Shown here piece by piece: positions 1-64,000 of a stretch of 64,000 bases of DNA (position 1 is the first letter of the stretch; each line of letters opens with the position of its first letter). This DNA comes from Acidobacteriota bacterium (GTDB lineage: Bacteria; Acidobacteriota; Terriglobia; Acidiferrales; UBA7541), in the NCBI GenBank assembly GCA_013289855.1, contig JABCZD010000003.1, forward strand, positions 62,001 to 126,000. The letters run 5' to 3'. Under the pieces are notes generated by a model. It was given only the letters and a program-made list of their open reading frames with translations, ran no database searches and was not told the DNA's origin. The position numbers and the translations under genes are program-made.

Positions 1-1
1 A

Positions 2-643
2 TCGTGTTCCGGCGGCGGCGGGCGCGTGGACCTGGGGATTTTGCGTTACACCGACGAAGTATGGCCCTCGGATAACACCGATCCGTTTGACCGGCTGGCG
101 ATGCAGGATGGCTTTAGTTACGCGTACACGCCGCAGATCATGATGGCGTGGGTTACGGACTCGCCACATTGGCTAAACTTCCGCGCCACCTCGCTTGCTT
201 ACCGCATGCTCAGCTCCATGCAAGGTTCATTGGGCATTGGCGCGAATCTGAATAAGTGGAATGCGGAGGATTTTGCGACTGCCAAGCGGCTGATCGCCGC
301 GTATCACGCCGTGCAGCCAACCATCGTGCGCGGCGACCTGTATCGATTGATCAGCCCGCGCGGCGGAAGTGAATTTTCCGTAACGGAAACGGTGGCGCGG
401 GACAAAAATCAAGCCGTGGTTTTTGCGTTTACGCAGGCGACGCAGGAAGGGCGCGGGCTTCCGCTGCTGCAACTGGAAGGGCTTGATCCCGACGCCGAAT
501 ATAAATTGAGCTTCATCGAAGGCCAAGCGCGGCCGGACACTCCGGTGAGCGCCTCAGGCGCATGGTGGATGCGGCATGGAATAGATTTGGATTTGCGCGG
601 AGATTTCCGCGCCGCCGCGTTCCAGTTGGATCGTCAGCATTAA
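2..643 (+). CDS. alpha-galactosidase (GH36), C-terminal part, 5' truncated by window edge
   Basis: The reading frame is open from base 2, so the gene begins upstream of the window. The visible 213 residues start inside the GH36 motif SCSGGGGRVD, whose Asp (codon 29-31) is by family knowledge the general acid/base. Next come LRYTDEVWPSDNTDPFDRL and an MMAWVTDSP-like stretch, both typical of GH36 alpha-galactosidases, and a C-terminal beta domain ending at a TAA. The nucleophile-containing KWD motif would lie upstream and cannot be seen. The expected role is release of alpha-1,6-galactose from plant oligosaccharides. Related GH36 enzymes such as N-acetylgalactosaminidases cannot be excluded from this fragment. 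Confidence 0.85.
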   Translation, partial: SCSGGGGRVDLGILRYTDEVWPSDNTDPFDRLAMQDGFSYAYTPQIMMAWVTDSPHWLNFRATSLAYRMLSSMQGSLGIGANLNKWNAEDFATAKRLIAAYHAVQPTIVRGDLYRLISPRGGSEFSVTETVARDKNQAVVFAFTQATQEGRGLPLLQLEGLDPDAEYKLSFIEGQARPDTPVSASGAWWMRHGIDLDLRGDFRAAAFQLDRQH

Positions 644-740
644 ACCTGCCGTCCCACGACGAATCGCGCATGGTGGGCGCGGCGATCGCGAATTAAATAT
701 TTCTAAAAGTTACAGGGGCAGCGAACGAAGTTGCGCGCGA

Positions 741-2021
741 TCAGTGATTCGCATCCGGATCCTTGTGCCAGTTGAGAGTTGCGGGGCGGCCGTTGCGGAA
801 GGTACCGCTGGTGTCGATGACTCCATCGTGCAGCGTGCCTTGTACGTTGATGGAGGCTAGGCGCTCGCCGTCGGGTGTTTGGCTGTGCATGACCATTTCG
901 ATGGCGACGTCGCCGGTCTTGGAGACGTCTCCCGTCAGAACCATAATCATTTTTTTCTCGGGGCCCATGAACCACTGCCCGGTGATTTTTCTGCCGGTGA
1001 TGGTGCCTTTGGCGCGGAAGCAGCGATGCGGTTCTTTTTTCGTCTCCGCAAAACAGACGGGACCGGAGTAGGAGCCATCGATCAAACGTGCAGTGGCAGC
1101 GGATGTTGCGGCGCCGCCGGCCGGAGCGTGCGGGTGAGCGGGTGGCGTTGTGGAATTGCCCGCAGCAGGTACGGCAGAATTCGTTGGTGCATTCGCGGCA
1201 GACGGCGGCGGTGCGGTCGCGGACATGGTCGTGCTTCCCGGCGGCGGGGTGGTGGACGGGGGGGCTGCGGGCGGAGTTGCCGGAGGGTTTGCAGATTGCT
1301 GCGCAGCTGCAGCGGCGGCTTGTGCTTGTTCCGCAGTGTCGCGCTGATGAACTGTATAGGCCCAAAAGCCGCCGCCAGCCAGCAGCAGCACTACTGCGGC
1401 AACTATCCATTTCACCGGCCTGCTTTTTGCATGAGGCGCTTCCGGCTGGGTGGCAGGAAGCGTGCCGCCGCCTTCGATTTCGCTGATGGAAAAGGTGCGC
1501 ACGGGTTGCTGAATATTTTTGAAGCTTTTCTCACCGAGCGAAAGAAACGAAAGAGAAAGTTTATTGCGGATTTGATCGTGAACACTGCCGGAGATGCAGA
1601 TGCCGCCGGGTTCGGCGGCAGTTTGCAAGCGCGCAGCTACGTTGACGCCATCGCCCATGAGGTCGACGCCTTGCACCATGACGTCGCCGAGGTTGATGCC
1701 GATACGGAAGCGGACTTGGCGAGTGGGCGGGAGCTTATCGTTGCGGGTGCGCAGCGCGGCCTGGATGTCGGTGGCGCAGCGCACGGCTTCGACGGCGCTG
1801 TTGAACTCGGCGAGGATGGCGTCGCCCGCGGTGTTGAAAATACGGCCGCGGTGCATGGCGACAAGAGACTCGAAGACTTGCTTGTGTCCGCGGAAGGTGC
1901 GCAGCGTATCTTCTTCATCTTCGCCCATGAGGCGGCTGAATTCGGCGACGTCAGCGGAAAGGATGGTAGCAAGTTTGCGCTCGAGGGGTTGCGCGCTGGG
2001 ATTATCTTGTTCGTCGGGCAT
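741..2021 (-). CDS. class III adenylate/guanylate cyclase with membrane anchor and C-terminal exported domain
   Basis: This 426-residue protein has an N-terminal class III cyclase catalytic domain (about residues 14-180). The two metal-binding Asp are visible: D24 in ILSADVAEF and D67 in NTAGDAILAEF. The late motif GDGVNVAARL supplies the Asn/Arg pair that stabilises the transition state. One transmembrane helix follows (about 205-225, WIVAAVVLLLAGGGFWAY), then an Ala/Pro/Thr-rich linker of about 90 residues and a C-terminal beta-rich domain (about 315-426) that I do not recognise. The catalytic part is cytoplasmic and the tail probably lies outside the membrane. The start is supported by CGGAG about 8 nt upstream. 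Whether it makes cAMP or cGMP cannot be read from the sequence. It appears monocistronic. Confidence 0.85.
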   Translation of the reverse strand: MPDEQDNPSAQPLERKLATILSADVAEFSRLMGEDEEDTLRTFRGHKQVFESLVAMHRGRIFNTAGDAILAEFNSAVEAVRCATDIQAALRTRNDKLPPTRQVRFRIGINLGDVMVQGVDLMGDGVNVAARLQTAAEPGGICISGSVHDQIRNKLSLSFLSLGEKSFKNIQQPVRTFSISEIEGGGTLPATQPEAPHAKSRPVKWIVAAVVLLLAGGGFWAYTVHQRDTAEQAQAAAAAAQQSANPPATPPAAPPSTTPPPGSTTMSATAPPPSAANAPTNSAVPAAGNSTTPPAHPHAPAGGAATSAATARLIDGSYSGPVCFAETKKEPHRCFRAKGTITGRKITGQWFMGPEKKMIMVLTGDVSKTGDVAIEMVMHSQTPDGERLASINVQGTLHDGVIDTSGTFRNGRPATLNWHKDPDANH

Positions 2022-2299
2022 GTGGGCGCTCCGAGAGTAGGTTCGCTGGGTATCATACTGGAAGTCACAGGCTGGAGGTTAGAGGCGAGAGGGTTCGAGA
2101 CGAAGAATGTACAAACTTTCGCCGGTCGATAATTCTTGCGACGGCATCTGGAAAAATGACGGCGCTTTTGAAAAATTGAATTGTTAACGCCATTCGCCGT
2201 ATGAACAGCGAATCAGCGATGTTCGCCGAACCGAGGGAACTCGCAAGCGCAGATCATGCAAACGAGGAAGTTAGATCAAAATCGGATTTCGCGTGGTTC

Positions 2300-3193
2300 T
2301 TACCCGGCGCTCGCGCGAGCTAGTTCCTGCATTTGCTTCGAGTCGAGCTGCAAAACGGCTGTGGCTACGTTTTCCTCGAGGTGTTCGACGCTGGACGTTC
2401 CAGGAATCGGCAGCATAACTGGAGACCGCGAGAGCAGCCAGGCCAGAGCCACCTGGGACGGAGTAACTTTCCATTGCGCCGCCACATGACCGATGGAACT
2501 CTGCGGACCGGAGAGTTTACCAGCCGCGAGCGGGAACCACGGAATGAAGCCGATGTTCTGTTTTTCGCAATATTCCAAAACGTCTTCCGAGCCGCGGTCG
2601 GCCACGCTATAGCGATTCTGCACACTCACGATAGGAAGCATGGTTTGCGCGTGTTGAATCTGCTGCACGCTCACTTCCGATAATCCGATGTGTTTTATCT
2701 TGCCTTCCGCTTGCAGAGCCTGCAGCGTGGCGAACTGTTCTTCAGCCGGAACCTTGGGATCGATGCGATGCAGTTGATAAAGATCAATTCGCTCGAGACG
2801 TAACCGGCGCAGGCTACCTTCGCAGGCAGCTCTCAGATGCTTCGGCGTTCCGTTTTCAGTCCAGCGATCGGGGCCGGGCCTCTCAAAACCGCCCTTGGTG
2901 GCGATAACCAGATTCGCCGGATAAGGGTGGAGAGCCTCGGCGATGATTTCTTCGCTCACATTTGGACCGTAGGAGTCGGCGGTATCGATGAAATTGATCC
3001 CTAATTCGACGGCGCGACGCAGCACCCGGACGGCCGCAGCCCGGTCCGCGGGCTCGCCCCAAATACCGTCTCCCGTGATGCGCATGGCTCCGAATCCCAA
3101 CCGCGTGACGCGCAGATCATTTCCGATCAGGAATTCGCCAGCCTTTTCAGCAAGTTCTTTACCTTGATGCTTCGCAGATTTTGTGCCCGGCAT
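2300..3193 (-). CDS. aldo/keto reductase
   Basis: The 297-residue protein is a complete AKR-type TIM barrel. The catalytic tetrad is visible as D70 and Y75 (INFIDTADSYG), K100 (VIATKGG) and H142 (LYQLHRID). The C-terminal part has the NADPH-binding pattern of the family (LPIPGTSSVEHLEENV). It should reduce small aldehydes or ketones with NADPH in the cytoplasm; the physiological substrate is not evident. The ATG is preceded by GCGAGG at good spacing. About 20 residues precede the usual first strand of the barrel, which is a short charged extension. No operon partner is visible. Confidence 0.9.
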   Translation of the reverse strand: MPGTKSAKHQGKELAEKAGEFLIGNDLRVTRLGFGAMRITGDGIWGEPADRAAAVRVLRRAVELGINFIDTADSYGPNVSEEIIAEALHPYPANLVIATKGGFERPGPDRWTENGTPKHLRAACEGSLRRLRLERIDLYQLHRIDPKVPAEEQFATLQALQAEGKIKHIGLSEVSVQQIQHAQTMLPIVSVQNRYSVADRGSEDVLEYCEKQNIGFIPWFPLAAGKLSGPQSSIGHVAAQWKVTPSQVALAWLLSRSPVMLPIPGTSSVEHLEENVATAVLQLDSKQMQELARASAG

Positions 3194-3657
3194 ATTAATC
3201 CTCGCTTTCCCGTTAAGACGATAATAAACAACTGCCGCGTTCAGCGGTCACGCACCGAACGTCTTGCCAAACGTTCGCCGAACATCGGCCGGCCGCTCTT
3301 GGACGACTCACGCGGGGCCTGATCCTGAAGGACGTCCCACGCGAATTGGATGACGGGTGGAGAGGAACCGATACAAAAATTTCGTCAGAGGTCGAGCAGC
3401 GGCCGCGGAGAAAAAACCAAAGGGACGACGGTCGTGCTTCTGTGGGTGGCCAAAAGTGCCGCAACTTGGCGAACTCGAGGGTGCGCGAAACGACGCGCCG
3501 TCGCCTTATTCGTTTGGCATGTAACGAACTCCTTATGGGAATCACTTACTAGCAAGCTGTACCCGAGCGTAGCGTGGTCTTGGTCAATTTTTCGACGCCT
3601 GAGTGTGTCTTGAACGCTCGCTGAGAAACGAATCTTTGACAATAAGGAGAACCGCTA
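3194..3657. other. intergenic region between divergent genes
   Basis: This 464-base stretch separates the aldo/keto reductase (minus) from the next plus-strand gene. Open frames here have no recognisable protein features and are probably chance. The only clear signal is AATAAGGAGAACC just before the ATG at 3658, a ribosome binding site. I see no convincing consensus promoter or hairpin. Confidence 0.5.
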
Positions 3658-4830
3658 ATGAGTGACCCAAATCCGAGAGCATCCATTCATATTCCTAGTG
3701 ACTTCATATTCGGAGAAGTTCGCCCAAATCATAAGGTGGTCGCCCCGCCTGCAGCGACGCCGCCCCTTGGTCCACTTGCCGAATTCAGGGGAGATTGGGT
3801 GGGCAACGGCTTCAACACCATCTTCCGGCCGGATAACACAGTGACGCCAACGCCGCTACCAAATCCAATTCCACCGCCTCCTCCGCCTCTCGACAACATT
3901 CTGGAACTGAATCTAACCTCCGAAAGCCTCTCGTTTTCACCGAGCTTGGGCTCCGTCCCGAATCGCGGGACAACGCCGCAGGGAGATATCTTCCTCAACG
4001 GAGTGCCTTATCTCCAGACTGTCAAGGACATTACCATCCACGGCGAAAGCGTCGGCATCCACGTGGAGCCCGGAATTTGGATTCACGTGCCTCCGACGAA
4101 CGTGCCGGCACTTGGTAAAACGGTCACCCGCATGGCCTCGATCCCGCACGGGACTACCATCGAGGCACAAGGCACCTTTGCGGAAGTCGCCGGCCCGCCG
4201 ATCATAAACCCCGTTGACATTACGCCATTCCAGACGGTGAACCCCGCCAACAAAATCAGGTTCGCCAGCCAGACCGCCGCCAGCACAAACACGCCGAGAA
4301 TTCCACAAGACCTAAGCAGCTTTATCGCCGCCGGCACGATCACGCAACAATTGTTGGACAATCCGAACAAGTTGCTGAGCGATGTCATCGCCAAGCAAAA
4401 CATCATTAAGACGATCGCGATTATCATTTCCACGGCTCCGACTCCACCTCTCTTCGGGGGCGGAGTGGACAATATCGCCTTCTTGCTGGGCCAGGCCGCA
4501 GCTACCGCGCCGAACGCTCAGGCCTTGCAGATGGCGGCAATTTTCTGGATCGAAACCGTCGAAACGACCATTATCGTGGGGCCTCTAAACGTGGGGCAGC
4601 AGTTCGCGGTCAAAGCCACACCGAGTATTCCGTTTCAGCGTGTTCCGACGTTCTCGGGAATAGCACCTTTTGACGTGGATGTGCCGCGTAAGCTTACGGT
4701 CCGTTTTACGCAAATTCAGTACACGCAGACGGTCCTGCTGAATTTCGCTACCCTCACCTGGCCCCATGTTTCGGTGAACACGCTCGTGCCCGCCGACGAT
4801 GTCCACGTTCCTGACTCCGCCTGGAAATGA
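3658..4830 (+). CDS. hypothetical protein, possible lipocalin/nitrobindin-like beta-barrel
   Basis: The 390-residue soluble protein has no signal peptide. The N-terminal part carries GPLAEFRGDWVGNGFNTIFR, then a proline stretch (PNPIPPPPPP), then ELNLTSESLSFSPSLGSVPN, FLNGVPYLQTV and GIHVEPGIWIHVPPT. I have seen this string of motifs in a bacterial and fungal family sometimes labelled heme-binding, which resembles a small beta-barrel with an xGxGFN entry motif, but I cannot verify the label or ligand here. The C-terminal half (about 240-390) is mixed and unassigned. The ATG has a good Shine-Dalgarno (AAGGAGA). The gene stands alone. Confidence 0.7.
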   Translation: MSDPNPRASIHIPSDFIFGEVRPNHKVVAPPAATPPLGPLAEFRGDWVGNGFNTIFRPDNTVTPTPLPNPIPPPPPPLDNILELNLTSESLSFSPSLGSVPNRGTTPQGDIFLNGVPYLQTVKDITIHGESVGIHVEPGIWIHVPPTNVPALGKTVTRMASIPHGTTIEAQGTFAEVAGPPIINPVDITPFQTVNPANKIRFASQTAASTNTPRIPQDLSSFIAAGTITQQLLDNPNKLLSDVIAKQNIIKTIAIIISTAPTPPLFGGGVDNIAFLLGQAAATAPNAQALQMAAIFWIETVETTIIVGPLNVGQQFAVKATPSIPFQRVPTFSGIAPFDVDVPRKLTVRFTQIQYTQTVLLNFATLTWPHVSVNTLVPADDVHVPDSAWK

Positions 4831-4985
4831 GCCAGTCGGCTGTTTTGGGCGGCGGTTTGTCCTTAGGCGGCTTGCTGAGGCGAAGTCCCAGCTTCGCCTC
4901 GGCACCATCTTGTTAGCAGCAAGCAATAGCGTTCACCGAGCCGCGCCTCGCTGCTGCGTGCGTTCCCTACTTAGGGCCGACCAAT

Positions 4986-5771
4986 CTATTTTATTGGGGC
5001 GAGCCAGATGTCCTGATCTACGTAAGCGGTCAGTGCAGTGCCTGCGGGAATATCCACGTTTTTGCCGTGTTTGATTAGCCCAATGGGACCAAAGATAACT
5101 GTAAGCGCTACGGCCGAGCCGGTTCTGCTGTCGCCCTCACGGGCTTTGTTACCGCGTAAGCGAATGTGGTTGCTGCCCACGGCCACGTAATCGATGTGCA
5201 CGCTGAGTTCGCCGGGGCGGCCCAGCATGCCTGCTCTTTTGGCGTTCGAGACGGTCGCGACGGCGTGAGCGCCCTTGGCTAGCACGATGGAGTCGCCAAC
5301 CTTAACGTCTTCATCGAGCAGGAATTCGACGGTGTCCCCTTCATTGGCGGTTTTGGAATTTAGGTCCGCCGCAAATTTCAGCGGGAGTACCGTGCCTTCG
5401 CGCAGAAGGCAGCCATTGGAGACAGTGCAAGTTGGAATTGTGGGGTCGACAGCGACGCCGTCCACGGTTGTGATCGTGGTACTGCGGACGGCCTCGACCG
5501 TGCCGGTCGGTTTGATGGATTGCGCGATGAGCATGGCTTCCATTACGGATTTATCGACGGTGGCGTTTTTCAGATCGATCAGCGCCTGGGGAGAAGTGTC
5601 AAAATCGGTGGCGCTGGATTGGATCTCTTTGACAATGAGGCTGGGCTCGAATCCCTGCTTAGTCATGTTCAGGATGTCGGCGTTGGTTAGCGGCTTTTGC
5701 GTTTGCGCGAACGAAACGGTGGCAGCGCAGATAGTGAAGAACAAGAGTGCGAGTGGGAATCGCCGTCTCAT
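4986..5771 (-). CDS. exported hypothetical protein with C-terminal beta domain
   Basis: This 261-residue protein begins with a clear Sec signal peptide (RRRFPLALLFFTICAATVSFA, cleavage near residue 22). A short alpha-helical region follows, with TNADILNMTKQGFEPSLIVKEI (about residues 28-90), a motif I recognise from many exported acidobacterial proteins of unknown function. The C-terminal part (about 125-261) is beta-rich, with LPLKFAADLNSKTANEGDTV and GKNVDIPAGTALTAYVDQD, and resembles domains in which a periplasmic barrel modulates surface or envelope properties. No enzymatic motif is visible. The ATG is preceded by TAGGAG. Function unknown. Confidence 0.7.
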   Translation of the reverse strand: MRRRFPLALLFFTICAATVSFAQTQKPLTNADILNMTKQGFEPSLIVKEIQSSATDFDTSPQALIDLKNATVDKSVMEAMLIAQSIKPTGTVEAVRSTTITTVDGVAVDPTIPTCTVSNGCLLREGTVLPLKFAADLNSKTANEGDTVEFLLDEDVKVGDSIVLAKGAHAVATVSNAKRAGMLGRPGELSVHIDYVAVGSNHIRLRGNKAREGDSRTGSAVALTVIFGPIGLIKHGKNVDIPAGTALTAYVDQDIWLAPIK

Positions 5772-5979
5772 GAAGAGTGCTCCTATCGGCTGCGGACTAC
5801 TCGAAGGCCAAGCTTATCCGCAAAGTAAGGCCACGAGCGCAGAAAGCTCGTTGGCTTTGCTTAATGTGGAACTGTCCCAAGTAGTTGGACGGCGCCGAAA
5901 TGACTTGCGGTACGCTGAGGAATTCGAAAACAAACTTCAGGACGATGGATCAGAATGGAATCGCCACTACAAAAACATG

Positions 5980-6003
5980 AAGGGCACGACATGTCGTGCC
6001 CTT
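5980..6003. repeat. dispersed palindromic repeat, copy A
   Basis: A perfect 24-bp palindrome with half-site AAGGGCACGACA, lying between two minus-strand genes just past the pepA stop. The flank CCTTACGAAAAG matches the flank of the copy at 46244 (CCCTACGAAAAG), so the two are related beyond the palindrome core. Confidence 0.75.
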
Positions 6004-6021
6004 ACGAAAAGAAGGTGGACG

Positions 6022-7512
6022 TCAATAGGACATAACCAGATGGACCAGCGTGCGCAGCGCTACTGCGGTTGGTCCTTTGGCTAGCCAGGGCTTGGCGTCG
6101 TCGTTCCACGCGGTGCCGGCGATGTCCAGGTGGATCCACGGGGTGTCGCCCGCGAATTCGCGGATGAACCATGCGCCGGTGATGCTGCCGCCGCCTTTGC
6201 CACTGCTGATGTTTTGCAGGTCAGCAAAACTGCCTTTCATGAACTCGCGGTATTCGTCGTCCATGGGGAGTTGCCACATTTTTTCGCCGGAGGCTTTGGC
6301 GGAGGCCAAAAGTTTGTCGGTGAAGGGTTGATCGGAGCCGAAGACGCCCACGTTAACGTTGGCGAGCGCCACGACTATCGCGCCGGTAAGGGTGGCGGCG
6401 TCAATCAATACTGTAGCGCCCAACTGCTTGGCAAACGTAATGCCATCGGCCAGAATCAGGCGGCCTTCGGCGTCGGTGTTTAGCACTTCGATGGTTTTGC
6501 CGGACATCGAAGTCTGAATGTCGCCGGGTTTTTGCGCGCTGCCGCTGACCACATTCTCCGTGCTAGGCACCACGCAGATCACTTTGACATTGGGTTTCAG
6601 CGTAGCGATGGCGCGCATGACACCGAGCATGGTTGCGCCGCCGGCCATGTCGTACTTCATCTTTTCCATTCCGTCAGCGGGCTTGATGGAAACGCCGCCG
6701 GTGTCAAACGTGACGGCTTTGCCGATCAAACCGATTACCGGAGCGCCGGGATTGGGCTTGGGTGGAACGTAGGTGATTACAATCACGCGCGGAGGCTCCG
6801 GGCCACCTTGCGCCACGCTGAGCAATGCGCCCATTTTCAGGTCGGCGATGCGGCGCTCGTCCAGCACTTCCACGGCGAGACCTGCTTCGCGGGCCATGGC
6901 TTCGGCTTTTTCGCCCAGGACGCGCGGCGTTAATTTGTTGGAAGGCTCGTTGACCAAATCGCGGGTGAAGTTTTGTGCGTCGCCAATGGTGCGGCCCGTG
7001 GCGATGGCGGCTTCAGCGGCGGCGCGAGAGGATTCGGAATAGCCAGCGATGGCGATCGATTCGATATTCTTGTCGGTTTTTTTGTCGGTTTTGTATTTGT
7101 CGGTTTCGAAATTTGCAGTGGTGGCGGCTTCGGCAACGGCTTGGGCGCTGGCATCGTTGGCGTCATTTTCGCCAACCAGGAAAACGATTTTCTTCGCGCC
7201 TTTGGCCTTGAGCGCGCGCGTGGCCGCGCCGGCGATTTTGCGCAGCGTGGCGCCGGAAAATTGTTCGCGCTTCCCCGCACCGACGAGCAGCAAGCGAGAC
7301 GCCGCGAGTCCGGCCGGCGCGTGGATCAGCGTGAATTCCAAAGTTTTGCCGGTCAATTCCCCGGCTTTGACTAATTTTTTCAGCAAACCGTTCGTGGACC
7401 GATCGATTTCGAGCAGATGGCTCTGAATGGGATCGCTTTCTTCAAAGATATACGAAACCAGAGCATCGGCTTCGAGTGTGGCATACGGCTTGGTTTCCAA
7501 CGTGATCTGCAT
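6022..7512 (-). CDS. pepA: leucyl aminopeptidase (M17 family)
   Basis: At 496 residues this is a full-length M17 zinc aminopeptidase. The N-terminal domain (about 1-165) is the divergent regulatory half. The C-terminal catalytic domain shows VGLIGKAVTFDTGGVSIKP, KYDMAGGATMLG and the signature NTDAEGRLILAD, which carry the metal-binding Asp, Glu and Lys residues. It removes N-terminal amino acids during peptide turnover and works as a cytoplasmic hexamer by family knowledge. The start lies 7 nt after the smpB stop and its Shine-Dalgarno (GGAGG) is inside the 3' end of smpB, which supports co-transcription. Confidence 0.95.
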   Translation of the reverse strand: MQITLETKPYATLEADALVSYIFEESDPIQSHLLEIDRSTNGLLKKLVKAGELTGKTLEFTLIHAPAGLAASRLLLVGAGKREQFSGATLRKIAGAATRALKAKGAKKIVFLVGENDANDASAQAVAEAATTANFETDKYKTDKKTDKNIESIAIAGYSESSRAAAEAAIATGRTIGDAQNFTRDLVNEPSNKLTPRVLGEKAEAMAREAGLAVEVLDERRIADLKMGALLSVAQGGPEPPRVIVITYVPPKPNPGAPVIGLIGKAVTFDTGGVSIKPADGMEKMKYDMAGGATMLGVMRAIATLKPNVKVICVVPSTENVVSGSAQKPGDIQTSMSGKTIEVLNTDAEGRLILADGITFAKQLGATVLIDAATLTGAIVVALANVNVGVFGSDQPFTDKLLASAKASGEKMWQLPMDDEYREFMKGSFADLQNISSGKGGGSITGAWFIREFAGDTPWIHLDIAGTAWNDDAKPWLAKGPTAVALRTLVHLVMSY

Positions 7513-7519
7513 GATGCGT

Positions 7520-8044
7520 TTATCGCCTCCGATTGCGATACATGGATTCGTCCACTTCCCTGCGCGCTTCTTTCTTGCGTTCGTCGGCGCGGCGGTCCCA
7601 GTTCTTTTTGCCTTGGGCCAACGCGATTTCGCACTTGGCGATGCCGTTGCGAAAATAGATGCGCAGGGGTATGACGGTTAAACCTTTGGCTTCGGTCCGA
7701 ACCGAGAGCTTGTGAATTTCGTTGCGGTGCAGCAAAAGCTTTCTGGAACCGAGCGGTTCGTGGTTCCAGGGACCGCCGGCCAAGTACTGCGCAATGTGCG
7801 CGTTGACCAGCCAAGGGCCACTTTTCTTGAAATCGACGTAGGCGTCGCGAATATTGGCTTTACCTTCGCGCAAAGCCTTTACTTCGGTGCCGTGCAGCAC
7901 CAGGCCAGCCTCGTATCTGTCCAGCAGGGTGTAATTATACGACGCGGCGCGGTTCTGGGCGACCAGCAACTCGGCGGGCTTGGCGGACTTTTTCGATTTG
8001 TCCGGCTTTTTGGACTTATCGCTCGGTTTCGAGGGACTGGGCAC
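7520..8044 (-). CDS. smpB: SsrA-binding protein SmpB
   Basis: The 174-residue protein carries the SmpB fold from about residue 27 onward: AQNRAASYNYTLLDRYEAGL, GTEVKALREGKANI, and the basic tail KKNWDRRADERKKEARREVD with the DKR-type motif that inserts in the ribosome decoding channel. It delivers tmRNA to stalled ribosomes. The first 25 residues are an unusual Lys/Ser/Pro-rich extension (SKPSDKSKKPDKSKKSAKP). The start is GTG with no clear Shine-Dalgarno. A TATGAT hexamer at 8051-8056 sits 6 nt before it, so transcription may begin at or next to the start codon. Confidence 0.95.
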   Translation of the reverse strand: MPSPSKPSDKSKKPDKSKKSAKPAELLVAQNRAASYNYTLLDRYEAGLVLHGTEVKALREGKANIRDAYVDFKKSGPWLVNAHIAQYLAGGPWNHEPLGSRKLLLHRNEIHKLSVRTEAKGLTVIPLRIYFRNGIAKCEIALAQGKKNWDRRADERKKEARREVDESMYRNRRR

Positions 8045-8227
8045 ACTTTCATCATAACTGGACTGTTAAATCCGCGCTAGGCGATGGTCAACGGGGTGTA
8101 AATAAGGGACAAAAAGGGGGTTATCGGATGAAAGACAGCCAACCTTCCGTTGCTTGCTGCGCTTCTAAGCCGAATGTTAGACTGCAAAACAGGTCAGGAC
8201 ATTGCACGTGTTGGCTCGGGAGAGTTC

Positions 8228-10567
8228 ATGCGCCGTTGGGGGAAAATCGCAGTATGCCTGGGGATAGCACTGCTCGCCGCAGGATGCCCCAAGGGCCAAA
8301 AAGACTACGACGCAGGGCAAAAGGCTAATGACCTATCGGACTTTGACGACGCTTACGCGTACTACCAGAAAGCACTGAAAACCGATCCAAACAATGCAAG
8401 CTATCGCATCAAGGTGGATCAGGCGCGGTTTGACGCTGGTCAGATGCATTTGCAGCGCGGCTACGCGCAGAAGAAAAAGGGCGATTTGCAGGCCGCGCTG
8501 GGCGAATTTCAGCGCGCTTTGTTCATCGACCCGGCGAGCTCCGTGGCCGAGCAGGAAATAAAGCGGACCTCGGAGCAAATAGCGGAAAACAGTGCGGCGG
8601 CGGAAGCGGCGGCGCAGCCCGAACTCGAAATGGGTGACGCACAGCTGGCGTCGCGGCCTCCGGAACTTAAGCCGCTGTCGAACGCACCCATCACCATGTC
8701 CTACAGCAACGAGGCCAAGATGGTGTACGACACCATCGGCAAGCTGGCGGGGCTGACGGTGATCTACGATCCGGACTTTGTGGCCAAGCAGGTCAAGGGA
8801 CAGCTGAACAATGTGACGCTGGGGCAGGCGCTGGATATCGTGTCGTTGCAGGCCAAGGCGTTCTGGAAGCCGGTGACGGAGAACATTATTTTTGTGGTTC
8901 CCGACCAGCCGCAAAAGCGCCGCGATTATGAAGAAGAAGTGGTGAAGACTTTTTACCTTGGGAACACCGTGCAGCCCCAAGACATTACGGAAATTGTCAC
9001 CGGTTTGCGGCAACTGCTGGACATGAAGAGGCTGCAACAATTGAATTCACAGAACGCCATCATCGCGCGGGATACACCGGACAAGCTGGCGCTGGCGGAA
9101 AAGATGATCCGGGATATCGATAAGGCCAAACCGGAAGTGCTGATTCAGGTGGAGGTGGTGCAGGCCCGGACGGATCGCATGCGCGCCTTAGGAATTCTGC
9201 CGGGACAGACGGCCTCGGCCGCCATCGTGCCGTCCACTACATCAACGACAACCACCACAGGAACGAGCACCTCTTCAACCTCAACGGCCGGTACGATTAC
9301 GCTCAGTCAATTAAAGGGTTTGACGAATTCGGACGTCGTCTTGACCATACCCAGTATTACGGCAAATGCGGTATTGACGGATACCTACACGAAGATCATT
9401 CAGAATCCGGAGATTCGCTCCATCGACGGGCAGCCGGCGAAGCTGAGGGTCGGCGACAAGGTTCCCGTGGCGACAGGCAGCTTCCAGGCCGGCGTCGGCG
9501 TCGGCTCGACGGGCGGCGCTGGTGTAGTCAACCCGCTGGTCAACACGCAATTTCAGTATTTGGACGTCGGCGTGAACGTCGACATTACCCCGCGCGTGCA
9601 TCCAAATCACGACATCAGCATGAAGCTCAAAGTTGAGGTTTCTTCCGTCACCGGTACGTCGACCATCGGCGGAATTCAGCAGCCGATTATCAGCCAGCGC
9701 ACCATCGAGCAGGATATTCGCCTGAAAGAGGGCGAAGTGAGCGTGCTGGGCGGATTGTTTGAAAAGGACGACACGAAAACGTTGAACGGGTGGCCCGGCC
9801 TGGCCAAGATTCCCTTCTTGCGCTATTTCTTTTCCGAAGACAGCAGCGACAAGCAGGACAACGAAGTTTTGATCGTGCTGACACCGCGCATCGTGCGGAT
9901 GCCGGAGTGGAGCAAGTCGAATTTGCAGCCCATGTTCTCTGGAACCGAAACCAACGTACAGGTGCGGCGCGACGCCGAGATTCGTGCGCCGATCGCGCAG
10001 GCGGCCCCGCAAGGACCGGCAGCACAAGGACCGCTCGTGAATCCCGGTGGCGCGCCGGGAGCGACTTCCCCGGTCGCAAACGCGGGACAGCCGGGAAACA
10101 CCAGCAGCGGCACAGCTTCCGGAGCTCCTGCAAGGTTGAAGTTTGAGCCGCAATCGGTGGCGCTAAAAATGGGCCAGGAAGCGACGATAGCCATTGCGGT
10201 GGACAACGTCACCGATCTCTTTTCCATTCCGCTGCTGCTGCAGTTCAATCCCGCGGTGATCAGCATCGAAGAGGTCCAGCAAGCAGTCGGGCAAGGTGGA
10301 AGCGGCGGCTTCTTGTCTGGCGGTGGCACGCAGACCATCGCGGTGGTGGACCGCATCGATAAAGATAGGGGCCAGGCGGTGATTTCCGCCACGCGGCAGC
10401 CCAATACCCCAGGTGTGAGTGGAAGCGGAACGCTGGTGGCGGTGAAGATTAAGGCGTTGGCGCCAGGCACCTCCAACCTCTCAATCGTGCAGGTGAACGC
10501 CAAGGATTCGCAGCAGCGGCTGATTCCCTTGATCACGGGCGAGGCCACAATACAGGTCCAGCCGTAA
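8228..10567 (+). CDS. secretin lipoprotein with TPR and cohesin-like domain (GspD/PilQ-like)
   Basis: The 779-residue outer-membrane secretin starts at an ATG with GGGAG upstream; a start 78 nt earlier lacks one. A lipoprotein signal ends at C20 (LLAAGC). Tetratricopeptide-like repeats follow (about 25-115), then a secretin short domain (about 150-235, APITMSYSNEAKMVYDTIG), an N-domain (about 240-310) and the secretin beta-barrel (about 330-590, with VPVATG and EGEVSVLGGLFEKDD, PRIVRMPEW). The C-terminal 140 residues (RLKFEPQSVALKMGQEATI onward) resemble a cohesin domain with VDNVTDLFSIPLLLQFNPAV. A Thr/Ser-rich insert lies near residue 345. The following two pseudopilin genes suggest a type II secretion or pilus-like apparatus. 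The ATPase and inner membrane platform are not in this window. Confidence 0.9.
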   Translation: MRRWGKIAVCLGIALLAAGCPKGQKDYDAGQKANDLSDFDDAYAYYQKALKTDPNNASYRIKVDQARFDAGQMHLQRGYAQKKKGDLQAALGEFQRALFIDPASSVAEQEIKRTSEQIAENSAAAEAAAQPELEMGDAQLASRPPELKPLSNAPITMSYSNEAKMVYDTIGKLAGLTVIYDPDFVAKQVKGQLNNVTLGQALDIVSLQAKAFWKPVTENIIFVVPDQPQKRRDYEEEVVKTFYLGNTVQPQDITEIVTGLRQLLDMKRLQQLNSQNAIIARDTPDKLALAEKMIRDIDKAKPEVLIQVEVVQARTDRMRALGILPGQTASAAIVPSTTSTTTTTGTSTSSTSTAGTITLSQLKGLTNSDVVLTIPSITANAVLTDTYTKIIQNPEIRSIDGQPAKLRVGDKVPVATGSFQAGVGVGSTGGAGVVNPLVNTQFQYLDVGVNVDITPRVHPNHDISMKLKVEVSSVTGTSTIGGIQQPIISQRTIEQDIRLKEGEVSVLGGLFEKDDTKTLNGWPGLAKIPFLRYFFSEDSSDKQDNEVLIVLTPRIVRMPEWSKSNLQPMFSGTETNVQVRRDAEIRAPIAQAAPQGPAAQGPLVNPGGAPGATSPVANAGQPGNTSSGTASGAPARLKFEPQSVALKMGQEATIAIAVDNVTDLFSIPLLLQFNPAVISIEEVQQAVGQGGSGGFLSGGGTQTIAVVDRIDKDRGQAVISATRQPNTPGVSGSGTLVAVKIKALAPGTSNLSIVQVNAKDSQQRLIPLITGEATIQVQP

Positions 10568-10587
10568 CATCCTGAGACGGAATAGCC

Positions 10588-11112
10588 ATGGGCTCAGATG
10601 GAAAAATCGCGAAGCAAATGCGTGGCGGGATAACTCCCTCGGTGCGTCGTAGAAGTGGAACAACGCAAGCCGGGATGACGCTGCTGGAGTTGATTATCGC
10701 GTGCGCAATCTTGTTGGTGCTGGCGTCCGCGGCGTTGCCCATCGCGCGGTTTTCGGTGTTGCGTCACAAAGAAACGGAATTGCGCAACGACCTGGAGGCC
10801 ATGCGCGACGCCATCGATGCGTACCGGGAATGCGCCGAGAAGCAGCAGATCAAGACCACACCGGGCGGCAGCAATTATCCTCCGGACCTGGACACGCTGG
10901 TGCGGGGCGTACCGCTGACGGCGAGCGCCGACAAGACTATCCGGTTTCTGCGGAAGATTCCTGTGGACCCTATGACTGGGCGAGCGGATTGGGGTTTGCG
11001 CGGCGTGGAAGACGACACCGATTCGCTGACCTGGGGCGGCAAGGACGTCTTTGACGTGTACTCGACGTCGACGGGGACGGCCATGAACGGAACGAGATAT
11101 TCGACTTGGTAG
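10588..11112 (+). CDS. type II secretion GspG-like pseudopilin, first copy
   Basis: This 174-residue protein has a prepilin-type leader: a basic N-terminus then QAG followed by MTLLELIIACAILLVLASAA, with Gly at -1, Met at +1 and Glu at +5. The hydrophobic helix is followed by a soluble head containing RKIPVDPMTGRADWG, typical of GspG. The C-terminus reads NGTRYSTW. It starts 20 nt after the secretin stop, so it should be co-transcribed. The leader is unusually long (about 28 residues). Phe at +1 is replaced by Met, which prepilin peptidases tolerate. Confidence 0.9.
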   Translation: MGSDGKIAKQMRGGITPSVRRRSGTTQAGMTLLELIIACAILLVLASAALPIARFSVLRHKETELRNDLEAMRDAIDAYRECAEKQQIKTTPGGSNYPPDLDTLVRGVPLTASADKTIRFLRKIPVDPMTGRADWGLRGVEDDTDSLTWGGKDVFDVYSTSTGTAMNGTRYSTW

Positions 11113-11188
11113 AGCCCTTCGGCCTGGGGATAGCGCACCAAGCGGTTGAGAGCATCGCTCATTTGTTTTTGTTTCACGGGAGCCGAGA

Positions 11189-11632
11189 TTGAAGAGTCTG
11201 TTGCAAACAGCGGGTCGGTCGAACGTGGCGCGCAGTAGGGCGCGGCGGTGGCGAACCTCCGGGTTCACGCTGATCGAGTTGATGATCGTCATCACCATTA
11301 TTTTGATCCTGCTGGGCATCGCGGCGGGAAGGTACACCCAGTCCGTGCATCGCGCGCGCGAAGCGGTGTTACGGCAGGACTTGTATGAATTGCGCAAAGC
11401 AATCGACAACTACACGCTGGATAAGCAAGCCGCGCCGCAATCCCTGGACGATATGGTGCAGGCGAAGTATCTGCATTCCGTTCCCATTGATCCGATGACG
11501 CGCCAGGCGGATTGGGTTCCGGTATTCGAGAATGTGGTGCTGAGCCCGGATCAGAACAGCACCGGCATGACCGACGTGCATTCCAACAGCGGAGAAATCG
11601 CGCTGGACGGCACCGCCTATAACACCTGGTAG
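11189..11632 (+). CDS. type II secretion GspG-like pseudopilin, second copy
   Basis: The 147-residue protein has a prepilin leader ending in SG before FTLIELMIVITIILILLGIAAG, with Glu at +5. The head contains HSVPIDPMTRQADWV and ends in TAYNTW, both closely matching the previous gene, so the pair are paralogs. I chose the TTG at 11189 because CGGGAG lies about 8 nt upstream. A GTG at 11225 is an alternative. It is 76 nt downstream of the first copy on the same strand and probably part of the same operon, which may end near the hairpin at 11709. Confidence 0.88.
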   Translation: MKSLLQTAGRSNVARSRARRWRTSGFTLIELMIVITIILILLGIAAGRYTQSVHRAREAVLRQDLYELRKAIDNYTLDKQAAPQSLDDMVQAKYLHSVPIDPMTRQADWVPVFENVVLSPDQNSTGMTDVHSNSGEIALDGTAYNTW

Positions 11633-11708
11633 ATGGTAGACCACAACCCCTAACGTCGGCAGTGGTGCTGCAAGACGCCGCGCCTCATGCGCTCCAACAA
11701 AGATGAAA

Positions 11709-11737
11709 ACGGCTCAGGATGGAGCATCCTGAGCCGT
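11709..11737 (-). terminator. 13-bp stem hairpin, intrinsic terminator
   Basis: A perfect 13-bp stem (ACGGCTCAGGATG paired with its complement) closes a 3-nt loop. Reading the minus strand, TTTT follows the stem, which fits a terminator for the small gene at 11778-11912. On the plus strand the run after the stem is only AACATTT, so termination of the pseudopilin operon is possible but weaker. Confidence 0.75.
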
Positions 11738-11777
11738 AACATTTAAACTGACGAGTGGGTTCGCTTGTACAACGCTC

Positions 11778-11912
11778 TTACTTCGGAGAGCTGCCATCCA
11801 CATATTTCGTGATTGTGATGTCGGACGTCTTCATTGAAATGTTCTTTCCCGTTTTGATGTTCGCCGTCAGCTTCGGCGCCTTGGTAATCTTCTTCGATGG
11901 TTTGCTGGTCAC
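11778..11912 (-). CDS. small basic protein, 44 residues, unknown function
   Basis: Reading the minus strand, a GTG at 11912 opens a 44-codon frame ending TAA at 11778. It is too short for usual gene length cut-offs. The GTG is preceded by CGGAGGAGGAATAAA, one of the strongest Shine-Dalgarno sequences in the window. The stop is followed 40 nt later by the terminator hairpin at 11709. The protein is Lys-rich and starts MTSKPSKKITKAPKLTANIK; it ends YVDGSSPK. I see no transmembrane helix or known motif. The pairing of a strong ribosome binding site with a terminator is why I call it a gene. Function unknown; a DNA- or RNA-binding small protein or a peptide is possible but only inference. Confidence 0.6.
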   Translation of the reverse strand: MTSKPSKKITKAPKLTANIKTGKNISMKTSDITITKYVDGSSPK

Positions 11913-12198
11913 TTTATTCCTCCTCCGAGAGTTTAGTACTGCAAAATGGCGGAACGTCCCACCTCTGGTGCTGCAACCGAAAGAGCAATTAGGCTGCCGG
12001 AAGAAGCAAGATTTAGGAGATAAGAAAAAAATTGAAAAGCAAAGACTTACATGAAGAACTGCTTTACCGAGGAGAAGTCAACCGCCGGATCGGTAAAAGT
12101 TTAACCAGCGGATGGTTAAAAAGTGACCGCCTCCAGGTTGCAGCGCCTGCGCGACGACTGCGATGCTGCAAATTCGCAAGAATAAGCATTGAAAAATC
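11913..12198. other. intergenic region between small gene and ArsR promoter
   Basis: This stretch lies between the divergent small gene (minus) and the ArsR promoter (plus). Long plus-strand reading frames through it lack protein features and a ribosome binding site. I see no other structure. Confidence 0.5.
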
Positions 12199-12228
12199 CT
12201 TGACAATAAACTTTGTCAAGGCTAACAT
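12199..12228 (+). promoter_or_regulatory. promoter with overlapping inverted repeat, upstream of ArsR gene
   Basis: A consensus -35 TTGACA (12200-12205) is separated by 17 nt from TAACAT (12223-12228), which matches four of six -10 positions. The -35 is part of an inverted repeat CTTGACA/TGTCAAG (12199-12205 and 12214-12220, 8-nt spacer). This is the layout expected of an operator that blocks RNA polymerase. The -10 ends only 7 nt before the GTG start codon at 12236, so the transcript would be leaderless or nearly so. Confidence 0.7.
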
Positions 12229-12235
12229 CTCGCTC

Positions 12236-12880
12236 GTGCTCGACATTCAAGTCATCGATGATCCGGCCGCGGCGACGGTGGCTTTGGAGCCCATGCGGAG
12301 TCGATTGCTCTCCGAACTGGCCGTGCCCGCCTCAGCGGCGACCTTGGCTACGCGGCTTGGCCTGGCTCGGCAGAAAGTCAACTACCATCTGCGCGGGCTG
12401 GAGACGCACGGGCTGGTGCGGCTGGCCGAGGAACGCAAGTGGGGCGGGCTGACGGAACGACTGCTCGTAGCGACGGCCGCTTCCTATGTCGTTTCGCCGG
12501 GCGCACTGGGGCCGGTCGCCGCGGACCCGAATCGGGAAATGGATAGGCTGTCCGCGAGCTATCTCATCGCCCTAGGCGCACGGGTCGTCAGGGAGGTTGG
12601 CGATCTTGTTCGTCGTGCGAAAGAGACGGACAAACGCCTGGCGACCCTGGCAGTGGATACCGAGGTTCGCTTCCGGTCGGCGACGGACCGGGCGGCTTTC
12701 AGCAACGAACTCACCGAGGCCATCACGAAACTGGTTGCGAAGTACCACGATGCATCCGCCCTCGGCGGCCGCGCGCATCGCCTGGTGGTCGTGGCGCACC
12801 CACTTCCGCAGAACGTGCCGCAAAACCTGCCGCAGAAATCCGATCCCCCGGTCGCTGCAAAATTCAAGGAGCCATCATGA
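12236..12880 (+). CDS. ArsR-family winged-helix transcriptional regulator
   Basis: The 214-residue protein has an ArsR-like winged helix near its N-terminus (SRLLSELAVPASAATLATRL, QKVNYHLRGLETHGLVRLAE). The recognition helix region is QKVNYHL. The C-terminal part (about 95-214) is helical and may sense a ligand or dimerise. I chose GTG at 12236, which lies immediately after the promoter; longer starts to 12032 would put the promoter inside the gene. Its stop overlaps the ATG of the next gene by 4 bp (ATGA), so the two are translationally coupled. ArsR plus SRPBCC pairs are a known pattern in which the regulator controls the partner. The inverted repeat in its own promoter suggests autorepression. 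Confidence 0.85.
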   Translation: MLDIQVIDDPAAATVALEPMRSRLLSELAVPASAATLATRLGLARQKVNYHLRGLETHGLVRLAEERKWGGLTERLLVATAASYVVSPGALGPVAADPNREMDRLSASYLIALGARVVREVGDLVRRAKETDKRLATLAVDTEVRFRSATDRAAFSNELTEAITKLVAKYHDASALGGRAHRLVVVAHPLPQNVPQNLPQKSDPPVAAKFKEPS

Positions 12881-13713
12881 GCGTGAAGAAAGAAGCCTCC
12901 GGACGCCATTTCGTCCAGGTCGAAGTCGAAGTCCCCGGCACGCCGGAGGAAGTCTGGCGGGCTATCGCTACCGGACCGGGTATTTCGTCCTGGTTCGTGC
13001 CGGCGGAGTTCGAGATGCGCGACGGGAAGCCCGTTGCGGTGAAGCTGGACTTCGGGCCGGGTATGGAGTCCAGTTCCGCGGTGACGACCTGGGATCCGCC
13101 GCGGAAATATGGCGCCGAGGCCCCTGGCTGGGCCCCGGGCTCGCCGGTCATCGCGGACGAGTGGAGCGTCGAAGCGCGCGCGGGAGGCACCTGCATTGTC
13201 CGCGTGGTGCATAGCCTCTTCGCCAGCACGGACGATTGGGATAACCAACTCGAAGGCACGGAATCCGGCTGGCCGGGATTCTTCCGCATCCTGAAGATCT
13301 ATCTCACGCATTTCCGCGGGCAACACTCCGCGATGATGCAGTGGATGGCCCCTGCCGCGGGAACCGAAGGGGAGGCCTGGGAAACGCTGACTGCGGCATT
13401 GGGGCTGAAAGGCGTGAGCGCCGGGCAGCGTTGGACCGCCCCGGCGGGCGTCCCCGCGCCCAATAGCGTGGTGGAGGGCGTGGTGGAGCACGTCAGCCAG
13501 AGTCCATGCAACGCCCTGGTGCGGCTCGACAAGCCGGGACCGGGCACGGCAGCGCTGGGCGCCTGCGACTTCGGCGGCCAGAGCATGGTCACACTAAACT
13601 TCTACCTCTACGGCGATCATGCGGCCGGGACTGTCGCCCGCGAAACGCCGCTCTGGGAAGGGTGGATTCAAGAACGCTTCCCCACGCCGCCCGAGACGAG
13701 CAAGAGTGCATGA
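12877..13713 (+). CDS. SRPBCC/AHSA1-like domain protein
   Basis: At 278 residues the protein opens with an AHSA1-type SRPBCC fold (about 8-165): VQVEVEVPGTPEEVWRAIAT, GPGISSWFVPAEF, TTWDPPRKYGAEAPGW and RVVHSLFAS. Such folds form a deep hydrophobic pocket for ligands. The C-terminal 110 residues are not part of the standard domain and are unassigned. It overlaps the ArsR gene by 4 bp and should be made with it. Role unknown; pocket-forming partner of a regulator or a detoxification protein are both possible. Confidence 0.85.
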   Translation: MSVKKEASGRHFVQVEVEVPGTPEEVWRAIATGPGISSWFVPAEFEMRDGKPVAVKLDFGPGMESSSAVTTWDPPRKYGAEAPGWAPGSPVIADEWSVEARAGGTCIVRVVHSLFASTDDWDNQLEGTESGWPGFFRILKIYLTHFRGQHSAMMQWMAPAAGTEGEAWETLTAALGLKGVSAGQRWTAPAGVPAPNSVVEGVVEHVSQSPCNALVRLDKPGPGTAALGACDFGGQSMVTLNFYLYGDHAAGTVARETPLWEGWIQERFPTPPETSKSA

Positions 13714-13787
13714 TCGCGTGGTCATGGGGAGTCGTTCCACTTCGACGATTTCGTCGGCTTACGGGAAACTTGGGCGCGTCGAGAAAA

Positions 13788-16268
13788 TCATTCCGAGCGC
13801 AGCGCTTGTATGACGTCGACGCGGGCGGCGCGTGCCGCCGGGAGCATCGAAGCGACTACCGCCGCGCCTAACAGCACCAACGCAGAAACGATCACGGGCA
13901 GTGCGCCCGGCATTTTTAATTCGCCGAAATAACTGCCTGCCACACGCGCAACGACGAGCCCAAACGCCGCGCCCGCCAGAACGCCAACGCTCGCCATCAG
14001 AACGCCTTCTACGACCACGCCTTTGAGCAGATTTTCCGGCTGTGACCCCAGCGCCAAGCGGATGCCGAATTCGCGAGTTCGCGCGCTGACAGAAAACGCC
14101 AGTACGCCCGCGACGCCAACGACAGCGATCAGCAGCGCGACCGCTGCGAACACGCCAAAGACCAGGGAGTTTAAGCGGTCTGGCGCGAGCACTTTTGCAC
14201 GGATGTCTTCGAGAGTGGCGGCGTGCTCAACGGGTTCATCTGCGGACATCTGCCGGATAATTTGCGTTACCGGGGTCACCAGCGAATAAGGATTTGCGGC
14301 GGTGGTGTGGATGAAGAGGTGACCGCCGTACATTCCGCCATCTGCGAAGGAGCTATAAATGGTGGAGGTGGGCACAGGAACGATATGTGCGTCGTCCACA
14401 TCAGCGGCGACCCCGATGATGCGGTGTGGCGACGTAAGTCGCGCCTTTTCGCTCGCAGTGCCCTCCATAAACTCGAGCACGGGATCGGTCCAATAGACAT
14501 GCCGATTGATCGGATCCTGACCAGGAAACATGTGCTGCGCCAGAGTTGCGCTGACGATCACGACCGGTTCTTGATTCTGGTCATCAAGCGCGTTGAAATC
14601 GCGGCCGGCAATAATGGGAACGCCGAGCGCGGTGAAAAAGCCGGGAGAGACGTCACGCCACAGCGCGCGAGGATCGTCTTTGCCATGGACGTGACCATCA
14701 CCGGAGAATTGCAAGCCTACACCGAAGTCGTTCGCATCACGCCACGGAGCGATCATGCCGACAGCCGTCTCGCTGACGCCGGGTAGCGCATCGATTTGAC
14801 GTATCGCCTCCTTATAAAAATCGAGGACTTGCTGCGGGGTTTTTCCGTAGGTCGGCGCCGGAACGTCGATGGCGAGGACGTGACGCGTATCGACACCCGT
14901 CTGGATCGTTTGCAACGCGATCAGCGTAGTGATCAACATACATGCGCCGGCGAGCAGCACGAAAGACGCGGCGATTTGCGTGACCGCGAAGATGCGTTGG
15001 CGGCGGCTGGTGCTGCTGGTGATGCGCACGCTGCCGCTCGCCAGGTTCATGCCGTTCGATGCGTTAGCCGAGGGCAGGCGCGGCACAAATGCCAAAATCA
15101 CCGCGGCGACTACTGCCAGCGCCACTCCCACCCAGAGCAGGCTGGAATCAACCGTCAAATCCAGTGCGCGAATGGAGAAGCGCGAGGCGTATCGCGCCAG
15201 GACCGTGACCAATGGCTGCGCGATTATTACGGCGATGGCTGCGCCCGCGCCGCAGAGCAGAAGGCTTTCGGCTAACAACATGCGGCGCAGCGCGCCAGTG
15301 CTTGCGCCCAGCGCGGTGCGGATCGAGAGTTCGCCCTCGCGGCGAACCGTGCGCGCGAGAATCAGGTTGGCAACGTTCGAGCAGGCGATGATGAAGACGA
15401 GGCCCGAGGCCGCGAGAAGGACGAGGAGAACGGTACGCGCGCCGGAAGTAATCTGGTCCTTGAGCATCTTGGCATCAATGCGGAAGCCGCCGCTATCGGG
15501 ATACGCATCGGGGTGGTCCTTCTGCATAGAGGCATACGCGGTGCGCAACTCGTTGCGAGCCTGGTCTAGAGTGACGCCGGGAGCAAGCTTACCGAAGAGT
15601 TCGGTCATGCGATGGACGCGGCCCGTGACCATCGTGGCGGAAAGATGATGCGGGCTGGTGACGAGGTTGCTAATTATCTCCGTGTCCGCGGGATACGGCA
15701 CACAGGGTTCTAGGACGCCGATGACCGTGGCGGAACGATCGCCAATGCTGCTGAGGCGAACTGTTTTGCCGATCACGCTGGGATCTTTTTTGTAAACGGT
15801 GGACCAGAAGCGATAGGTGAGTACGATGACGCCAGCGGCGTTGGAACCGTCGTCTTGCGGTCCGATGAGGCGGCCGAGAACAGGCCGCAGACCCATGACT
15901 TCAAAGTAGTTGCCGCCGGCGACGCCACCTCGAACGACGCGAGGTTCACCAAGTCCGACCATAGTAAAATCCATCGTCGAGAAATCGCCAAACTCGCTCA
16001 CGGAGTGCACGCTGGCTTCGATGTCCTTGATTTCGGGCACGGAGAATGTGGTGTTGTCTTCTCCCATGCTGGGGGCGCTTTGCCGGATGTACATGAGCCG
16101 GTTCTCGTCACGGTTGACGAGCGGCTTGAGCAGGACACCTCGCACGAGGGTGAAGATGGCCGCGTTGGCCCCGATGCCAAGCGCCAGCGTGAGGATCACA
16201 ATCGTCGCCAGCCCTTTGCTGTGCATCAGCGAGTGGAACGCAACTCTTAGATCGCGGAAAAATGACAT
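13788..16268 (-). CDS. FtsX/MacB-type permease, ADOP family
   Basis: This 826-residue membrane protein follows the acidobacterial duplicated orphan permease plan. It has an N-terminal transmembrane helix (GLATIVILTLALGIGANAAIF), a MacB-like periplasmic domain, three helices with FIIACSNVANLILARTVRR, a second periplasmic domain and a final three-helix FtsX module (TREFGIRLALGSQPENLLKG). I chose ATG 16268 since GGGGAG precedes it; an upstream start at 16325 would add 19 residues that lack this support. No ABC ATPase gene is next to it, as usual for the family. It probably helps export or lipoprotein handling with an ATPase encoded elsewhere. Substrate unknown. Confidence 0.9.
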   Translation of the reverse strand: MSFFRDLRVAFHSLMHSKGLATIVILTLALGIGANAAIFTLVRGVLLKPLVNRDENRLMYIRQSAPSMGEDNTTFSVPEIKDIEASVHSVSEFGDFSTMDFTMVGLGEPRVVRGGVAGGNYFEVMGLRPVLGRLIGPQDDGSNAAGVIVLTYRFWSTVYKKDPSVIGKTVRLSSIGDRSATVIGVLEPCVPYPADTEIISNLVTSPHHLSATMVTGRVHRMTELFGKLAPGVTLDQARNELRTAYASMQKDHPDAYPDSGGFRIDAKMLKDQITSGARTVLLVLLAASGLVFIIACSNVANLILARTVRREGELSIRTALGASTGALRRMLLAESLLLCGAGAAIAVIIAQPLVTVLARYASRFSIRALDLTVDSSLLWVGVALAVVAAVILAFVPRLPSANASNGMNLASGSVRITSSTSRRQRIFAVTQIAASFVLLAGACMLITTLIALQTIQTGVDTRHVLAIDVPAPTYGKTPQQVLDFYKEAIRQIDALPGVSETAVGMIAPWRDANDFGVGLQFSGDGHVHGKDDPRALWRDVSPGFFTALGVPIIAGRDFNALDDQNQEPVVIVSATLAQHMFPGQDPINRHVYWTDPVLEFMEGTASEKARLTSPHRIIGVAADVDDAHIVPVPTSTIYSSFADGGMYGGHLFIHTTAANPYSLVTPVTQIIRQMSADEPVEHAATLEDIRAKVLAPDRLNSLVFGVFAAVALLIAVVGVAGVLAFSVSARTREFGIRLALGSQPENLLKGVVVEGVLMASVGVLAGAAFGLVVARVAGSYFGELKMPGALPVIVSALVLLGAAVVASMLPAARAARVDVIQALRSE

Positions 16269-16672
16269 GTTTCGTCTCCCCTCGGCGTCTATCAGCACCA
16301 CGCGTGCCAATAGAAAGACCCACATTGTAAATCACTTACCACAACCTGCGTCGTCAAGGGGTGGTCGTTTTCGGCCGCCAACGTCCCAAATTCGGACACC
16401 CGTTAATCTGGCAATTGGACTCCTTTGGGTGGCTATGAATACTGCTATGCCTATCCCTTATGATGAAGCGAATCTCCCCCGACGCCGCGATTTTACATTG
16501 ATTTGACACTTCACTGACAATTCCACCGTTCGCGAAGGTTAAATGAACTCGTGTCGGAAAGACTGAAGGCTAAGGAGATTCTAGAAAATCAACCCATCCT
16601 TAGATAATTCTTGTTCGACGGAAAAAAGTGCACAGGGAGACCAGCGAAAAGCTTTCAGGATAAGGAGACTTT
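16269..16672. other. intergenic region between divergent genes
   Basis: This 404-base region holds the upstream parts of the ADOP gene (minus) and the beta-propeller gene (plus). A TTGACA lies at 16503-16508, but no good -10 follows at 16-18 nt. Inverted arms CTAAGGA (16570) and TCCTTAG (16597) flank a 20-nt loop; their significance is uncertain. GATAAGGAG before 16673 is a ribosome binding site. Confidence 0.5.
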
Positions 16673-17854
16673 ATGATCGGTATCACGAGCTCGCGCGTAC
16701 GATCCCTCGTATTTCAGAATATCCGGTCCGCGATATTCGCTTCGGTGGGCAACCGCCTCATCATCGCCATGGTCGCGGCACTTTTCTTGGTATTTTTCGC
16801 GCCTCTCGTAACGCGCGCGCAGAACGGCGATCTGCCGCAGCCATTTCTTCCGGCTCAGGTTCACCCTGTCTCCACGGTGCCCCCCAATGGCGACGTGAAT
16901 CCATACGGCGTCGCCTTCGTTCCGCGGCAGTTTCCGACGGGCGCCGTGAACCCTGGCGACATCCTGGTCTCGAACTTCAACAACAATTTGAATCTCCAAG
17001 GCACGGGCACCACCATCGTGGACGTGCCTGCGGGGACCGGTGGTTCGGTGAGCGTCTTCTTTCAAGGCAGTGGATTGCTGGGCCTCACCACCGCTCTGAA
17101 TATTCTGCGCAAGGGATTCGTTCTGGTGGGGAATTTTCCGTCGCCAGACGGAACTTGTGGTAACGCTGGCAACGGCTCGATCCTAGTGATAAACAGCAGC
17201 GGCCAGCAAATCCAAAGCATAGCCGACCCTTCGTTTATCAACGGTCCGTGGGATTCCGCGCTTTTCGATCGCGGTGATAAAGCGAAATTGTTCATCGCTA
17301 ACGGCTTGACCGGCACGGTCGTGCGTCTCGACTTGGCGGTTGGCGCATCCGGCGTCACCGTGGAAGGCAAAACGCAAATTGCGTCCGGCTATTTGCATCA
17401 GTGCGATCCGGTCACGTTCGTGGACGCTCCGACCGGACTGGTCTACGACCCGCAATTGGATGTTCTCTATGTCGCTTCGAGCGCCGACAACGCCATCTTC
17501 GCGGTTAACGACGCCGGCGATACGACGCACGATCACGGTCGCGGAAGAGTGATCTTTGAAAGTAACAAGCATCTGCACGGCCCGCTTGGCATGATCATGG
17601 CGCCCAATGGGAACCTAGTGGTCGCCAACAACGATTCGATCAACCCGGACCCAGCGCAACCCAGCGAACTCGTCGAATTCACCACCACCGGGAAGTTTGT
17701 GAAAGAAATATCCGTAGACTCGAATTTCGGCGGCTCGTTTGGATTGGCCGTGGAAACCTCGGGCAACACCGTCCACTTTGCTGCTGTGGATGATAACGTG
17801 AGTACCCTGTTGGACTGGCAGTTTCCATTGCCGGAAAATGCTCGGCTGCCCTAG
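16673..17854 (+). CDS. exported beta-propeller (NHL/SMP-30-like) protein
   Basis: The 393-residue protein has a long N-region and hydrophobic signal segment (LIIAMVAALFLVFFAPLVTRA, cleavage near residue 49). The mature part repeats blade-like units with VNPGDILVSNFNN, FIANGLTGTVVRLDL, LVYDPQLDVLYVASSADNAI and LVVANNDSI, the pattern of NHL or SMP-30-like propellers. No catalytic set is evident. It probably works outside the cell or in the periplasm as a binding scaffold. The ATG is preceded by ATAAGGAG. It stands alone, followed by other exported proteins. Confidence 0.8.
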   Translation: MIGITSSRVRSLVFQNIRSAIFASVGNRLIIAMVAALFLVFFAPLVTRAQNGDLPQPFLPAQVHPVSTVPPNGDVNPYGVAFVPRQFPTGAVNPGDILVSNFNNNLNLQGTGTTIVDVPAGTGGSVSVFFQGSGLLGLTTALNILRKGFVLVGNFPSPDGTCGNAGNGSILVINSSGQQIQSIADPSFINGPWDSALFDRGDKAKLFIANGLTGTVVRLDLAVGASGVTVEGKTQIASGYLHQCDPVTFVDAPTGLVYDPQLDVLYVASSADNAIFAVNDAGDTTHDHGRGRVIFESNKHLHGPLGMIMAPNGNLVVANNDSINPDPAQPSELVEFTTTGKFVKEISVDSNFGGSFGLAVETSGNTVHFAAVDDNVSTLLDWQFPLPENARLP

Positions 17855-18065
17855 CATCGGGCAATACCCAGATCGTTTCTGGTTCGAGCTGTAATGGAAA
17901 TGGGGTGTTGTGACGCTTAGAGCCTCCCCATGTCAACAGCTGGCTGTGAGCCTTTTCCGGCTTGTGACTGAAATTGCTGCGTCTGTCACTTTTGACAGTG
18001 GAATCTCCTCCTCTCGCCAGCTAGTCTCCCGTCGAACGGCGAACACTGCCTTGGGAGATCGCACG

Positions 18066-19010
18066 ATGAAATTACATGTACGCAATATGCAAAGAATCAC
18101 GCTCAAATTGGCTCTAGCCTCCGCTGCACTTCTGTTGCTCTGTGGCCTTGCCGCCGCGCAAAGCACGCAAGTCAAAGGCGTGATCAACGGCCGCAGTGGC
18201 GCCACCATGTCGGTTCAGACGCAGGATGGCAATGTGACTGTCGTCCTCACGGACTCCACCAAAGTGCAAGAGCCTGAGGGCGTGTTTCGCAAGAAGAACG
18301 TCAGCATGGCCGCTCTTGTTCCGGGTCTGCAAGTCGATGTAAAAGGTTCCTACAATCCGCAGAACCAACTCGTCGCGGACACTGTCACCTTCAAAGGATC
18401 TTCGCTGCAAACCGCGCAAGACATCCAGGCTGGCTTGGCTCCCACGCAACAGCAGTTGGACCAAACTGCGGCACAAGTTCAGGAGCAGCAACAGCAGCTT
18501 CAGCAGCAGCAGGCGCAACTTACGGCCGAGCAGCAGCAAAGCGCCGCGCATCAGGCAGAGATTGCGGCCAACCAGGCCAAGATTGCGGCCAATCTGGCGT
18601 CGATCGCCGCAGCCAACAAACGCTTCGGTGAGCTCGGTGAGTACAACATTCTGGGAGAGGTGACCGTGCTTTTTGGCAACGGCGAAGTGAACGTTGAACA
18701 GCAATATAAACCTCAACTGCTGGCATTGGCGAAGCAGGCTACGGGAATCACCGCTTACATTATTCAGGTCCAGGGGTATGCATCGAAGGTCGGAAGCGCC
18801 GCGTTCAATCAGAAGCTGAGCACCGAACGCGCCGAAAACGTTACTAATTTCCTCCTGCAACAGGGGCAGATTCCGCTAACCAATATGCTGTCTCCCGGCG
18901 CGATGGGCACCAGCCAGCAGGTCGCGCCCGATAACACCGTCGAAGGTCAGGCCGAGAACCGCCGCGTGGTTGTGCGCATCCTCCAAAATAAAGGTATCGC
19001 CGGCACGTAA
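18066..19010 (+). CDS. OmpA-family protein with N-terminal DUF5666-like domain and coiled coil
   Basis: I chose ATG 18066 (TTGGGAG about 8 nt upstream), giving 314 residues. A signal peptide (TLKLALASAALLLLCGLAAA) ends near residue 32. Residues about 35-115 form a small beta domain resembling DUF5666. A Gln/Ala-rich coiled coil follows (about 125-190, with QEQQQQLQQQQAQLTAEQQQ). The C-terminal OmpA-like domain (about 200-310) has YIIQVQGYASKVGSAAFNQK, RAENVTNFLLQQG and GQAENRRVVVRI, which binds peptidoglycan by family knowledge. It probably links the envelope to the cell wall; the first domain may bind a partner. No frameshift or overlap is visible. Confidence 0.85.
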   Translation: MKLHVRNMQRITLKLALASAALLLLCGLAAAQSTQVKGVINGRSGATMSVQTQDGNVTVVLTDSTKVQEPEGVFRKKNVSMAALVPGLQVDVKGSYNPQNQLVADTVTFKGSSLQTAQDIQAGLAPTQQQLDQTAAQVQEQQQQLQQQQAQLTAEQQQSAAHQAEIAANQAKIAANLASIAAANKRFGELGEYNILGEVTVLFGNGEVNVEQQYKPQLLALAKQATGITAYIIQVQGYASKVGSAAFNQKLSTERAENVTNFLLQQGQIPLTNMLSPGAMGTSQQVAPDNTVEGQAENRRVVVRILQNKGIAGT

Positions 19011-19161
19011 ACTCGCGGAACGCTTTCGCCAATGTTTGTTCTCTGGCTCTCGAATAAATTGCGATCCCCTGTTCATTCTGACAGTTCCCTTCGCTGATTC
19101 GATAGCTCAAGAATGAAATCCCCGGGGATCGGTTTCAGACCGTCGCTAAGGAGAAAAAGCT

Positions 19162-19782
19162 ATGCCGCAAAATAACAAATTAAATAATTCGCATCTCACC
19201 TGGACGCTCACGAGTCTTCTGGTATTGGCGTTGCTCGTTGTGGCCGCGCTTCCGGCGCTTTCCGCGCGGGGCACCAAGAACGAGACCATCGAAGCCACCG
19301 CCATGGGCACGGGCACCCAATTGGGTCAGGTGATTGGTGTTTCCATGGAAATCTACGAATTCTCGACTCCCGCCGACAGACAGGGACTGGTTGAAGCCTT
19401 CAATAAGGGACAGAACCAAGGACTCGTCAATGCCCTCAGCAAGATGCGCGCTGTGGGTCATGTCTCCATTACCGGCACGCTGGGCTACGATGCCTCGTTC
19501 ATCCGCATGATCCCGACGCCGACGGGCCGCAAGATTCGTTTTGTAACCAATCGTCCGCTGCGTTTCGGAGAGGTCTGGGCCGACTCGCAATCGACGGCCT
19601 TCAATCTCACCGGCGGCGAGTTCGATCTGAACGATTCAGATAAGAGCAAGAGCACCGGCGTGTTGTATCCGGAGTGCCAGTTGGTGATCGACAAGCAGGG
19701 CCAGCTGCAAATTGACCTCAACCAAAATGCCTGGAAGCTGGTCGACGTGCTCGATTGGGCGGGCACGGCCGGCGTCAACTAA
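19162..19782 (+). CDS. exported hypothetical protein
   Basis: This 206-residue protein starts with a signal peptide (TWTLTSLLVLALLVVAALPALSA). The mature part contains IGVSMEIYEFSTPADRQGL, FIRMIPTPTGRKIRF and LTGGEFDLNDSDKSKSTGVL. I do not recognise the family. The ATG is preceded by CTAAGGAG. It sits among exported proteins of unknown role, with 152 bp between it and the OmpA-like gene, so it may be an independent unit. No enzymatic motif is visible. Confidence 0.65.
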   Translation: MPQNNKLNNSHLTWTLTSLLVLALLVVAALPALSARGTKNETIEATAMGTGTQLGQVIGVSMEIYEFSTPADRQGLVEAFNKGQNQGLVNALSKMRAVGHVSITGTLGYDASFIRMIPTPTGRKIRFVTNRPLRFGEVWADSQSTAFNLTGGEFDLNDSDKSKSTGVLYPECQLVIDKQGQLQIDLNQNAWKLVDVLDWAGTAGVN

Positions 19783-20037
19783 GCACGCGCACCGCTCATC
19801 CGCCAGACGGTCCGCGCGTCCAGCGATGAATTGAATTTGCCACTCGCGCTGTTCAGGGCGCCGGGATGGTTCCGATTCCCCGCGTGAGCCCTCTACGTGC
19901 CAGCCGCTCCTTCGCGGAGGAATCTGCTCGCACCACTCGTGTGCTTGCTCACCTGTCATTTCTAACAGTGGCCATGCGTGCGGCTTCCGTTTAGCTTGCA
20001 CATGTTTGGCGTCGCAGTCTGCCGCGGCGGAGGGGCT

Positions 20038-21060
20038 TTGGAGTTCACGCGAAGAGACTTGATCAGGGTTTCGGCGGCAACCGCGGTTTTGGGAACCTTG
20101 AGTCGCGTGGCCGAAGCGCTCGACGATCCGCTGCCTTCGTGGAACAACGGTGCCGCTAAGCAGGCGATCCTCACTTTCGTCAAAGATACGACGGACAAGT
20201 CCAGTTCCAAGTTCGTTGAACCAAAGGATCGCATCGCCACCTTTGATCAGGACGGTACGCTCTGGACGGAACACCCGCTCTACACCCAAGCCATGTTTGC
20301 GCTTGACCGCCTCGTCAAAATGGCGCCGCAACACCCCGCCTGGAAAGAGACCGAACCGTTCAAGTCGGTGCTCTCCGGCGACCGCGAAGCGATGGCCAAG
20401 TTCACCGAGAAGGACTGGGTGGAAATTGTTGGCGTAACGCATTCGGGAATGGGTACAGAAGAGTTCCAATCGCTGGTCCTCGCTTGGATCGGGGTGGCCA
20501 AGGCTCCGCGTTTCGTGCGGCCGTACACCGATCTCGTCTACCAGCCGATGCTGGAAGTGATGAAATATCTGCGCCAGAAGGAATACCGAACCTATATCGT
20601 CACCGGTGGCGGGCAGGAGTTTGTGCGCGTGTACAGCGAGCAAGTGTATGGCGTTCCGCCCGAGCAGGTGGTGGGCTCCAGCATCGCAACCACGTACGTA
20701 AATACGAATGGCAAGCCGGTGCTGATGCGCGAACCGAAGCCGTTCTTTATCGATGACGGTCCCGGAAAAGCGATCGGCATCAACATGTTCATCGGCAAGC
20801 GGCCGTACGCGGCGTTTGGCAATTCCGGCGGCGATACTCAGATGCTGCAGTGGACGCAAGCCGGCGACGGTGCGCGCTTGATGATGCTCGTGCATCATGA
20901 CGATGGCACGCGCGAGTACGCGTATGGCCCGGCGGGAGGTTTGCCGGATACCAAGGTCGGCACTTTTTCCGAGGCGCTGATGGCCGAAGCCAATAAGAGC
21001 AGCTGGACGGTGATCAGCATGAAGAACGACTGGAAGCGCATTTTCCCGTTCGATAAGTAA
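20038..21060 (+). CDS. HAD-superfamily phosphatase with Tat-like signal
   Basis: With the TTG at 20038 the protein has 340 residues and opens EFTRRDLIRVSAATAVLGTL, a twin-arginine type export signal. The HAD phosphatase core is visible: D70 and D72 in ATFDQDGTLW, YIVTGGGQEF with the motif II Thr, and AFGNSGGDTQM with the motif IV acidic residue. It should remove phosphate from a small substrate outside the cytoplasm. GGAGG lies 4 nt before the TTG, a short spacing; in-frame GTG 19978 or ATG 20002 lack a Shine-Dalgarno but would also be acceptable. No operon partner. Confidence 0.82.
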   Translation: MEFTRRDLIRVSAATAVLGTLSRVAEALDDPLPSWNNGAAKQAILTFVKDTTDKSSSKFVEPKDRIATFDQDGTLWTEHPLYTQAMFALDRLVKMAPQHPAWKETEPFKSVLSGDREAMAKFTEKDWVEIVGVTHSGMGTEEFQSLVLAWIGVAKAPRFVRPYTDLVYQPMLEVMKYLRQKEYRTYIVTGGGQEFVRVYSEQVYGVPPEQVVGSSIATTYVNTNGKPVLMREPKPFFIDDGPGKAIGINMFIGKRPYAAFGNSGGDTQMLQWTQAGDGARLMMLVHHDDGTREYAYGPAGGLPDTKVGTFSEALMAEANKSSWTVISMKNDWKRIFPFDK

Positions 21061-21445
21061 ATCGCATCGCGGGCCCAAAGCACGTGCCGCCTTCATCGCT
21101 AAGGTTGCGCACCCATCGCGAACAAGATGTTCGATTGCCAGCGTTCTCCTTTTCGTCCTCAAGGTGGGATGGCCCTCTTCGGGCGGACACTACGCCGCCC
21201 AAACGAAGGCTGGAGTTCTCAGGAAAATCTCAGGATTTCTAAGTTCGCGTCCACGCCTCCAAACTCCCAGCTTTGTAGCTCGCGCCCTGTCCCCGCGCCC
21301 ATAACGCCGCTCTCCCCTTACACCAGCAATTCATGAAGTTGCAGACGCGGACGATTTGCCAGCAACGCTTTTTGGTGCGATGCATTTCCCACGCCGTGGG
21401 TGCGCTCGCAAGTTTGCTTGCGGCGACCGATGGGCATTGACGCTT
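21061..21445. other. intergenic region
   Basis: This stretch of 385 bases has no frame with protein features. A hairpin CGCAAG-TTTG-CTTGCG lies near 21408-21423 and CCCACG/CGTGGG near 21390. Neither has a T-run, so I cannot call them terminators. Confidence 0.45.
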
Positions 21446-21847
21446 TCAGTTGTTGTCTTCCTCGGTTGAAGAAAGAAAGATACGCCCGGCGAGAACTTCG
21501 CGAATCGCGGGCAACAAATCGGTGTCCCTGCGATTCTTCGCGACATATCCAGAAGCTCCCGCGTCCATACAGACGTCTATGAAGGTCAGGTCGGAATGAA
21601 CGGTCAAGAACACTATTTTGGCACGAGACCCTGATTGCTTTAGTTGCTTCGCGGCTTCGATGCCGTTCAGGACTGGCATGGAGATGTCCGTGATAATCAG
21701 GTCAGGCTCCAATCTGATAGCGGTCTCGACCAGCGTCTTGCCGTTGCGGACGTTTCCAATAACCTCGTATGTTGGTCCGAGAATTTCTTCAACCAACTCC
21801 GGAATGCCGGGATGGTCGTCTGCGATGAGTATGCGCACCTTGCTCAT
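21446..21847 (-). CDS. stand-alone response regulator receiver protein
   Basis: The 133-residue protein is only a REC domain. It shows the acidic pocket D10-D11 (ILIADDHPG), phospho-acceptor D54 (LIITDISMPVLNG), the switch Thr in FLTVHSD and K in GYVAKNRRD. The sequence resembles NarL-type receivers, but the LuxR-like HTH is missing; a short acidic tail (STEEDNN) takes its place. It could act through protein contacts or as a phosphate sink. The nearest plus-strand gene, a zinc ribbon protein at 21994, is divergent. No histidine kinase is adjacent. Confidence 0.88.
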   Translation of the reverse strand: MSKVRILIADDHPGIPELVEEILGPTYEVIGNVRNGKTLVETAIRLEPDLIITDISMPVLNGIEAAKQLKQSGSRAKIVFLTVHSDLTFIDVCMDAGASGYVAKNRRDTDLLPAIREVLAGRIFLSSTEEDNN

Positions 21848-21993
21848 GTTTGGTTGACTCCAGAAGCATTCGCTCGGACAGCCGCGGGCGGGAGCGACTA
21901 GACGATAAGAATGTCATTGACCAAACCGCGTTGGAATCAGTACTTTTTACAGCAACCTGGAAGGAGGTTCTAGCATTTAGGGCGCGAGGGACT

Positions 21994-22236
21994 ATGACCT
22001 GCAACAAGTGCGCATCCAGCAATCAGCGGGGGTTTACCGGGGAATTGACTCTCTCTTTTTCAGAACTTAAAAATGTCAATCTAGCGCCAGTTTACAGCTC
22101 CGCGGATGTCTTAGTTTGCCTCGATTGCGGCCACGTAGAACTTACTCTGCCTGCGGCTAAATTGGAGCAACTCAAACAGGGAGCCTTGGAAGAGCGTTCG
22201 CCTTCTTCCGGCGAAGCTGGCGCGATCAAATCCTGA
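21994..22236 (+). CDS. small zinc-ribbon protein
   Basis: I chose ATG 21994 (GCGAGG upstream), giving 80 residues; a longer frame from 21850 has no conserved features in the extension. Two Cys pairs, TCNKC and CLDCG, about 40 residues apart, form a likely zinc ribbon. Between them lies TGELTLSFSELKNVNLAPV. I recognise this arrangement from small proteins common in Acidobacteria, with unknown role. It could bind RNA, DNA or a protein. It is divergent from the receiver gene at 21446. Confidence 0.72.
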   Translation: MTCNKCASSNQRGFTGELTLSFSELKNVNLAPVYSSADVLVCLDCGHVELTLPAAKLEQLKQGALEERSPSSGEAGAIKS

Positions 22237-22612
22237 TACTTGGTGCCGCTCTCTGCCTTAATTCCGCGCAAATCGATCAGCGCTTCGGTTTGTAGTCCTT
22301 GCACCGACAATTCGGAAAATTACAAGGGTGCTTAAATTTATCGCCGACTTTCTGGGCGCGATGAATCGCTTTGCCGTGAGCGCAGGACAAACAGGCTTTT
22401 ATCATGGGCGGGTGAGGCATCGGGGGAGATTACCACGCCAGGGGCAATTCTTTGAATGCTCAGTCTTGGTAGAGTATCCACGGGTTAGCGGCCCGGTGGG
22501 GCGACTGCGGGACAATTCATTAAGCGCTGGGCGGTCGGCCCCCGGCTGACTCCGCCGGTATCTCGACAGAACGCGTGGCCCGGACGTAGGTCGAGAGCAC
22601 GATTCAGGGTGC

Positions 22613-22637
22613 CCCATCCTCGTTTTTTGAGGGTGGG
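22613..22637. repeat. hairpin repeat with T-rich loop
   Basis: Arms CCCATCCTC and GAGGGTGGG pair with one G-T wobble across a GTTTTTT loop. The context GGTGCCCCATCC matches a short hairpin I associate with dispersed elements in Acidobacteria, but no second copy exists here. Confidence 0.5.
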
Positions 22638-22953
22638 TCTGTCCTTTGAATTCGCTGCAACCATTGGTACCTAACCCCCTCGCTCCACTGGCTCCAAAAC
22701 GGAACCAGACCGCGCATTTCCGTTCGAAAGTACTATTCCCATCATTCGAATTTAGTACTACATAATAATATCTCTTGACAAGCATCACAAGCCCATGCTT
22801 ACCATGCCCTGTGAAACTCGCATTCCACCTCTATCCTGACCCCTTCGGACGGAGGGGCGTCCCCAATCCGCAACGCCGCGTCCGTATTTCCTCACCTCAT
22901 TACGTCATTACCTCACTTCTCGTTTACCCTGAGCGCTGTGGCCGAACAGCCGT

Positions 22954-23020
22954 AACCCCAACAGAATCTTACTCTTTCGCGAGAATCACCCCTAAACCCA
23001 ATAGAATCCTACTCTTTCAT
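22954..23020. repeat. two imperfect 27-nt direct repeats
   Basis: Two copies of a unit with the core AGAATCYTACTCTTTC occur at 22954-22980 and 22994-23020, with a 40-nt period. They differ by a few substitutions. Function unknown. Confidence 0.6.
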
Positions 23021-23116
23021 CAGCACCCCGGGGGGTACCCCGTATCACCCTAGTTACTAATCCCATCCCTCCCAAATCGCTCAGTGCGCCTGCAACCAGC
23101 ACAAAAAGGACACTTT

Positions 23117-24676
23117 ATGCCTCGTAAACCCGATCCAGCCACCCTCTGCCAGCACCACTCCAAAGACGGCAAACGCTGCCACATGCTCCTCGCCGCCGCC
23201 AGTTCAACGCTCTGCGCCTTCCACGAACGCGTTACCGCCAAACTAGCCGCCGCTAAAGGACGACGACAGTCCGCCGAAGCCACCTTTCCTCTGGCGAAGG
23301 AGGGCGACTCCACCGACCTCTTCGCCCTCTTCAGTCAGGATCTCCCCAAACAAGAAACCGCCGCCGACATCCACACCCACCTCTCGAACCTCTCTCTTGC
23401 TCTTCAGCAAGGCCGCATCTCCCCGCGCCGCGCCGCCGTCCTCGCCTACATCAACAGCCTGCTACTCCGCACCCTCCCCGCCATCGAAAAACAAAATTCC
23501 CCTCACGATTCCGGCGGAATCGACATGACCGGCGCCCCCCGCCCCATCCGCAACCTACCACCGCCGCAACACTCTCCCTCGCAATACTCCCCTGGATCCT
23601 ACACAACTCCAGACTCCTACGTGCCGTCCGCCGTTGTTGCGGCCCCCTTCAGGGAGCCATCCCCATCTCCGAGTCTTCCCCGTGGCGAATGTGGCGAATC
23701 TTTAGATTCGCATTCCGCCCCTCCGCTTCCGCCAACCGCAACACCGCCACCATCCGCGTCAAAACTCTACGGCTTCCAACACACCGTAGGGGCACGGCAG
23801 GCCATGCCCGCACACTCAACCTCAAATTCCTCAACGCCGCAGTCCCACTCCTCTACCTCCTTAACCTCCTCTACTTCCTTTACCTCTCTTGCTCCTCCGG
23901 TTAGACTGACCGTAACTACCCATGCCGATCACCACCGGAAAATTAATCGCTATCGAGGGGATCGACGGCAGCGGCAAACGCACCCAGGTGGAACTGCTGG
24001 CCAGCGCCTTGCGCCAGCGCGGCTACTCCGTGCACCAGACCGGCTTCCCCAAATACGACTCCACTTTCGGCAAACTAATCGGACAATTTCTCGACGGCCA
24101 GCTCGGCCCGCTCGAAACGGTGGACCCGCGCTTCACTGCCCTGCTCTACGCCGGCGACCGCCTGGAAGCCAAGCCCGAACTGGATGCCGCGCTGGGCAAA
24201 GGCCAGATCGTCCTCGCCGATCGTTATATCGGCTCAAACCTGGCGCACCAGGGCGCGCGCACTGGGCCCGAATCGCGCGCGCATTTCATCGATTGGATCC
24301 GCCACGTCGAATACTCCATCTACGGTTTGCCGCACGAACAGCTCGTCCTATATCTCCGCGTAACTCCCGAACAAGCCCAGAAAATGGTGTTGCAAAAAAA
24401 CGCTCGCGAATACACTGCCGCCGTGCAAGATCTGCAGGAAGCCAGCCTGCTCCATCTGCAAACCGCCGCGGAAGTTTACGATCAGCTCTCCGCTCAGGCG
24501 CCTTGGGTCACCATTCAGTGCTTCGATTCTTCGAGCAACGTGATGCATCCGGCGGCGCAAATTGCCGCCGAAATTCTCTCCGTCGTCGAACCGGTCTTGG
24601 CCCAAACCGTCTTGGCGCAAACGGCCTTGCCGCATGCCGACGCTCCGGAGGGTCTCTAGCTCATGGCCTTCGCTGA
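23117..24676 (+). CDS. Cys/His-motif protein with low-complexity tail; frame runs into tmk
   Basis: From ATG 23117 (preceded by AAAAAGGACAC) the first 120 or so residues look like a real protein. LCQHHSKDGKRCHMLL and LCAFHERV give a C-x2-H plus C...C-x2-H pattern, probably a zinc-binding knuckle that recurs in acidobacterial unknowns. From about residue 140 the sequence becomes Pro/Ser/Thr-rich and includes two dispersed palindromes (23694 and 23786). From 23922 the open frame overlaps tmk in another frame to its stop at 24676. Translation through tmk is unlikely, so I think the true protein ends earlier through a frame change or is a decayed gene. Treat only the first 400 bases as well supported. 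Function unknown. Confidence 0.5.
   Translation: MPRKPDPATLCQHHSKDGKRCHMLLAAASSTLCAFHERVTAKLAAAKGRRQSAEATFPLAKEGDSTDLFALFSQDLPKQETAADIHTHLSNLSLALQQGRISPRRAAVLAYINSLLLRTLPAIEKQNSPHDSGGIDMTGAPRPIRNLPPPQHSPSQYSPGSYTTPDSYVPSAVVAAPFREPSPSPSLPRGECGESLDSHSAPPLPPTATPPPSASKLYGFQHTVGARQAMPAHSTSNSSTPQSHSSTSLTSSTSFTSLAPPVRLTVTTHADHHRKINRYRGDRRQRQTHPGGTAGQRLAPARLLRAPDRLPQIRLHFRQTNRTISRRPARPARNGGPALHCPALRRRPPGSQARTGCRAGQRPDRPRRSLYRLKPGAPGRAHWARIARAFHRLDPPRRILHLRFAARTARPISPRNSRTSPENGVAKKRSRIHCRRARSAGSQPAPSANRRGSLRSALRSGALGHHSVLRFFEQRDASGGANCRRNSLRRRTGLGPNRLGANGLAACRRSGGSLAHGLR
23694..23711. repeat. 18-bp palindromic hairpin
   Basis: GCGAATCT-TT-AGATTCGC is a perfect inverted repeat with 8-bp arms. It lies in the low-complexity tail of the Cys/His-motif ORF and resembles a dispersed REP-like element. 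Confidence 0.6.
23786..23810. repeat. dispersed palindromic repeat, copy E (degenerate)
   Basis: GTAGGGGCACGGCAGGCCAT and its continuation match one half of the palindrome at 46244, with the second half decayed. It is inside the tail of the Cys/His-motif ORF. Confidence 0.6.
23922..24659 (+). CDS. tmk: thymidylate kinase
   Basis: This 245-residue protein has the P-loop IEGIDGSGKRTQ (residues about 11-22) and the DRYIGS motif (VLADRYIGSNLA) that binds dTMP. It phosphorylates dTMP to dTDP in the cytoplasm. It is longer than the usual 210 residues because of a C-terminal Ala/Gln-rich tail. The ATG has no Shine-Dalgarno; a weak TAGACT (23902-23907) lies 14 nt before it, so a leaderless start is possible. 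The next gene, holB, begins 3 nt after the stop. tmk next to holB is common in bacteria. Confidence 0.92.
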   Translation: MPITTGKLIAIEGIDGSGKRTQVELLASALRQRGYSVHQTGFPKYDSTFGKLIGQFLDGQLGPLETVDPRFTALLYAGDRLEAKPELDAALGKGQIVLADRYIGSNLAHQGARTGPESRAHFIDWIRHVEYSIYGLPHEQLVLYLRVTPEQAQKMVLQKNAREYTAAVQDLQEASLLHLQTAAEVYDQLSAQAPWVTIQCFDSSSNVMHPAAQIAAEILSVVEPVLAQTVLAQTALPHADAPEGL

Positions 24677-25790
24677 TTTTCTCGGTAACCCGCGCATCGT
24701 GCAGGCCCTGCGTGGCGCGCTTAAGAGCGAGCGCGTGCCGCACGCTTTGCTCTTCACCGGGCCGCGTGGCGTGGGCAAATTCACCCTGGCGCGCATGTTC
24801 GCGCAAGCCGCCAACTGCGAACGCCTCACCGACGATTTCTGTGGCGAATGCGCTACCTGCCAGCGCATCGCGCAACTCGCCGATCCGGTGGCGCTCATGG
24901 AACAAGGCCTCGCCGAACGCGGCGAAAGCGCTGACGCCGCCACCGTCGAGCGCATGCCGTTAATTCTGCAGCCGCACGCGGACGTCTGGGCCGTCGTGCC
25001 CGATCCCGTGCGCCTGAAAACTCCCGTCGCGCGCCCCATGCTGCGCATTGGCCAGCTTCGTGCCGTGCAGCGCGCCGCGTATTTCCAGCCCATGGGCCGC
25101 CGCCGCGTCTTCATTCTGGACGGCGCGGAAACCATGCGCGGCGACGTCGCCAACGCCTTCCTGAAAATTCTGGAAGAACCGCCGGGAAACGCCACGCTCA
25201 TTCTGCTCGCGCCGTCGCCCTATACCCTGCTCTCCACCATTCTTTCGCGGTGCATGCAATTCCAGTTCGCCCCGCTACCCTTCGCGGACGTGGAGAAAAT
25301 CCTGCAGGAGCGTACCGATCGCAAACCCGCGGAAAATAAACTGGCCGCCGCGCTTTCTGAAGGCAGCCCCGGCTGGGCCATGGAGATGGATGTAGAACAG
25401 ACCGCGCAGCGCCGCAAAGACGCTCTGCGCATTCTCGAACGCGCCGCCGCGGGCCGGGATTTCTCGCAGCTCTTCGCAGCCACTGCCGCCTTGGCGAAAG
25501 ATAAAGACGCATCTTTCGATGAACAAATCGATATTTTCTACGGCCTGCTCAGTGACCTGCTGGAAGTCACTTCGCGCATAGAAGTGCCAAACTTGCGCAA
25601 TCAGCCGCTGGCCCGCGAGCTGCAAGCCCTCGGCAATTCCGTCGACACCGCCTGGGTCATGCGCGCCATCGCTGGGTTTGATGAACTACACTTCGGCTCC
25701 CGCCGCAACCTCAACAAACAGCTGGGACTCGACGCTTTGGCCGCTTCCCTGGCGACTTCGCCGCGCGCTGGATTGCCGCCGCGCGAGTGA
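24663..25790 (+). CDS. holB: DNA polymerase III subunit delta'
   Basis: At 375 residues this is the delta' clamp loader subunit. It has the P-loop region FTGPRGVGKFT (31-41), with Phe after the Lys where Ser/Thr is canonical, which fits a subunit that need not hydrolyse ATP. Four Cys (C52, C60, C63, C66) form the zinc module. VFILDGAETMRGDVANAFLK and LKILEEPPGNATLIL are the family's sensor and arginine-rich regions. It works in loading the sliding clamp. It forms an operon with tmk. Confidence 0.92.
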   Translation: MAFADFLGNPRIVQALRGALKSERVPHALLFTGPRGVGKFTLARMFAQAANCERLTDDFCGECATCQRIAQLADPVALMEQGLAERGESADAATVERMPLILQPHADVWAVVPDPVRLKTPVARPMLRIGQLRAVQRAAYFQPMGRRRVFILDGAETMRGDVANAFLKILEEPPGNATLILLAPSPYTLLSTILSRCMQFQFAPLPFADVEKILQERTDRKPAENKLAAALSEGSPGWAMEMDVEQTAQRRKDALRILERAAAGRDFSQLFAATAALAKDKDASFDEQIDIFYGLLSDLLEVTSRIEVPNLRNQPLARELQALGNSVDTAWVMRAIAGFDELHFGSRRNLNKQLGLDALAASLATSPRAGLPPRE

Positions 25791-25903
25791 CGGAAATTTT
25801 ACATTTGCTGCCGCGAAAACTTTACGGGAACTGTAACCCGTGCGAGCGTTTATGCATCACACAGACTGATTACCCTGCCGCTGCTAGCTAGAAGGAGCAT
25901 GTT

Positions 25904-26245
25904 ATGGTCAATCGTCGTATGTTCCGGCCTGGTTTTCCGGACGTGAAAGAGCCTGCCTCAGCGCGCCCGCAGCATACTAATGGGGGCGTGATCCCCAACA
26001 AGAAGCCTGCCCCGCCAGAGATGACGCACGCCGAGAACTTCTATTGGGTCAAGCAGATGCAGTCGCACACGCCGATGGCCGTGGTGCTGGAAAATGGCGA
26101 AGTGCTGAAGGGCACCGTGGAATGGTACGACCGCGATTGCATCAAGCTCACGCGCACTGGCAGCCCCAACTTGCTCGTGTTCAAGCGTGTCATTAAATAT
26201 GTCTATAAAGACGGCGAAGAATCCGCCAGCGGCGGCGAAGAGTAG
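25904..26245 (+). CDS. Hfq-like RNA chaperone (Sm fold)
   Basis: The 113-residue protein has about 45 N-terminal residues rich in Pro and Arg, then the Sm-like domain: MAVVLENGEVLKGTVEWYDR and CIKLTRTGSPNLLVFKRVIK, ending KYVYKDGEE. Hfq proteins bind small RNAs as a hexamer and the motif VFKRVIKYV corresponds to Sm2. The N-terminal extension is atypical. The ATG is preceded by AGAAGGAG. The gene stands alone after holB with a 113-bp gap. Confidence 0.85.
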   Translation: MVNRRMFRPGFPDVKEPASARPQHTNGGVIPNKKPAPPEMTHAENFYWVKQMQSHTPMAVVLENGEVLKGTVEWYDRDCIKLTRTGSPNLLVFKRVIKYVYKDGEESASGGEE

Positions 26246-26361
26246 TTCTTTTCTGCTAGGGGATTTCCTGTAGATCTACGAATAACGGTTTTCAGTTACG
26301 CGATTTTTCGGTCGCACTATTTACGATTTTTTTCGGGAAGCGATTCAAGTTTTTTGTCGCA

Positions 26362-26850
26362 CTACTTGCTGCGTTTTAAATTTTCGGAGACGCGGTCGGA
26401 CACTGCGCCAAACGTCAGCAGCGCTTTGGCGGTCAGCTCGCCATCCTGATTCCAAATTTCGCACTCGGTGACCACGAAATTTCTTCCGGTGCGCAAGACG
26501 CGGCCCTCGGCGCGCAGTACGCCATCCACGACAGCTTCGAGGAAATTAATCTTCATCTCGATGGTGGCGATCTGGCTGCCGTGCGGCACAGTCGAGTACG
26601 CCGCCACCGCCGCCACGGTGTCGGCCAGCGTGGCCAGAATTCCGCCGTGGACTACGCCATGCATTTGGCGGTGTCGCTGGTGGACGCGCATGCGAAACAC
26701 CACGCGCCCGACTTCGACGCTCTCCACTTCTAGTCCCAGGCCGCGGGTGGCGGGGCTATGTTTCAGCCGCGCCTGCACTTGTTCGACGGCGGTGCGCATT
26801 TCTTTCGCGACGCGCGCTTCTTGCAATGACGACGATTTCTTCAACTTCAT
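26362..26850 (-). CDS. PaaI-type hotdog thioesterase
   Basis: The 162-residue protein has the hotdog motif GVVHGGILATLADTVAAVAA, with the conserved Gly/His/Gly and Asp of the PaaI thioesterases, and EMKINFLEAV. It should hydrolyse acyl-CoA thioesters; the substrate is not evident. The ATG at 26850 is preceded by AGGACAGG, and a TTG directly before it would add one residue. Its neighbour upstream is an SDR on the same strand; the 128-bp gap holds short repeats. Confidence 0.88.
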   Translation of the reverse strand: MKLKKSSSLQEARVAKEMRTAVEQVQARLKHSPATRGLGLEVESVEVGRVVFRMRVHQRHRQMHGVVHGGILATLADTVAAVAAYSTVPHGSQIATIEMKINFLEAVVDGVLRAEGRVLRTGRNFVVTECEIWNQDGELTAKALLTFGAVSDRVSENLKRSK

Positions 26851-26878
26851 CAACCTGTCCTTTCGCTACGCCAACAAT

Positions 26879-26981
26879 CCGACTCCGTCGTTTCGCTTCG
26901 CGACGATCCGATCCGTTTGTTTCGTTCCGCCGAAACGATACGACGCGGCTGCTTGCTGCCGAACCGACTCCGTTGTTTCAG
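26879..26981. repeat. degenerate short repeat CCGAYTCCGTYGTTTC, three copies
   Basis: Three copies with the pattern CCGA(C)TCCGT-GTTTC lie near 26879, 26908 and 26964, in the space between the SDR and thioesterase genes. They are imperfect and not evenly spaced. Confidence 0.45.
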
Positions 26982-27754
26982 TATGCTGACAATCCGCCGT
27001 CGAGGGGAATGGCTACGCCGGTGAGCCACGACGATTCGTCCGACGCGAGATACACGGCGAGCTCGGCGACATCTTCCGGTTTTCCCATGCGGCCCAGCGG
27101 CATTCCGGCTACGCGCGCTTCGCGCAGTGCGCGGCCCGCGGGCGTTTGCGGAAATATGGCTTGGACCATTTCCGTTTCGACCAGCGCGGGGCAGATGCAG
27201 TTGACGCGAATGTTTTCGTGGCCGTGATCGAGCGCCATAGCTTTGGTCAACATGGTCACGCCGCCTTTGGACGCGCAATAGGCGGCGCGCGATTTCATGG
27301 CCACGAGGCCTAGAATTGATCCGGTATTTATGATGGAACCGCGGCCGGCGCGGCGCATGGCGGGCAATGCGGCGCGAGACATCAGGAACGGTCCTTTGCT
27401 GTTTACGCGCATGACACGATCCCAATCTTCTTCGGAAAGTTCTTCGACGGTTCCGGTGCTGTGGGTTCCCGCGTTATTTACGAGGATGTGTAACGCGCCG
27501 AATTCTTCTGTCGTTTCGCGCACGGCGCGTTCGGCGTCCACGCCGAGGGTGACGTCGCATTCGACGGGCAAGACTTCCCCGCCCTGCCCGATGATTTCTT
27601 CGGCCACGGCTTGCAGTTTGTCTTTGCGCCGACCGGCGATGGCAACCTTGGCGCCTTCGCGCGCGAAAGCGAGCGCCATGGCGCGGCCGATGCCGGTGCC
27701 GCCGCCGGTAATCAGCGCTACGCGGCCTGCTAATCGTCCTGCGATGCGTGTCAC
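26978..27754 (-). CDS. short-chain dehydrogenase/reductase
   Basis: This 258-residue SDR is complete. It shows the cofactor motif ITGGGTGIGRA (about 15-25), NNAG at 93-96, and the catalytic S146, Y159 and K163 (INTGSIL, AAYCASKGG). The sequence resembles FabG-like oxidoreductases acting on an unknown 3-oxo substrate; the Arg-rich GRRKDK after the second strand suggests NADPH. The start is GTG with a weak Shine-Dalgarno. It lies upstream of the thioesterase on the same strand. Confidence 0.9.
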   Translation of the reverse strand: MTRIAGRLAGRVALITGGGTGIGRAMALAFAREGAKVAIAGRRKDKLQAVAEEIIGQGGEVLPVECDVTLGVDAERAVRETTEEFGALHILVNNAGTHSTGTVEELSEEDWDRVMRVNSKGPFLMSRAALPAMRRAGRGSIINTGSILGLVAMKSRAAYCASKGGVTMLTKAMALDHGHENIRVNCICPALVETEMVQAIFPQTPAGRALREARVAGMPLGRMGKPEDVAELAVYLASDESSWLTGVAIPLDGGLSAY

Positions 27755-27791
27755 GAAATGTGTACCTCGCGCGTCTAATCGCGTAGTTTAG

Positions 27792-27900
27792 ACAAATACG
27801 GAGACGTACACAAAGGCACGCAGACAACGGACGTACACAAAGGCACGTAGACAAAGGCACGTAAACAAACGGGCGTAGACAAAGCAACGTACAAAAAGGC
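27792..27900. repeat. degenerate tandem repeat ACAAAGGCACGTAG
   Basis: About eight imperfect units with the pattern ACAAAGGCACGTAG, 11-16 bp long, fill the space between the SDR start and the bshA start. Variation in length and sequence is high. The array is next to the start of the bshA gene at 27905, so it could influence its expression. Confidence 0.7.
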
Positions 27901-27904
27901 GGCT

Positions 27905-29029
27905 ATGCGGATTGGCATAACGTGTTATCCAACTTACGGCGGGTCTGGCGTGGTGGCTACGGAGCTCGGCATGGAACTTGCCGCGCGGAATCATGATGTG
28001 CATTTTATTAGTTACGCGCCACCGATCCGGATGAATCCGAACGATCCGCACATCTTTTTTCATGAGGTGGAAGTGGCGTCTTATCCGCTTTTTGATCATC
28101 CGCCGTATACGTTGGCGCTGGCTACGAAGATGTTGGAAGTTTTTGAATCGCAATCGCTGGATTTGTTGCACGTGCACTATGCGATTCCGCATTCGGTCAG
28201 CGCGCTGCTGGCGCGCTCGATGGCGGCGCCGCGGCGGTTGCCGTTTATTACCACGTTGCACGGGACGGATATTACTTTGGTGGGAAGCAATCGCAGTTAT
28301 CTGCCGATCACGAAATTCTCTATTGAGCAGAGCGATGGGGTGACGACCATTTCGCGGTATCTGCTGAACCAGACGATCAAGGAATTTGATATTAAGCGGC
28401 CGATGGAAGTGATTCCGAACTTTGTGAATTGCTACCTGTATTCGCGGACGGAAAATCCCGAGTTGCGCGCGAAATGGGCGCCCAATGGCGAGCCGATTCT
28501 GATGCACCTTTCTAATTTCCGTCCGGTAAAGCGGCTGACGGACGTGGTGGAAATATTTGCCCTGGTACGCGCCAAGATGCCCGCGAAACTTGTCTTGATT
28601 GGCGACGGGCCGGACCGGGGTTCGGCGGAATACCTGGTGCGCAAGAAGAAGCTGCAAAAAGATGTTTTGTTTTTGGGTAAGCAAGATCAGGTGTACGAAA
28701 AGCTGTCACTGGCGGATCTTTTCCTAATGCCTTCAGAACTGGAATCGTTTGGGCTGGCGGCGCTGGAAGCGATGGCTTGCGAAGTTCCGGTGATCGCTAC
28801 GAATGTAGGTGGTGTGCCGGAAGTAATCGAACATGGAGTGGACGGTTATCTGGTGGAACCTGGAGACGTGACGGCGGCGGCGAAATTCGCGATTGATATT
28901 TTGTCGCGCACGGATCGCGGGCGGGAGATGGGAAAGATTGCGCGGATTAACGCGAAGAAGAAATTCTGCTCCAATGATGTGATTCCGCAGTACGAGAATT
29001 ACTACCGGAAGATTTTGGCGGAGGCGTAG
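27905..29029 (+). CDS. bshA: N-acetyl-alpha-D-glucosaminyl L-malate synthase (BshA-like)
   Basis: The 374-residue GT4 glycosyltransferase starts MRIGITCYPTYGGSGVVATE, the hallmark of BshA, and continues ELGMELAARNHDVHFISYA. It has LLHVHYAIPHS, the sugar-nucleotide region LSNFRPVKRLTDV, and the GT4 signature EsFGLAALEAMACEVPVI. BshA makes the first intermediate of bacillithiol from UDP-GlcNAc and malate. No other bsh gene is seen nearby. A weak Shine-Dalgarno (AGGCGG) precedes the ATG. Confidence 0.9.
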   Translation: MRIGITCYPTYGGSGVVATELGMELAARNHDVHFISYAPPIRMNPNDPHIFFHEVEVASYPLFDHPPYTLALATKMLEVFESQSLDLLHVHYAIPHSVSALLARSMAAPRRLPFITTLHGTDITLVGSNRSYLPITKFSIEQSDGVTTISRYLLNQTIKEFDIKRPMEVIPNFVNCYLYSRTENPELRAKWAPNGEPILMHLSNFRPVKRLTDVVEIFALVRAKMPAKLVLIGDGPDRGSAEYLVRKKKLQKDVLFLGKQDQVYEKLSLADLFLMPSELESFGLAALEAMACEVPVIATNVGGVPEVIEHGVDGYLVEPGDVTAAAKFAIDILSRTDRGREMGKIARINAKKKFCSNDVIPQYENYYRKILAEA

Positions 29030-29407
29030 GGCCAGGTAAAGGAAGAAGCTGCGCAGAGGGACGCAGGGCGCACGGAGGAGTAGGGACGGTGGCAGGTGAT
29101 CGATTTGCGTGGCTTCGCGGTGCGGGGGCCTGACGCTTTCGGCGTCAGGGCGAACTAAAGTTCTGCGTTTAAATGGCGGCTCATGGGTGTCGAAGAAAGG
29201 GCCAGAAAATCGAAAAAGACCTAACGTCTGCGGCATGTTATTTGCCGATTTGGGGCATTTTTGAAAAATCTCGCCTTTTTTACAGCCACCGGCAATATTG
29301 ACAATGGACAGAATTCCATCCGTGCTGTAGAGAAGGTGTTGAGAAGCGGTGCCTATACCCCGCGACTCAAGACAAAAAAGGCTACGCAGCTTGAAGGAGA
29401 GAAGAAA
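29030..29407. other. intergenic region with a hairpin
   Basis: This 378-base stretch has the hairpin at 29129 and a TTGACA at 29298-29303 with no fitting -10. GAAGCTGCGCAGAGGGACGCAGG near 29045 resembles the CGCAGAG runs seen at 62659. No gene found. Confidence 0.45.
29129..29149. repeat. hairpin, 8-bp stem
   Basis: CCTGACGC and GCGTCAGG pair around a TTTCG loop, after the bshA stop. There is no T-run, so I cannot call it a terminator. Confidence 0.5.
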
Positions 29408-30802
29408 ATGATCACGACCTTCACGAGACAGCTCTCGGCAACGATGCTGTCGTTCCTGCTGGTAATGGGCGCCCTGCCATCGGAAGCTGGTGCGCAAACG
29501 GGTTCAACGGAGTATTCGGGGCAAGGCACGCCATTGCCTCCGGATCAGTTACAACAGCTCGTGGCGCCCATCGCGCTCTACCCGGACGCACTGGTGGCGC
29601 AGATTCTCGGAGCTTCGACTTTCCCAGACCAAGTTGCAGCGGCTGCCAGCTGGCTTCAGCAAAACAGCTCTCTGACAGGCGCAACTCTAATGCAGGCCGT
29701 CGATGCGCAGCCCTGGGATCCCAGTGTGAAGGCGCTCACACAATTCCCTTCCGTGCTCGGGAACTTAGCGCAGAACCTCAGTTGGACCTCCGCGCTGGGA
29801 GAGGCGTATCACACCCAGACCGCCGACGTTATGGCAGCAGTGCAGGTTTTGCGCGCGAAAGCCCTCGCTGCCGGCAATCTGAAATCAGGCTCGCAGATTG
29901 TTGTTTCGCAACAGTCACCGCAGACCATCATAATTCAGCCAGCGAATCCGCAAGTCGTGTATGTCCCCGTGTACAACCCCGCGGTGGTTTACGGATACCC
30001 TTATGTGACTCCCGGATATAGCACTGCAGCCGTTGTGACCACCGCCGTGGTGGCGTTTGGAGTTGGTATTGCGGTAGGAGCCATGCTGAGCGGTGGTTGT
30101 TGCGCCTGGGGATATAGCAGCTGGAACTGCGGCTGGCACGGCACCACTGCGGTTGTGTACCACGGTGGGGCGTACTACGGAAACAATGCTTGGCACGGCG
30201 GCTATTACGGCTCCAGCGGCTCGGTCTATGGTCCCAATGGCTCCGCGCACTATAGCAACGGTTACAACCCGTCCACCGGGACTTACGCGCGTGGCGGCAC
30301 GGCTTCAAACGGCTACGGCAGCGTAAGTGCCGGTCAAGCGTACAACCCAAGGACCGGGGCCTCTGCCTCGACAGTGCAAGGGTCCAATGCGTATGGCAGC
30401 TATGGAGCCTCGACCGCTTCGAAAAATGGCACCACCGTAGACAGCCAGCACCAAACCAACGCTAACGGAACCACTGGGCAGATGCACAGCTCAACCGGCG
30501 CGTCGGCTTATGGCGCGACGGGTAAGAACGGCAACAGCGCCGCGGTGGGCGAAACCGCCAATGGCGACAAATATGCGGCGGCAAACGGCAAAACCTATAG
30601 CAATACCGGCAGCGGTTGGGACCAGAAGAGCGGAAGTCCATCAAGTTACAACAAATCCAGTTCCAGCGGCTGGGGTGGGCAGGAAAAGAGCGGTGGCTCG
30701 TCAGCCATGAGCAGCGGAGGCGGCGGATGGAATAACAGGGCTGCCAGTGCTCGTGGCTCGTCAAGTATGGGACGCAGCGGTGGCTGGGGTGGTCGTAGGT
30801 AG
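29408..30802 (+). CDS. DUF3300 exported protein with Gly/Ser/Tyr-rich tail
   Basis: I chose ATG 29408 (GAAGGAGAG upstream), giving 464 residues. A signal peptide (TMLSFLLVMGALPSEAGAQ) is followed by the DUF3300 core (about 45-200): PLPPDQLQQLVAPIALYPD, LVAQILGASTFPDQVA and IIQPANPQVVYVPVYNP. A membrane-like helix (about 210-235) then leads to a long Gly/Ser/Tyr/Asn-rich tail ending in RGSSSMGRSGGWGGRR. Function unknown. A DUF2950 lipoprotein follows 83 bp later, and the two families are usually adjacent. Confidence 0.85.
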   Translation: MITTFTRQLSATMLSFLLVMGALPSEAGAQTGSTEYSGQGTPLPPDQLQQLVAPIALYPDALVAQILGASTFPDQVAAAASWLQQNSSLTGATLMQAVDAQPWDPSVKALTQFPSVLGNLAQNLSWTSALGEAYHTQTADVMAAVQVLRAKALAAGNLKSGSQIVVSQQSPQTIIIQPANPQVVYVPVYNPAVVYGYPYVTPGYSTAAVVTTAVVAFGVGIAVGAMLSGGCCAWGYSSWNCGWHGTTAVVYHGGAYYGNNAWHGGYYGSSGSVYGPNGSAHYSNGYNPSTGTYARGGTASNGYGSVSAGQAYNPRTGASASTVQGSNAYGSYGASTASKNGTTVDSQHQTNANGTTGQMHSSTGASAYGATGKNGNSAAVGETANGDKYAAANGKTYSNTGSGWDQKSGSPSSYNKSSSSGWGGQEKSGGSSAMSSGGGGWNNRAASARGSSSMGRSGGWGGRR

Positions 30803-30885
30803 AGCTCGGCGGAACAGTCGCAAACGAAGTCAACGTTGGCGGGCCGTTGATGAAATTCTTACAGATGATGATGTGGAGGATGGGT

Positions 30886-31818
30886 ATGTCGCTCACAATC
30901 CGAAGAATCGCTATTTCGGCTCGATTCATCCTTCTGACGCTAAGCATTGCCCTTGTCGCGTGCAACAAGTCCGATAAACCTTCGTTTCAACTGTTTGCCT
31001 CACCCGACGAGGCGGGTAACGGCTTGTTGGCTGCGGCAAAATCAGGCGACCCAAATACGATACTCGCCGTTTTTGGTCCGGACTCGAAAGACATCATTCT
31101 CTCCGGCGACCCCGTGCAGGACAAAAATACCGCCGCCCTGTTTGTGGCCGCCTATGGCGTGATGCACCGCTGGCGCAAGATGCCTGACGAATCCCAAATC
31201 CTGCTCATTGGCGCAGACAATTTCGCGTTCCCGATCCCACTGAGGAAGAATGCCGCAGGACAGTGGTACTTCGACGCGAGAGCAGGCCGGGAAGAGATTT
31301 TGGCGCGTCGGATTGGGAAGAATGAACTGGCTATCATTGAGGTTTGTGGCGCGCTAGCCGACGCTCAAGCTGAATATTTCTCACAGCGTCATGATGGCGT
31401 GAACCAGTACGCTCTGAAATTTATCAGTGACACGGGTAAGCAGAACGGTCTGTATTGGGAGCCGCAAGAAGGTCAGCCGAAAAGCCCGCTCGGACCACTG
31501 GCGGCATTCGCAACCAAGGAAGGATATAGCGCAAAGCCGAACTCGCATGTGCCGTTCCACGGCTATTACTTCCATATGCTGACGCAGCAAGGCGGTAACG
31601 CGCCGGGCGGCGCGAAGAATTACGTGGTCGATGGGAAGATGACCGGTGGATTCGCCTTCGTCGCCTATCCAGCTGAATACCGCAATTCGGGGGTGATGAC
31701 CTTCCTCATCAACCAGGATGGCGTGCTGCTGCAAAAGGATTTGGGCAAGACCACCACGGAAGCAGCAGCCGCAATTACTGAGTTCAACCCCGATGCCAGT
31801 TGGAGTCGAGTACAATAA
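30886..31818 (+). CDS. DUF2950 lipoprotein
   Basis: I chose ATG 30886 because GGAGG ends 6 nt upstream; in-frame starts at 30847-30850 have no such site. The 310-residue protein has a lipoprotein signal ending at C26 (LLTLSIALVAC). The DUF2950 region includes QLFASPDEAGNGLLAAAKSG, WYFDARAGREEILARRIGKN, GPLAAFATKEGYSAKP and FHGYYFHMLTQQGGNAPGGA. Its biochemical function is unknown; it is normally paired with DUF3300. Probably anchored in the outer membrane or at the periplasmic face. Confidence 0.87.
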   Translation: MSLTIRRIAISARFILLTLSIALVACNKSDKPSFQLFASPDEAGNGLLAAAKSGDPNTILAVFGPDSKDIILSGDPVQDKNTAALFVAAYGVMHRWRKMPDESQILLIGADNFAFPIPLRKNAAGQWYFDARAGREEILARRIGKNELAIIEVCGALADAQAEYFSQRHDGVNQYALKFISDTGKQNGLYWEPQEGQPKSPLGPLAAFATKEGYSAKPNSHVPFHGYYFHMLTQQGGNAPGGAKNYVVDGKMTGGFAFVAYPAEYRNSGVMTFLINQDGVLLQKDLGKTTTEAAAAITEFNPDASWSRVQ

Positions 31819-31990
31819 CGGGTTTCCCGCGACCGCGCCAATGCCGGGAGGAAGACAGGACAAGCGCGGAGAGGATATATCGAGTTGCGGGTGCGCCGGG
31901 GCGATTTGGGTAGGGTGGATCGTGGTAAAAGCGGCGTCGCGCCCTTCGCGCAAAGCGCTCAGGGTAAACCGCACTCCAAAAAAAAATCGG

Positions 31991-33397
31991 CTAGCGCGAT
32001 GAGGCTTCCACTTCTAGCTTGATGTGTTCGAGGACGCGCATGTGAATACGGTGGATGATGTAGTCGGACCAGAGATGCCAGTAGGCGGCGGGCCAGATGG
32101 CGTCGGTGTACCAGGTGGTGCCTTCGAGGCGGGTGCGGCCGTTTGGTAATTCTGTGAGTTGGAACTGTCCTTGGTGCGAGACGAAGTAGCCATGCAAGTG
32201 CGGGGGCCGGACGTTGGCGTAGGGCGAGAGCTCTTGCAGGGGCGCGGGATTTTCGGTTACGCCGAATTGCAGGAGTCGTGGTTCGTCCCAAACTTCGATC
32301 GGTTCCACGAATGGGCCGGTGGAAAATTCGCAACGACGAATGGCGCCCGGGCCTTGGCCGGTGATTTCGGCGCGGATGGGGTAGGCGATGCCGGCGCGAA
32401 AAATCATCTCGGTGGGCGGCGGGATCTGCGAAAACGCGATTACTTTTTGCCACACAGCGGCGGGTGGCGCGTTTATTTCAATGGAAGAGCGCACGCTGAA
32501 GGTGGGCGATGTTGGTTTGCTGACGTGCTCCGCACCGACCATCGCCGGGAACAATATCAGTACGGCGCCAAGGACAGCGCCGGGTCGCCTTCCGGCAGTG
32601 CGGGATGACCAGTGACTCGACTGAATGTGGTAGCCGAGTACGCCTCCGAGAGCCGCCAGGCCCATGGCGATGGGTGCGGCCATCGCGAGACAAATGAAGC
32701 CTTCCATTGCCACAGCCAATAAGACGATGCCGACTACCACGACGGGCAGGGTCGACACTTTCAGACATTGCCGGAAAGTGCGCGGCTCGTGATAGCTGTG
32801 GAGAAGAGTGGCAAACAAACCCATGCAGAAAGGCAGTCCCAGAAATAGGCTCCAGCCGTAGGTCTGCAGAGTCAGCGTCATTATGGCTACGGCGGCAATG
32901 CCGATCGCCGCAGTGAGCAGCACCGAGAGAATGGCACTGCCCCATTCGCTACGCGGGATGAGTTCGTCAATGCGCGCGGATTCCGCCCACGGTACAGCCT
33001 CGTTACCGGCCCAATGGTGGGCGGAAGGAACGAAACACATCCAAAGAAAAAAGAGTAGGTTCACGGCGGGAACGAAAAACAGTGCGACGAGCCAAACGGG
33101 GTATCCGGCATCGCGCAAGCGGCGCACGGTCATGGTTACGCCGATGTAGAGGAACGGCAGCGCGGTGACGAGCAAAATTGCCAGCCAGTTTCTGTCCGAG
33201 AGAGACAAATGGTTTAATCGCGCGGCGGCGCCCAGAGGGCGCCAATAGTCAGGCCACGCGTTGCGCTGGAAGAAAGCGGCGGAGATTAGACGATCAAGAT
33301 TGTATTTAAGAGCAACGCCGAAGAAGCCAGCGAGGAGGTAGGCGCGGCGGCTGATGCGTCCCTGCCATTGCCAGAGGTCGGAGTAGCTGAATGCCAT
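31991..33397 (-). CDS. DUF805 membrane domain fused to SRPBCC domain
   Basis: This 468-residue protein opens with a DUF805-like region (about 1-135), QWQGRISRRAYLLAGFFGVA and MTVRRLRDAGYPVWLVALF. Several transmembrane helices follow up to about 300, including AAIGIAAVAIMTLTL and PVVVVGIVLLAVAM. The C-terminal part (about 325-468) is an SRPBCC fold: SSIEINAPPAAVWQKVIAFS, YVPSHQ-like region and TRLEGTTWYTD. The fusion is uncommon. The ATG is preceded by ACGGAG. Function unknown; it may bind a lipid at the membrane. Confidence 0.8.
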   Translation of the reverse strand: MAFSYSDLWQWQGRISRRAYLLAGFFGVALKYNLDRLISAAFFQRNAWPDYWRPLGAAARLNHLSLSDRNWLAILLVTALPFLYIGVTMTVRRLRDAGYPVWLVALFFVPAVNLLFFLWMCFVPSAHHWAGNEAVPWAESARIDELIPRSEWGSAILSVLLTAAIGIAAVAIMTLTLQTYGWSLFLGLPFCMGLFATLLHSYHEPRTFRQCLKVSTLPVVVVGIVLLAVAMEGFICLAMAAPIAMGLAALGGVLGYHIQSSHWSSRTAGRRPGAVLGAVLILFPAMVGAEHVSKPTSPTFSVRSSIEINAPPAAVWQKVIAFSQIPPPTEMIFRAGIAYPIRAEITGQGPGAIRRCEFSTGPFVEPIEVWDEPRLLQFGVTENPAPLQELSPYANVRPPHLHGYFVSHQGQFQLTELPNGRTRLEGTTWYTDAIWPAAYWHLWSDYIIHRIHMRVLEHIKLEVEASSR

Positions 33398-33486
33398 GGG
33401 TGGCTCCGTTTAGGTTGTTTCAGAACTTGTGCCGGGTTGCCAGAATTCACAGAGCAGAAAAAGAATGTCGATCTAAACATCGACCA

Positions 33487-33897
33487 CTACGTTGGCCTGT
33501 CGACTGCGCAATTTGTGGCGGAGCAGCTGCGGTTGGCGGCGATGGCGCGATAGGTGATGTGCAGCAGTTGCGTCACGCCGGGAATTTTCGTTACCCAGAC
33601 TAGCGGGCGGGCCCACCAGATTTGGCGGGCGAGAGCTACTACGGCGTCGGCGCCGCCGAATTGGGTGCCGTCGGACATCAGTAGATGGATCTCGCGCATT
33701 AGGTGGTCGTGGGAGAAGCCTAGTAGGGCGGCTACTCGGGGATCTTGTAGCGGGGCTAGCGCTAAACCGCGGCGCTCCAGGATGGGAGCTAACGCGCGGG
33801 CGATTTTGGTGCAGAAGCGGCAGTCGGCGTCGAAGAAGAGCCAGCCTTTTGCGTGACGGCCTTTGGTGTCGGTGTATTCGTTGGCTAAAGAGATCAT
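33487..33897 (-). CDS. DCC-family (DUF393) thiol oxidoreductase-like protein
   Basis: The 136-residue protein has the DCC-type motif [16 protein letters not shown], with the CxxC pair (C-R-F-C) near residue 26. The rest matches the DUF393 plan ([23 protein letters not shown]). These proteins are likely redox-active. Two more Cys near the C-terminus (RSCSATNC) are unusual. It lies in tandem with the DUF805-SRPBCC gene with 89 bp between. Its substrate is unknown. Confidence 0.8.
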
Positions 33898-33938
33898 GAG
33901 CGCCTCTTAAATTTGGCCGGGCTTTCATTCGGCAAAAG

Positions 33939-34000
33939 AGCACAGGCCCTTCGTGCCTCAGGGTAAGCAGGAGTGCACCCTGCGGGCGTAAACCTGTGCT
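33939..34000 (-). terminator. nested stem-loop after the GbsR-like gene
   Basis: Outer arms AGCACAGG (33939) and CCTGTGCT (33993) enclose an inner hairpin CAGGGT/ACCCTG (33959-33982). On the minus strand the outer stem is followed by CTTTTG. It lies 3 bp past the stop at 34003, so it fits a terminator for that gene, though the T-run is short. Confidence 0.5.
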
Positions 34001-34002
34001 AC

Positions 34003-34560
34003 CTAACCCGTTTTCTTTTTTTCGCTGCCTAGAAGCGTGATTACTTTGCCGCGGAGTTTGACCACGCCTTTCAGGGCGGGGCTGGGCATGCGCATGATTT
34101 CTTCGAACATGCCGGTCATGGCGGTAAGGAATTCGAGCATGCTGACGAGGCGTTCGTGGCTGTAGGCGTCACCGGCGCCTTTTGATTCTTCTACGCATTC
34201 GGCGAGGACGCGGAGGGTGGGGTCGATTTCGCGGCGTTTGCGCTCTTCAGAGACGATGCGAAAAATTTCTACGACGTCCTTGATGGCTTCGAAGTGGTCG
34301 CGGCGATCGCCGAGGACGTGGACGACGCGGACGATGCGCCAGCCTTGCAGTTCGCGGAGGCTGGTGGAGACGTTGGAGCGGGCGACGGCCAGGGTGGTGG
34401 AGATTTCGTCGGCGGGGAGCGGACGGGGGGAGATGAACAGCAGAGCGTGAAGCTGCGCGACGGTGCGGTTGAGGCCCCAGCGGGTGCCCATCTCACCCCA
34501 ATGCAAAACGAACTTTTGCGCTACCGGACTTAGTTGGCCGACTTGCGGTTGATCGCTCAT
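34003..34560 (-). CDS. GbsR/MarR-family transcriptional regulator
   Basis: The 185-residue protein has the GbsR-type winged helix: FVLHWGEMGTRWGLNRTVAQ, PLPADEISTTLAVARSNVS and SLRELQGWRIVRVVHVLGDR. The recognition helix is in VARSNVSTSLREL. The C-terminal half (about 95-185) is helical and probably a dimerisation or ligand region. The ATG has CGGAG 6 nt upstream. A palindrome at 34614-34629 lies 54 bp upstream and may be its operator. The target genes are unknown. Confidence 0.88.
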   Translation of the reverse strand: MSDQPQVGQLSPVAQKFVLHWGEMGTRWGLNRTVAQLHALLFISPRPLPADEISTTLAVARSNVSTSLRELQGWRIVRVVHVLGDRRDHFEAIKDVVEIFRIVSEERKRREIDPTLRVLAECVEESKGAGDAYSHERLVSMLEFLTAMTGMFEEIMRMPSPALKGVVKLRGKVITLLGSEKKKTG

Positions 34561-35078
34561 TAAGGCTCCGAGGAAAGGTGTTTGACTCAGGCGACGTTAA
34601 CATATTCGGTAGATTCTGTAAATACAGAAAATACTGGTGTGCCTGGAGAGTGAAAAGCGAAGACGCTGCGGAAAGATGCGGTTACTGGCGTGATTCTTGG
34701 CTTCGGGGCGCTGGCACGATTGTTATAGCCACCCGAGAGTCACGGTCGCTACCTGTACCGGAACGCGGAGCAATCTTATTGATTATTCGCAAGTTACGCG
34801 CGCGAGGCTGGGACCACATACCTGAACCAAAATCGCCCTTATAAACAGTAGACAACGCGCGGCGCTCGGAGTAGTCTGCGCGCCAACTGGCGAAGACTCG
34901 AACTCTCGGGAACAGGTCGGCGTTCCAGCGCTGCCCAGAGTCGCCCCTCCCCGCTTGCGGCTTTGGCTTCCGAGAGAGTAGCTCCCCGAATCGCTCCAGT
35001 CACAGGGTCCCATTTGTTTACAAGGGCTGATTGCAAAGGGTTGCTCGCAAGGGCGGCCATGCAAAAAGGAGAGAAGAC
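34561..35078. other. divergent intergenic region
   Basis: This 518-base region separates the GbsR-like gene (minus) from the haloperoxidase gene (plus). It contains the palindrome at 34614. Frames inside have no protein features. AAAAAGGAGAG before 35079 is a ribosome binding site. No consensus promoter was found. Confidence 0.5.
34614..34629. promoter_or_regulatory. 16-bp inverted repeat, candidate operator
   Basis: TTCTGTA-AA-TACAGAA is a perfect inverted repeat (7-bp arms, 2-bp centre) 54 bp upstream of the GbsR-like start. GbsR/MarR proteins bind such symmetrical sites as dimers. It could control the regulator and the haloperoxidase gene that diverges from it. Function is inferred from position. 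Confidence 0.55.
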
Positions 35079-36854
35079 ATGAGCGAAGAGAAGAAGAGTG
35101 TCCCGACGGAGTGCGAAGGCAGCACGTCGCAGAAGGAAAAGACGAAGGGTTCCAGCCGAAGACAATTCCTAAGTCACGTAGGTGTAGCGGCAGGACTTGC
35201 GGCAGGCACGTTAGCCGCCCCAGCGGTGATGGCTGCAGCGCAAGGCAATACCAGTAACGGCTCCGGCGGGTCAACGCCACCGACAGGCGCAAACGGGCGG
35301 GTATTAGAAGCGTTCGAATTGCGCGTCTCGGAAGCGATGAGAGATGCGGCACTCGGAGCCGCGAAGAACGTAAATAACGGCGATCAGGCGCGGTATGCGG
35401 ATCACGGCGGGACGTACACCAAGGGGCTAGCACACGACGCATACGGGCGGGTAACCGCCGCGTCGTTTGCCAGCTTCGAAACAGCTCTGAATACCGGGAA
35501 GTTTTCAGCGTTTGAAGAGATTATTGTCGGCGGAACGAAGACGCTGAACTGTCCACAAGCCGCGTATGCCTTCGATCTGACGGGACCGGACGGTGCGCAG
35601 TTCGGACAGCCGCAAGTGCCCCCAGCGCCGCCGATCGCGGGTGCGGTGTCTGGCACGGAGTTGCTGGAACACTATTGGGCGGCATTGCTGAATGATGTGA
35701 ATTTCACTGATTACGATAGCAATCCCTTAGCACAAGAGGCGGCGGCGGAACTGGGCTCGCAAGCATCGTACTCGGGGCCGCGAACGAGCGGCGGTCAGGT
35801 GACGCCGGACCTGCTGTTCCGCGGCGGTTTCCCGGGTGAGACGCAAGGGCCTTACACTTCGCAATTTTTCATCCAGCCGACGTATTTCGGGGCGCAACCG
35901 TTGAGCCAGCAGCAGAAGACCTTCGTGCCGGGCGTGGAGTATGGAACGAACTTCACAGAGTGGCTGCAGATCCAGAACGGGCAGCCTACGGGGAGGACTT
36001 TGGCGTTCGATCCGACGCCGCGTTACCGGCGAAATGGCCGGGACTATGCGGCCTACACGCACGTGGACGTTCTGTACCAGGCGTATTTCACGGCGTTTCT
36101 GGTGCTGGCGGGAATCGGCGCGCCGTTGAACCCGGGCAATCCCTATGTTGGCTCGAGGACGGAGAATGGTTTCGGCACGTTCGGCGGACCGGATTTTGCG
36201 GCGTCGATCGGGGACATCGCCTCGAAGGCGCTCAACGCGGTGTGGTACCAGAAGTGGCTGGTGCACCTGCGACCGCGGCCGGAAGCGACTGGCGGACAGG
36301 TCCAACTGGTAAAGACCGGGCAAAGCGCGTTTACGGACGTGATTCCCAACGCTACGATTCTGAACTCCGTGGGACTGCAGACAAGCTTCAATACCTACGG
36401 GTCGTGGCTGCTGCCGCTGGCGTTCCCGGAAGGATCGCCGACGCACCCGGCGTATCCAACGGGGCATGGCACGGTGGGCGGGGCGTGCATTACGCTCATC
36501 AAATTCTTCTACGATGGCAGCCAACTGCTCCAGCCGTTACTGGAAGCCGCCGGAACCAGCGTGATGGTATCCAGCGAAGACGGACTCTCGCTGTCGCCGT
36601 ACACCGGAGCGGACGCGGGAGAGCTGACGATCAACGGAGAACTCAACAAGCTGGGCCATAATGTTTCGTTTGGTCACGGCATCCACGCGGGTATTCACTG
36701 GCGCAGCGATACGGACACCTCGCTACTGCTGGGAGAAGCCTTCGCGCTGGCGTATCTGCGAAACAAAGCGAGAACGTGCAACGAGCCGTTCAGCGTCAGT
36801 CTGACGAAATTCGACGGGACGACGGCGACGATCTCAAACGCGGGCAATCCGTAG
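35079..36854 (+). CDS. Tat-exported vanadium-dependent haloperoxidase (PAP2 fold)
   Basis: I chose ATG 35079 (AAAGGAGAG upstream), giving 591 residues. A Tat signal is visible: R27-R28 in SSRRQFL, then LSHVGVAAGLAAGTLAAPAV. The C-terminal PAP2/vanadate-binding core shows K392 and R400 in KWLVHLRPRPEA, HPAYPTGHGTVGG, and SFGHGIHAGIHWRSDTD with the His/Arg pair. Such enzymes oxidise halides with peroxide or act as phosphatases; the distinction cannot be made from sequence alone. The N-terminal 230 residues are unassigned. It is divergent from a GbsR-like gene with a palindrome between them. Confidence 0.85.
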   Translation: MSEEKKSVPTECEGSTSQKEKTKGSSRRQFLSHVGVAAGLAAGTLAAPAVMAAAQGNTSNGSGGSTPPTGANGRVLEAFELRVSEAMRDAALGAAKNVNNGDQARYADHGGTYTKGLAHDAYGRVTAASFASFETALNTGKFSAFEEIIVGGTKTLNCPQAAYAFDLTGPDGAQFGQPQVPPAPPIAGAVSGTELLEHYWAALLNDVNFTDYDSNPLAQEAAAELGSQASYSGPRTSGGQVTPDLLFRGGFPGETQGPYTSQFFIQPTYFGAQPLSQQQKTFVPGVEYGTNFTEWLQIQNGQPTGRTLAFDPTPRYRRNGRDYAAYTHVDVLYQAYFTAFLVLAGIGAPLNPGNPYVGSRTENGFGTFGGPDFAASIGDIASKALNAVWYQKWLVHLRPRPEATGGQVQLVKTGQSAFTDVIPNATILNSVGLQTSFNTYGSWLLPLAFPEGSPTHPAYPTGHGTVGGACITLIKFFYDGSQLLQPLLEAAGTSVMVSSEDGLSLSPYTGADAGELTINGELNKLGHNVSFGHGIHAGIHWRSDTDTSLLLGEAFALAYLRNKARTCNEPFSVSLTKFDGTTATISNAGNP

Positions 36855-36969
36855 GCAAATCGATTTGCCGAGATGTAAATAAGATTAGCCAGAGAGGTGG
36901 TTCGACTTGGTCGGACCGCCTTTCTTTTTGGCATGGCATTTCATTTCGGGTGGCCGGCAGATCTGGCGC

Positions 36970-36993
36970 GGGCACGGCATGCCGGGTCCCTAC
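36970..36993. repeat. dispersed palindromic repeat, copy D (degenerate)
   Basis: GGGCACGGCATGCCGGGTCC followed by CTAC matches the repeat at 46244 with some decay in the second arm. It lies between the haloperoxidase and the sensor kinase gene. Confidence 0.6.
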
Positions 36994-37001
36994 GGATTGC
37001 C

Positions 37002-38321
37002 TTAGCGGACGGACTGCATGGTGGCTACTACTTCAGGAATGTCGATGCGGATGATGGTGCCTTCGCCGGGGCGGCTCTGAATGTCTAAATTAAAATCGGC
37101 GCCGTAGAGCACGCGCAGGCGTTCGCGCACGTTGCTCAGGCCGATGCCTTCGACGTAGACGTGGGGCATTTTTTCTTCGGAGATGCCCACGCCGTTGTCT
37201 TCAATTTCCACGTGCAGGCGGCCGTCGCGATGAGTGGTGCGCAGCTGGATTTTGCCGCCTTCGAGTTTTGGCGCCAGGCCGTGCTTGAGGCAATTTTCCA
37301 CAATGGGCTGCAGGAGCATGCTGGGGACGAAAGTTTCGAGAGTGTCGTCGTCGAGCTGTTTGATGATGTCCAGATTGTCGCGGCCGAAGCGGGCGACTTC
37401 GATGTCCAGATAGTTGTCGATGAATTCGAGTTCTTCGCGCAGGGGGACGAAGGTTTCGTGTTTGCGCAATAGGCGGCGGAGGATGTTGCTGAGCTTTAAG
37501 ACCACGCCGCGCGCGGCGTCCGGATCGAAGCGGATTAGCGCGGAGACGGTGTTGAGCGTGTTGAAGAGGAAATGCGGATTGATTTGGCTGGAGAGCGCGT
37601 CCATGCGTGCTTTCAGCAGGAGTTGCTGGTGACGCTCGAGATTCATCTCGATGCGGGTGTTGTTCCAGATTTTCAGCGGGGCGGCAACGGCCATCAATGT
37701 GGCGATGACCGTGAGGCCGAGCCACCAATCCCAGTGCGGGTCGATGGCGAAGAGCCATTTCGGCGTGGTGGCGGAGACTAACGCTACGCGGCCGAGTTCC
37801 AAGCCTACGCAAGCCATCAATGGCGCCATTTCCCAAAAGAGTTCGGCGCGGGTCATCAAGCGGACGACCGCTTTGGGAATATTTAGAAAGGTGAAGGGGC
37901 CGAAATTCCAGAGGTCTTCTTTGTTGGGGATGGCTTGGCGGATTAAGCCGCCGAGCAATCCCGCGGCAGCCGCGGCCGGCATGGCGAGCCACTCATGAAA
38001 AATCAGCGCGGGGATGGTGATGATGGCGCCGCCAATGGGGCCGACCACGCGTCCGCCGAGGAGGCCCATCAGAAACGCGCCTTCGAGCGAAAGATCGGCG
38101 AAGCGATATTGGTAACCGACCAGGCGCAGCGTGACGCCGACGATCAGCGGCGGGGTCATGAACAGCATTAATTTTAGTTTTTGGTCTGGGTCGCGCTCTT
38201 CAGTGAAGAGTACGCGGCGGAAAGTGTTCCACCGCGCCAGCAGCGCGGCGATGGACGCGGCCACGCCGACCTTGAGCAACAAGGTGAACAGCAAATCGCG
38301 GACTGATGTGGGTGCGTCCAT
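37002..38321 (-). CDS. LytS-type sensor histidine kinase
   Basis: This 439-residue kinase has an N-terminal multi-helix membrane region of the 5TMR-LYT type (about 10-215, with PPLIVGVTLRLVGYQYRFAD and EGAFLMGLLGGRVVGPIGGA). The kinase part shows the phospho-acceptor His in SSQINPHFLFNTLNTVSALI and the ATP-binding N box and G box (PIVENCLKHGLAP, IEDNGVGISEEK). It should sense envelope conditions. No LytTR response regulator is adjacent, so its partner is elsewhere or missing. Confidence 0.9.
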   Translation of the reverse strand: MDAPTSVRDLLFTLLLKVGVAASIAALLARWNTFRRVLFTEERDPDQKLKLMLFMTPPLIVGVTLRLVGYQYRFADLSLEGAFLMGLLGGRVVGPIGGAIITIPALIFHEWLAMPAAAAAGLLGGLIRQAIPNKEDLWNFGPFTFLNIPKAVVRLMTRAELFWEMAPLMACVGLELGRVALVSATTPKWLFAIDPHWDWWLGLTVIATLMAVAAPLKIWNNTRIEMNLERHQQLLLKARMDALSSQINPHFLFNTLNTVSALIRFDPDAARGVVLKLSNILRRLLRKHETFVPLREELEFIDNYLDIEVARFGRDNLDIIKQLDDDTLETFVPSMLLQPIVENCLKHGLAPKLEGGKIQLRTTHRDGRLHVEIEDNGVGISEEKMPHVYVEGIGLSNVRERLRVLYGADFNLDIQSRPGEGTIIRIDIPEVVATMQSVR

Positions 38322-38611
38322 TCGTGCGTTTCGAGCGAACGAAATTCGCGTCGGCGCTTCAGCTTAACGTATAACGAAGTTGAGGAGGTAGAGGATGTAA
38401 ACGAGGGGGCGGTAGGGGCTCAGTGAAAAGGCTATCTCCTAGAGGCGGACTTCTAGCCCGAAGTAATTTTCGGTTAGCCCGTAATCGGCCAGGATTCGAG
38501 ACCAGCCAGGCGCGGTCGTCAGCGTTGGGCCTGATAGCGTCAACAATGAATCCAACCGGGTCGCCACATCTGGTACCGGTGCGCTCTAAAGCAAGGGGAA
38601 ACGGTCGGACA

Positions 38612-39202
38612 TTATTGCTTCATCACTTCGTGACATTCCGTTCGGACAGCCGCCATTTTCTCTGGCGCTGGCATGGTGAATGTTTCGCCCGGTCGTGAGG
38701 ACATCGCTCGCAGGCATTGCTCAAATGCGGGCTTGTTAAAGAAAAACAGAATCATGGCAGGCTCACTGGAAACGTTCGCCACGCCGATCCAGTTTCCATG
38801 TGGGATGAAAACTGTCGCTCCCGTTCCTGCGTCGTATTCACGTCCAGCCAGCGTGACACGCACCGTACCCTTGTGGACGAATATGACTTCATCTTCGTGC
38901 AGATGCTTGTGGGCCGGAATTTTATTTCCTGGTGGCATCTCCTCGGTCCCGACGACCAGTGCGTCCGAGCCGGTGCTGAGCGGATCAACTTTGAAAATGA
39001 GCGGCTTGTCCCCAAGCAGCACCCAACGGTCACCTTCGTCAGCCTGAAAGACTGTCGGCGTCGGCTGCTTTGGCACGGCCTTCGAATCTGTGGTCGGTGC
39101 GTGGGCCTTAGCGGCACTTGTTGTAGGCGCAGGGTTGGTCTGAGCAGATAATGGGACGGCCGCCAGAAGCAGCAACGCCGCAAGATGAACGTGAATCGTC
39201 AT
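38612..39202 (-). CDS. exported cupin-domain protein
   Basis: The 196-residue protein has a signal peptide (AALLLLAAVPLSAQTN) and a single cupin domain (about 75-165). Cupin motif 1 is visible in IPAHKHLHEDEVIFVHKGTV and motif 2 in TVFIPHGNWIGVANVS. The His and Glu residues in motif 1 could bind a metal. An Ala/Thr/Pro-rich linker precedes the domain. GGAGGG lies 4 nt before the ATG. Function unknown. Confidence 0.85.
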   Translation of the reverse strand: MTIHVHLAALLLLAAVPLSAQTNPAPTTSAAKAHAPTTDSKAVPKQPTPTVFQADEGDRWVLLGDKPLIFKVDPLSTGSDALVVGTEEMPPGNKIPAHKHLHEDEVIFVHKGTVRVTLAGREYDAGTGATVFIPHGNWIGVANVSSEPAMILFFFNKPAFEQCLRAMSSRPGETFTMPAPEKMAAVRTECHEVMKQ

Positions 39203-39363
39203 ACACCCTCCGTTTTTCGAATCGACTTACGGTCGAAACGTATACCGCCGTTAAAGATCGCACGGTCAACTGTCGAAACATCGTCATAGCACTCACAACC
39301 CCGGAATCGCCTCGGTGCCGGGCTGTTCAGTTCTCTGAACGCGCAGACTTGCCGGATGCACTC

Positions 39364-40113
39364 TTACCGAACCAGGTGTTGCACCCAAGCGGCGAACGTG
39401 TGCCAAGCCGCCGTCTTTCCGATCGGCACTCGAGTTTGCAGCACAATTATGAGGAGAGAGCCGGCCCACAGCGTCGCCCGATGGATCCGGCGCGTAGACC
39501 ATAGATCGTAGCCAACCAGGACCAGCAAAAAGCTTTCGGCGATCAAAGCTACAACGGGCGACTTCCGGAATACAAAAGCGAACGGCAAGCGTGCGATCGC
39601 GGGAGTCAGCAGCGCGATTGTCGCGATGTAGATGAATCGCTTGTGCGCGGCCGGGTCCAAGCGCATCCGGAAGGCAAAATAAAGCGGGACCGCAAAGATC
39701 AGGATATCGGTCAGTGGGATAATGTAAAACATTTGTGGATCCCGGCCCGCTGGCGCGCCACGAGCCAGAGCATCGGTTGCGGCCACAACACCGAGAACAA
39801 TCATGAGAGATCCCAGAAAAAATCCCGCCACGCCCAAGCGCCGATGAATATCTACGCGGCCGGCGGAGACCAGCGAAGTTTGAGCGACGAGCAACAGAAT
39901 CCAGCAGGAAAATACCGCGCCGTGTATATGAATGATTCGGCTGGGCAGCGGCGCCCGGAAGAGTCCGGCAAGATAATAGGTGTGAGCAAAACCGACGAAG
40001 ACCGTCACCAGCATGACCAGCGCCATGCTCGTAAAGAACACGTGATCGAAACGGCGGCCGGGCAAGTTCGAAGTGCGAGCACCCGTCCGGGGGTAATCCG
40101 CAGCTGTGGCCAT
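39364..40113 (-). CDS. multi-pass membrane protein of unknown function
   Basis: With ATG 40113 the protein has 249 residues and about six transmembrane helices, including SMALVMLVTVFVGFAHTYYL and IIHIHGAVFSCWILLLVAQT. Conserved His residues near the first helices (HTYYLAG, IIHIHGAVF) and VDIHRRLGVAGFF are typical of a bacterial membrane family with unknown role. ATG 40155 is an alternative start; neither has a good Shine-Dalgarno. I cannot tell the substrate or partner. Confidence 0.7.
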   Translation of the reverse strand: MATAADYPRTGARTSNLPGRRFDHVFFTSMALVMLVTVFVGFAHTYYLAGLFRAPLPSRIIHIHGAVFSCWILLLVAQTSLVSAGRVDIHRRLGVAGFFLGSLMIVLGVVAATDALARGAPAGRDPQMFYIIPLTDILIFAVPLYFAFRMRLDPAAHKRFIYIATIALLTPAIARLPFAFVFRKSPVVALIAESFLLVLVGYDLWSTRRIHRATLWAGSLLIIVLQTRVPIGKTAAWHTFAAWVQHLVR

Positions 40114-40354
40114 AGTTGCCCGCGGTGTCCGGATCCTAGAAGGCGTGATCGCCATTGTAGGGTCAATGACCAGAATCTGCAATGTGGCGACGGGTTACAG
40201 CTCCAAGCATAATAACTGTTGCAAAATCGCCGTTACGCTCACGAACCTGGATTTCGCCGTTCCTTGGTGGATGGTCCGCTACTCGGAAGTTGGCCAGAAA
40301 CGGGGTGGTCGGAATTGGCGTGCGGCCGGGCAAATTTTCGGGCTGCGGGCCACC

Positions 40355-40363
40355 TGTTATACT
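40355..40363 (+). promoter_or_regulatory. extended -10 element before ribA
   Basis: TGTTATACT matches the extended -10 pattern TGnTATAAT. It ends 12 nt before the ATG at 40375, so transcription would start about 5 nt before the codon. There is no Shine-Dalgarno upstream of the ATG. No good -35 is visible, as expected with an extended -10. Confidence 0.5.
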
Positions 40364-40374
40364 TGTTGTTTCCT

Positions 40375-41022
40375 ATGACGCCAAGAACTCGCAGAACGAA
40401 GCGCAGTAGTGAAGCAGGCCTATCGAACCCAAGATTGAAAGAAGTGGCGCACGCGGCGCTGCCGTCGCGATTCGGGAAGTTTACGATTCACGGATTTGCG
40501 GGGCGCGGGCCGCAGGAAGAGGCGGTGGCGCTGGTGCGCGGGAACATTAAAGGCAAGAGTGCGCCGCTGGTACGCGTGCATTCGCAATGCCTGACGGGAG
40601 ATGTGCTGGCGTCGTTGCGCTGCGATTGCCGCGCGCAGCTGGAGCTTTCGCTGAAAAAAATTGCGCAAGCACCCAGCGGCATCCTGCTCTATCTGCCGCA
40701 AGAAGGGCGCGGGATCGGATTGATGAACAAGTTGCGCGCCTACGAACTGCAGGACGGCGGGATGGACACGGTGGAAGCCAACGAAAAACTTGGGTTTGCC
40801 GCCGACGCGCGGGACTATGATTTTTCCGCGCAGATTCTGAAACAGCTGGGCGCGAAAAAAATTCGCTTGCTCTCCAACAATCCGGAAAAGGTGCGCCAGC
40901 TGGAGGCGTCGGGGATTCAGGTGGTGGAACGCGTTCCCTGCCAGCCGCGCATTTCGAAAGTTTCTCGCCGCTATCTGGAAACGAAAAAAGCGAAGATGGG
41001 GCATATTCTGGATGGGTTGTAG
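40375..41022 (+). CDS. ribA: GTP cyclohydrolase II
   Basis: I chose ATG 40375, giving 215 residues, the normal length of RibA. Zinc ligands are C72, C83 and C85 (HSQCLTGDVLASLRCDCRAQ). The active-site region LYLPQEGRGIGLMNKLRAYE is complete, as is the GTP-binding LLSNNPEKVRQLEASGI. It converts GTP to the first intermediate of riboflavin synthesis. It lacks the fused RibB domain found in many bacteria. thiS begins 3 nt after the stop. No Shine-Dalgarno; see the extended -10 at 40355. Confidence 0.92.
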   Translation: MTPRTRRTKRSSEAGLSNPRLKEVAHAALPSRFGKFTIHGFAGRGPQEEAVALVRGNIKGKSAPLVRVHSQCLTGDVLASLRCDCRAQLELSLKKIAQAPSGILLYLPQEGRGIGLMNKLRAYELQDGGMDTVEANEKLGFAADARDYDFSAQILKQLGAKKIRLLSNNPEKVRQLEASGIQVVERVPCQPRISKVSRRYLETKKAKMGHILDGL

Positions 41023-41025
41023 AGG

Positions 41026-41244
41026 ATGGCAATGGCTGAGTCGATGCAGATTGTCGTGAATGGTGAAACGCGGGCGGCGCCGAGTGGTGCGACCGTGAGC
41101 GATTTATTGCGCGAACTGGGGCTCGATGGCGGGCGCGTGGCGGTGGAGCGAAACCTGCTGATTGTGCCGCGGCCGCATTGGCGAGACACCATGGTTGAGG
41201 CTGGGGATCGTTACGAGATTGTGCAGTTCGTGGGCGGCGGTTAG
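41026..41244 (+). CDS. thiS: sulfur carrier protein ThiS
   Basis: The 72-residue protein is a small ubiquitin-like carrier: MQIVVNGETRAAPSGATVSD, LLRELGLDGGRVAVERNLLI and EIVQFVGGG at the end. The C-terminal Gly-Gly is adenylated and converted to thiocarboxylate. GTAGAGG precedes it, so starts at 41032 or 41044 are possible; 41044 gives the normal MQIVVNGE start. It is tightly coupled to ribA. No thiG, thiF or other thiamin gene is nearby. Confidence 0.88.
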   Translation: MAMAESMQIVVNGETRAAPSGATVSDLLRELGLDGGRVAVERNLLIVPRPHWRDTMVEAGDRYEIVQFVGGG

Positions 41245-41271
41245 TCCCAGGCAATTGGTTGCGGAGCTTCG

Positions 41272-42126
41272 CTACGCCGGGCGCGGCTTGCTGCGCAGCG
41301 CGAATCGTAATTTTCCGTGCGCTCTGGCGCGCGACATTGGCGCGCCGTGATCGCGCTCGGCTTCAATCACCAGCGCTACCTGGGGGCCGGATAAACGGGG
41401 CATCGTAAAGCTAATTTGCGCGTGTCCGTGGGCATCCGTTTCGCTGGAATATTGTTCCGGTGTCGCGGCGCCCTCCACGTAGGCAGTCACCTTGGCGCCG
41501 GCTAAGGGCTCAGCGGCTGGCGAAGAAACGCTGATTTCCAGCTTTGCTTGTTTGCCGGACAGCCAGGATTGCGCGTTGCGCAATTCCAGCTTCAAAGCCG
41601 ACGAAATCGGATGCGCGAGATTTTTTGCACTGGCGGCAACGCTACCACCGGCAACACTGCCGGCGGGAACTCCACCCGCAACGTTTGCACTTGCGCCGTT
41701 CGATCCCGATGCGCCGCTTGAGCCAGTCGCGCCCGTTGCTCCCCCAATAGATCCATTGGCGTTTGGCAAAGCCGCAACATTTTCGGCCGGCGCTTCCTTG
41801 CGCGTTTCTGGCGCGCGCGAAACAGCAGCCTGCGCTTCTTTCGACGCGGCTGGGGCCGGAGGCGGGGGCGGCGCCAAATACAGCGCGCCGGAGCGAATGT
41901 CCTCCAGCGTGGAGCGATGCTGCTCGTCCAAGCGCAAACGCAGAGCTTCTTCGCGATCGGGATCGAGCGGAATCAAATCGTGATAATTGTTGGCGCGGCG
42001 ATGCATCACCCGGCCCATGTAGTAAACGGTGGTATCGATCAGCGCGGTGGTGACGCCGCGGTCTTCCGTTTGCACGTGAAAAGTGGTCTCGCCGACCTTT
42101 ACATTCGAATTGTGACCAAACACCAT
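41272..42126 (-). CDS. hypothetical protein with C-terminal Ig-like domain
   Basis: The 284-residue protein begins MVFGHNSNVKVGETTFHVQT, followed by LIDTTVYYMGRVMHRRANNY, a small domain I recognise from acidobacterial unknowns. A low-complexity Ala/Gly/Ser linker (about 95-180) follows. The C-terminal 90 residues (LEISVSSPAAEPLAGAKVTA and ATPEQYSSETDAHGHAQISF) resemble a carboxypeptidase-regulatory-like Ig fold. No signal peptide is evident. Function unknown. It is divergent from the nuo operon. Confidence 0.65.
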   Translation of the reverse strand: MVFGHNSNVKVGETTFHVQTEDRGVTTALIDTTVYYMGRVMHRRANNYHDLIPLDPDREEALRLRLDEQHRSTLEDIRSGALYLAPPPPPAPAASKEAQAAVSRAPETRKEAPAENVAALPNANGSIGGATGATGSSGASGSNGASANVAGGVPAGSVAGGSVAASAKNLAHPISSALKLELRNAQSWLSGKQAKLEISVSSPAAEPLAGAKVTAYVEGAATPEQYSSETDAHGHAQISFTMPRLSGPQVALVIEAERDHGAPMSRARAHGKLRFALRSKPRPA

Positions 42127-42189
42127 TTCGCTATTCGCTTTCGTCCCAAGACGCTGAGTCTTTGAAGCTTGTTAATTTTTTCGCGGCAT

Positions 42190-42218
42190 TTGACCGACTG
42201 CCCTCGAATGGCTATTAT
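42190..42218 (+). promoter_or_regulatory. nuo operon promoter
   Basis: TTGACC (42190-42195) and TATTAT (42213-42218) are separated by exactly 17 nt and match five of six bases each. The -10 ends 11 nt before the nuoA ATG at 42230, so the leader would be about 5 nt. There is no Shine-Dalgarno before nuoA (CCCTTCGCC). Confidence 0.75.
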
Positions 42219-42229
42219 AACCCTTCGCC

Positions 42230-42601
42230 ATGAGCGATTCAGGCATACAAGTCTACACTCCGCTTCTTTTACACCTGCTCATCGCGGTGTTTCTTGCGAG
42301 CGCGATAAGCGCGATGTCCGTGCTGGTGGGCTGGCGCAGGCCCAGTAAGGCCAAACAACAAGCCTACGAATGCGGCATGGTGCCGACGGGCGACGCGCGG
42401 CAACCCTTTTCCGTACGGTTCTACCTGGTGGCCATGGTTTTCATTTTGTTCGATGTGGAGGCCATTTTTCTATATCCGTGGGCTTTTGTGTTTCGTTCTT
42501 TACGCTGGTTCGGCTTTGCGGAAATGATGTTGTATATCGCGATCCTGATGGTTGGCTACGTGTATCTCTGGAAAAAGGGCGCGCTGGACTGGCACAAATA
42601 G
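42230..42601 (+). CDS. nuoA: NADH-quinone oxidoreductase subunit A
   Basis: This 123-residue subunit is complete, with three transmembrane helices. It shows KAKQQAYECGMVPTGDARQP and VMVFILFDVEAIFLYPWAF-like region with the conserved FDVE. It belongs to the membrane arm and its loop helps form the quinone-site junction. It is first in the operon, directly after the promoter. nuoB, which normally follows, is absent: nuoC starts 33 nt after the stop. Confidence 0.95.
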   Translation: MSDSGIQVYTPLLLHLLIAVFLASAISAMSVLVGWRRPSKAKQQAYECGMVPTGDARQPFSVRFYLVAMVFILFDVEAIFLYPWAFVFRSLRWFGFAEMMLYIAILMVGYVYLWKKGALDWHK

Positions 42602-42634
42602 CCGCCTACTCTGATTCGGAAAAGCACTCAAGAC

Positions 42635-43159
42635 GTGAGCGAGAATACCAGCCAGAACGCTAATTTTGTGGTTGAGCACCTGCGTGCCTGGAATGGCCGA
42701 GCCGTGGCGGAAGTGATTGAATTTCGCGGCGAAACCACCATCGTGGTGCCACGCGAACTGCTGCGGGAAACGGCCGCGCGGTGCCGCGAGGACCAAGAGC
42801 TGCAATACAATTTGCTCACGGACGCTACCTGCGTCGATCGCTATCCGATGGAACCGCGCTTTGAAGTGAATTACCACCTGGTGTCGATTCCCCGCCGCGA
42901 CCGCCTGCGACTGAAAACAAAACTCTCGGGCAGCGATCCCGTGGTGGACACGCTGGCTCCCGTCTGGCCGGGAGCGGGCTGGCTGGAACGCGAAATTTTC
43001 GATTTGTTCGGGATTCAGTTTACCGGGCATCCGGATTTGCGGCGCATTTTGCTGCCTGACGACTGGGAAGGCCATCCGCTGCGGCGCGACTACCCGACGC
43101 AAGGGTTCCGCGACGTGCCGTCTACCTATATTCCGGCGTTTAGAAAGCCAACCGTATGA
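42635..43159 (+). CDS. nuoC: NADH-quinone oxidoreductase subunit C
   Basis: The 174-residue NuoC is a single subunit, not fused with NuoD. It has TDATCVDRYPMEPRFEVNYH, PVWPGAGWLEREIFDLFGIQ and FTGHPDLRRILLPDDWEGHPLR in part. It sits in the peripheral arm. The GTG start at 42635 has no clear Shine-Dalgarno. Its stop overlaps the nuoD ATG by 4 bp (ATGA). Confidence 0.93.
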   Translation: MSENTSQNANFVVEHLRAWNGRAVAEVIEFRGETTIVVPRELLRETAARCREDQELQYNLLTDATCVDRYPMEPRFEVNYHLVSIPRRDRLRLKTKLSGSDPVVDTLAPVWPGAGWLEREIFDLFGIQFTGHPDLRRILLPDDWEGHPLRRDYPTQGFRDVPSTYIPAFRKPTV

Positions 43160-44352
43160 CCACCGTCGAAACCCCGATTGGCACAGCAAAGACCATGGTT
43201 TTGAACATGGGGCCGCAGCATCCCTCAACACACGGGGTGTTGCGCATCGCGCTGGAGCTGGACGGCGAAACGGTGGTCAAAGCGGTACCCGATCTGGGGT
43301 ATCTGCACACGGGCATTGAAAAATCCTGCGAAGACAAAACGTATTCGCAGGCCATCACGCTTACCGACCGGATGGATTATCTGAATCCGCTGGGCAACAA
43401 CCTGGTGTACTGCCTGGCGGTGGAAAAATTACTGGGCCTCGAAGTTCCGAAGCGCGCGCAATATGTCCGTGTGATGCTGGTGGAGCTGCAGCGAATTTCT
43501 TCGCACCTGGTGTGGCTGGGGACGCACGCCATCGACTTGGGCGCAATGTCTGTGTTCCTTTATTGTTTCCGCGAGCGCGAAGAGATTCTGAAGATTTTTG
43601 AATTGTTTGCCGGGCAGCGCATGATGACCAGCTACTTCCGCATCGGCGGGCTGGCGCTGGAGCCTCCGGCGGGCTGGCGCGCGGCCATCGACAAGTTTTT
43701 GAAGATGATGCCCAGCCGCGTGGACGACTATGAAACGCTGCTGACGAAAAACCGCATCTGGATGGGCCGCACGCAGGGGATTGGTTACATATCGACGGAA
43801 GACGCAGTGGCGTTGAGCATGACCGGGCCGACGCTGCGCGCTTCCGGATTGGCCTACGACAATCGCAAACTATTTCCGTATTCGAGCTACGAGGAATTTG
43901 AGTTCGATGTGCCGACGCGGACGGATTCGGATTGCTTCGGCCGGTACATGGTCCGCGTGGCGGAGATGCGGGAAAGTTTGAAGATTGTGCGCCAAGCATT
44001 CGACAAGATCGCGGATCAAGGGCCGATTCGTTCCGAGGCGCCGGGCATCGTGCCGCCAGCGCGCGAAAAGATGAAGACGGAGATGGAAGCGCTCATCTAC
44101 CACTTCAAGATTTTTACCGAGGGATTTGCGCCGCCGCCGGGAGAAGCATTTGTGGCGGTGGAATCACCGCGCGGGGAGCTGGGATGCTTCGTGGCCAGCG
44201 ACGGCTCGGCGAAACCGTTGCGCGTGCATTTCCGGTCGCCGTCGTTTATTAATTTGCAGGCGCTGCCGAAGTTGACGGAGGGGCAGTTGATTTCAGATGT
44301 GGTGGCATGTATCGGAACGATTGATATTGTGCTCGGTGAAGTGGACCGTTAG
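43156..44352 (+). CDS. nuoD: NADH-quinone oxidoreductase subunit D
   Basis: The 398-residue subunit has NMGPQHPSTHGVLRIALELD and RMDYLNPLGNNLVYCLAVEK. The quinone-site His (in PSTHG) and Tyr (in RMDYLN) are present; the residue after YL is Asn rather than the His of some homologs. The C-terminus ends IDIVLGEVDR as expected. It normally pairs with NuoB at the N2 cluster and quinone site; NuoB is not encoded here. Confidence 0.95.
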   Translation: MTTVETPIGTAKTMVLNMGPQHPSTHGVLRIALELDGETVVKAVPDLGYLHTGIEKSCEDKTYSQAITLTDRMDYLNPLGNNLVYCLAVEKLLGLEVPKRAQYVRVMLVELQRISSHLVWLGTHAIDLGAMSVFLYCFREREEILKIFELFAGQRMMTSYFRIGGLALEPPAGWRAAIDKFLKMMPSRVDDYETLLTKNRIWMGRTQGIGYISTEDAVALSMTGPTLRASGLAYDNRKLFPYSSYEEFEFDVPTRTDSDCFGRYMVRVAEMRESLKIVRQAFDKIADQGPIRSEAPGIVPPAREKMKTEMEALIYHFKIFTEGFAPPPGEAFVAVESPRGELGCFVASDGSAKPLRVHFRSPSFINLQALPKLTEGQLISDVVACIGTIDIVLGEVDR

Positions 44353-44406
44353 AGCGGACGCAGTCGTTCGGTCGCGTTTGAGATTTAAGGGAATTTCATA
44401 AACGAT

Positions 44407-46221
44407 ATGGAACTTTCGGCACAACTCGCGGCGAAGTTTGAAAAGTTGCAGACCAGCTATCCGGTGAAGCGTAGCGCGCTGATTCCGATGCTGATGTATG
44501 CGCAGGATGAATTCGGCGTTATCAGCGATGAGATGGTGACGGAGATTGCTAGGCGCCTGAACTTGCACGAAGTGCAGGTGGAAGAAACGCTGGCGTATTA
44601 CTCCATGTTGCACCGCAAGCCCTGGGGCAAGAATCACGTGCAGGTGTGCACCAACGTAGCGTGCATGCTGCGCGGCGGAAATGAGCTGCTGGATCGCGCG
44701 AAAAAGCGGCTGAATATCGGCAACAAGGAAGTTACGTCGGACGGGATCTTTTCGCTGGAAGAAGTGGAATGTATCGGCGCCTGCACGGGAGCTCCTGCGA
44801 TGCAGGTGAACTATGATTTTTACGAGAATCTCACGCCGCTGCGATTTGACCGCATCATCGAAACGCTGGATGCCGGGCGCAAGCCGGATCACGAGCCGGT
44901 AACCTCCGGCGCGCTGCATCCGCGCAGTCCGCTTGAGATTCCGGTGATCAGCAAGCGCTGGGGCATTCCGAATTCGCGCAAGATTGATACCTATATACAG
45001 AACGAAGGCTATCAGGCGCTGGAAAAGGCGCTGAAAGAGATGGCGCCCGAGCAGATCATCGAGGACGTCAAGAAATCGGGGTTGCGCGGACGCGGCGGCG
45101 CGGGCTTTCCGACGGGCATGAAGTGGTCGTTCGTGCCAAAAGATTCGCCCAAGCCCAAATATTTAATATGCAATGCGGACGAGTCGGAGCCCGGCAGCTG
45201 CAAGGATCGCCCGTTGATGGAGCTTGATCCGCACCAGTTGATCGAGGGGATGGTGATCGCTGGGCGAGCGTTCGGCGCGCATGAAGGCTTCATTTATATT
45301 CGCGGCGAATACCGTTACGTGCTGGACATTATGGACATCGCGCTGGCGGAAGCGTACGAGCGAGGCTATCTCGGTAAAAATATTCTCGGCACGGGATTCG
45401 ATTTTGATTTGATCACTCACACCGGCGCCGGCGCGTACGAATGCGGCGAAGAATCGGCGCTGATGGAATCGCTGGAAGGCAAGCGCGGCAACCCGCGTAT
45501 CAAGCCGCCCTTCCCTGCCGTGGTCGGGTTGTATGGCTGCCCCACCGTCATTAATAATGCGGAAACTTTGAGCTCCGTACCGGCGATTATTCGCATGGGC
45601 GGCGAAGCGTACGCAGCCCTGGGCACGTCCAAGAATGGCGGCACACGGATGCTGTGCGTCTCCGGGCACGTGGTCAAGCCGGGAATTTACGAAGTTCCGC
45701 TTGGCCTGAACATGAAGAAGTTCATCTACGAGGTGGTGGGCGGCATTCCCGGCGGAAAGAAATTGAAAGCAGTGATCCCCGGCGGCAGCTCTTGCCCGTT
45801 CCTTACCGCGGACGAAATCGATATTCCGATGGATTTCGATTCGCTGGCCAAAGCTGGCTCGATGCTCGGCTCCGGCGGCATGGTGGTGATGGACGAAGAT
45901 ACCTGCATGGTGGACATGGCGCGCCGCGTAATGCATTTCTACGCGCACGAATCCTGCGGCTGGTGCATTCCCTGCCGCGAAGGCACGTCCTGGCTGATGA
46001 AGATGCTCGACCGTTTTCATGCCGGGTATGGCACAGCGGCAGATATTACTAACGTTCTGGAATTGTCCAAGAATATGCTGGGCAGAACTTTTTGCGCGCT
46101 GGGCGACGCTGCGGCAATGCCGACGATCAGCATCGTGGAAAAATGGCGCAATGAATTTGAGGATCACTTGCAAGGCCGCTGCGCATATAAAAATGTGGAC
46201 GCGCTTTTGGGAGCCAGATAA
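44407..46221 (+). CDS. nuoEF: fused NADH-quinone oxidoreductase subunits E and F
   Basis: The 604-residue protein joins NuoE and NuoF in one frame. Residues about 1-165 are NuoE, with N1a ligands C81, C86, C122 and C126. Residues about 180-600 are NuoF: FMN/NADH-binding RGRGGAGFPTGMKW (227-240), ICNADESEPGSCKDR and the N3 ligands C517, C520, C523 and C563. There is no internal stop or separate start at the junction. This is the NADH-oxidising tip of complex I. A 54-bp gap separates it from nuoD; the palindromic repeat copy B lies after its stop. Confidence 0.95.
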   Translation: MELSAQLAAKFEKLQTSYPVKRSALIPMLMYAQDEFGVISDEMVTEIARRLNLHEVQVEETLAYYSMLHRKPWGKNHVQVCTNVACMLRGGNELLDRAKKRLNIGNKEVTSDGIFSLEEVECIGACTGAPAMQVNYDFYENLTPLRFDRIIETLDAGRKPDHEPVTSGALHPRSPLEIPVISKRWGIPNSRKIDTYIQNEGYQALEKALKEMAPEQIIEDVKKSGLRGRGGAGFPTGMKWSFVPKDSPKPKYLICNADESEPGSCKDRPLMELDPHQLIEGMVIAGRAFGAHEGFIYIRGEYRYVLDIMDIALAEAYERGYLGKNILGTGFDFDLITHTGAGAYECGEESALMESLEGKRGNPRIKPPFPAVVGLYGCPTVINNAETLSSVPAIIRMGGEAYAALGTSKNGGTRMLCVSGHVVKPGIYEVPLGLNMKKFIYEVVGGIPGGKKLKAVIPGGSSCPFLTADEIDIPMDFDSLAKAGSMLGSGGMVVMDEDTCMVDMARRVMHFYAHESCGWCIPCREGTSWLMKMLDRFHAGYGTAADITNVLELSKNMLGRTFCALGDAAAMPTISIVEKWRNEFEDHLQGRCAYKNVDALLGAR

Positions 46222-46243
46222 GCGGTTGCTCCTCGGCGCGACC

Positions 46244-46263
46244 GGGCACGGCATGCCGTGCCC
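46244..46263. repeat. dispersed palindromic repeat, copy B
   Basis: GGGCACGGCATGCCGTGCCC is a perfect 20-bp palindrome within the nuo operon, between nuoEF and nuoG. Its flank CCTACGAAAAG resembles that of copy A. It may form a hairpin in the mRNA. Confidence 0.8.
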
Positions 46264-46307
46264 CTACGAAAAGCGAATTGCGATGACAGTTTTGCGGTAA
46301 CGATTTT

Positions 46308-48560
46308 ATGGCCGATCAGAAAACGGAACAGAAGCTGGTAACGCTGAAGATTAACGGCGCGGACACACAGGTGCCCGCGGGCACGCTGGTCATTGAGGCC
46401 ACGCGGCGCATTGGCACCGAAGTGCCTTCGTTCTGCTATTACCCGGGGCTTTCGTTACAGGCGGCGTGCCGCATGTGCCTGATCGAAGTGGAAAAAATGC
46501 CCAAGCTGCAGACCGCTTGCACGCTGGTCGCCACCGAAGGCATGGTGGTCAAAACCGACTCCGAGCAAGTGCGCAACGCCCGCAAGTACATGCTGGAATT
46601 TTTGCTGACCAATCATCCGCTGGATTGCCCGGTTTGCGATAAAGGCGGCGAGTGCGAATTGCAAGACATGGTCTTCCGCTACGGCGCGGATACCAGCCGC
46701 TTTGTGGAAGAAAAAATTCACCGTCCGGAAGAAAAATGGTCGGATCTGGTGTACTACGATGCCCCGCGCTGCATTTTGTGTTTCCGCTGCGTGCGCGTGT
46801 GCGATGAGGGCATGGACGTGAAAGCGCTTGGCGTGGGTATGCGCGGCGCGCACAGCATCATCATTCCCAATCGCGAAGATCATCTGGAATGCGAAGAGTG
46901 CGGCATGTGCATCGATATTTGCCCGGTGGGCGCGCTGACCAGCGGCACCTATCGCTACAAGACGCGGCCGTGGGAAATGCAATACCATTCGACCATTTGC
47001 ACGCACTGCTCGAATGGCTGCAAGACGACGCTGAGCGTGCGCAATCACGAAATCATGCGCGCGAATAATCGGGACATGTCCGGCATCAACAAGGACTTTC
47101 TGTGCGTCAAAGGGCGCTTTGGTTTTGATTTCACACAGCATCCCGAGCGCGTGCGGCAACCGTTGGTGCGCAAGGGTGACAAGCTGTATCCCGTTTCTTG
47201 GGAAGAAGCCGCGCAGACTGCAGCGGCAAAGCTCAAAGCGGTTGTTGACGCCGGCAACAAAGACGCATTCGGCTTCATTGGTTCCAACCGCACCTCCAAC
47301 GAAGAAAATTATTTATTCCAGCGCATGGCGCGCGCCACGTTTGGCACCAACAACATCGACCATCACCGTACAGCGGATTTCACCGGATTGGTCACCACTC
47401 TCGGCGACCGCGCGGGCGATGCCATGCTGACGATGGAGCAACTGTACCAATCGAAGGCCGTGCTGCTCGTGGGCAACGATCCGACCAATCAGAATCCGCT
47501 GGTAGCTTGGCAGATTCGCTCGGGCATCCGGCATTTTGCCAGCAAACTTTTCGTCATCAACTCCGCGGAAATCAAGCTGGAACGCAAAGCCACGCAATAT
47601 ATAAAGGTAGCACCGGGGCAGGAAGCTGCGGCATTGCGCTGGATGGCGCATGAAGAAGGTCAGCTGGGCCACGAACTTGTGGAACAACTCGTCGCGCTAA
47701 AAGCCGCGCTCGAACAAGAATCCGAAGTCGCCATCGTTTTTGGCGCAGAAATTTCCGGCGCCGCGATTGCTCTGCTCACGGCGTTCGGCTCGAAGCTGCC
47801 CGGGCAGGTGCGCTACATGGCGCTGGCAGACTACGCCAATTCGCGCGGCGCGGCGGACATGGGTGTCCTGCCAGATCGCTTGCCGGGCTACGCGTACGTG
47901 GACAACGCTGGCGCTCGCGAAGCCTTTGAAAAGTTGTGGGGCGGCGTGATTCCTTCGCAGGCGGGCATGACCGCGCCGCAAATGGTGGAAGCCGCACAAT
48001 CCGGAAAATTGAAAGCGCTGTACGTGATGGGCGCGAACCCACTGGCGCATTTTGGCACGCTGGGATTTGGCCGCGGCAAACTAGACCTGCTGATCGTGCA
48101 CGAAATGTTTTTGACGGAAACCGCCAACCAGGCGGACATCGTTTTCGCCGCAGCCTCGGCCTACGAAAAGGACGGCACGGTTACCAACACCTCCGGCGAA
48201 ATTCAATTGCTGCATAAAGCCGCGGAAATCATGGGTCCGCGCACCGATTTTGATTTGCTGCGCATCTTGTCGCACCAGCTCGAGAAACTCGGGCTTGGCA
48301 AAGCCTTTCACTACAAGACGCCGTCGGCGGTATTTGAAGAGATTCGCAAAGCCGTGCCGAGCTACAACGTCCAGGCCGCGGGACTGCTCACCGGCGGCGC
48401 CGAACCTACCCGCGTGCAATTTTCGCGCAACGGTCACGGCGCGTATGATGTGCCCGCCGGCCTGATTCGCTCCGCGCAGGACACTCTGTTTACCAGCGGA
48501 ACGCTCGGCCGTTTCTGCACCATGATGGAATCTTTGCCGGAGGCGGAAGCCCAGCCGTGA
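46308..48560 (+). CDS. nuoG: NADH-quinone oxidoreductase subunit G with eight-Cys ferredoxin domain
   Basis: The 750-residue subunit has the N1b cluster (C43, C54, C57, C71) and N5 (H103, C107, C110, C116). Next is a full two-cluster ferredoxin pattern: C155, C158, C161, C165 and C195, C198, C201, C205, where typical NuoG has only four Cys (N4). N7 is also present (C231, C234, C238, C266). A molybdopterin-oxidoreductase-like region follows (about 280-700). It belongs to the peripheral arm. Eight Cys are known from FdhA and hydrogenase-related proteins. Its stop overlaps nuoH by 4 bp (GTGA). Confidence 0.95.
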   Translation: MADQKTEQKLVTLKINGADTQVPAGTLVIEATRRIGTEVPSFCYYPGLSLQAACRMCLIEVEKMPKLQTACTLVATEGMVVKTDSEQVRNARKYMLEFLLTNHPLDCPVCDKGGECELQDMVFRYGADTSRFVEEKIHRPEEKWSDLVYYDAPRCILCFRCVRVCDEGMDVKALGVGMRGAHSIIIPNREDHLECEECGMCIDICPVGALTSGTYRYKTRPWEMQYHSTICTHCSNGCKTTLSVRNHEIMRANNRDMSGINKDFLCVKGRFGFDFTQHPERVRQPLVRKGDKLYPVSWEEAAQTAAAKLKAVVDAGNKDAFGFIGSNRTSNEENYLFQRMARATFGTNNIDHHRTADFTGLVTTLGDRAGDAMLTMEQLYQSKAVLLVGNDPTNQNPLVAWQIRSGIRHFASKLFVINSAEIKLERKATQYIKVAPGQEAAALRWMAHEEGQLGHELVEQLVALKAALEQESEVAIVFGAEISGAAIALLTAFGSKLPGQVRYMALADYANSRGAADMGVLPDRLPGYAYVDNAGAREAFEKLWGGVIPSQAGMTAPQMVEAAQSGKLKALYVMGANPLAHFGTLGFGRGKLDLLIVHEMFLTETANQADIVFAAASAYEKDGTVTNTSGEIQLLHKAAEIMGPRTDFDLLRILSHQLEKLGLGKAFHYKTPSAVFEEIRKAVPSYNVQAAGLLTGGAEPTRVQFSRNGHGAYDVPAGLIRSAQDTLFTSGTLGRFCTMMESLPEAEAQP

Positions 48561-49792
48561 TCGACTTTCTCTCAGCTCACGCCGAAATCATCATCACGCT
48601 GATTAAAATCGTGTTGCTGCTGTTCATTGTGCTGACCGTCAACGCGTATTTGACGTGGTTCGAGCGCAAGGTGGTAGCGCACATGCAGTCGCGTTGGGGG
48701 CCGCATCGTGTGGGTCCGCACGGCTTGCTGCAGCCGCTGGCCGACGGCGCGAAATTTTTGCTCAAGGAAGATCCCACCCCGGCAGGCGTGGATAAATTCG
48801 TTTATTTCTTGGCTCCGCTGTTGGCGCTGGGCCTGGCGCTCACTTCCATTGCGGTGATTCCGTTTGGTCCGGATCCGATTCGCGTTTTGGGCCACCAGGT
48901 GTATTTGTACATCGCCAATCCCAGCATTGGTTTGCTGGTGCTGTTCGCGATTACCGCGCTCGGTGTTTACGGCGTGGCGCTGGCGGGCTGGTCCTCGAAC
49001 AGCAAGTACCCGCTGCTGGGAAGTCTGCGCAGTTCGGCGCAGATGATCAGCTATGAATTAGCGCTGACGCTTTCAGTCGTCGGCGTGCTGCTCATGGCCA
49101 ACAGTTTCAATCTTACCGAGATTATCAACGCCCAATCGCATCCCGCCTGGGGCGTGGGCATTTTGGGTTGGAACATTTTTTCCGGGCCGTTTCCGCAGAT
49201 CCTCGGCTTCTTTTGTTTTTTTATCGCCGCCATCGCGGAAACCAATCGCGTGCCCTTCGATCTGGCGGAAGCGGAATCGGAACTGGTCGCCGGTTTTCAC
49301 ACCGAATACTCCAGCTTCAAGTTCGCCATGTTTTTTATCGCCGAATACACCAGCATGATCACGGTATCGTGCCTGTGCTCGATTCTGTTTTTTGGTGGCT
49401 GGCTGTCTCCGTTTCCGCAGTCCTGGACGTTCACCTACTATCTGCCGTCGCTGCTGCTGATCCCCTCCGGCCTGTGGGTGATTTGGGATGGCATTCGCTA
49501 CGAGACAATTTGGGGCCGGTTGATTCTCCCCGGTATCGGCACGGTGATCGCGCTGCTCGGCCTGGCGCTCGCGCTGCCGCAACTGCAATTCGTTAACGTT
49601 TTTATCCAAGGGCCGTTCTGGTTGCTCGGCAAGATTCTCGTATTCCTGTTCGTTTACGTATGGATGCGCGGAACGCTGCCGCGTTTCCGCTATGACCAAC
49701 TGATGGCCTTCGGCTGGAAGCTTTTGCTTCCCGTCTCCATTGCCAACGTTGTGCTAACGGCCTTCTTTGTTTTGCTGCGGAGTAACCCGTGA
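48557..49792 (+). CDS. nuoH: NADH-quinone oxidoreductase subunit H
   Basis: The 411-residue membrane subunit has about eight helices. It shows AYLTWFERKVVAHMQSRWGP and the conserved FDLAEAESELVAGFHTEYSS. It forms much of the quinone channel. It is slightly longer than the E. coli protein (325) because of C-terminal helices. The GTG start overlaps nuoG by 4 bp, and the stop overlaps nuoJ by 4 bp. nuoI, which normally lies here, is missing. Confidence 0.95.
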   Translation: MIDFLSAHAEIIITLIKIVLLLFIVLTVNAYLTWFERKVVAHMQSRWGPHRVGPHGLLQPLADGAKFLLKEDPTPAGVDKFVYFLAPLLALGLALTSIAVIPFGPDPIRVLGHQVYLYIANPSIGLLVLFAITALGVYGVALAGWSSNSKYPLLGSLRSSAQMISYELALTLSVVGVLLMANSFNLTEIINAQSHPAWGVGILGWNIFSGPFPQILGFFCFFIAAIAETNRVPFDLAEAESELVAGFHTEYSSFKFAMFFIAEYTSMITVSCLCSILFFGGWLSPFPQSWTFTYYLPSLLLIPSGLWVIWDGIRYETIWGRLILPGIGTVIALLGLALALPQLQFVNVFIQGPFWLLGKILVFLFVYVWMRGTLPRFRYDQLMAFGWKLLLPVSIANVVLTAFFVLLRSNP

Positions 49793-50304
49793 GCGCGCAA
49801 CTCCTGGTATTTTTTATTCTCGCCGCGCTGTCCGTCATCGGCGCGCTGAGCCTGATTTTTCAGAAGCATCCCATCCACAGCGCACTTTCTTTAATCGTCG
49901 TGATGGTAGCATTGGCGGGGCTATACCTCCTGATGGGCGCGGAATTTGTGGCCGCCGTGCAGATCATCGTTTATGGCGGCGCGATCATGGTGCTGTTCGT
50001 TTTCGTAATCATGCTACTGAACGCCGGGCTCGAAGAGCACACCAGCATTTCCAAGATGGCCGGCTTCCCGGGAATTTTGCTGGCGTTGGCGCTCACCGGA
50101 TTCGTGGCGGCCACGGTGGCGCGCTCCGCGGGACTTTTCGTCCAGGTGGCCGGAGACAATGGAAAAATTCCCGGCACGCTTTCGTCCACCCGCGAGCTTT
50201 CCAACATGATTTTCAGGAATTTCGCCTATCCCTTTGAACTGACATCGATTCTGATCCTGATCGCCATTCTGGGCGCCATCGTTCTGGCGCATCGGGAGAA
50301 TTAG
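49789..50304 (+). CDS. nuoJ: NADH-quinone oxidoreductase subunit J
   Basis: The 171-residue protein has five transmembrane helices, including LVVFFILAALSVIGALSLIF-like start and GAEFVAAVQIIVYGGAIMVL, the hallmark of NuoJ. It starts with GTG in a 4-bp overlap with nuoH. It is a membrane-arm subunit next to NuoH/K. Confidence 0.93.
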   Translation: MSAQLLVFFILAALSVIGALSLIFQKHPIHSALSLIVVMVALAGLYLLMGAEFVAAVQIIVYGGAIMVLFVFVIMLLNAGLEEHTSISKMAGFPGILLALALTGFVAATVARSAGLFVQVAGDNGKIPGTLSSTRELSNMIFRNFAYPFELTSILILIAILGAIVLAHREN

Positions 50305-50307
50305 CGA

Positions 50308-50610
50308 ATGGTTCCCACCACTTATTACATCGCGCTGAGTGCCGTGCTCTTCGGTTTGGGTGTGCTGGCGTTTATTTTCAAACGCAACATCATCACCATT
50401 TTCATGTCCATCGAGCTGATGCTAAACGCCGTGAATCTGGCTTTTGTGGCCTTCAGTCAGCGGACCGGAAAGCTGGATGGCCAGATTTTTGTACTGTTTG
50501 TGATTATCGTGGCCGCCGCCGAAGCCGCCGTGGGCCTGGGCATCATTATCCTGATTGCGCGCAACCGGCAATCGCTCAACGTGGAACGCGTGGACCTGCT
50601 CAAACTCTAA
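50308..50610 (+). CDS. nuoK: NADH-quinone oxidoreductase subunit K
   Basis: The 100-residue subunit has three helices and both conserved membrane Glu: in FMSIELMLNAVNLAFVAF and in IVAAAEAAVGLGIII. These are part of the proton pathway. It starts 3 nt after nuoJ and its stop shares one base with the nuoL ATG. Confidence 0.95.
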   Translation: MVPTTYYIALSAVLFGLGVLAFIFKRNIITIFMSIELMLNAVNLAFVAFSQRTGKLDGQIFVLFVIIVAAAEAAVGLGIIILIARNRQSLNVERVDLLKL

Positions 50611-52613
50611 TGTCCAATTCTCCCATGCTCGATTATCTGTGGATTATCCTGCTGCTGCCGCTGCTCGGTTCAGCGATCAACGGCTTGCTTGGCGCAAAGT
50701 GGCCAAATAAGGTTGTGAACACTGTGGCCCTGGGCGCTACGGGACTTTCGTTTGTATGCGCGCTCGAAGCGGTGCGGGAATTTTTCGCCAATGGCCAGGC
50801 TTTCGTTCATAGGGAATATTTCGACTGGATCGTGATCCCGGATCTGGTGCACGGCGGCTCACTCTTCCGCGCGGGCTTCGATCTGCAGATGGACCAACTC
50901 ACCGTGGTCATGCTGATGGTCGTCACCGGCGTGGGCTTCCTGATTCACATTTATTCCACCGGATACATGGCGCATGAAAACGGCTACTACCGCTTCTTTT
51001 CCTACCTGAACCTATTCATGTTTTTCATGCTGATTCTCATCCTGGCCGCTAACTACGTGCTGCTCTTTGTTGGATGGGAAGGCGTAGGGCTTGCCAGTTA
51101 TTTGCTCATCGGTTTTTATTTTCTTAGAAACTCCGCGGCGGACGCGGGCAAGAAAGCTTTCATCGTCAACCGCATCGGCGACTTCGGCTTCATGCTCGGC
51201 ATGTTTTTGCTGTTCCGCACGTTCAAATCTCTGGATTTCCAAACGCTCTTCGCAAACGTCAGCCAACGAAATTGGCCGCACGAACCTTGGGGATATTTTG
51301 GCACCTTCACCGTAGCTTGCTTGCTGCTGTTCATGGGCGCGTGCGGAAAGTCCGCGCAACTTCCTCTATATGTGTGGCTCCCGGACGCCATGGAAGGCCC
51401 CACTCCGGTCAGCGCGTTGATTCACGCGGCCACCATGGTCACCGCGGGCGTCTACGTAGTGGCGCGCTCGAACATTTTGTTTCTTCATTCGACCACCGCC
51501 ATGACGGTGGTGGCCATTGTCGGCTGTGCCACAGCATTTTTCGCGGCGACCATCGGTCTGGTGCAAACCGACATCAAGAAAGTTCTGGCATACTCCACCG
51601 TCAGCCAGCTCGGCTACATGTTTCTCGGCTGCGGCGTCGGCGCGTTCTCCGCGGGCATCTTTCACTTGATGACTCACGCCTTCTTCAAAGCGTTGCTGTT
51701 TCTTTCCGCCGGCAGCGTGATCCACGCCATGGGCGGCGAGCAAGACATGATGAAGATGGGTGGCCTGCGCACAAAAATTAAGTGGACCTTCGCCACCATG
51801 CTGACGGCGACGATCGCGATTGCCGGCATCCCGCCCTTTGCGGGCTTTTTCAGCAAGGACGCCATCCTGCTCGGCGCATACATCAATCCAAATGGCGGCC
51901 ACGTTTTGTACGGCCTGGGACTTTTCACCGCACTGATGACCTCCTTTTACATGTTCCGGCTGGTGTTTCTGACGTTCTTTGGCAAGGAACGCTACGACGA
52001 ACATCACGTGCATGTGCACGAATCTCCCTGGAGCATGCTCGGCCCGCTGGTGATTCTCGCGTTGCTGTCAATCGTCGGGGGATGGCTCGCGGCCCCGCAA
52101 CTTTTTGGCGGCGTGGATTACTTTCGCGCCTTCCTCAATCCGGTGGTCGGTCAATTAGAGATTCCGGAAGTGATTGATGGCGTAGCCGAGCATTCGATGG
52201 AATGGCTCCTCGTAGGCGTAGCGGTGTTCTCGGCGTTGCTCGGCTTGGTTGTAGCGTATTGGATGTACCTGAAGCAGCCCGGGAAACCCGCGAGCCTCGC
52301 GAAATCCGCCGGCCCGATTTACACCACGCTGCTGCACAAATATTACGTGGACGAACTCTACGCCGCCGTGATCGTTGCGCCGCTCATGTGGATTTCGCGC
52401 AACGTGCTCTGGAAAGTTGTGGACGTCGAAATCGTCGACGGCGCTGTCAACGGCCTCGCGCATGGCGCCAGCGCCGTCGGCGACGCCAGCCGCCACACGC
52501 AATCTGGCAACACGCGCAGCTACGCCGTGTGGGTGGTGGTCGGCGCGATTTTGGTGATCGCCGTGGTGTTCTGGGTGCACCTGCAGCCCCCAGTCGTCGG
52601 GATGGTGCGCTAA
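50610..52613 (+). CDS. nuoL: NADH-quinone oxidoreductase subunit L
   Basis: The 667-residue antiporter-like subunit has GWEGVGLASYLLIGFYFLRN with its Glu, and HAATMVTAGVYVVARSNILF with the conserved Lys/His region. KVLAYSTVSQLGYMFLGCGV and HAFFKALLFLSAGSVIHAMG are also present. The C-terminal long lateral helix region is visible. The stop shares one base with the nuoM ATG. Confidence 0.95.
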   Translation: MSNSPMLDYLWIILLLPLLGSAINGLLGAKWPNKVVNTVALGATGLSFVCALEAVREFFANGQAFVHREYFDWIVIPDLVHGGSLFRAGFDLQMDQLTVVMLMVVTGVGFLIHIYSTGYMAHENGYYRFFSYLNLFMFFMLILILAANYVLLFVGWEGVGLASYLLIGFYFLRNSAADAGKKAFIVNRIGDFGFMLGMFLLFRTFKSLDFQTLFANVSQRNWPHEPWGYFGTFTVACLLLFMGACGKSAQLPLYVWLPDAMEGPTPVSALIHAATMVTAGVYVVARSNILFLHSTTAMTVVAIVGCATAFFAATIGLVQTDIKKVLAYSTVSQLGYMFLGCGVGAFSAGIFHLMTHAFFKALLFLSAGSVIHAMGGEQDMMKMGGLRTKIKWTFATMLTATIAIAGIPPFAGFFSKDAILLGAYINPNGGHVLYGLGLFTALMTSFYMFRLVFLTFFGKERYDEHHVHVHESPWSMLGPLVILALLSIVGGWLAAPQLFGGVDYFRAFLNPVVGQLEIPEVIDGVAEHSMEWLLVGVAVFSALLGLVVAYWMYLKQPGKPASLAKSAGPIYTTLLHKYYVDELYAAVIVAPLMWISRNVLWKVVDVEIVDGAVNGLAHGASAVGDASRHTQSGNTRSYAVWVVVGAILVIAVVFWVHLQPPVVGMVR

Positions 52614-54211
52614 TGCCCTTCGGCCTCCTTACCGTCTTGATTTTCTTCCCCGCCCTGGGCGCGCTTGCGCTGCTGCTGTTGCGCGCGGATGATCATCTGT
52701 GGATTCGCCGCTTCGCGATGTTGATCTCGGTCATTGAGTTTATCTTTTCCCTGTTGCTGCTCGCAAAGGTCCCCGTCAGCGCCAAGGGCTACTCCCTCGA
52801 CGAATTTCACACCTGGATACACATTCCGCCCATCAACTATCACGTTGGCGTCGACGGCTTGAGCATGTTTCTGGTGATCCTCACCGCGTTCCTGACGCCC
52901 ATATCCATTCTGGCGTCGTGGTCCAGCATCAACCATCGCGTCAAAGAGTTTTTCATCATGATGTTGATGCTGGAAGTCGGCGTGGTCGGCGTATTTCTTT
53001 CGCTCGACCTCTTCCTTTTTTTCTTGTTTTGGGAAGTGATGCTCATTCCCATGGCCTTCCTGATCGGCATATGGGGGCACGACCGGCGCATTTACGCCGC
53101 CGTGAAATTCGTGATCTACACCATGGCTGGGTCGATCCTGATGCTGGTGGGCATCATCTGGCTCTACCACGCAACCGGCACATTCGATCTGCCGCGCATT
53201 CAAGAAGTGCTCGCCAGCGATCTGAATCTTGTCGATCAGCGCGGGGAAATGCTCTTGTTCCTCGCATTCTTCGTAGCCTTTGCCATCAAAGTGCCGCTCT
53301 TCCCGCTGCATACCTGGCTGCCTGATGCGCACGTGGAAGCTCCCACGGCGGGTTCGGTAATGCTCGCGGGCATCCTGCTGAAAATGGGCACCTACGGCAT
53401 GATGCGCTTCTGCCTGCCGCTCTTTCCGGACTCCGCGCACCGCGCCGCGCCTTACATCGCGGTGCTCGCCATCATCGGCATCATCTACGGCGCGCTGGTC
53501 GCCATGGTGCAGCCCAACCTCAAAAAACTGGTCGCCTACTCTTCTGTCAGCCACTTGGGTTTTGTGGTTCTCGGAATTTTTGCCTTTCAGAATATTTCCA
53601 TGCAGGGCGCGGTGTACCAGATGCTCGCGCACGGCATTTCCACCGGCGCGCTGTTCTTGCTCGTAGGCATGCTTTACGACCGCAAGCACACCTTTGAAAT
53701 TAGCGAGTACGGCGGCTTGGGCACTCCCATGCCGAAGCTGGCCGCGTTCTTTTTGTTTGCCGCGCTCTCTTCACTCGGCCTGCCGATCCTGAATGGCTTC
53801 GTTGGCGAATATTTAATTCTGCTGGGCACCTACCAGACGCACTGGCAGTGGGCTTCCTGGGCCGCGCTGGGCGTGATTCTCTCAGCGTGCTACCTGCTGT
53901 GGTCTTATCAACGCGTGTTCTTTGGCGAGATCACCCACGAGAAAAACAAAACCCTGCCCGATGTTTCCGCGCGCGAGCGGTGGATCTTGGTCACCATGGC
54001 GATCGTCACGCTGTGGATGGGAGTCGGCTCCGCGTACATCACCCGTCGCACCGCCGTATCCTCACAAACCGTGATCGACCAGGTAAACCCAGAGCGCCTC
54101 TACGAAGGCACAGCTCCCGCGGCCGCACCTCCCGCGAACGGCGCGCATGCCAGCGTGCTCGCACCCGGACTGGTAAAGAAAATTTCCATGGAAAGGCGCG
54201 CGCTCCGCTAA
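52613..54211 (+). CDS. nuoM: NADH-quinone oxidoreductase subunit M
   Basis: I chose ATG 52613, which overlaps the nuoL stop by one base and gives 532 residues; the frame is open further upstream but only as an overlap of nuoL. NuoM motifs include FLFFLFWEVMLIPMAFLIGI, with its Glu, LHTWLPDAHVEAPTAGSVML and LKKLVAYSSVSHLGFVVLGI. It is an antiporter-like proton channel subunit. The next gene, nuoN, begins directly after the stop. Confidence 0.95.
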   Translation: MPFGLLTVLIFFPALGALALLLLRADDHLWIRRFAMLISVIEFIFSLLLLAKVPVSAKGYSLDEFHTWIHIPPINYHVGVDGLSMFLVILTAFLTPISILASWSSINHRVKEFFIMMLMLEVGVVGVFLSLDLFLFFLFWEVMLIPMAFLIGIWGHDRRIYAAVKFVIYTMAGSILMLVGIIWLYHATGTFDLPRIQEVLASDLNLVDQRGEMLLFLAFFVAFAIKVPLFPLHTWLPDAHVEAPTAGSVMLAGILLKMGTYGMMRFCLPLFPDSAHRAAPYIAVLAIIGIIYGALVAMVQPNLKKLVAYSSVSHLGFVVLGIFAFQNISMQGAVYQMLAHGISTGALFLLVGMLYDRKHTFEISEYGGLGTPMPKLAAFFLFAALSSLGLPILNGFVGEYLILLGTYQTHWQWASWAALGVILSACYLLWSYQRVFFGEITHEKNKTLPDVSARERWILVTMAIVTLWMGVGSAYITRRTAVSSQTVIDQVNPERLYEGTAPAAAPPANGAHASVLAPGLVKKISMERRALR

Positions 54212-55693
54212 ATGCTTCCCTCCGCAATTCCGACTCCCGAAGATTTTTATCGCGTTCTGCCAGAGGTACTCTGGTGCGGATTCGGCACGCTGATCATGCT
54301 GTTGCAGCCCTTCGTCAAGAATCGCCACTTCTTCACGTTTCTGGCGCTAACCGGGGCGCTACTCGGCACCGGCTTGTCGGTCATCTCTGGGGCCTTCGCC
54401 GGCCCGGGCTTTCATGGCCTGATCGAGTCGGACGCCTTCAGCGTGTTTTTTCACCTGCTGGTCGGCACGGTTGCGGCCCTGGTGGTTCTGGCTGCCGATC
54501 CTTACCTTGAACGCGAAAATCTAGCGGCTGCGGAATTTTACGCGCTGCTGCTCTTCGCCACTGCTGGCATGGGTGTCCTCGCGGGCGCGCAGGAACTGCT
54601 CACCGCTTTCGTCGGCCTCGAAATGAGTTCCATCGCCAGCTACGTCCTGGCGGGATATCGCCGCGACTCGCTGAAGTCCGGCGAATCGGCCATGAAATAT
54701 TTCCTGCTCGGCTCTTTTGCCACGGCGTTCTTTTTGTACGGCATCGCCATGGTTTACGGCGCCACCGGCACCACCCTGCTGAACCAAATGGGCGCCGGCA
54801 ACCCCCAAAGCAACTTGCTGAAACTCGGCCTCGCGATGATCCTCATCGGCCTATGCTTCAAAGTGGCCGCAGCTCCGTTTCAGATATGGACGCCCGACGT
54901 TTACGAAGGCGCTCCGACGCCAGTGACAGCGTTGTTCTCCGCAGGGCCGAAAGCCGGAGCGTTCGCGCTGATGCTGCGCATCTTCGCCACCGTCCCAGCC
55001 GCCACGCATTTGTGGTTTTGGGCTTTCTGGATTCTCGCCGTACTCACCATGTTCGCTGGCAATCTCGGCGCCCTGGTGCAGACCAATCTCAAGCGCCTGC
55101 TGGCCTACAGCTCCATCGCGCACGCCGGATACATTCTCGTAGCTTTCGCCGCAGTGACGTACATGACGTCGGATCTCAACGGAAGCGCTGGCCCAGCCTA
55201 CGCGGCAGTGCTCTTCTATCTCGTGAGCTACGCCATGGTAAAGATCGGTGCATTCACCATCGTTTCGCAAATTGGCGGCGCCGGCGAAAAACATCTCTCC
55301 ATCGACGACTACGCCGGCCTCGGCCAGCGCCAGCCATGGGTAGCCGCAACGCTTAGCCTGTTCCTGCTTTCGCTGCTGGGCCTGCCCATCACCGCGGGCT
55401 TCTTCGGCAAACTGTACATCTTCAAAGCTGCGGTAGAGTCTCACCTGATCTGGCTGGCCGTGATCATGGCCGTCAACAGTGTAATCGGCGCCTACTACTA
55501 TTTCCGCGTAATCGTGGTCATGTACATGCGCGAACCCAGCGCCGAAATGGCCGCCGCCCCGCTAGTCCGCTTCCCCATCACGGTAGTCCTGGTCTTGCTA
55601 TTCACCGCCCTCGGCACCGTCTGGCTCGGCGTCGCCCCCAACCAAGTCCTAAACTTCATCCTGCAACCCACGCTAATCGGCGGCCTCCGCTAG
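54212..55693 (+). CDS. nuoN: NADH-quinone oxidoreductase subunit N
   Basis: The 493-residue subunit has ELLTAFVGLEMSSIASYVLA, with the membrane Glu, and FKVAAAPFQIWTPDVYEGAP and LKRLLAYSSIAHAGYILVAF. It completes the membrane arm. The ATG abuts the nuoM stop with no gap. The stop is followed by a small membrane protein gene. Confidence 0.95.
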   Translation: MLPSAIPTPEDFYRVLPEVLWCGFGTLIMLLQPFVKNRHFFTFLALTGALLGTGLSVISGAFAGPGFHGLIESDAFSVFFHLLVGTVAALVVLAADPYLERENLAAAEFYALLLFATAGMGVLAGAQELLTAFVGLEMSSIASYVLAGYRRDSLKSGESAMKYFLLGSFATAFFLYGIAMVYGATGTTLLNQMGAGNPQSNLLKLGLAMILIGLCFKVAAAPFQIWTPDVYEGAPTPVTALFSAGPKAGAFALMLRIFATVPAATHLWFWAFWILAVLTMFAGNLGALVQTNLKRLLAYSSIAHAGYILVAFAAVTYMTSDLNGSAGPAYAAVLFYLVSYAMVKIGAFTIVSQIGGAGEKHLSIDDYAGLGQRQPWVAATLSLFLLSLLGLPITAGFFGKLYIFKAAVESHLIWLAVIMAVNSVIGAYYYFRVIVVMYMREPSAEMAAAPLVRFPITVVLVLLFTALGTVWLGVAPNQVLNFILQPTLIGGLR

Positions 55694-55700
55694 CGACAAT

Positions 55701-55985
55701 ATGAAGCGCACCTGCTTGTACTTCCTTGCCGGGCTTGGGTTGCAGTTCGTTTTGCTCCATGTCGGTGGCACCCCGCGATTGCTACTGATGGCCCCGGGGC
55801 TCGTTTTCTCTTTCTTGATTTCCGGCACGAGCGACACGAGCGAGCTATCCTTCATTCTCGGTCTGTTGCTGAACGCCACAATTTATACTGCAGCGGCTTT
55901 CTTCATCGAGAAAATCATTCTTGGCACAAAGGCGCGCCCCACAAAACTCGAAGTTGGTCCGTCGGCCGGGAATCCCGAGAAATAA
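55701..55985 (+). CDS. small membrane protein at the end of the nuo operon
   Basis: The 94-residue protein has two or three transmembrane helices (LYFLAGLGLQFVLLHVGG, LLMAPGLVFSFLIS and LGLLLNATIYTAAAFFIEKI). It begins 7 nt after the nuoN stop, so it is likely the last gene of the operon. No family is recognised. It lies just before the shared terminator. Confidence 0.65.
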   Translation: MKRTCLYFLAGLGLQFVLLHVGGTPRLLLMAPGLVFSFLISGTSDTSELSFILGLLLNATIYTAAAFFIEKIILGTKARPTKLEVGPSAGNPEK

Positions 55986-55987
55986 AA

Positions 55988-56016
55988 AAGGCCCGGAGGC
56001 AAAACTTCCGGGCCTT
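55988..56016. terminator. bidirectional terminator hairpin between nuo and atp operons
   Basis: AAGGCCCGGA pairs with TCCGGGCCTT in a 10-bp perfect stem around a 9-nt loop. On the minus strand the stem is followed by CTTTTTTATT, a strong T-run terminating atpE. On the plus strand the T-run is weaker (CTTCATAATT). Confidence 0.85.
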
Positions 56017-56037
56017 CATAATTCCATCCGAAAAACT

Positions 56038-56352
56038 CTACGACTTCAGGTACATCATCGCCAGCGTGAACAGCACCAGCGTCTCGACGAACACCAGGCC
56101 CAGAATCATCGCTGCGCGAATCGGTCCTGCCGCTCCAGGATTGCGTGCCATCCCTTCGCAAGCCGCTGACGCGATGCGGCCCTGTCCGAGGCCGCAGCCA
56201 AACGCAGCCGCGCCCATGCCGATCGCCACTGCCAACGCCGTCAGGCCTTTGCCGCCACCGCCTGCCGCCGCATCTGCGCCTTGCGCAAACGCCGCAGGCG
56301 CCACCATCAGTACGCCCACTAGGGACGTCAGTACTACCAGCAACTTCTTCAT
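56038..56352 (-). CDS. atpE: F-type ATP synthase subunit c
   Basis: I chose ATG 56352 (AAGGAGG 6 nt upstream), giving 104 residues. It starts with a hydrophobic signal-like segment (KKLLVVLTSLVGVLMVAPAA), longer than the standard c subunit, then two helices. E90 is the ion-binding carboxylate in LGLVFVETLVLF. Q57 in GCGLGQGRIA and T91 occupy positions that, by known Na+-binding c subunits, coordinate sodium; the Tyr found four residues later there is missing. Ion preference is therefore uncertain. The gene ends at a strong terminator. Confidence 0.93.
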   Translation of the reverse strand: MKKLLVVLTSLVGVLMVAPAAFAQGADAAAGGGGKGLTALAVAIGMGAAAFGCGLGQGRIASAACEGMARNPGAAGPIRAAMILGLVFVETLVLFTLAMMYLKS

Positions 56353-56513
56353 CACTGCCTCCTTATAGATTGCCGCCAGGAGGTGGTTCCCGGACACCGT
56401 GCAGCCGGGCTCACACTGAAGCAGCACATTGCCGGCCAACCGCGTCCGGCAAACTTTTTCATGGCAACAATTTCGCGAGTCTTAAATCTAGATTGCCGGC
56501 ATGCTTCGGGCGA

Positions 56514-57344
56514 TCAGTGGTCGTCCGCCGTGGCCATCCCAATGTATACCGCCGGCAACACCGTGAAGACGTAGGCCTGCACCACGGAAACGAAAATGTG
56601 CAACGCGATTAGCGCGACGGGAAACAACGCCGGGAAAATACCCACAATCACGCCGGCGACCGGCGACTTGGACCATCCAAACGCCGCCGCCCCGCTCAAG
56701 ATGCCCAGGAAAATCACATAGATCAAGTCGCTGGCAAACATGTTGGCCCAGAGACGGACCGTCAGGGACATGAGCCGCGCACAGGTGCTAATGATTTCCA
56801 CCGGGAACAGCAGCAGCGCCAACGCCCATTCTCCCGCAGTCTTCGGTGAACCGGCAAACGTCTTCAGATAGCCAAGCACGCCGTGATGCCGCGCGCCCTG
56901 ATAATTGAAATAGAGAAACGTCAGTACCGCGCACGAGAGCGGTACGGCTACCACGCCGGTGGGCGCGCTGAAAAACGGAAACGCCCCGAAGAGGTTGCCC
57001 ACCAGAATAAAGATCGCCGTCGAGCCCACCCACGGCACATACTTCAATCCATCGTGGCCGGCATTTTCTTCCAGCAAATCGCGGATGCCAAATCCAAGTG
57101 GGTTGGTGATCAGCCCCTCCGCAATCTGCTGCAAGGAGCCCGGTTTCTCGACGGAAAGCTGCGTGCGCAGAATCAGCGCCAGCAGTGTGCAAAACAAAAG
57201 CACCAGAATGGCCATCACCACATGCTGCGGAATGGGCACCGCAGGGTCGCTTGGCTGAATATGCAGCGCCGCCAGCAGCGATAGCGCCAATCCGCCGAAA
57301 TAGCGATTAAATATTTCCGTAATCCAGTTTACGTGATGTTCCAT
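56514..57344 (-). CDS. atpB: F-type ATP synthase subunit a
   Basis: The 276-residue subunit has the essential Arg in LMSLTVRLWANMFASDLIYV and several helices. I chose ATG 57344, with GGAG about 11 nt upstream; in-frame starts to 57452 lie in the upstream gene's tail. It works with subunit c in ion transport. It lies between the atpI-like gene and atpE. The F1 genes and subunit b are not in this window. Confidence 0.93.
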   Translation of the reverse strand: MEHHVNWITEIFNRYFGGLALSLLAALHIQPSDPAVPIPQHVVMAILVLLFCTLLALILRTQLSVEKPGSLQQIAEGLITNPLGFGIRDLLEENAGHDGLKYVPWVGSTAIFILVGNLFGAFPFFSAPTGVVAVPLSCAVLTFLYFNYQGARHHGVLGYLKTFAGSPKTAGEWALALLLFPVEIISTCARLMSLTVRLWANMFASDLIYVIFLGILSGAAAFGWSKSPVAGVIVGIFPALFPVALIALHIFVSVVQAYVFTVLPAVYIGMATADDH

Positions 57345-57378
57345 CGATTGAGTAACTCCACCCGGAAGGCGCCCGCCC

Positions 57379-57795
57379 TCAATTCGCAGGACGCAAAATT
57401 TCGTACACACTGGCCGCGATTGCCGCGGCTCCCAGCGCACACAACCCCACAATCAAGCTACCAAGGGGAACGTGCAGATAAGTAAAAATAACATACACGC
57501 ACAGGCCTATCAAGCCGTAGCGGAACAGCCCGGTAAAGTACGTGCTCAGCGGCACTTGTGGCTTGGGGCGGCCCTCTTGCGCGATTGAAGAGCTAACCAG
57601 CGCGTCGAGCCCGCGGGCCAGCCACCGGAAATTAAACCACGCCAGCACCGCGCCAAGAACCAGCCCAGCAACCCAATCGCGACGGTGCAGCGCCAGTGCC
57701 GCACCTCCGAAAGCCAAGCCCATCGCCAGGGTAAGCCAAGCGATCCGCCGTTCCGTCGCGTATCCGTGCGTCAATTCCGCGTCATCTTCCGTCAT
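57379..57795 (-). CDS. ATP synthase I-like membrane protein
   Basis: The 138-residue protein begins MTEDDAELTHGYATERRIAW and has four helices, including AWLTLAMGLAFGGAALALHR and LFRYGLIGLCVYVIFTYLHV. I take it as an AtpI-like assembly protein by position between AtpZ and AtpB; sequence conservation in this family is low. ATG 57795 is supported by the position of the charged N-terminus. Confidence 0.75.
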   Translation of the reverse strand: MTEDDAELTHGYATERRIAWLTLAMGLAFGGAALALHRRDWVAGLVLGAVLAWFNFRWLARGLDALVSSSIAQEGRPKPQVPLSTYFTGLFRYGLIGLCVYVIFTYLHVPLGSLIVGLCALGAAAIAASVYEILRPAN

Positions 57796-57811
57796 GACTT
57801 TAACCCAATGG

Positions 57812-58051
57812 CTAGCCGGGCACGCGGCGGATGATTTCCCGTATGCCGCCGATAACGCCCAACCCGGCCAGCACAAACGTCAATATGGGTTTGGTATGCA
57901 GCCAGCGATCCAGAAAAAAACCGAGCGCTGCGCCAAGCGCAATCGTGCCGATGAGCACGAAAGGCAACTCCAAGGCCATTGCAGCCGCAGATTGTTTGCC
58001 TCCAGGCTGATCTTCAGGGAGCATCCCGCGGTCGCCTCGCGAACCAAGCAT
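57812..58051 (-). CDS. atpZ: AtpZ-like F0F1 ATPase accessory protein
   Basis: This 79-residue protein has two helices: LELPFVLIGTIALGAALGFF and PILTFVLAGLGVIGGIREII. The pattern LGFFLDRWLHTKP fits AtpZ. It is first in the Fo operon. A 14-bp palindrome lies just upstream of the ATG (58056-58069). Confidence 0.82.
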   Translation of the reverse strand: MLGSRGDRGMLPEDQPGGKQSAAAMALELPFVLIGTIALGAALGFFLDRWLHTKPILTFVLAGLGVIGGIREIIRRVPG

Positions 58052-58055
58052 ACAG

Positions 58056-58069
58056 GTTGCTTAAGCAAC
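58056..58069. promoter_or_regulatory. 14-bp palindrome before atpZ
   Basis: GTTGCTTAAGCAAC is a perfect palindrome ending 5 bp from the atpZ start on the minus strand. It could be an operator or an mRNA hairpin covering the start. No -10/-35 pair is clear here. Confidence 0.45.
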
Positions 58070-58092
58070 GAAACAAATGCCGCGCGCATTCT

Positions 58093-58116
58093 TTGTAGGG
58101 GCACGGCATGCCGTGG
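58093..58116. repeat. dispersed palindromic repeat, copy C
   Basis: GTAGGGGCACGGCATGCCGT continues GGCC. The core CACGGCATGCCGTG (58100-58113) is a perfect palindrome and the left arm is extended by GTAGGGG. It lies between atpZ and proC. Confidence 0.75.
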
Positions 58117-58190
58117 CCGCCTTCGCCCGGGCGTTCTGTGCTCCTCGTCTTAGGTTTGCTTGTGCGAGCGCCCGCGATAAATCCGCACCC

Positions 58191-59018
58191 TTACTTCTCA
58201 AACAACAACTCCGAAGCCCGCTGCGTAGCCTTCACCACCGCCTTAATCAAAGTAACGCGCAACTTCCCCTCTTCCAATTCCATAATCCCATCAATGGTGC
58301 ACCCCGCAGGCGTGGTCACCGCATCCTTCAATTGCGCCGGATGCTCCCCCGTCTCCAGCACCACACTAGCCGCGCCCTTCATCGTCTGCGCCGCCAGCAA
58401 CGTAGACACATCGCGCGGCAAACCAACTTTCACCCCCGCCTCCGCCAGCGACTCCAAAATAATGTAAGCAAACGCCGGCCCACTAGCCGAAAGCCCCGTC
58501 ACCGCATCCATATTCTTTTCGTCCACCACCACGGTCCGCCCTACCGCGTCAAACATCGCCTGCGCCGTCTCCAGGTGCTCCCGTCCCGCGTGCGCCCCGC
58601 GGCAAATCCCCGTCATCCCGCACCCCACGGTAGCGGGCGTATTCGGCATCGCCCGCACCACCGGCACCTTCGCTCCGGCCCGCTGCTCGATGTAACTGGT
58701 CGGCACGGAAGCCGCCACGGAGATCACCAAAGTATTTTCACTAAGCTCCGCGGCAATTTCTTTCAACACCTCGCCAACCACCTGCGGCTTGACCCCCAGC
58801 AGCACAATGTCCGCGCCGCGCACCGCTTTGCGATTATCAGCGGACGCCGCAATCCCCAGCTCTTTTGCCAGCGCCGCGGCCTTTTCCGCGTGCTTCACAC
58901 TGGCCGACACATTTTTCGCCAGAAATAATCCCTGCCGCAAATAAGCCCGCAGCAGTATCCCGCCAAGCTTCCCAGCGCCCAACACTGCCAATTTCTTGTC
59001 CGAAAGTTTTTTCGTCAT
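58191..59018 (-). CDS. proC: pyrroline-5-carboxylate reductase
   Basis: This 275-residue enzyme has the NAD(P)-binding AVLGAGKLGGILLRAYL and the family signature TGLSASGPAFAYIILESLAE, AGVKVGLPRDVSTLLAAQT. It makes proline from pyrroline-5-carboxylate in the cytoplasm. No other proline gene is beside it. The start is ATG with a weak Shine-Dalgarno. Confidence 0.93.
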   Translation of the reverse strand: MTKKLSDKKLAVLGAGKLGGILLRAYLRQGLFLAKNVSASVKHAEKAAALAKELGIAASADNRKAVRGADIVLLGVKPQVVGEVLKEIAAELSENTLVISVAASVPTSYIEQRAGAKVPVVRAMPNTPATVGCGMTGICRGAHAGREHLETAQAMFDAVGRTVVVDEKNMDAVTGLSASGPAFAYIILESLAEAGVKVGLPRDVSTLLAAQTMKGAASVVLETGEHPAQLKDAVTTPAGCTIDGIMELEEGKLRVTLIKAVVKATQRASELLFEK

Positions 59019-59163
59019 GGTGCAGACATTGTTGACGCGAACCGCCGCGCGGTCAATCCAAGTTTCACAAATCCGACACGCCGCCGCAGCTTATCCCCGA
59101 AGCACAACGTCGCCGTAATCCGCGCCTCGCCGCCGCAGCAGTGTCACAATATGCCTTAGCCCC

Positions 59164-60174
59164 ATGCCCCTCTCTGCCAATACCGCCGCGCCTAGCGCAA
59201 AGACCGGCCCAAACGCCGTCGCTGATGCCGCCACGTTCTCCCGCCCCGCAGGATTTCTCGGCGCCATCTACACCGTCGTCGCGTTCTTCCTCGAAGAAGG
59301 CATCAACGCCTGGGTTCACCTCACCGGCAAACGTATACGCAGCGGTGACCAGCCATGGCTAGACGCCCCGCTCGGCGAAAAAGGCCGAATCGGCACCGCC
59401 ATCTACGAACGCATCGCAGAAGCCGAACACCTGGAATCGCGCGTCCCCTCGAATGCCGGCCTCATCCCCGATTTCAACGCTCTTCGCGGCCCCTCCTTCG
59501 ACCCTTCGGCTATCCATCCCGCCATCCGCCATTTCTACGAGCACGCCGCACAATACCACCTCGACGTCTGGACCGAAGTCTCTCTCACCGGCCGTTTCTT
59601 CCTCTGGCTGCTCGTCGAATTCATCAGCCGCCGCATGGACCAGCTCAACTTCCCCATCTCTTCGCTCGAAGTTTCGCGCGGCATGAGCAGCCAAATCGTC
59701 CAGCTCATCGACCCGCAGTCCAACACCATCAAATACACCGGCTGGCTCCGCCGCTTAAAATCTTCCGGCCACGTCATCTACGCCGGCTTGTACTCTACCG
59801 TCCGCGTCCCCGGCGAAGAAAATCCCTGCGTGAAGGTCACCTTTCCCTGCCGTGGCACCGCCAACGTCTACCTCAGTCCGGTGCAACACAGCGACGGATC
59901 CTTTGGACTCGACTCATCCGGCTCCGCCTTCGGTCGCTCCGGCTTCTACCGCATGATCGCCAGCGGCCCCGATTTCCGCCGCGTGCGCTACGTCAAAACC
60001 CTCCACGAGCTTTTCCACGTCTACGTCGATGCCGAAGGCGTCCTCCGCACCGACCACAAAGTTTCCTTCCTCGGCATCACCATCATCCGCCTGCACTACA
60101 AAATGACGCCCCTGCCCGCGCAACCTGCCTCAAGCGAACGGACGCATGAACTCATCTCCGCCTCTACGAAATAG
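59164..60174 (+). CDS. hypothetical protein
   Basis: The 336-residue protein has one probable membrane-associated stretch near residue 30 (FLGAIYTVVAFFLEEGINAW) and another around 140 (GRFFLWLLVEFISRRM). Conserved-looking stretches include LESRVPSNAGLIPDFNALRG, NTIKYTGWLRRLKSSGHVIY and GVLRTDHKVSFLGITIIRLH. I do not recognise the family. The C-terminus has SxTK only. There is no Shine-Dalgarno before the ATG. Function unknown. Confidence 0.7.
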   Translation: MPLSANTAAPSAKTGPNAVADAATFSRPAGFLGAIYTVVAFFLEEGINAWVHLTGKRIRSGDQPWLDAPLGEKGRIGTAIYERIAEAEHLESRVPSNAGLIPDFNALRGPSFDPSAIHPAIRHFYEHAAQYHLDVWTEVSLTGRFFLWLLVEFISRRMDQLNFPISSLEVSRGMSSQIVQLIDPQSNTIKYTGWLRRLKSSGHVIYAGLYSTVRVPGEENPCVKVTFPCRGTANVYLSPVQHSDGSFGLDSSGSAFGRSGFYRMIASGPDFRRVRYVKTLHELFHVYVDAEGVLRTDHKVSFLGITIIRLHYKMTPLPAQPASSERTHELISASTK

Positions 60175-60275
60175 TCAAATTATCGATTTTCTTTACGAGG
60201 CCGGATCCTGCGGAACAGGGAAACTGCTGCATGCCGGTCGCCTCTTGCGTTAAACTACGCGGATAGGACAAGCAA

Positions 60276-60518
60276 ATGCCACTCGATTGGTCACAATGCC
60301 CCGCGGTCGAAAGCATCCCGGGGAAAGTTAGCGGAGCGTGGGTGCTTCGCGGGACACGCATGCCTGTCTCCGTCATCTTTGAGAACCTGGAAGCTGGAGC
60401 CAACATCGATGACATCCTGGAATGGTTTGAAGGCTTGGACCGCGAACAGATTAAGGCCGTAATTGAATTTGCGGCTCGCAGCCTCGATGAAACCCCGTCG
60501 TCCGCCTCTCTGCGCTGA
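60276..60518 (+). CDS. DUF433 antitoxin-like protein
   Basis: The 80-residue protein follows the DUF433 pattern: GKVSGAWVLRGTRMPVSVIF and LEAGANIDDILEWFEGLDRE. It is probably a DNA-binding antitoxin of a type II toxin-antitoxin pair. Its TGA overlaps the ATG of the next gene (ATGA-type overlap), so they are translationally coupled. Confidence 0.82.
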   Translation: MPLDWSQCPAVESIPGKVSGAWVLRGTRMPVSVIFENLEAGANIDDILEWFEGLDREQIKAVIEFAARSLDETPSSASLR

Positions 60519-60844
60519 TGCACGTTCTCTTTGATCAAGGAACCCCTGTCACCATCCGGCCTTTTCTTCTTGGACACCAAGTCGAAACCGCCGCACAAAG
60601 GCGTTGGGACGAGCTCAAAAATGGCGAATTGCTAAAGGCTGCGGAGGACGCTGGTTTCGATGTATTCGTGACGCCGGACAAGAATATTCGTTACCAACAA
60701 AATCTGGCGCTTTGCAGAATCGCCGTCGTTGTCCTGGGCAACCCGCAATGGCCGATTTTACGTCGGTATCTAGAAAGGGTGGTCGCTGCCGTGGACGCGG
60801 CACAGCCGGGCAGCTACACGGAGGTTGAGATTCCCGCGCGGTGA
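60518..60844 (+). CDS. DUF5615 PIN-like toxin candidate
   Basis: The 108-residue protein has the DUF5615 features: an N-terminal LFDQGTPVTIRPFLLGHQVE with an acidic residue (D6), and FDVFVTPDKNIRYQQNL with a conserved Asp/Lys. It resembles a PIN-like RNase fold. With the DUF433 gene it forms a candidate toxin-antitoxin pair. Toxicity is inferred from family and context. Confidence 0.8.
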   Translation: MHVLFDQGTPVTIRPFLLGHQVETAAQRRWDELKNGELLKAAEDAGFDVFVTPDKNIRYQQNLALCRIAVVVLGNPQWPILRRYLERVVAAVDAAQPGSYTEVEIPAR

Positions 60845-60883
60845 TGGTGGTGAATGAACGCGAATGCAGTCTGCAATTCCGCG

Positions 60884-61360
60884 CTAGTCGTGGCGCGCTC
60901 CATGCAACACATGCACCGCATGCGGCAACAAATGAGCAATCGCATCCAACGACTCCGCAGCACCCTTGGGACTCCCCGGCAAATTCACAATCAGCGTCTT
61001 ACCCGCACTAACCGCAATCGCCCGCGAAAGCACCGCCGTCGGAATTTTCTCACGACCCACTCGCCGCATCTCTTCGCCAATTCCAGGAATGATGCGCTCG
61101 GCGATAGCTTGCGTGGCTTCCGGCGCATTGTCTCGCGGACCCAATCCCGTCCCGCCCGTGGTCAAAATCACGTCCACGCGATTCGTATGCGCCAGCGCCC
61201 GCAGATGCTCGCTGATGCCCGTCAAATCATCAGAAAGAATATCCTCGGAAATAATCTCCCACCCAAGCCCGCGGCACACCGCCACCACCGCCGGGCCAGA
61301 CGCGTCTTCGCGTTCGCCTTTCGCAACGCTATCGCTAATTGTGACCACACCTATACGCAT
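60884..61360 (-). CDS. molybdopterin adenylyltransferase (MogA/MoaB family)
   Basis: This 158-residue protein has ILTTGGTGLGPRDNAPEATQ, the hallmark of MoaB/MogA, and SGPAVVAVCRGLGWEIISED. It adenylates molybdopterin in the cofactor pathway. Length and motif fit both MogA and MoaB. It lies downstream of the REC-DUF4388 gene on the same strand, near moaC and moeA. Confidence 0.92.
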   Translation of the reverse strand: MRIGVVTISDSVAKGEREDASGPAVVAVCRGLGWEIISEDILSDDLTGISEHLRALAHTNRVDVILTTGGTGLGPRDNAPEATQAIAERIIPGIGEEMRRVGREKIPTAVLSRAIAVSAGKTLIVNLPGSPKGAAESLDAIAHLLPHAVHVLHGARHD

Positions 61361-61384
61361 GGGGATAAAACGGCTTTCCGGTAG

Positions 61385-62149
61385 CTACTGCGTCTCCACG
61401 GCATCGGCCCTTTGGCTGGCCTCGTCCATCAATCGCATCGCTTCCATCAGCAGACCGGTGGTATTCCGCGTGGTGGTGGTGCGCGTCGAACCATTCGCCG
61501 CATTGAAATCAATCTCAAATTCGCCCGCGGTCCACAGCAAAACTTTGTAAACCGCCTCGTCCCCTTCAAGCCCGGCACCCTTCGCGTCCCGGCACTGTCC
61601 GCTGGCAAAATAAAGCTCCGCTCGTTCGCCCTGATTCTGCACAATCAGCCGGCAGGACTTCTGCCCCATCTCCAGCGATTGCATCAAGTCGATCATGCTC
61701 ATCTCTTCCAAACGCCCCTGAATCACTCCCGGCCGCGAAGCATGCTTCTGCAATTTTTCCAGATGCAACCGGTCCAGAACCTTCTTCGTGACGCGCACCA
61801 GGTCCTTCACCAGAAACGGTTTGGTGATGAACTCTTCCACGCCGTCCACCATTGGCCGCAGCCGCTCTTCAATGTCCGCGCGGCTGGCCATGAACAAAAA
61901 TGGTATGTGCCGCGTAGCTTCCCGTCCGCGCAACTTTTCAAACAGTTGCCTTCCGTCCAACCCCGGCATTTTGTAATCGCAGAGGATCGCGTCCGGTGGG
62001 TCATCAATCACGCGCAGCAATGCATCGGCGCCGTCCGCGGCAATGGCCACCTCGCACGCGCCTTCCAGCCCCTTAACAATCAGGTTGCGCACCAGCGGAT
62101 TATCGTCCGCCACCAGCAGCGTGATCCCGCTCTTGGAAGCTGCGCTCAT
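61385..62149 (-). CDS. response regulator with DUF4388 (PATAN) output domain
   Basis: The 254-residue protein has a REC domain with acidic pocket D15-D16, phospho-acceptor D58 ([12 protein letters not shown]) and K in [10 protein letters not shown] linker leads to a DUF4388 domain (about 145-240) with [20 protein letters not shown] and [23 protein letters not shown]4388 is found in bacterial signalling and gliding proteins. Its ATG overlaps the moaC stop by 4 bp, which couples it to molybdenum cofactor genes. Confidence 0.88.
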
Positions 62150-62655
62150 CGCCCGCGCCCTTTGGAAGGTTTCGCTCGCGGCTTCGCCTTGCGGACATAA
62201 TCTCCGCTTTTCCCACCGGTCTTCTCAACCAGCGCGATGTCCGTGATTTCCATGCTCTTATCGAGGGCCTTGCACATGTCGTAGACCGTGAGGGCAGCCG
62301 CGCTGACGGCCACCAGCGCTTCCATTTCAACGCCGGTCTGGGCCGCCGTTGTGACGCTGGAACGCAGCAACACGCCATTTTGGCATAGCCGTGCAGTCAC
62401 ATCAATGTGCGTCAGCGGCAAAGGATGACAAAGAGGTATCCACTCCGCCGTCCGTTTGCAAGCCGCAATCCCCGCAATTCGCGCCACCTCCAGCGGATCC
62501 CCTTTAGGATTCTTCAGCCGCCGCACCGCCCGCACCACGCGCGGCGTCATCTTCACAAATCCTTCAGCCACCGCCGTACGGCTGGTTACAGCCTTCCCCG
62601 AAACGTCCACCATCGCCACCCGACCGCCGTCCCCGTAATGCGATAGCCTCTTCAA
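62146..62655 (-). CDS. moaC: cyclic pyranopterin monophosphate synthase
   Basis: The 169-residue enzyme has the MoaC motifs [33 protein letters not shown] and [20 protein letters not shown] with the catalytic Lys/Asp region. It makes cyclic pyranopterin monophosphate. The start is TTG, as the conserved LSHxDxxG motif begins just after. It overlaps the REC-DUF4388 gene by 4 bp. Confidence 0.95.
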
Positions 62656-62658
62656 ATC

Positions 62659-62713
62659 GCGTCTCTCTCCGTCTTTCTCAGCGCGTTCTCTGCGCCCTCT
62701 GCGTCTCTGCGTT
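62659..62713. repeat. CGCAGAG short repeat run
   Basis: On the minus strand units ACGCAGAG, ACGCAGAGGG and CGCAGAGAA recur, ending ACGGAGAGAG, in the space between moeA and moaC. This short repeat type is widespread in bacterial genomes; a weaker example lies near 29045. Confidence 0.65.
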
Positions 62714-62739
62714 ATTCTTACTCCCCCGCTCCCGCCAGC

Positions 62740-63984
62740 TCACACCACTTCCCCACGCAACAAAATCGGCACCCGACTTCCCGCCGCCACATGCGACAAC
62801 TCCGCCGCCACCACCAAATAACAGTTCGCCTGCACCATCGCGCCAATATCCCCAGACCCCTGCCACTTCAGCGCCCGAACTCTACCAAACCCGCTCGCAG
62901 ATCCTGCGGAATCAGCCGACGCTTCCTCCCATTCCACCCGCGCCGGCAAAAAGTGCGTCATACCAGGCTTCTCCTGCAAATCCTCCGCCAGCACCACCTC
63001 CACAAACGGCAACGCCCGCGCCACCGCCCCGCTCCGCAAATCAATCGCCGGCGCCACAAAAAGCTCAAACGTTACCATCGTCGATACCGGATTCCCCGGG
63101 AGCCCAAACACCGGCTTACCCTGACACACCGCAAACACCGCGGGCTTCCCTGGCCGTATCGCCACCGCATCAAAAAAGAACTCCGCCCCCATCGAGCGCA
63201 ACACATCCTCCACCAAATCGTATTTCCCCATGGACACGCCGCCGGAAAGCACCAAGATATCTTCGCGCAGCCCAGCAGCAATCCTCTCCCGCAACTCCGC
63301 CTCGCGGTCCACCGCGTGCCCAAGCATCTCCGGCTCTCCACCCGCCGCGCGCACCTGCGCCGCCAGCGACACCGCATTGCTATTTCGAATCTGAAACGCC
63401 CCAGGCGTCTCCGCGAACGGCACAATCTCATCGCCTGTCGACAATATTGCCACCCGCGGCCGCCGCGCACACCGCAACACCGCCGCCCCAACCTGCGCCG
63501 CCTGCGCCAGCTCCGCATAACCCACGCGCATCCCGGCGCTCAGCACGATCTGTCCACTCGTAGCTTCACTACCCTGCGGTATCACGTTCTGCCCAGCCAC
63601 CGCACCGCGCGTAAAACGCACCACATCGCCCGCGCGCTCCGTGTGCTCAATCATCACCACCGCGTCCGCGCCCCCAGGCACCGCCGCCCCAGTCATAATC
63701 TGCAAACAAATCGCGCCGCCACCAAGCGCAGGTGGAGCATCCCCAGCCTTAATTTCCCCCAAGCAAGTAAGCGCCGCTCCCTCAATCGCCTCCGCCGCCC
63801 GCACCGCATACCCGTCCCGCGCCGACCGCGCAAACGGCGGATAGTCCCGGTCCGCCGTCACATCCCGCGCAAGCACACGCCCAGCAGCTTCGTCCAGAGA
63901 CACCTCTTCGACGCCGGCCGCGCCCGCCCCAACCTTCCCAAGTTGTTCGCAAATAATCCGCCGCGCCGCCTGATAACTAATCAT
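62740..63984 (-). CDS. moeA: molybdopterin molybdenumtransferase
   Basis: This 414-residue MoeA is complete. It shows RSARDGYAVRAAEAIEGAAL, IMTGAAVPGGADAVVMIEHT, LSTGDEIVPFAETPGAF, LSGGVSMGKYDLVEDVLRSM and GLPGNPVSTMVTFELFVAPA. It inserts molybdenum into molybdopterin. It begins 16 nt from the window end and is upstream of moaC on the same strand, with an 84-bp gap. Confidence 0.95.
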   Translation of the reverse strand: MISYQAARRIICEQLGKVGAGAAGVEEVSLDEAAGRVLARDVTADRDYPPFARSARDGYAVRAAEAIEGAALTCLGEIKAGDAPPALGGGAICLQIMTGAAVPGGADAVVMIEHTERAGDVVRFTRGAVAGQNVIPQGSEATSGQIVLSAGMRVGYAELAQAAQVGAAVLRCARRPRVAILSTGDEIVPFAETPGAFQIRNSNAVSLAAQVRAAGGEPEMLGHAVDREAELRERIAAGLREDILVLSGGVSMGKYDLVEDVLRSMGAEFFFDAVAIRPGKPAVFAVCQGKPVFGLPGNPVSTMVTFELFVAPAIDLRSGAVARALPFVEVVLAEDLQEKPGMTHFLPARVEWEEASADSAGSASGFGRVRALKWQGSGDIGAMVQANCYLVVAAELSHVAAGSRVPILLRGEVV

Positions 63985-64000
63985 GAAGAAGTAGTGGCGG

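Follow-up and report, generated by a model that had tools for sequence, protein, structure and literature searches.

A probable lineage-specific gene for a 44-residue, lysine-rich protein in a rearranged spacer of an Acidobacteriota genome

We analyzed a 64,000-nucleotide stretch of DNA from an Acidobacteriota bacterium (hereafter, the window), in which a 44-codon open reading frame (ORF) lies on the minus strand between a pseudopilin-like gene and a pair of genes for a regulator and an AHSA1/SRPBCC protein (Table 1). A secretin gene and two pseudopilin-like genes on the plus strand end at position 11632, converging on the small ORF, and on the other side the AHSA1/SRPBCC gene starts at 12877, after the HTH_20 regulator gene. 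The minus strand here reads CTCGGAGGAGGAATAAAGTGACCAGC; the order at its start is CGGAGGAGG, then AATAAA, then the GTG codon at 11912, and the TAA stop codon occupies positions 11780-11778.

Table 1. Features at the locus of the small ORF, with positions in the window
Feature	Positions	Strand	Evidence and remarks
44-codon ORF, MTSKPSKKITKAPKLTANIKTGKNISMKTSDITITKYVDGSSPK	11778..11912	minus	GTG start, TAA stop; sequence and ORF list; synonymous-codon test, P = 5e-5
Shine-Dalgarno sequence, CGGAGGAGG	11919..11927	minus	6 nt before GTG
Intrinsic terminator with a CTC loop on a 13-bp stem; its T-rich tail continues below 11709	11709..11737	minus	terminator scan and folding
Lineage-specific spacer containing the small ORF, bounded by the pseudopilin gene on one side and the HTH/AHSA1 pair on the other	11633..12229		comparison with relatives
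Pseudopilin-like gene (N_methyl, weak T2SSG), converging on the small ORF	11189..11632	plus	Pfam
HTH_20 regulator gene, divergent from the small ORF; probable start near 12230	12230..12880	plus	Pfam

A sequence-only reading of this DNA had proposed a GTG start at 11912 with a strong Shine-Dalgarno (SD) sequence, a frame running to 11778 and a lysine-rich product of 44 residues, all of which were confirmed when the sequence was read directly and compared with the ORF list (Lys, 10/44 residues; Asp, 2). The AGGAGG located 6 nt 5' of the GTG is the ribosome-binding site expected of a bacterial small-protein gene, and the SD-region leader displayed no unusual structure (z = -0.78). Elsewhere in the window, an exact AGGAGG precedes a start only once, at 56352, and the gene there is a real one, that of the ATP synthase c subunit. 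When the 598-bp spacer was randomised under a first-order Markov model, 0.8% of the resulting sequences had an ORF of 40 codons or more with an exact AGGAGG 4-9 nt before its start.

We evaluated codon usage with a synonymous-codon test, in which the protein is kept fixed and codons are drawn by base composition, using a codon table derived from mechanically chosen long ORFs of the window that include a few wrong picks. The small ORF scored +8.1, compared with -8.7 (sd 4.4) for the null, indicating that it fits the genes of the window far beyond what base composition predicts, and its score was above that of 94% of segments from the long genes of the window. The same frame remains open for 54 further codons upstream of the GTG, where the codon score is like that of non-coding DNA (P = 0.72); we accordingly rejected this extension as coding sequence. 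GC3 was 0.72 in the small ORF, 0.68 in the window genes and 0.41 in the upstream in-frame stretch. Host-like codon usage is thus confined to the frame, as expected of a small-protein gene, and since the stretch upstream scores as non-coding, the coding signal begins at the GTG, as the ribosome-binding site also indicates.

The codon signal could instead be claimed for the opposite strand, on which a frame at 11755-12054 (plus) would encode a hydrophobic product of 99 amino acids and scores well for codon usage over its overlap with the minus-strand ORF (P = 1e-4). However, codon-aligned antisense frames of real genes generally score well (anti0 control), and outside the overlap this frame lacks a codon signal (P = 0.30, GC3 0.44); it is also without an SD sequence. 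We therefore rejected the 99-residue ORF as a codon shadow whose signal is confined to the overlap, and regard it as very unlikely to be the real gene.

The 13-bp hairpin with TTTT that had been described after the frame is present, oriented on the minus strand, with TTTT as its T run. Its stem is perfect (13 pairs, 3-nt loop), it stands 40 nt beyond the stop codon of the small ORF in the same direction, and the terminator scan gave TTTCATCTTT as its tail. The 101-nt 3' region has a folding energy of -36.3 kcal/mol (z = -4.36), and 0 of 200 shuffled sequences were equally stable. DNA matches to the hairpin in other genomes are terminators downstream of tRNA-fMet genes, on the strand opposite to that of the pilin gene; this terminator type is common, and we rejected these matches as support for the small gene. 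No good sigma-70-like promoter was found near the small ORF, and the sole minus-strand promoter match is located 267 nt upstream of the GTG, within the palindrome of the HTH gene.

A short SD-bearing ORF with a terminator within 40 nt would also suit a leader peptide whose attenuator controls a downstream gene. The gene layout argues strongly against this possibility: the nearest recognised downstream gene on the same strand encodes SmpB (8044-7520) and lies more than 3.6 kb away, with the plus-strand secretin and pseudopilin genes in the interval. The ORF contains no regulatory-codon run either, and leader-peptide attenuation, rejected on the layout, is hardly credible here. A toxin-antitoxin reading was also rejected, given the hydrophilic character of the peptide and the lack of a partner gene.

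We searched for homologues of the small ORF and found none in 35 other members of the genus, in 88 other members of the family, or in samples of 399 genomes from the class and 396 genomes from the phylum. In 60 relatives, the best match had E = 0.21, and no comparable SD-led small ORF was present at those loci; the sole other match in its own genome (E = 0.65) is attributable to chance, as is a match in phages, to a tape-measure protein (E = 6). Plasmids yielded no homologue, and searches of NCBIfam, PHROGs and the PDB yielded no homologue. Peptide patterns, both exact and degenerate (the latter from an alignment that paired the ORF with a conservative variant invented solely to widen the search), identified no homologue in GTDB contigs and viral contigs (IMG/VR), in scans that depend on short stretches being identical or nearly so and that would overlook remote relatives. 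Among everything searched, the small ORF occurs in one genome only. The sequence-only reading had stated beforehand that a frame not conserved in close relatives would refute the gene, and this is the outcome: neither a homologue nor orthologous spacer DNA was found.

The spacer itself is specific to this lineage. One relative (G013) shares its end at 12155-12240, where the HTH gene has its leader, and another (G001) shares ~49 bp of that end; the remaining spacer has no counterpart in either genome, and in both of them the HTH gene adjoins other genes. In a genus-wide search with the spacer DNA, the significant matches were the HTH-gene leader and the generic terminator hairpin, and the others were weak and short. 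Of 29 relatives, 15 or more have an intact tRNA-fMet gene within 330 bp after the orthologous pseudopilin gene, often with a terminator behind it, and ARAGORN confirmed this tRNA at three checked loci. No tRNA is present at the spacer locus of the source genome, whose intact tRNA-fMet gene (L067) is located on another contig (C13). Because the pseudopilin side and the HTH side are not adjacent in relatives and the tRNA-fMet gene is missing here, the spacer with the small gene is, as judged from these comparisons, a lineage-specific junction, which explains why no orthologous DNA is found in the genus. With the entire spacer missing from relatives, they offer no orthologous sequence that could show the frame either preserved or disrupted, and the conservation test thus indicates lineage restriction and not a lack of coding. 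The small ORF, being without conservation, carries no sign of selection.

Several other observations were made around the spacer and elsewhere. The tRNA-fMet gene on contig C13 is followed by integrase-like sequence, as read by eye, which suggests an integration hotspot, and exact or near-exact copies of the tRNA-fMet 3' end, 46 and 29 bp in length, are found at G000:C15:21274-21319 (L068) and 21696-21724 (L069), ~400 bp apart; they resemble attachment-site remnants. A palindrome, TTGACAATAAACTTTGTCAA, at 12200-12219 overlaps the -35 element of the HTH_20 regulator gene, and because palindromes of the type TTGACAA-N6-TTGTCAA occur at the equivalent place in G013, G001 and G005, it is a likely candidate for an autoregulatory operator of the HTH and AHSA1 pair. 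The spacer also contains an operator-like inverted repeat, TTTAACCA-GCGGA-TGGTTAAA, at 12100-12120. The HTH-regulator match in G013 (L061, G013:C20:68923-69555) was reported with two internal TGA codons; the ORF list gives an open frame of 204 amino acids there, and these codons may fall outside the gene proper. A gene for 113 amino acids at 25904-26245 of the window encodes an N-terminal extension and then, over residues 53-100, an Hfq-related domain (Hfq_1, E = 1e-7).

The absence of conservation at both the protein and DNA levels favors a chance ORF, lying in a spacer that is transcribed or within a small regulatory RNA, in which case the SD-like GGAGGAGG and the terminator would belong to a non-coding transcript. 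A length of 44 codons is short, and terminators are common. However, codon usage fits at P = 5e-5 and only within the frame, an SD sequence with such an ORF is expected in 0.8% of such spacers, and the region matched no Rfam family even at E = 1. We consider this explanation unlikely, although it deserves to be taken seriously.

No known motif had been recognised in the product, and this holds at curated thresholds, where the sole lead is a sub-threshold Hcp-like stretch. Pfam T6SS_HCP (PF05638) matched residues 13-44 at profile positions 33-65 (E = 0.031), with 15 bits against a cut-off of 23.5 bits and over 33/129 positions, which does not make the protein a member by score. The small ORF might nevertheless be a remnant or derivative of an Hcp gene (type VI secretion tube) of which the remainder is lost or unrelated, since residues 19-44 correspond to an Hcp stretch ending D-x-x-S-P-K: in class members the sequence is, for example, HGDYVITKYVDKATPK or EPFVITKYLDVSSPK, compared with SDITITKYVDGSSPK here, and same-class Hcps contain stretches such as VITKYVDKATPK and VITKYLDVSSPK. 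One of 50,000 shuffled sequences scored as high against a profile of 30 same-class Hcps, but this value concerns a single model picked after searching 24,736. Moreover, the remainder of the ORF does not resemble Hcp, the upstream frame contains no Hcp match and the downstream frames none by eye, the genome (assembly ~90% complete) has no Hcp over the cut-off and 0 matches to TssC/VipB (PF05943), and the intact SD sequence, stop codon and terminator are unlike decay. Descent from an Hcp gene is thus improbable. It would be far-fetched to suppose that the protein retains one Hcp-like strand and acts independently of a type VI system, for example as a peptide that caps the type VI tubes of neighboring bacteria or counters them by mimicry.

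A strong ribosome-binding site, together with native codon choice and a dedicated transcription stop signal, indicates that a 44-residue protein is probably encoded, and we assign a probability of roughly 0.6 to a genuine small gene that is both protein-coding and lineage-specific. Of the complete gene unit proposed earlier, the SD sequence, the frame-confined codon usage and the terminator stand, and translation is predicted. The gene is best read, from its sequence context, as an orphan that was acquired recently or has newly arisen: because it lies within DNA that replaced the ancestral tRNA-fMet neighborhood of the pseudopilin operon, its arrival or origin was probably part of that rearrangement. 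Transcription from a promoter within the spacer would yield a short monocistronic mRNA, a few hundred nt long and terminated by the 11709 hairpin, on which AGGAGG would drive strong translation of a peptide with a net charge of approximately +8. A single-sequence AlphaFold model displayed no regular structure and no strands (pTM 0.28), so that the product is most likely a basic, disordered peptide. With neither helices nor strands of any length predicted, it would most likely stay in the cytoplasm and bind nucleic acid or another acidic partner; nucleic-acid binding in particular is a guess from charge that we hold to be doubtful.

The locus is a clean case of a small gene that falls below annotation length cut-offs yet bears every sequence mark of translation, and it shows orphan small genes sitting in rearranged DNA, here a replaced tRNA-fMet neighborhood. 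On its own, it changes little, pending demonstrated translation or a homologue. With respect to known proteins, residues 19-44 resemble an internal strand of Hcp (PF05638) ending ITKYxDxxSPK; however, the match is sub-threshold, spans approximately one-quarter of the family profile and is accompanied by no other Hcp features. A parallel may be drawn with unannotated small proteins of bacteria, encoded by no more than 50 codons, that ribosome profiling found in, for example, Salmonella (PMC5345727), mycobacteria (PMC4633059) and M. tuberculosis (PMC9094748). The present gene differs from these in being known from its sequence alone, but it resembles them in being short, under annotation length cut-offs and skipped by standard annotation, and it is probably an ordinary example of the unannotated orphan small-protein genes in bacterial genomes.
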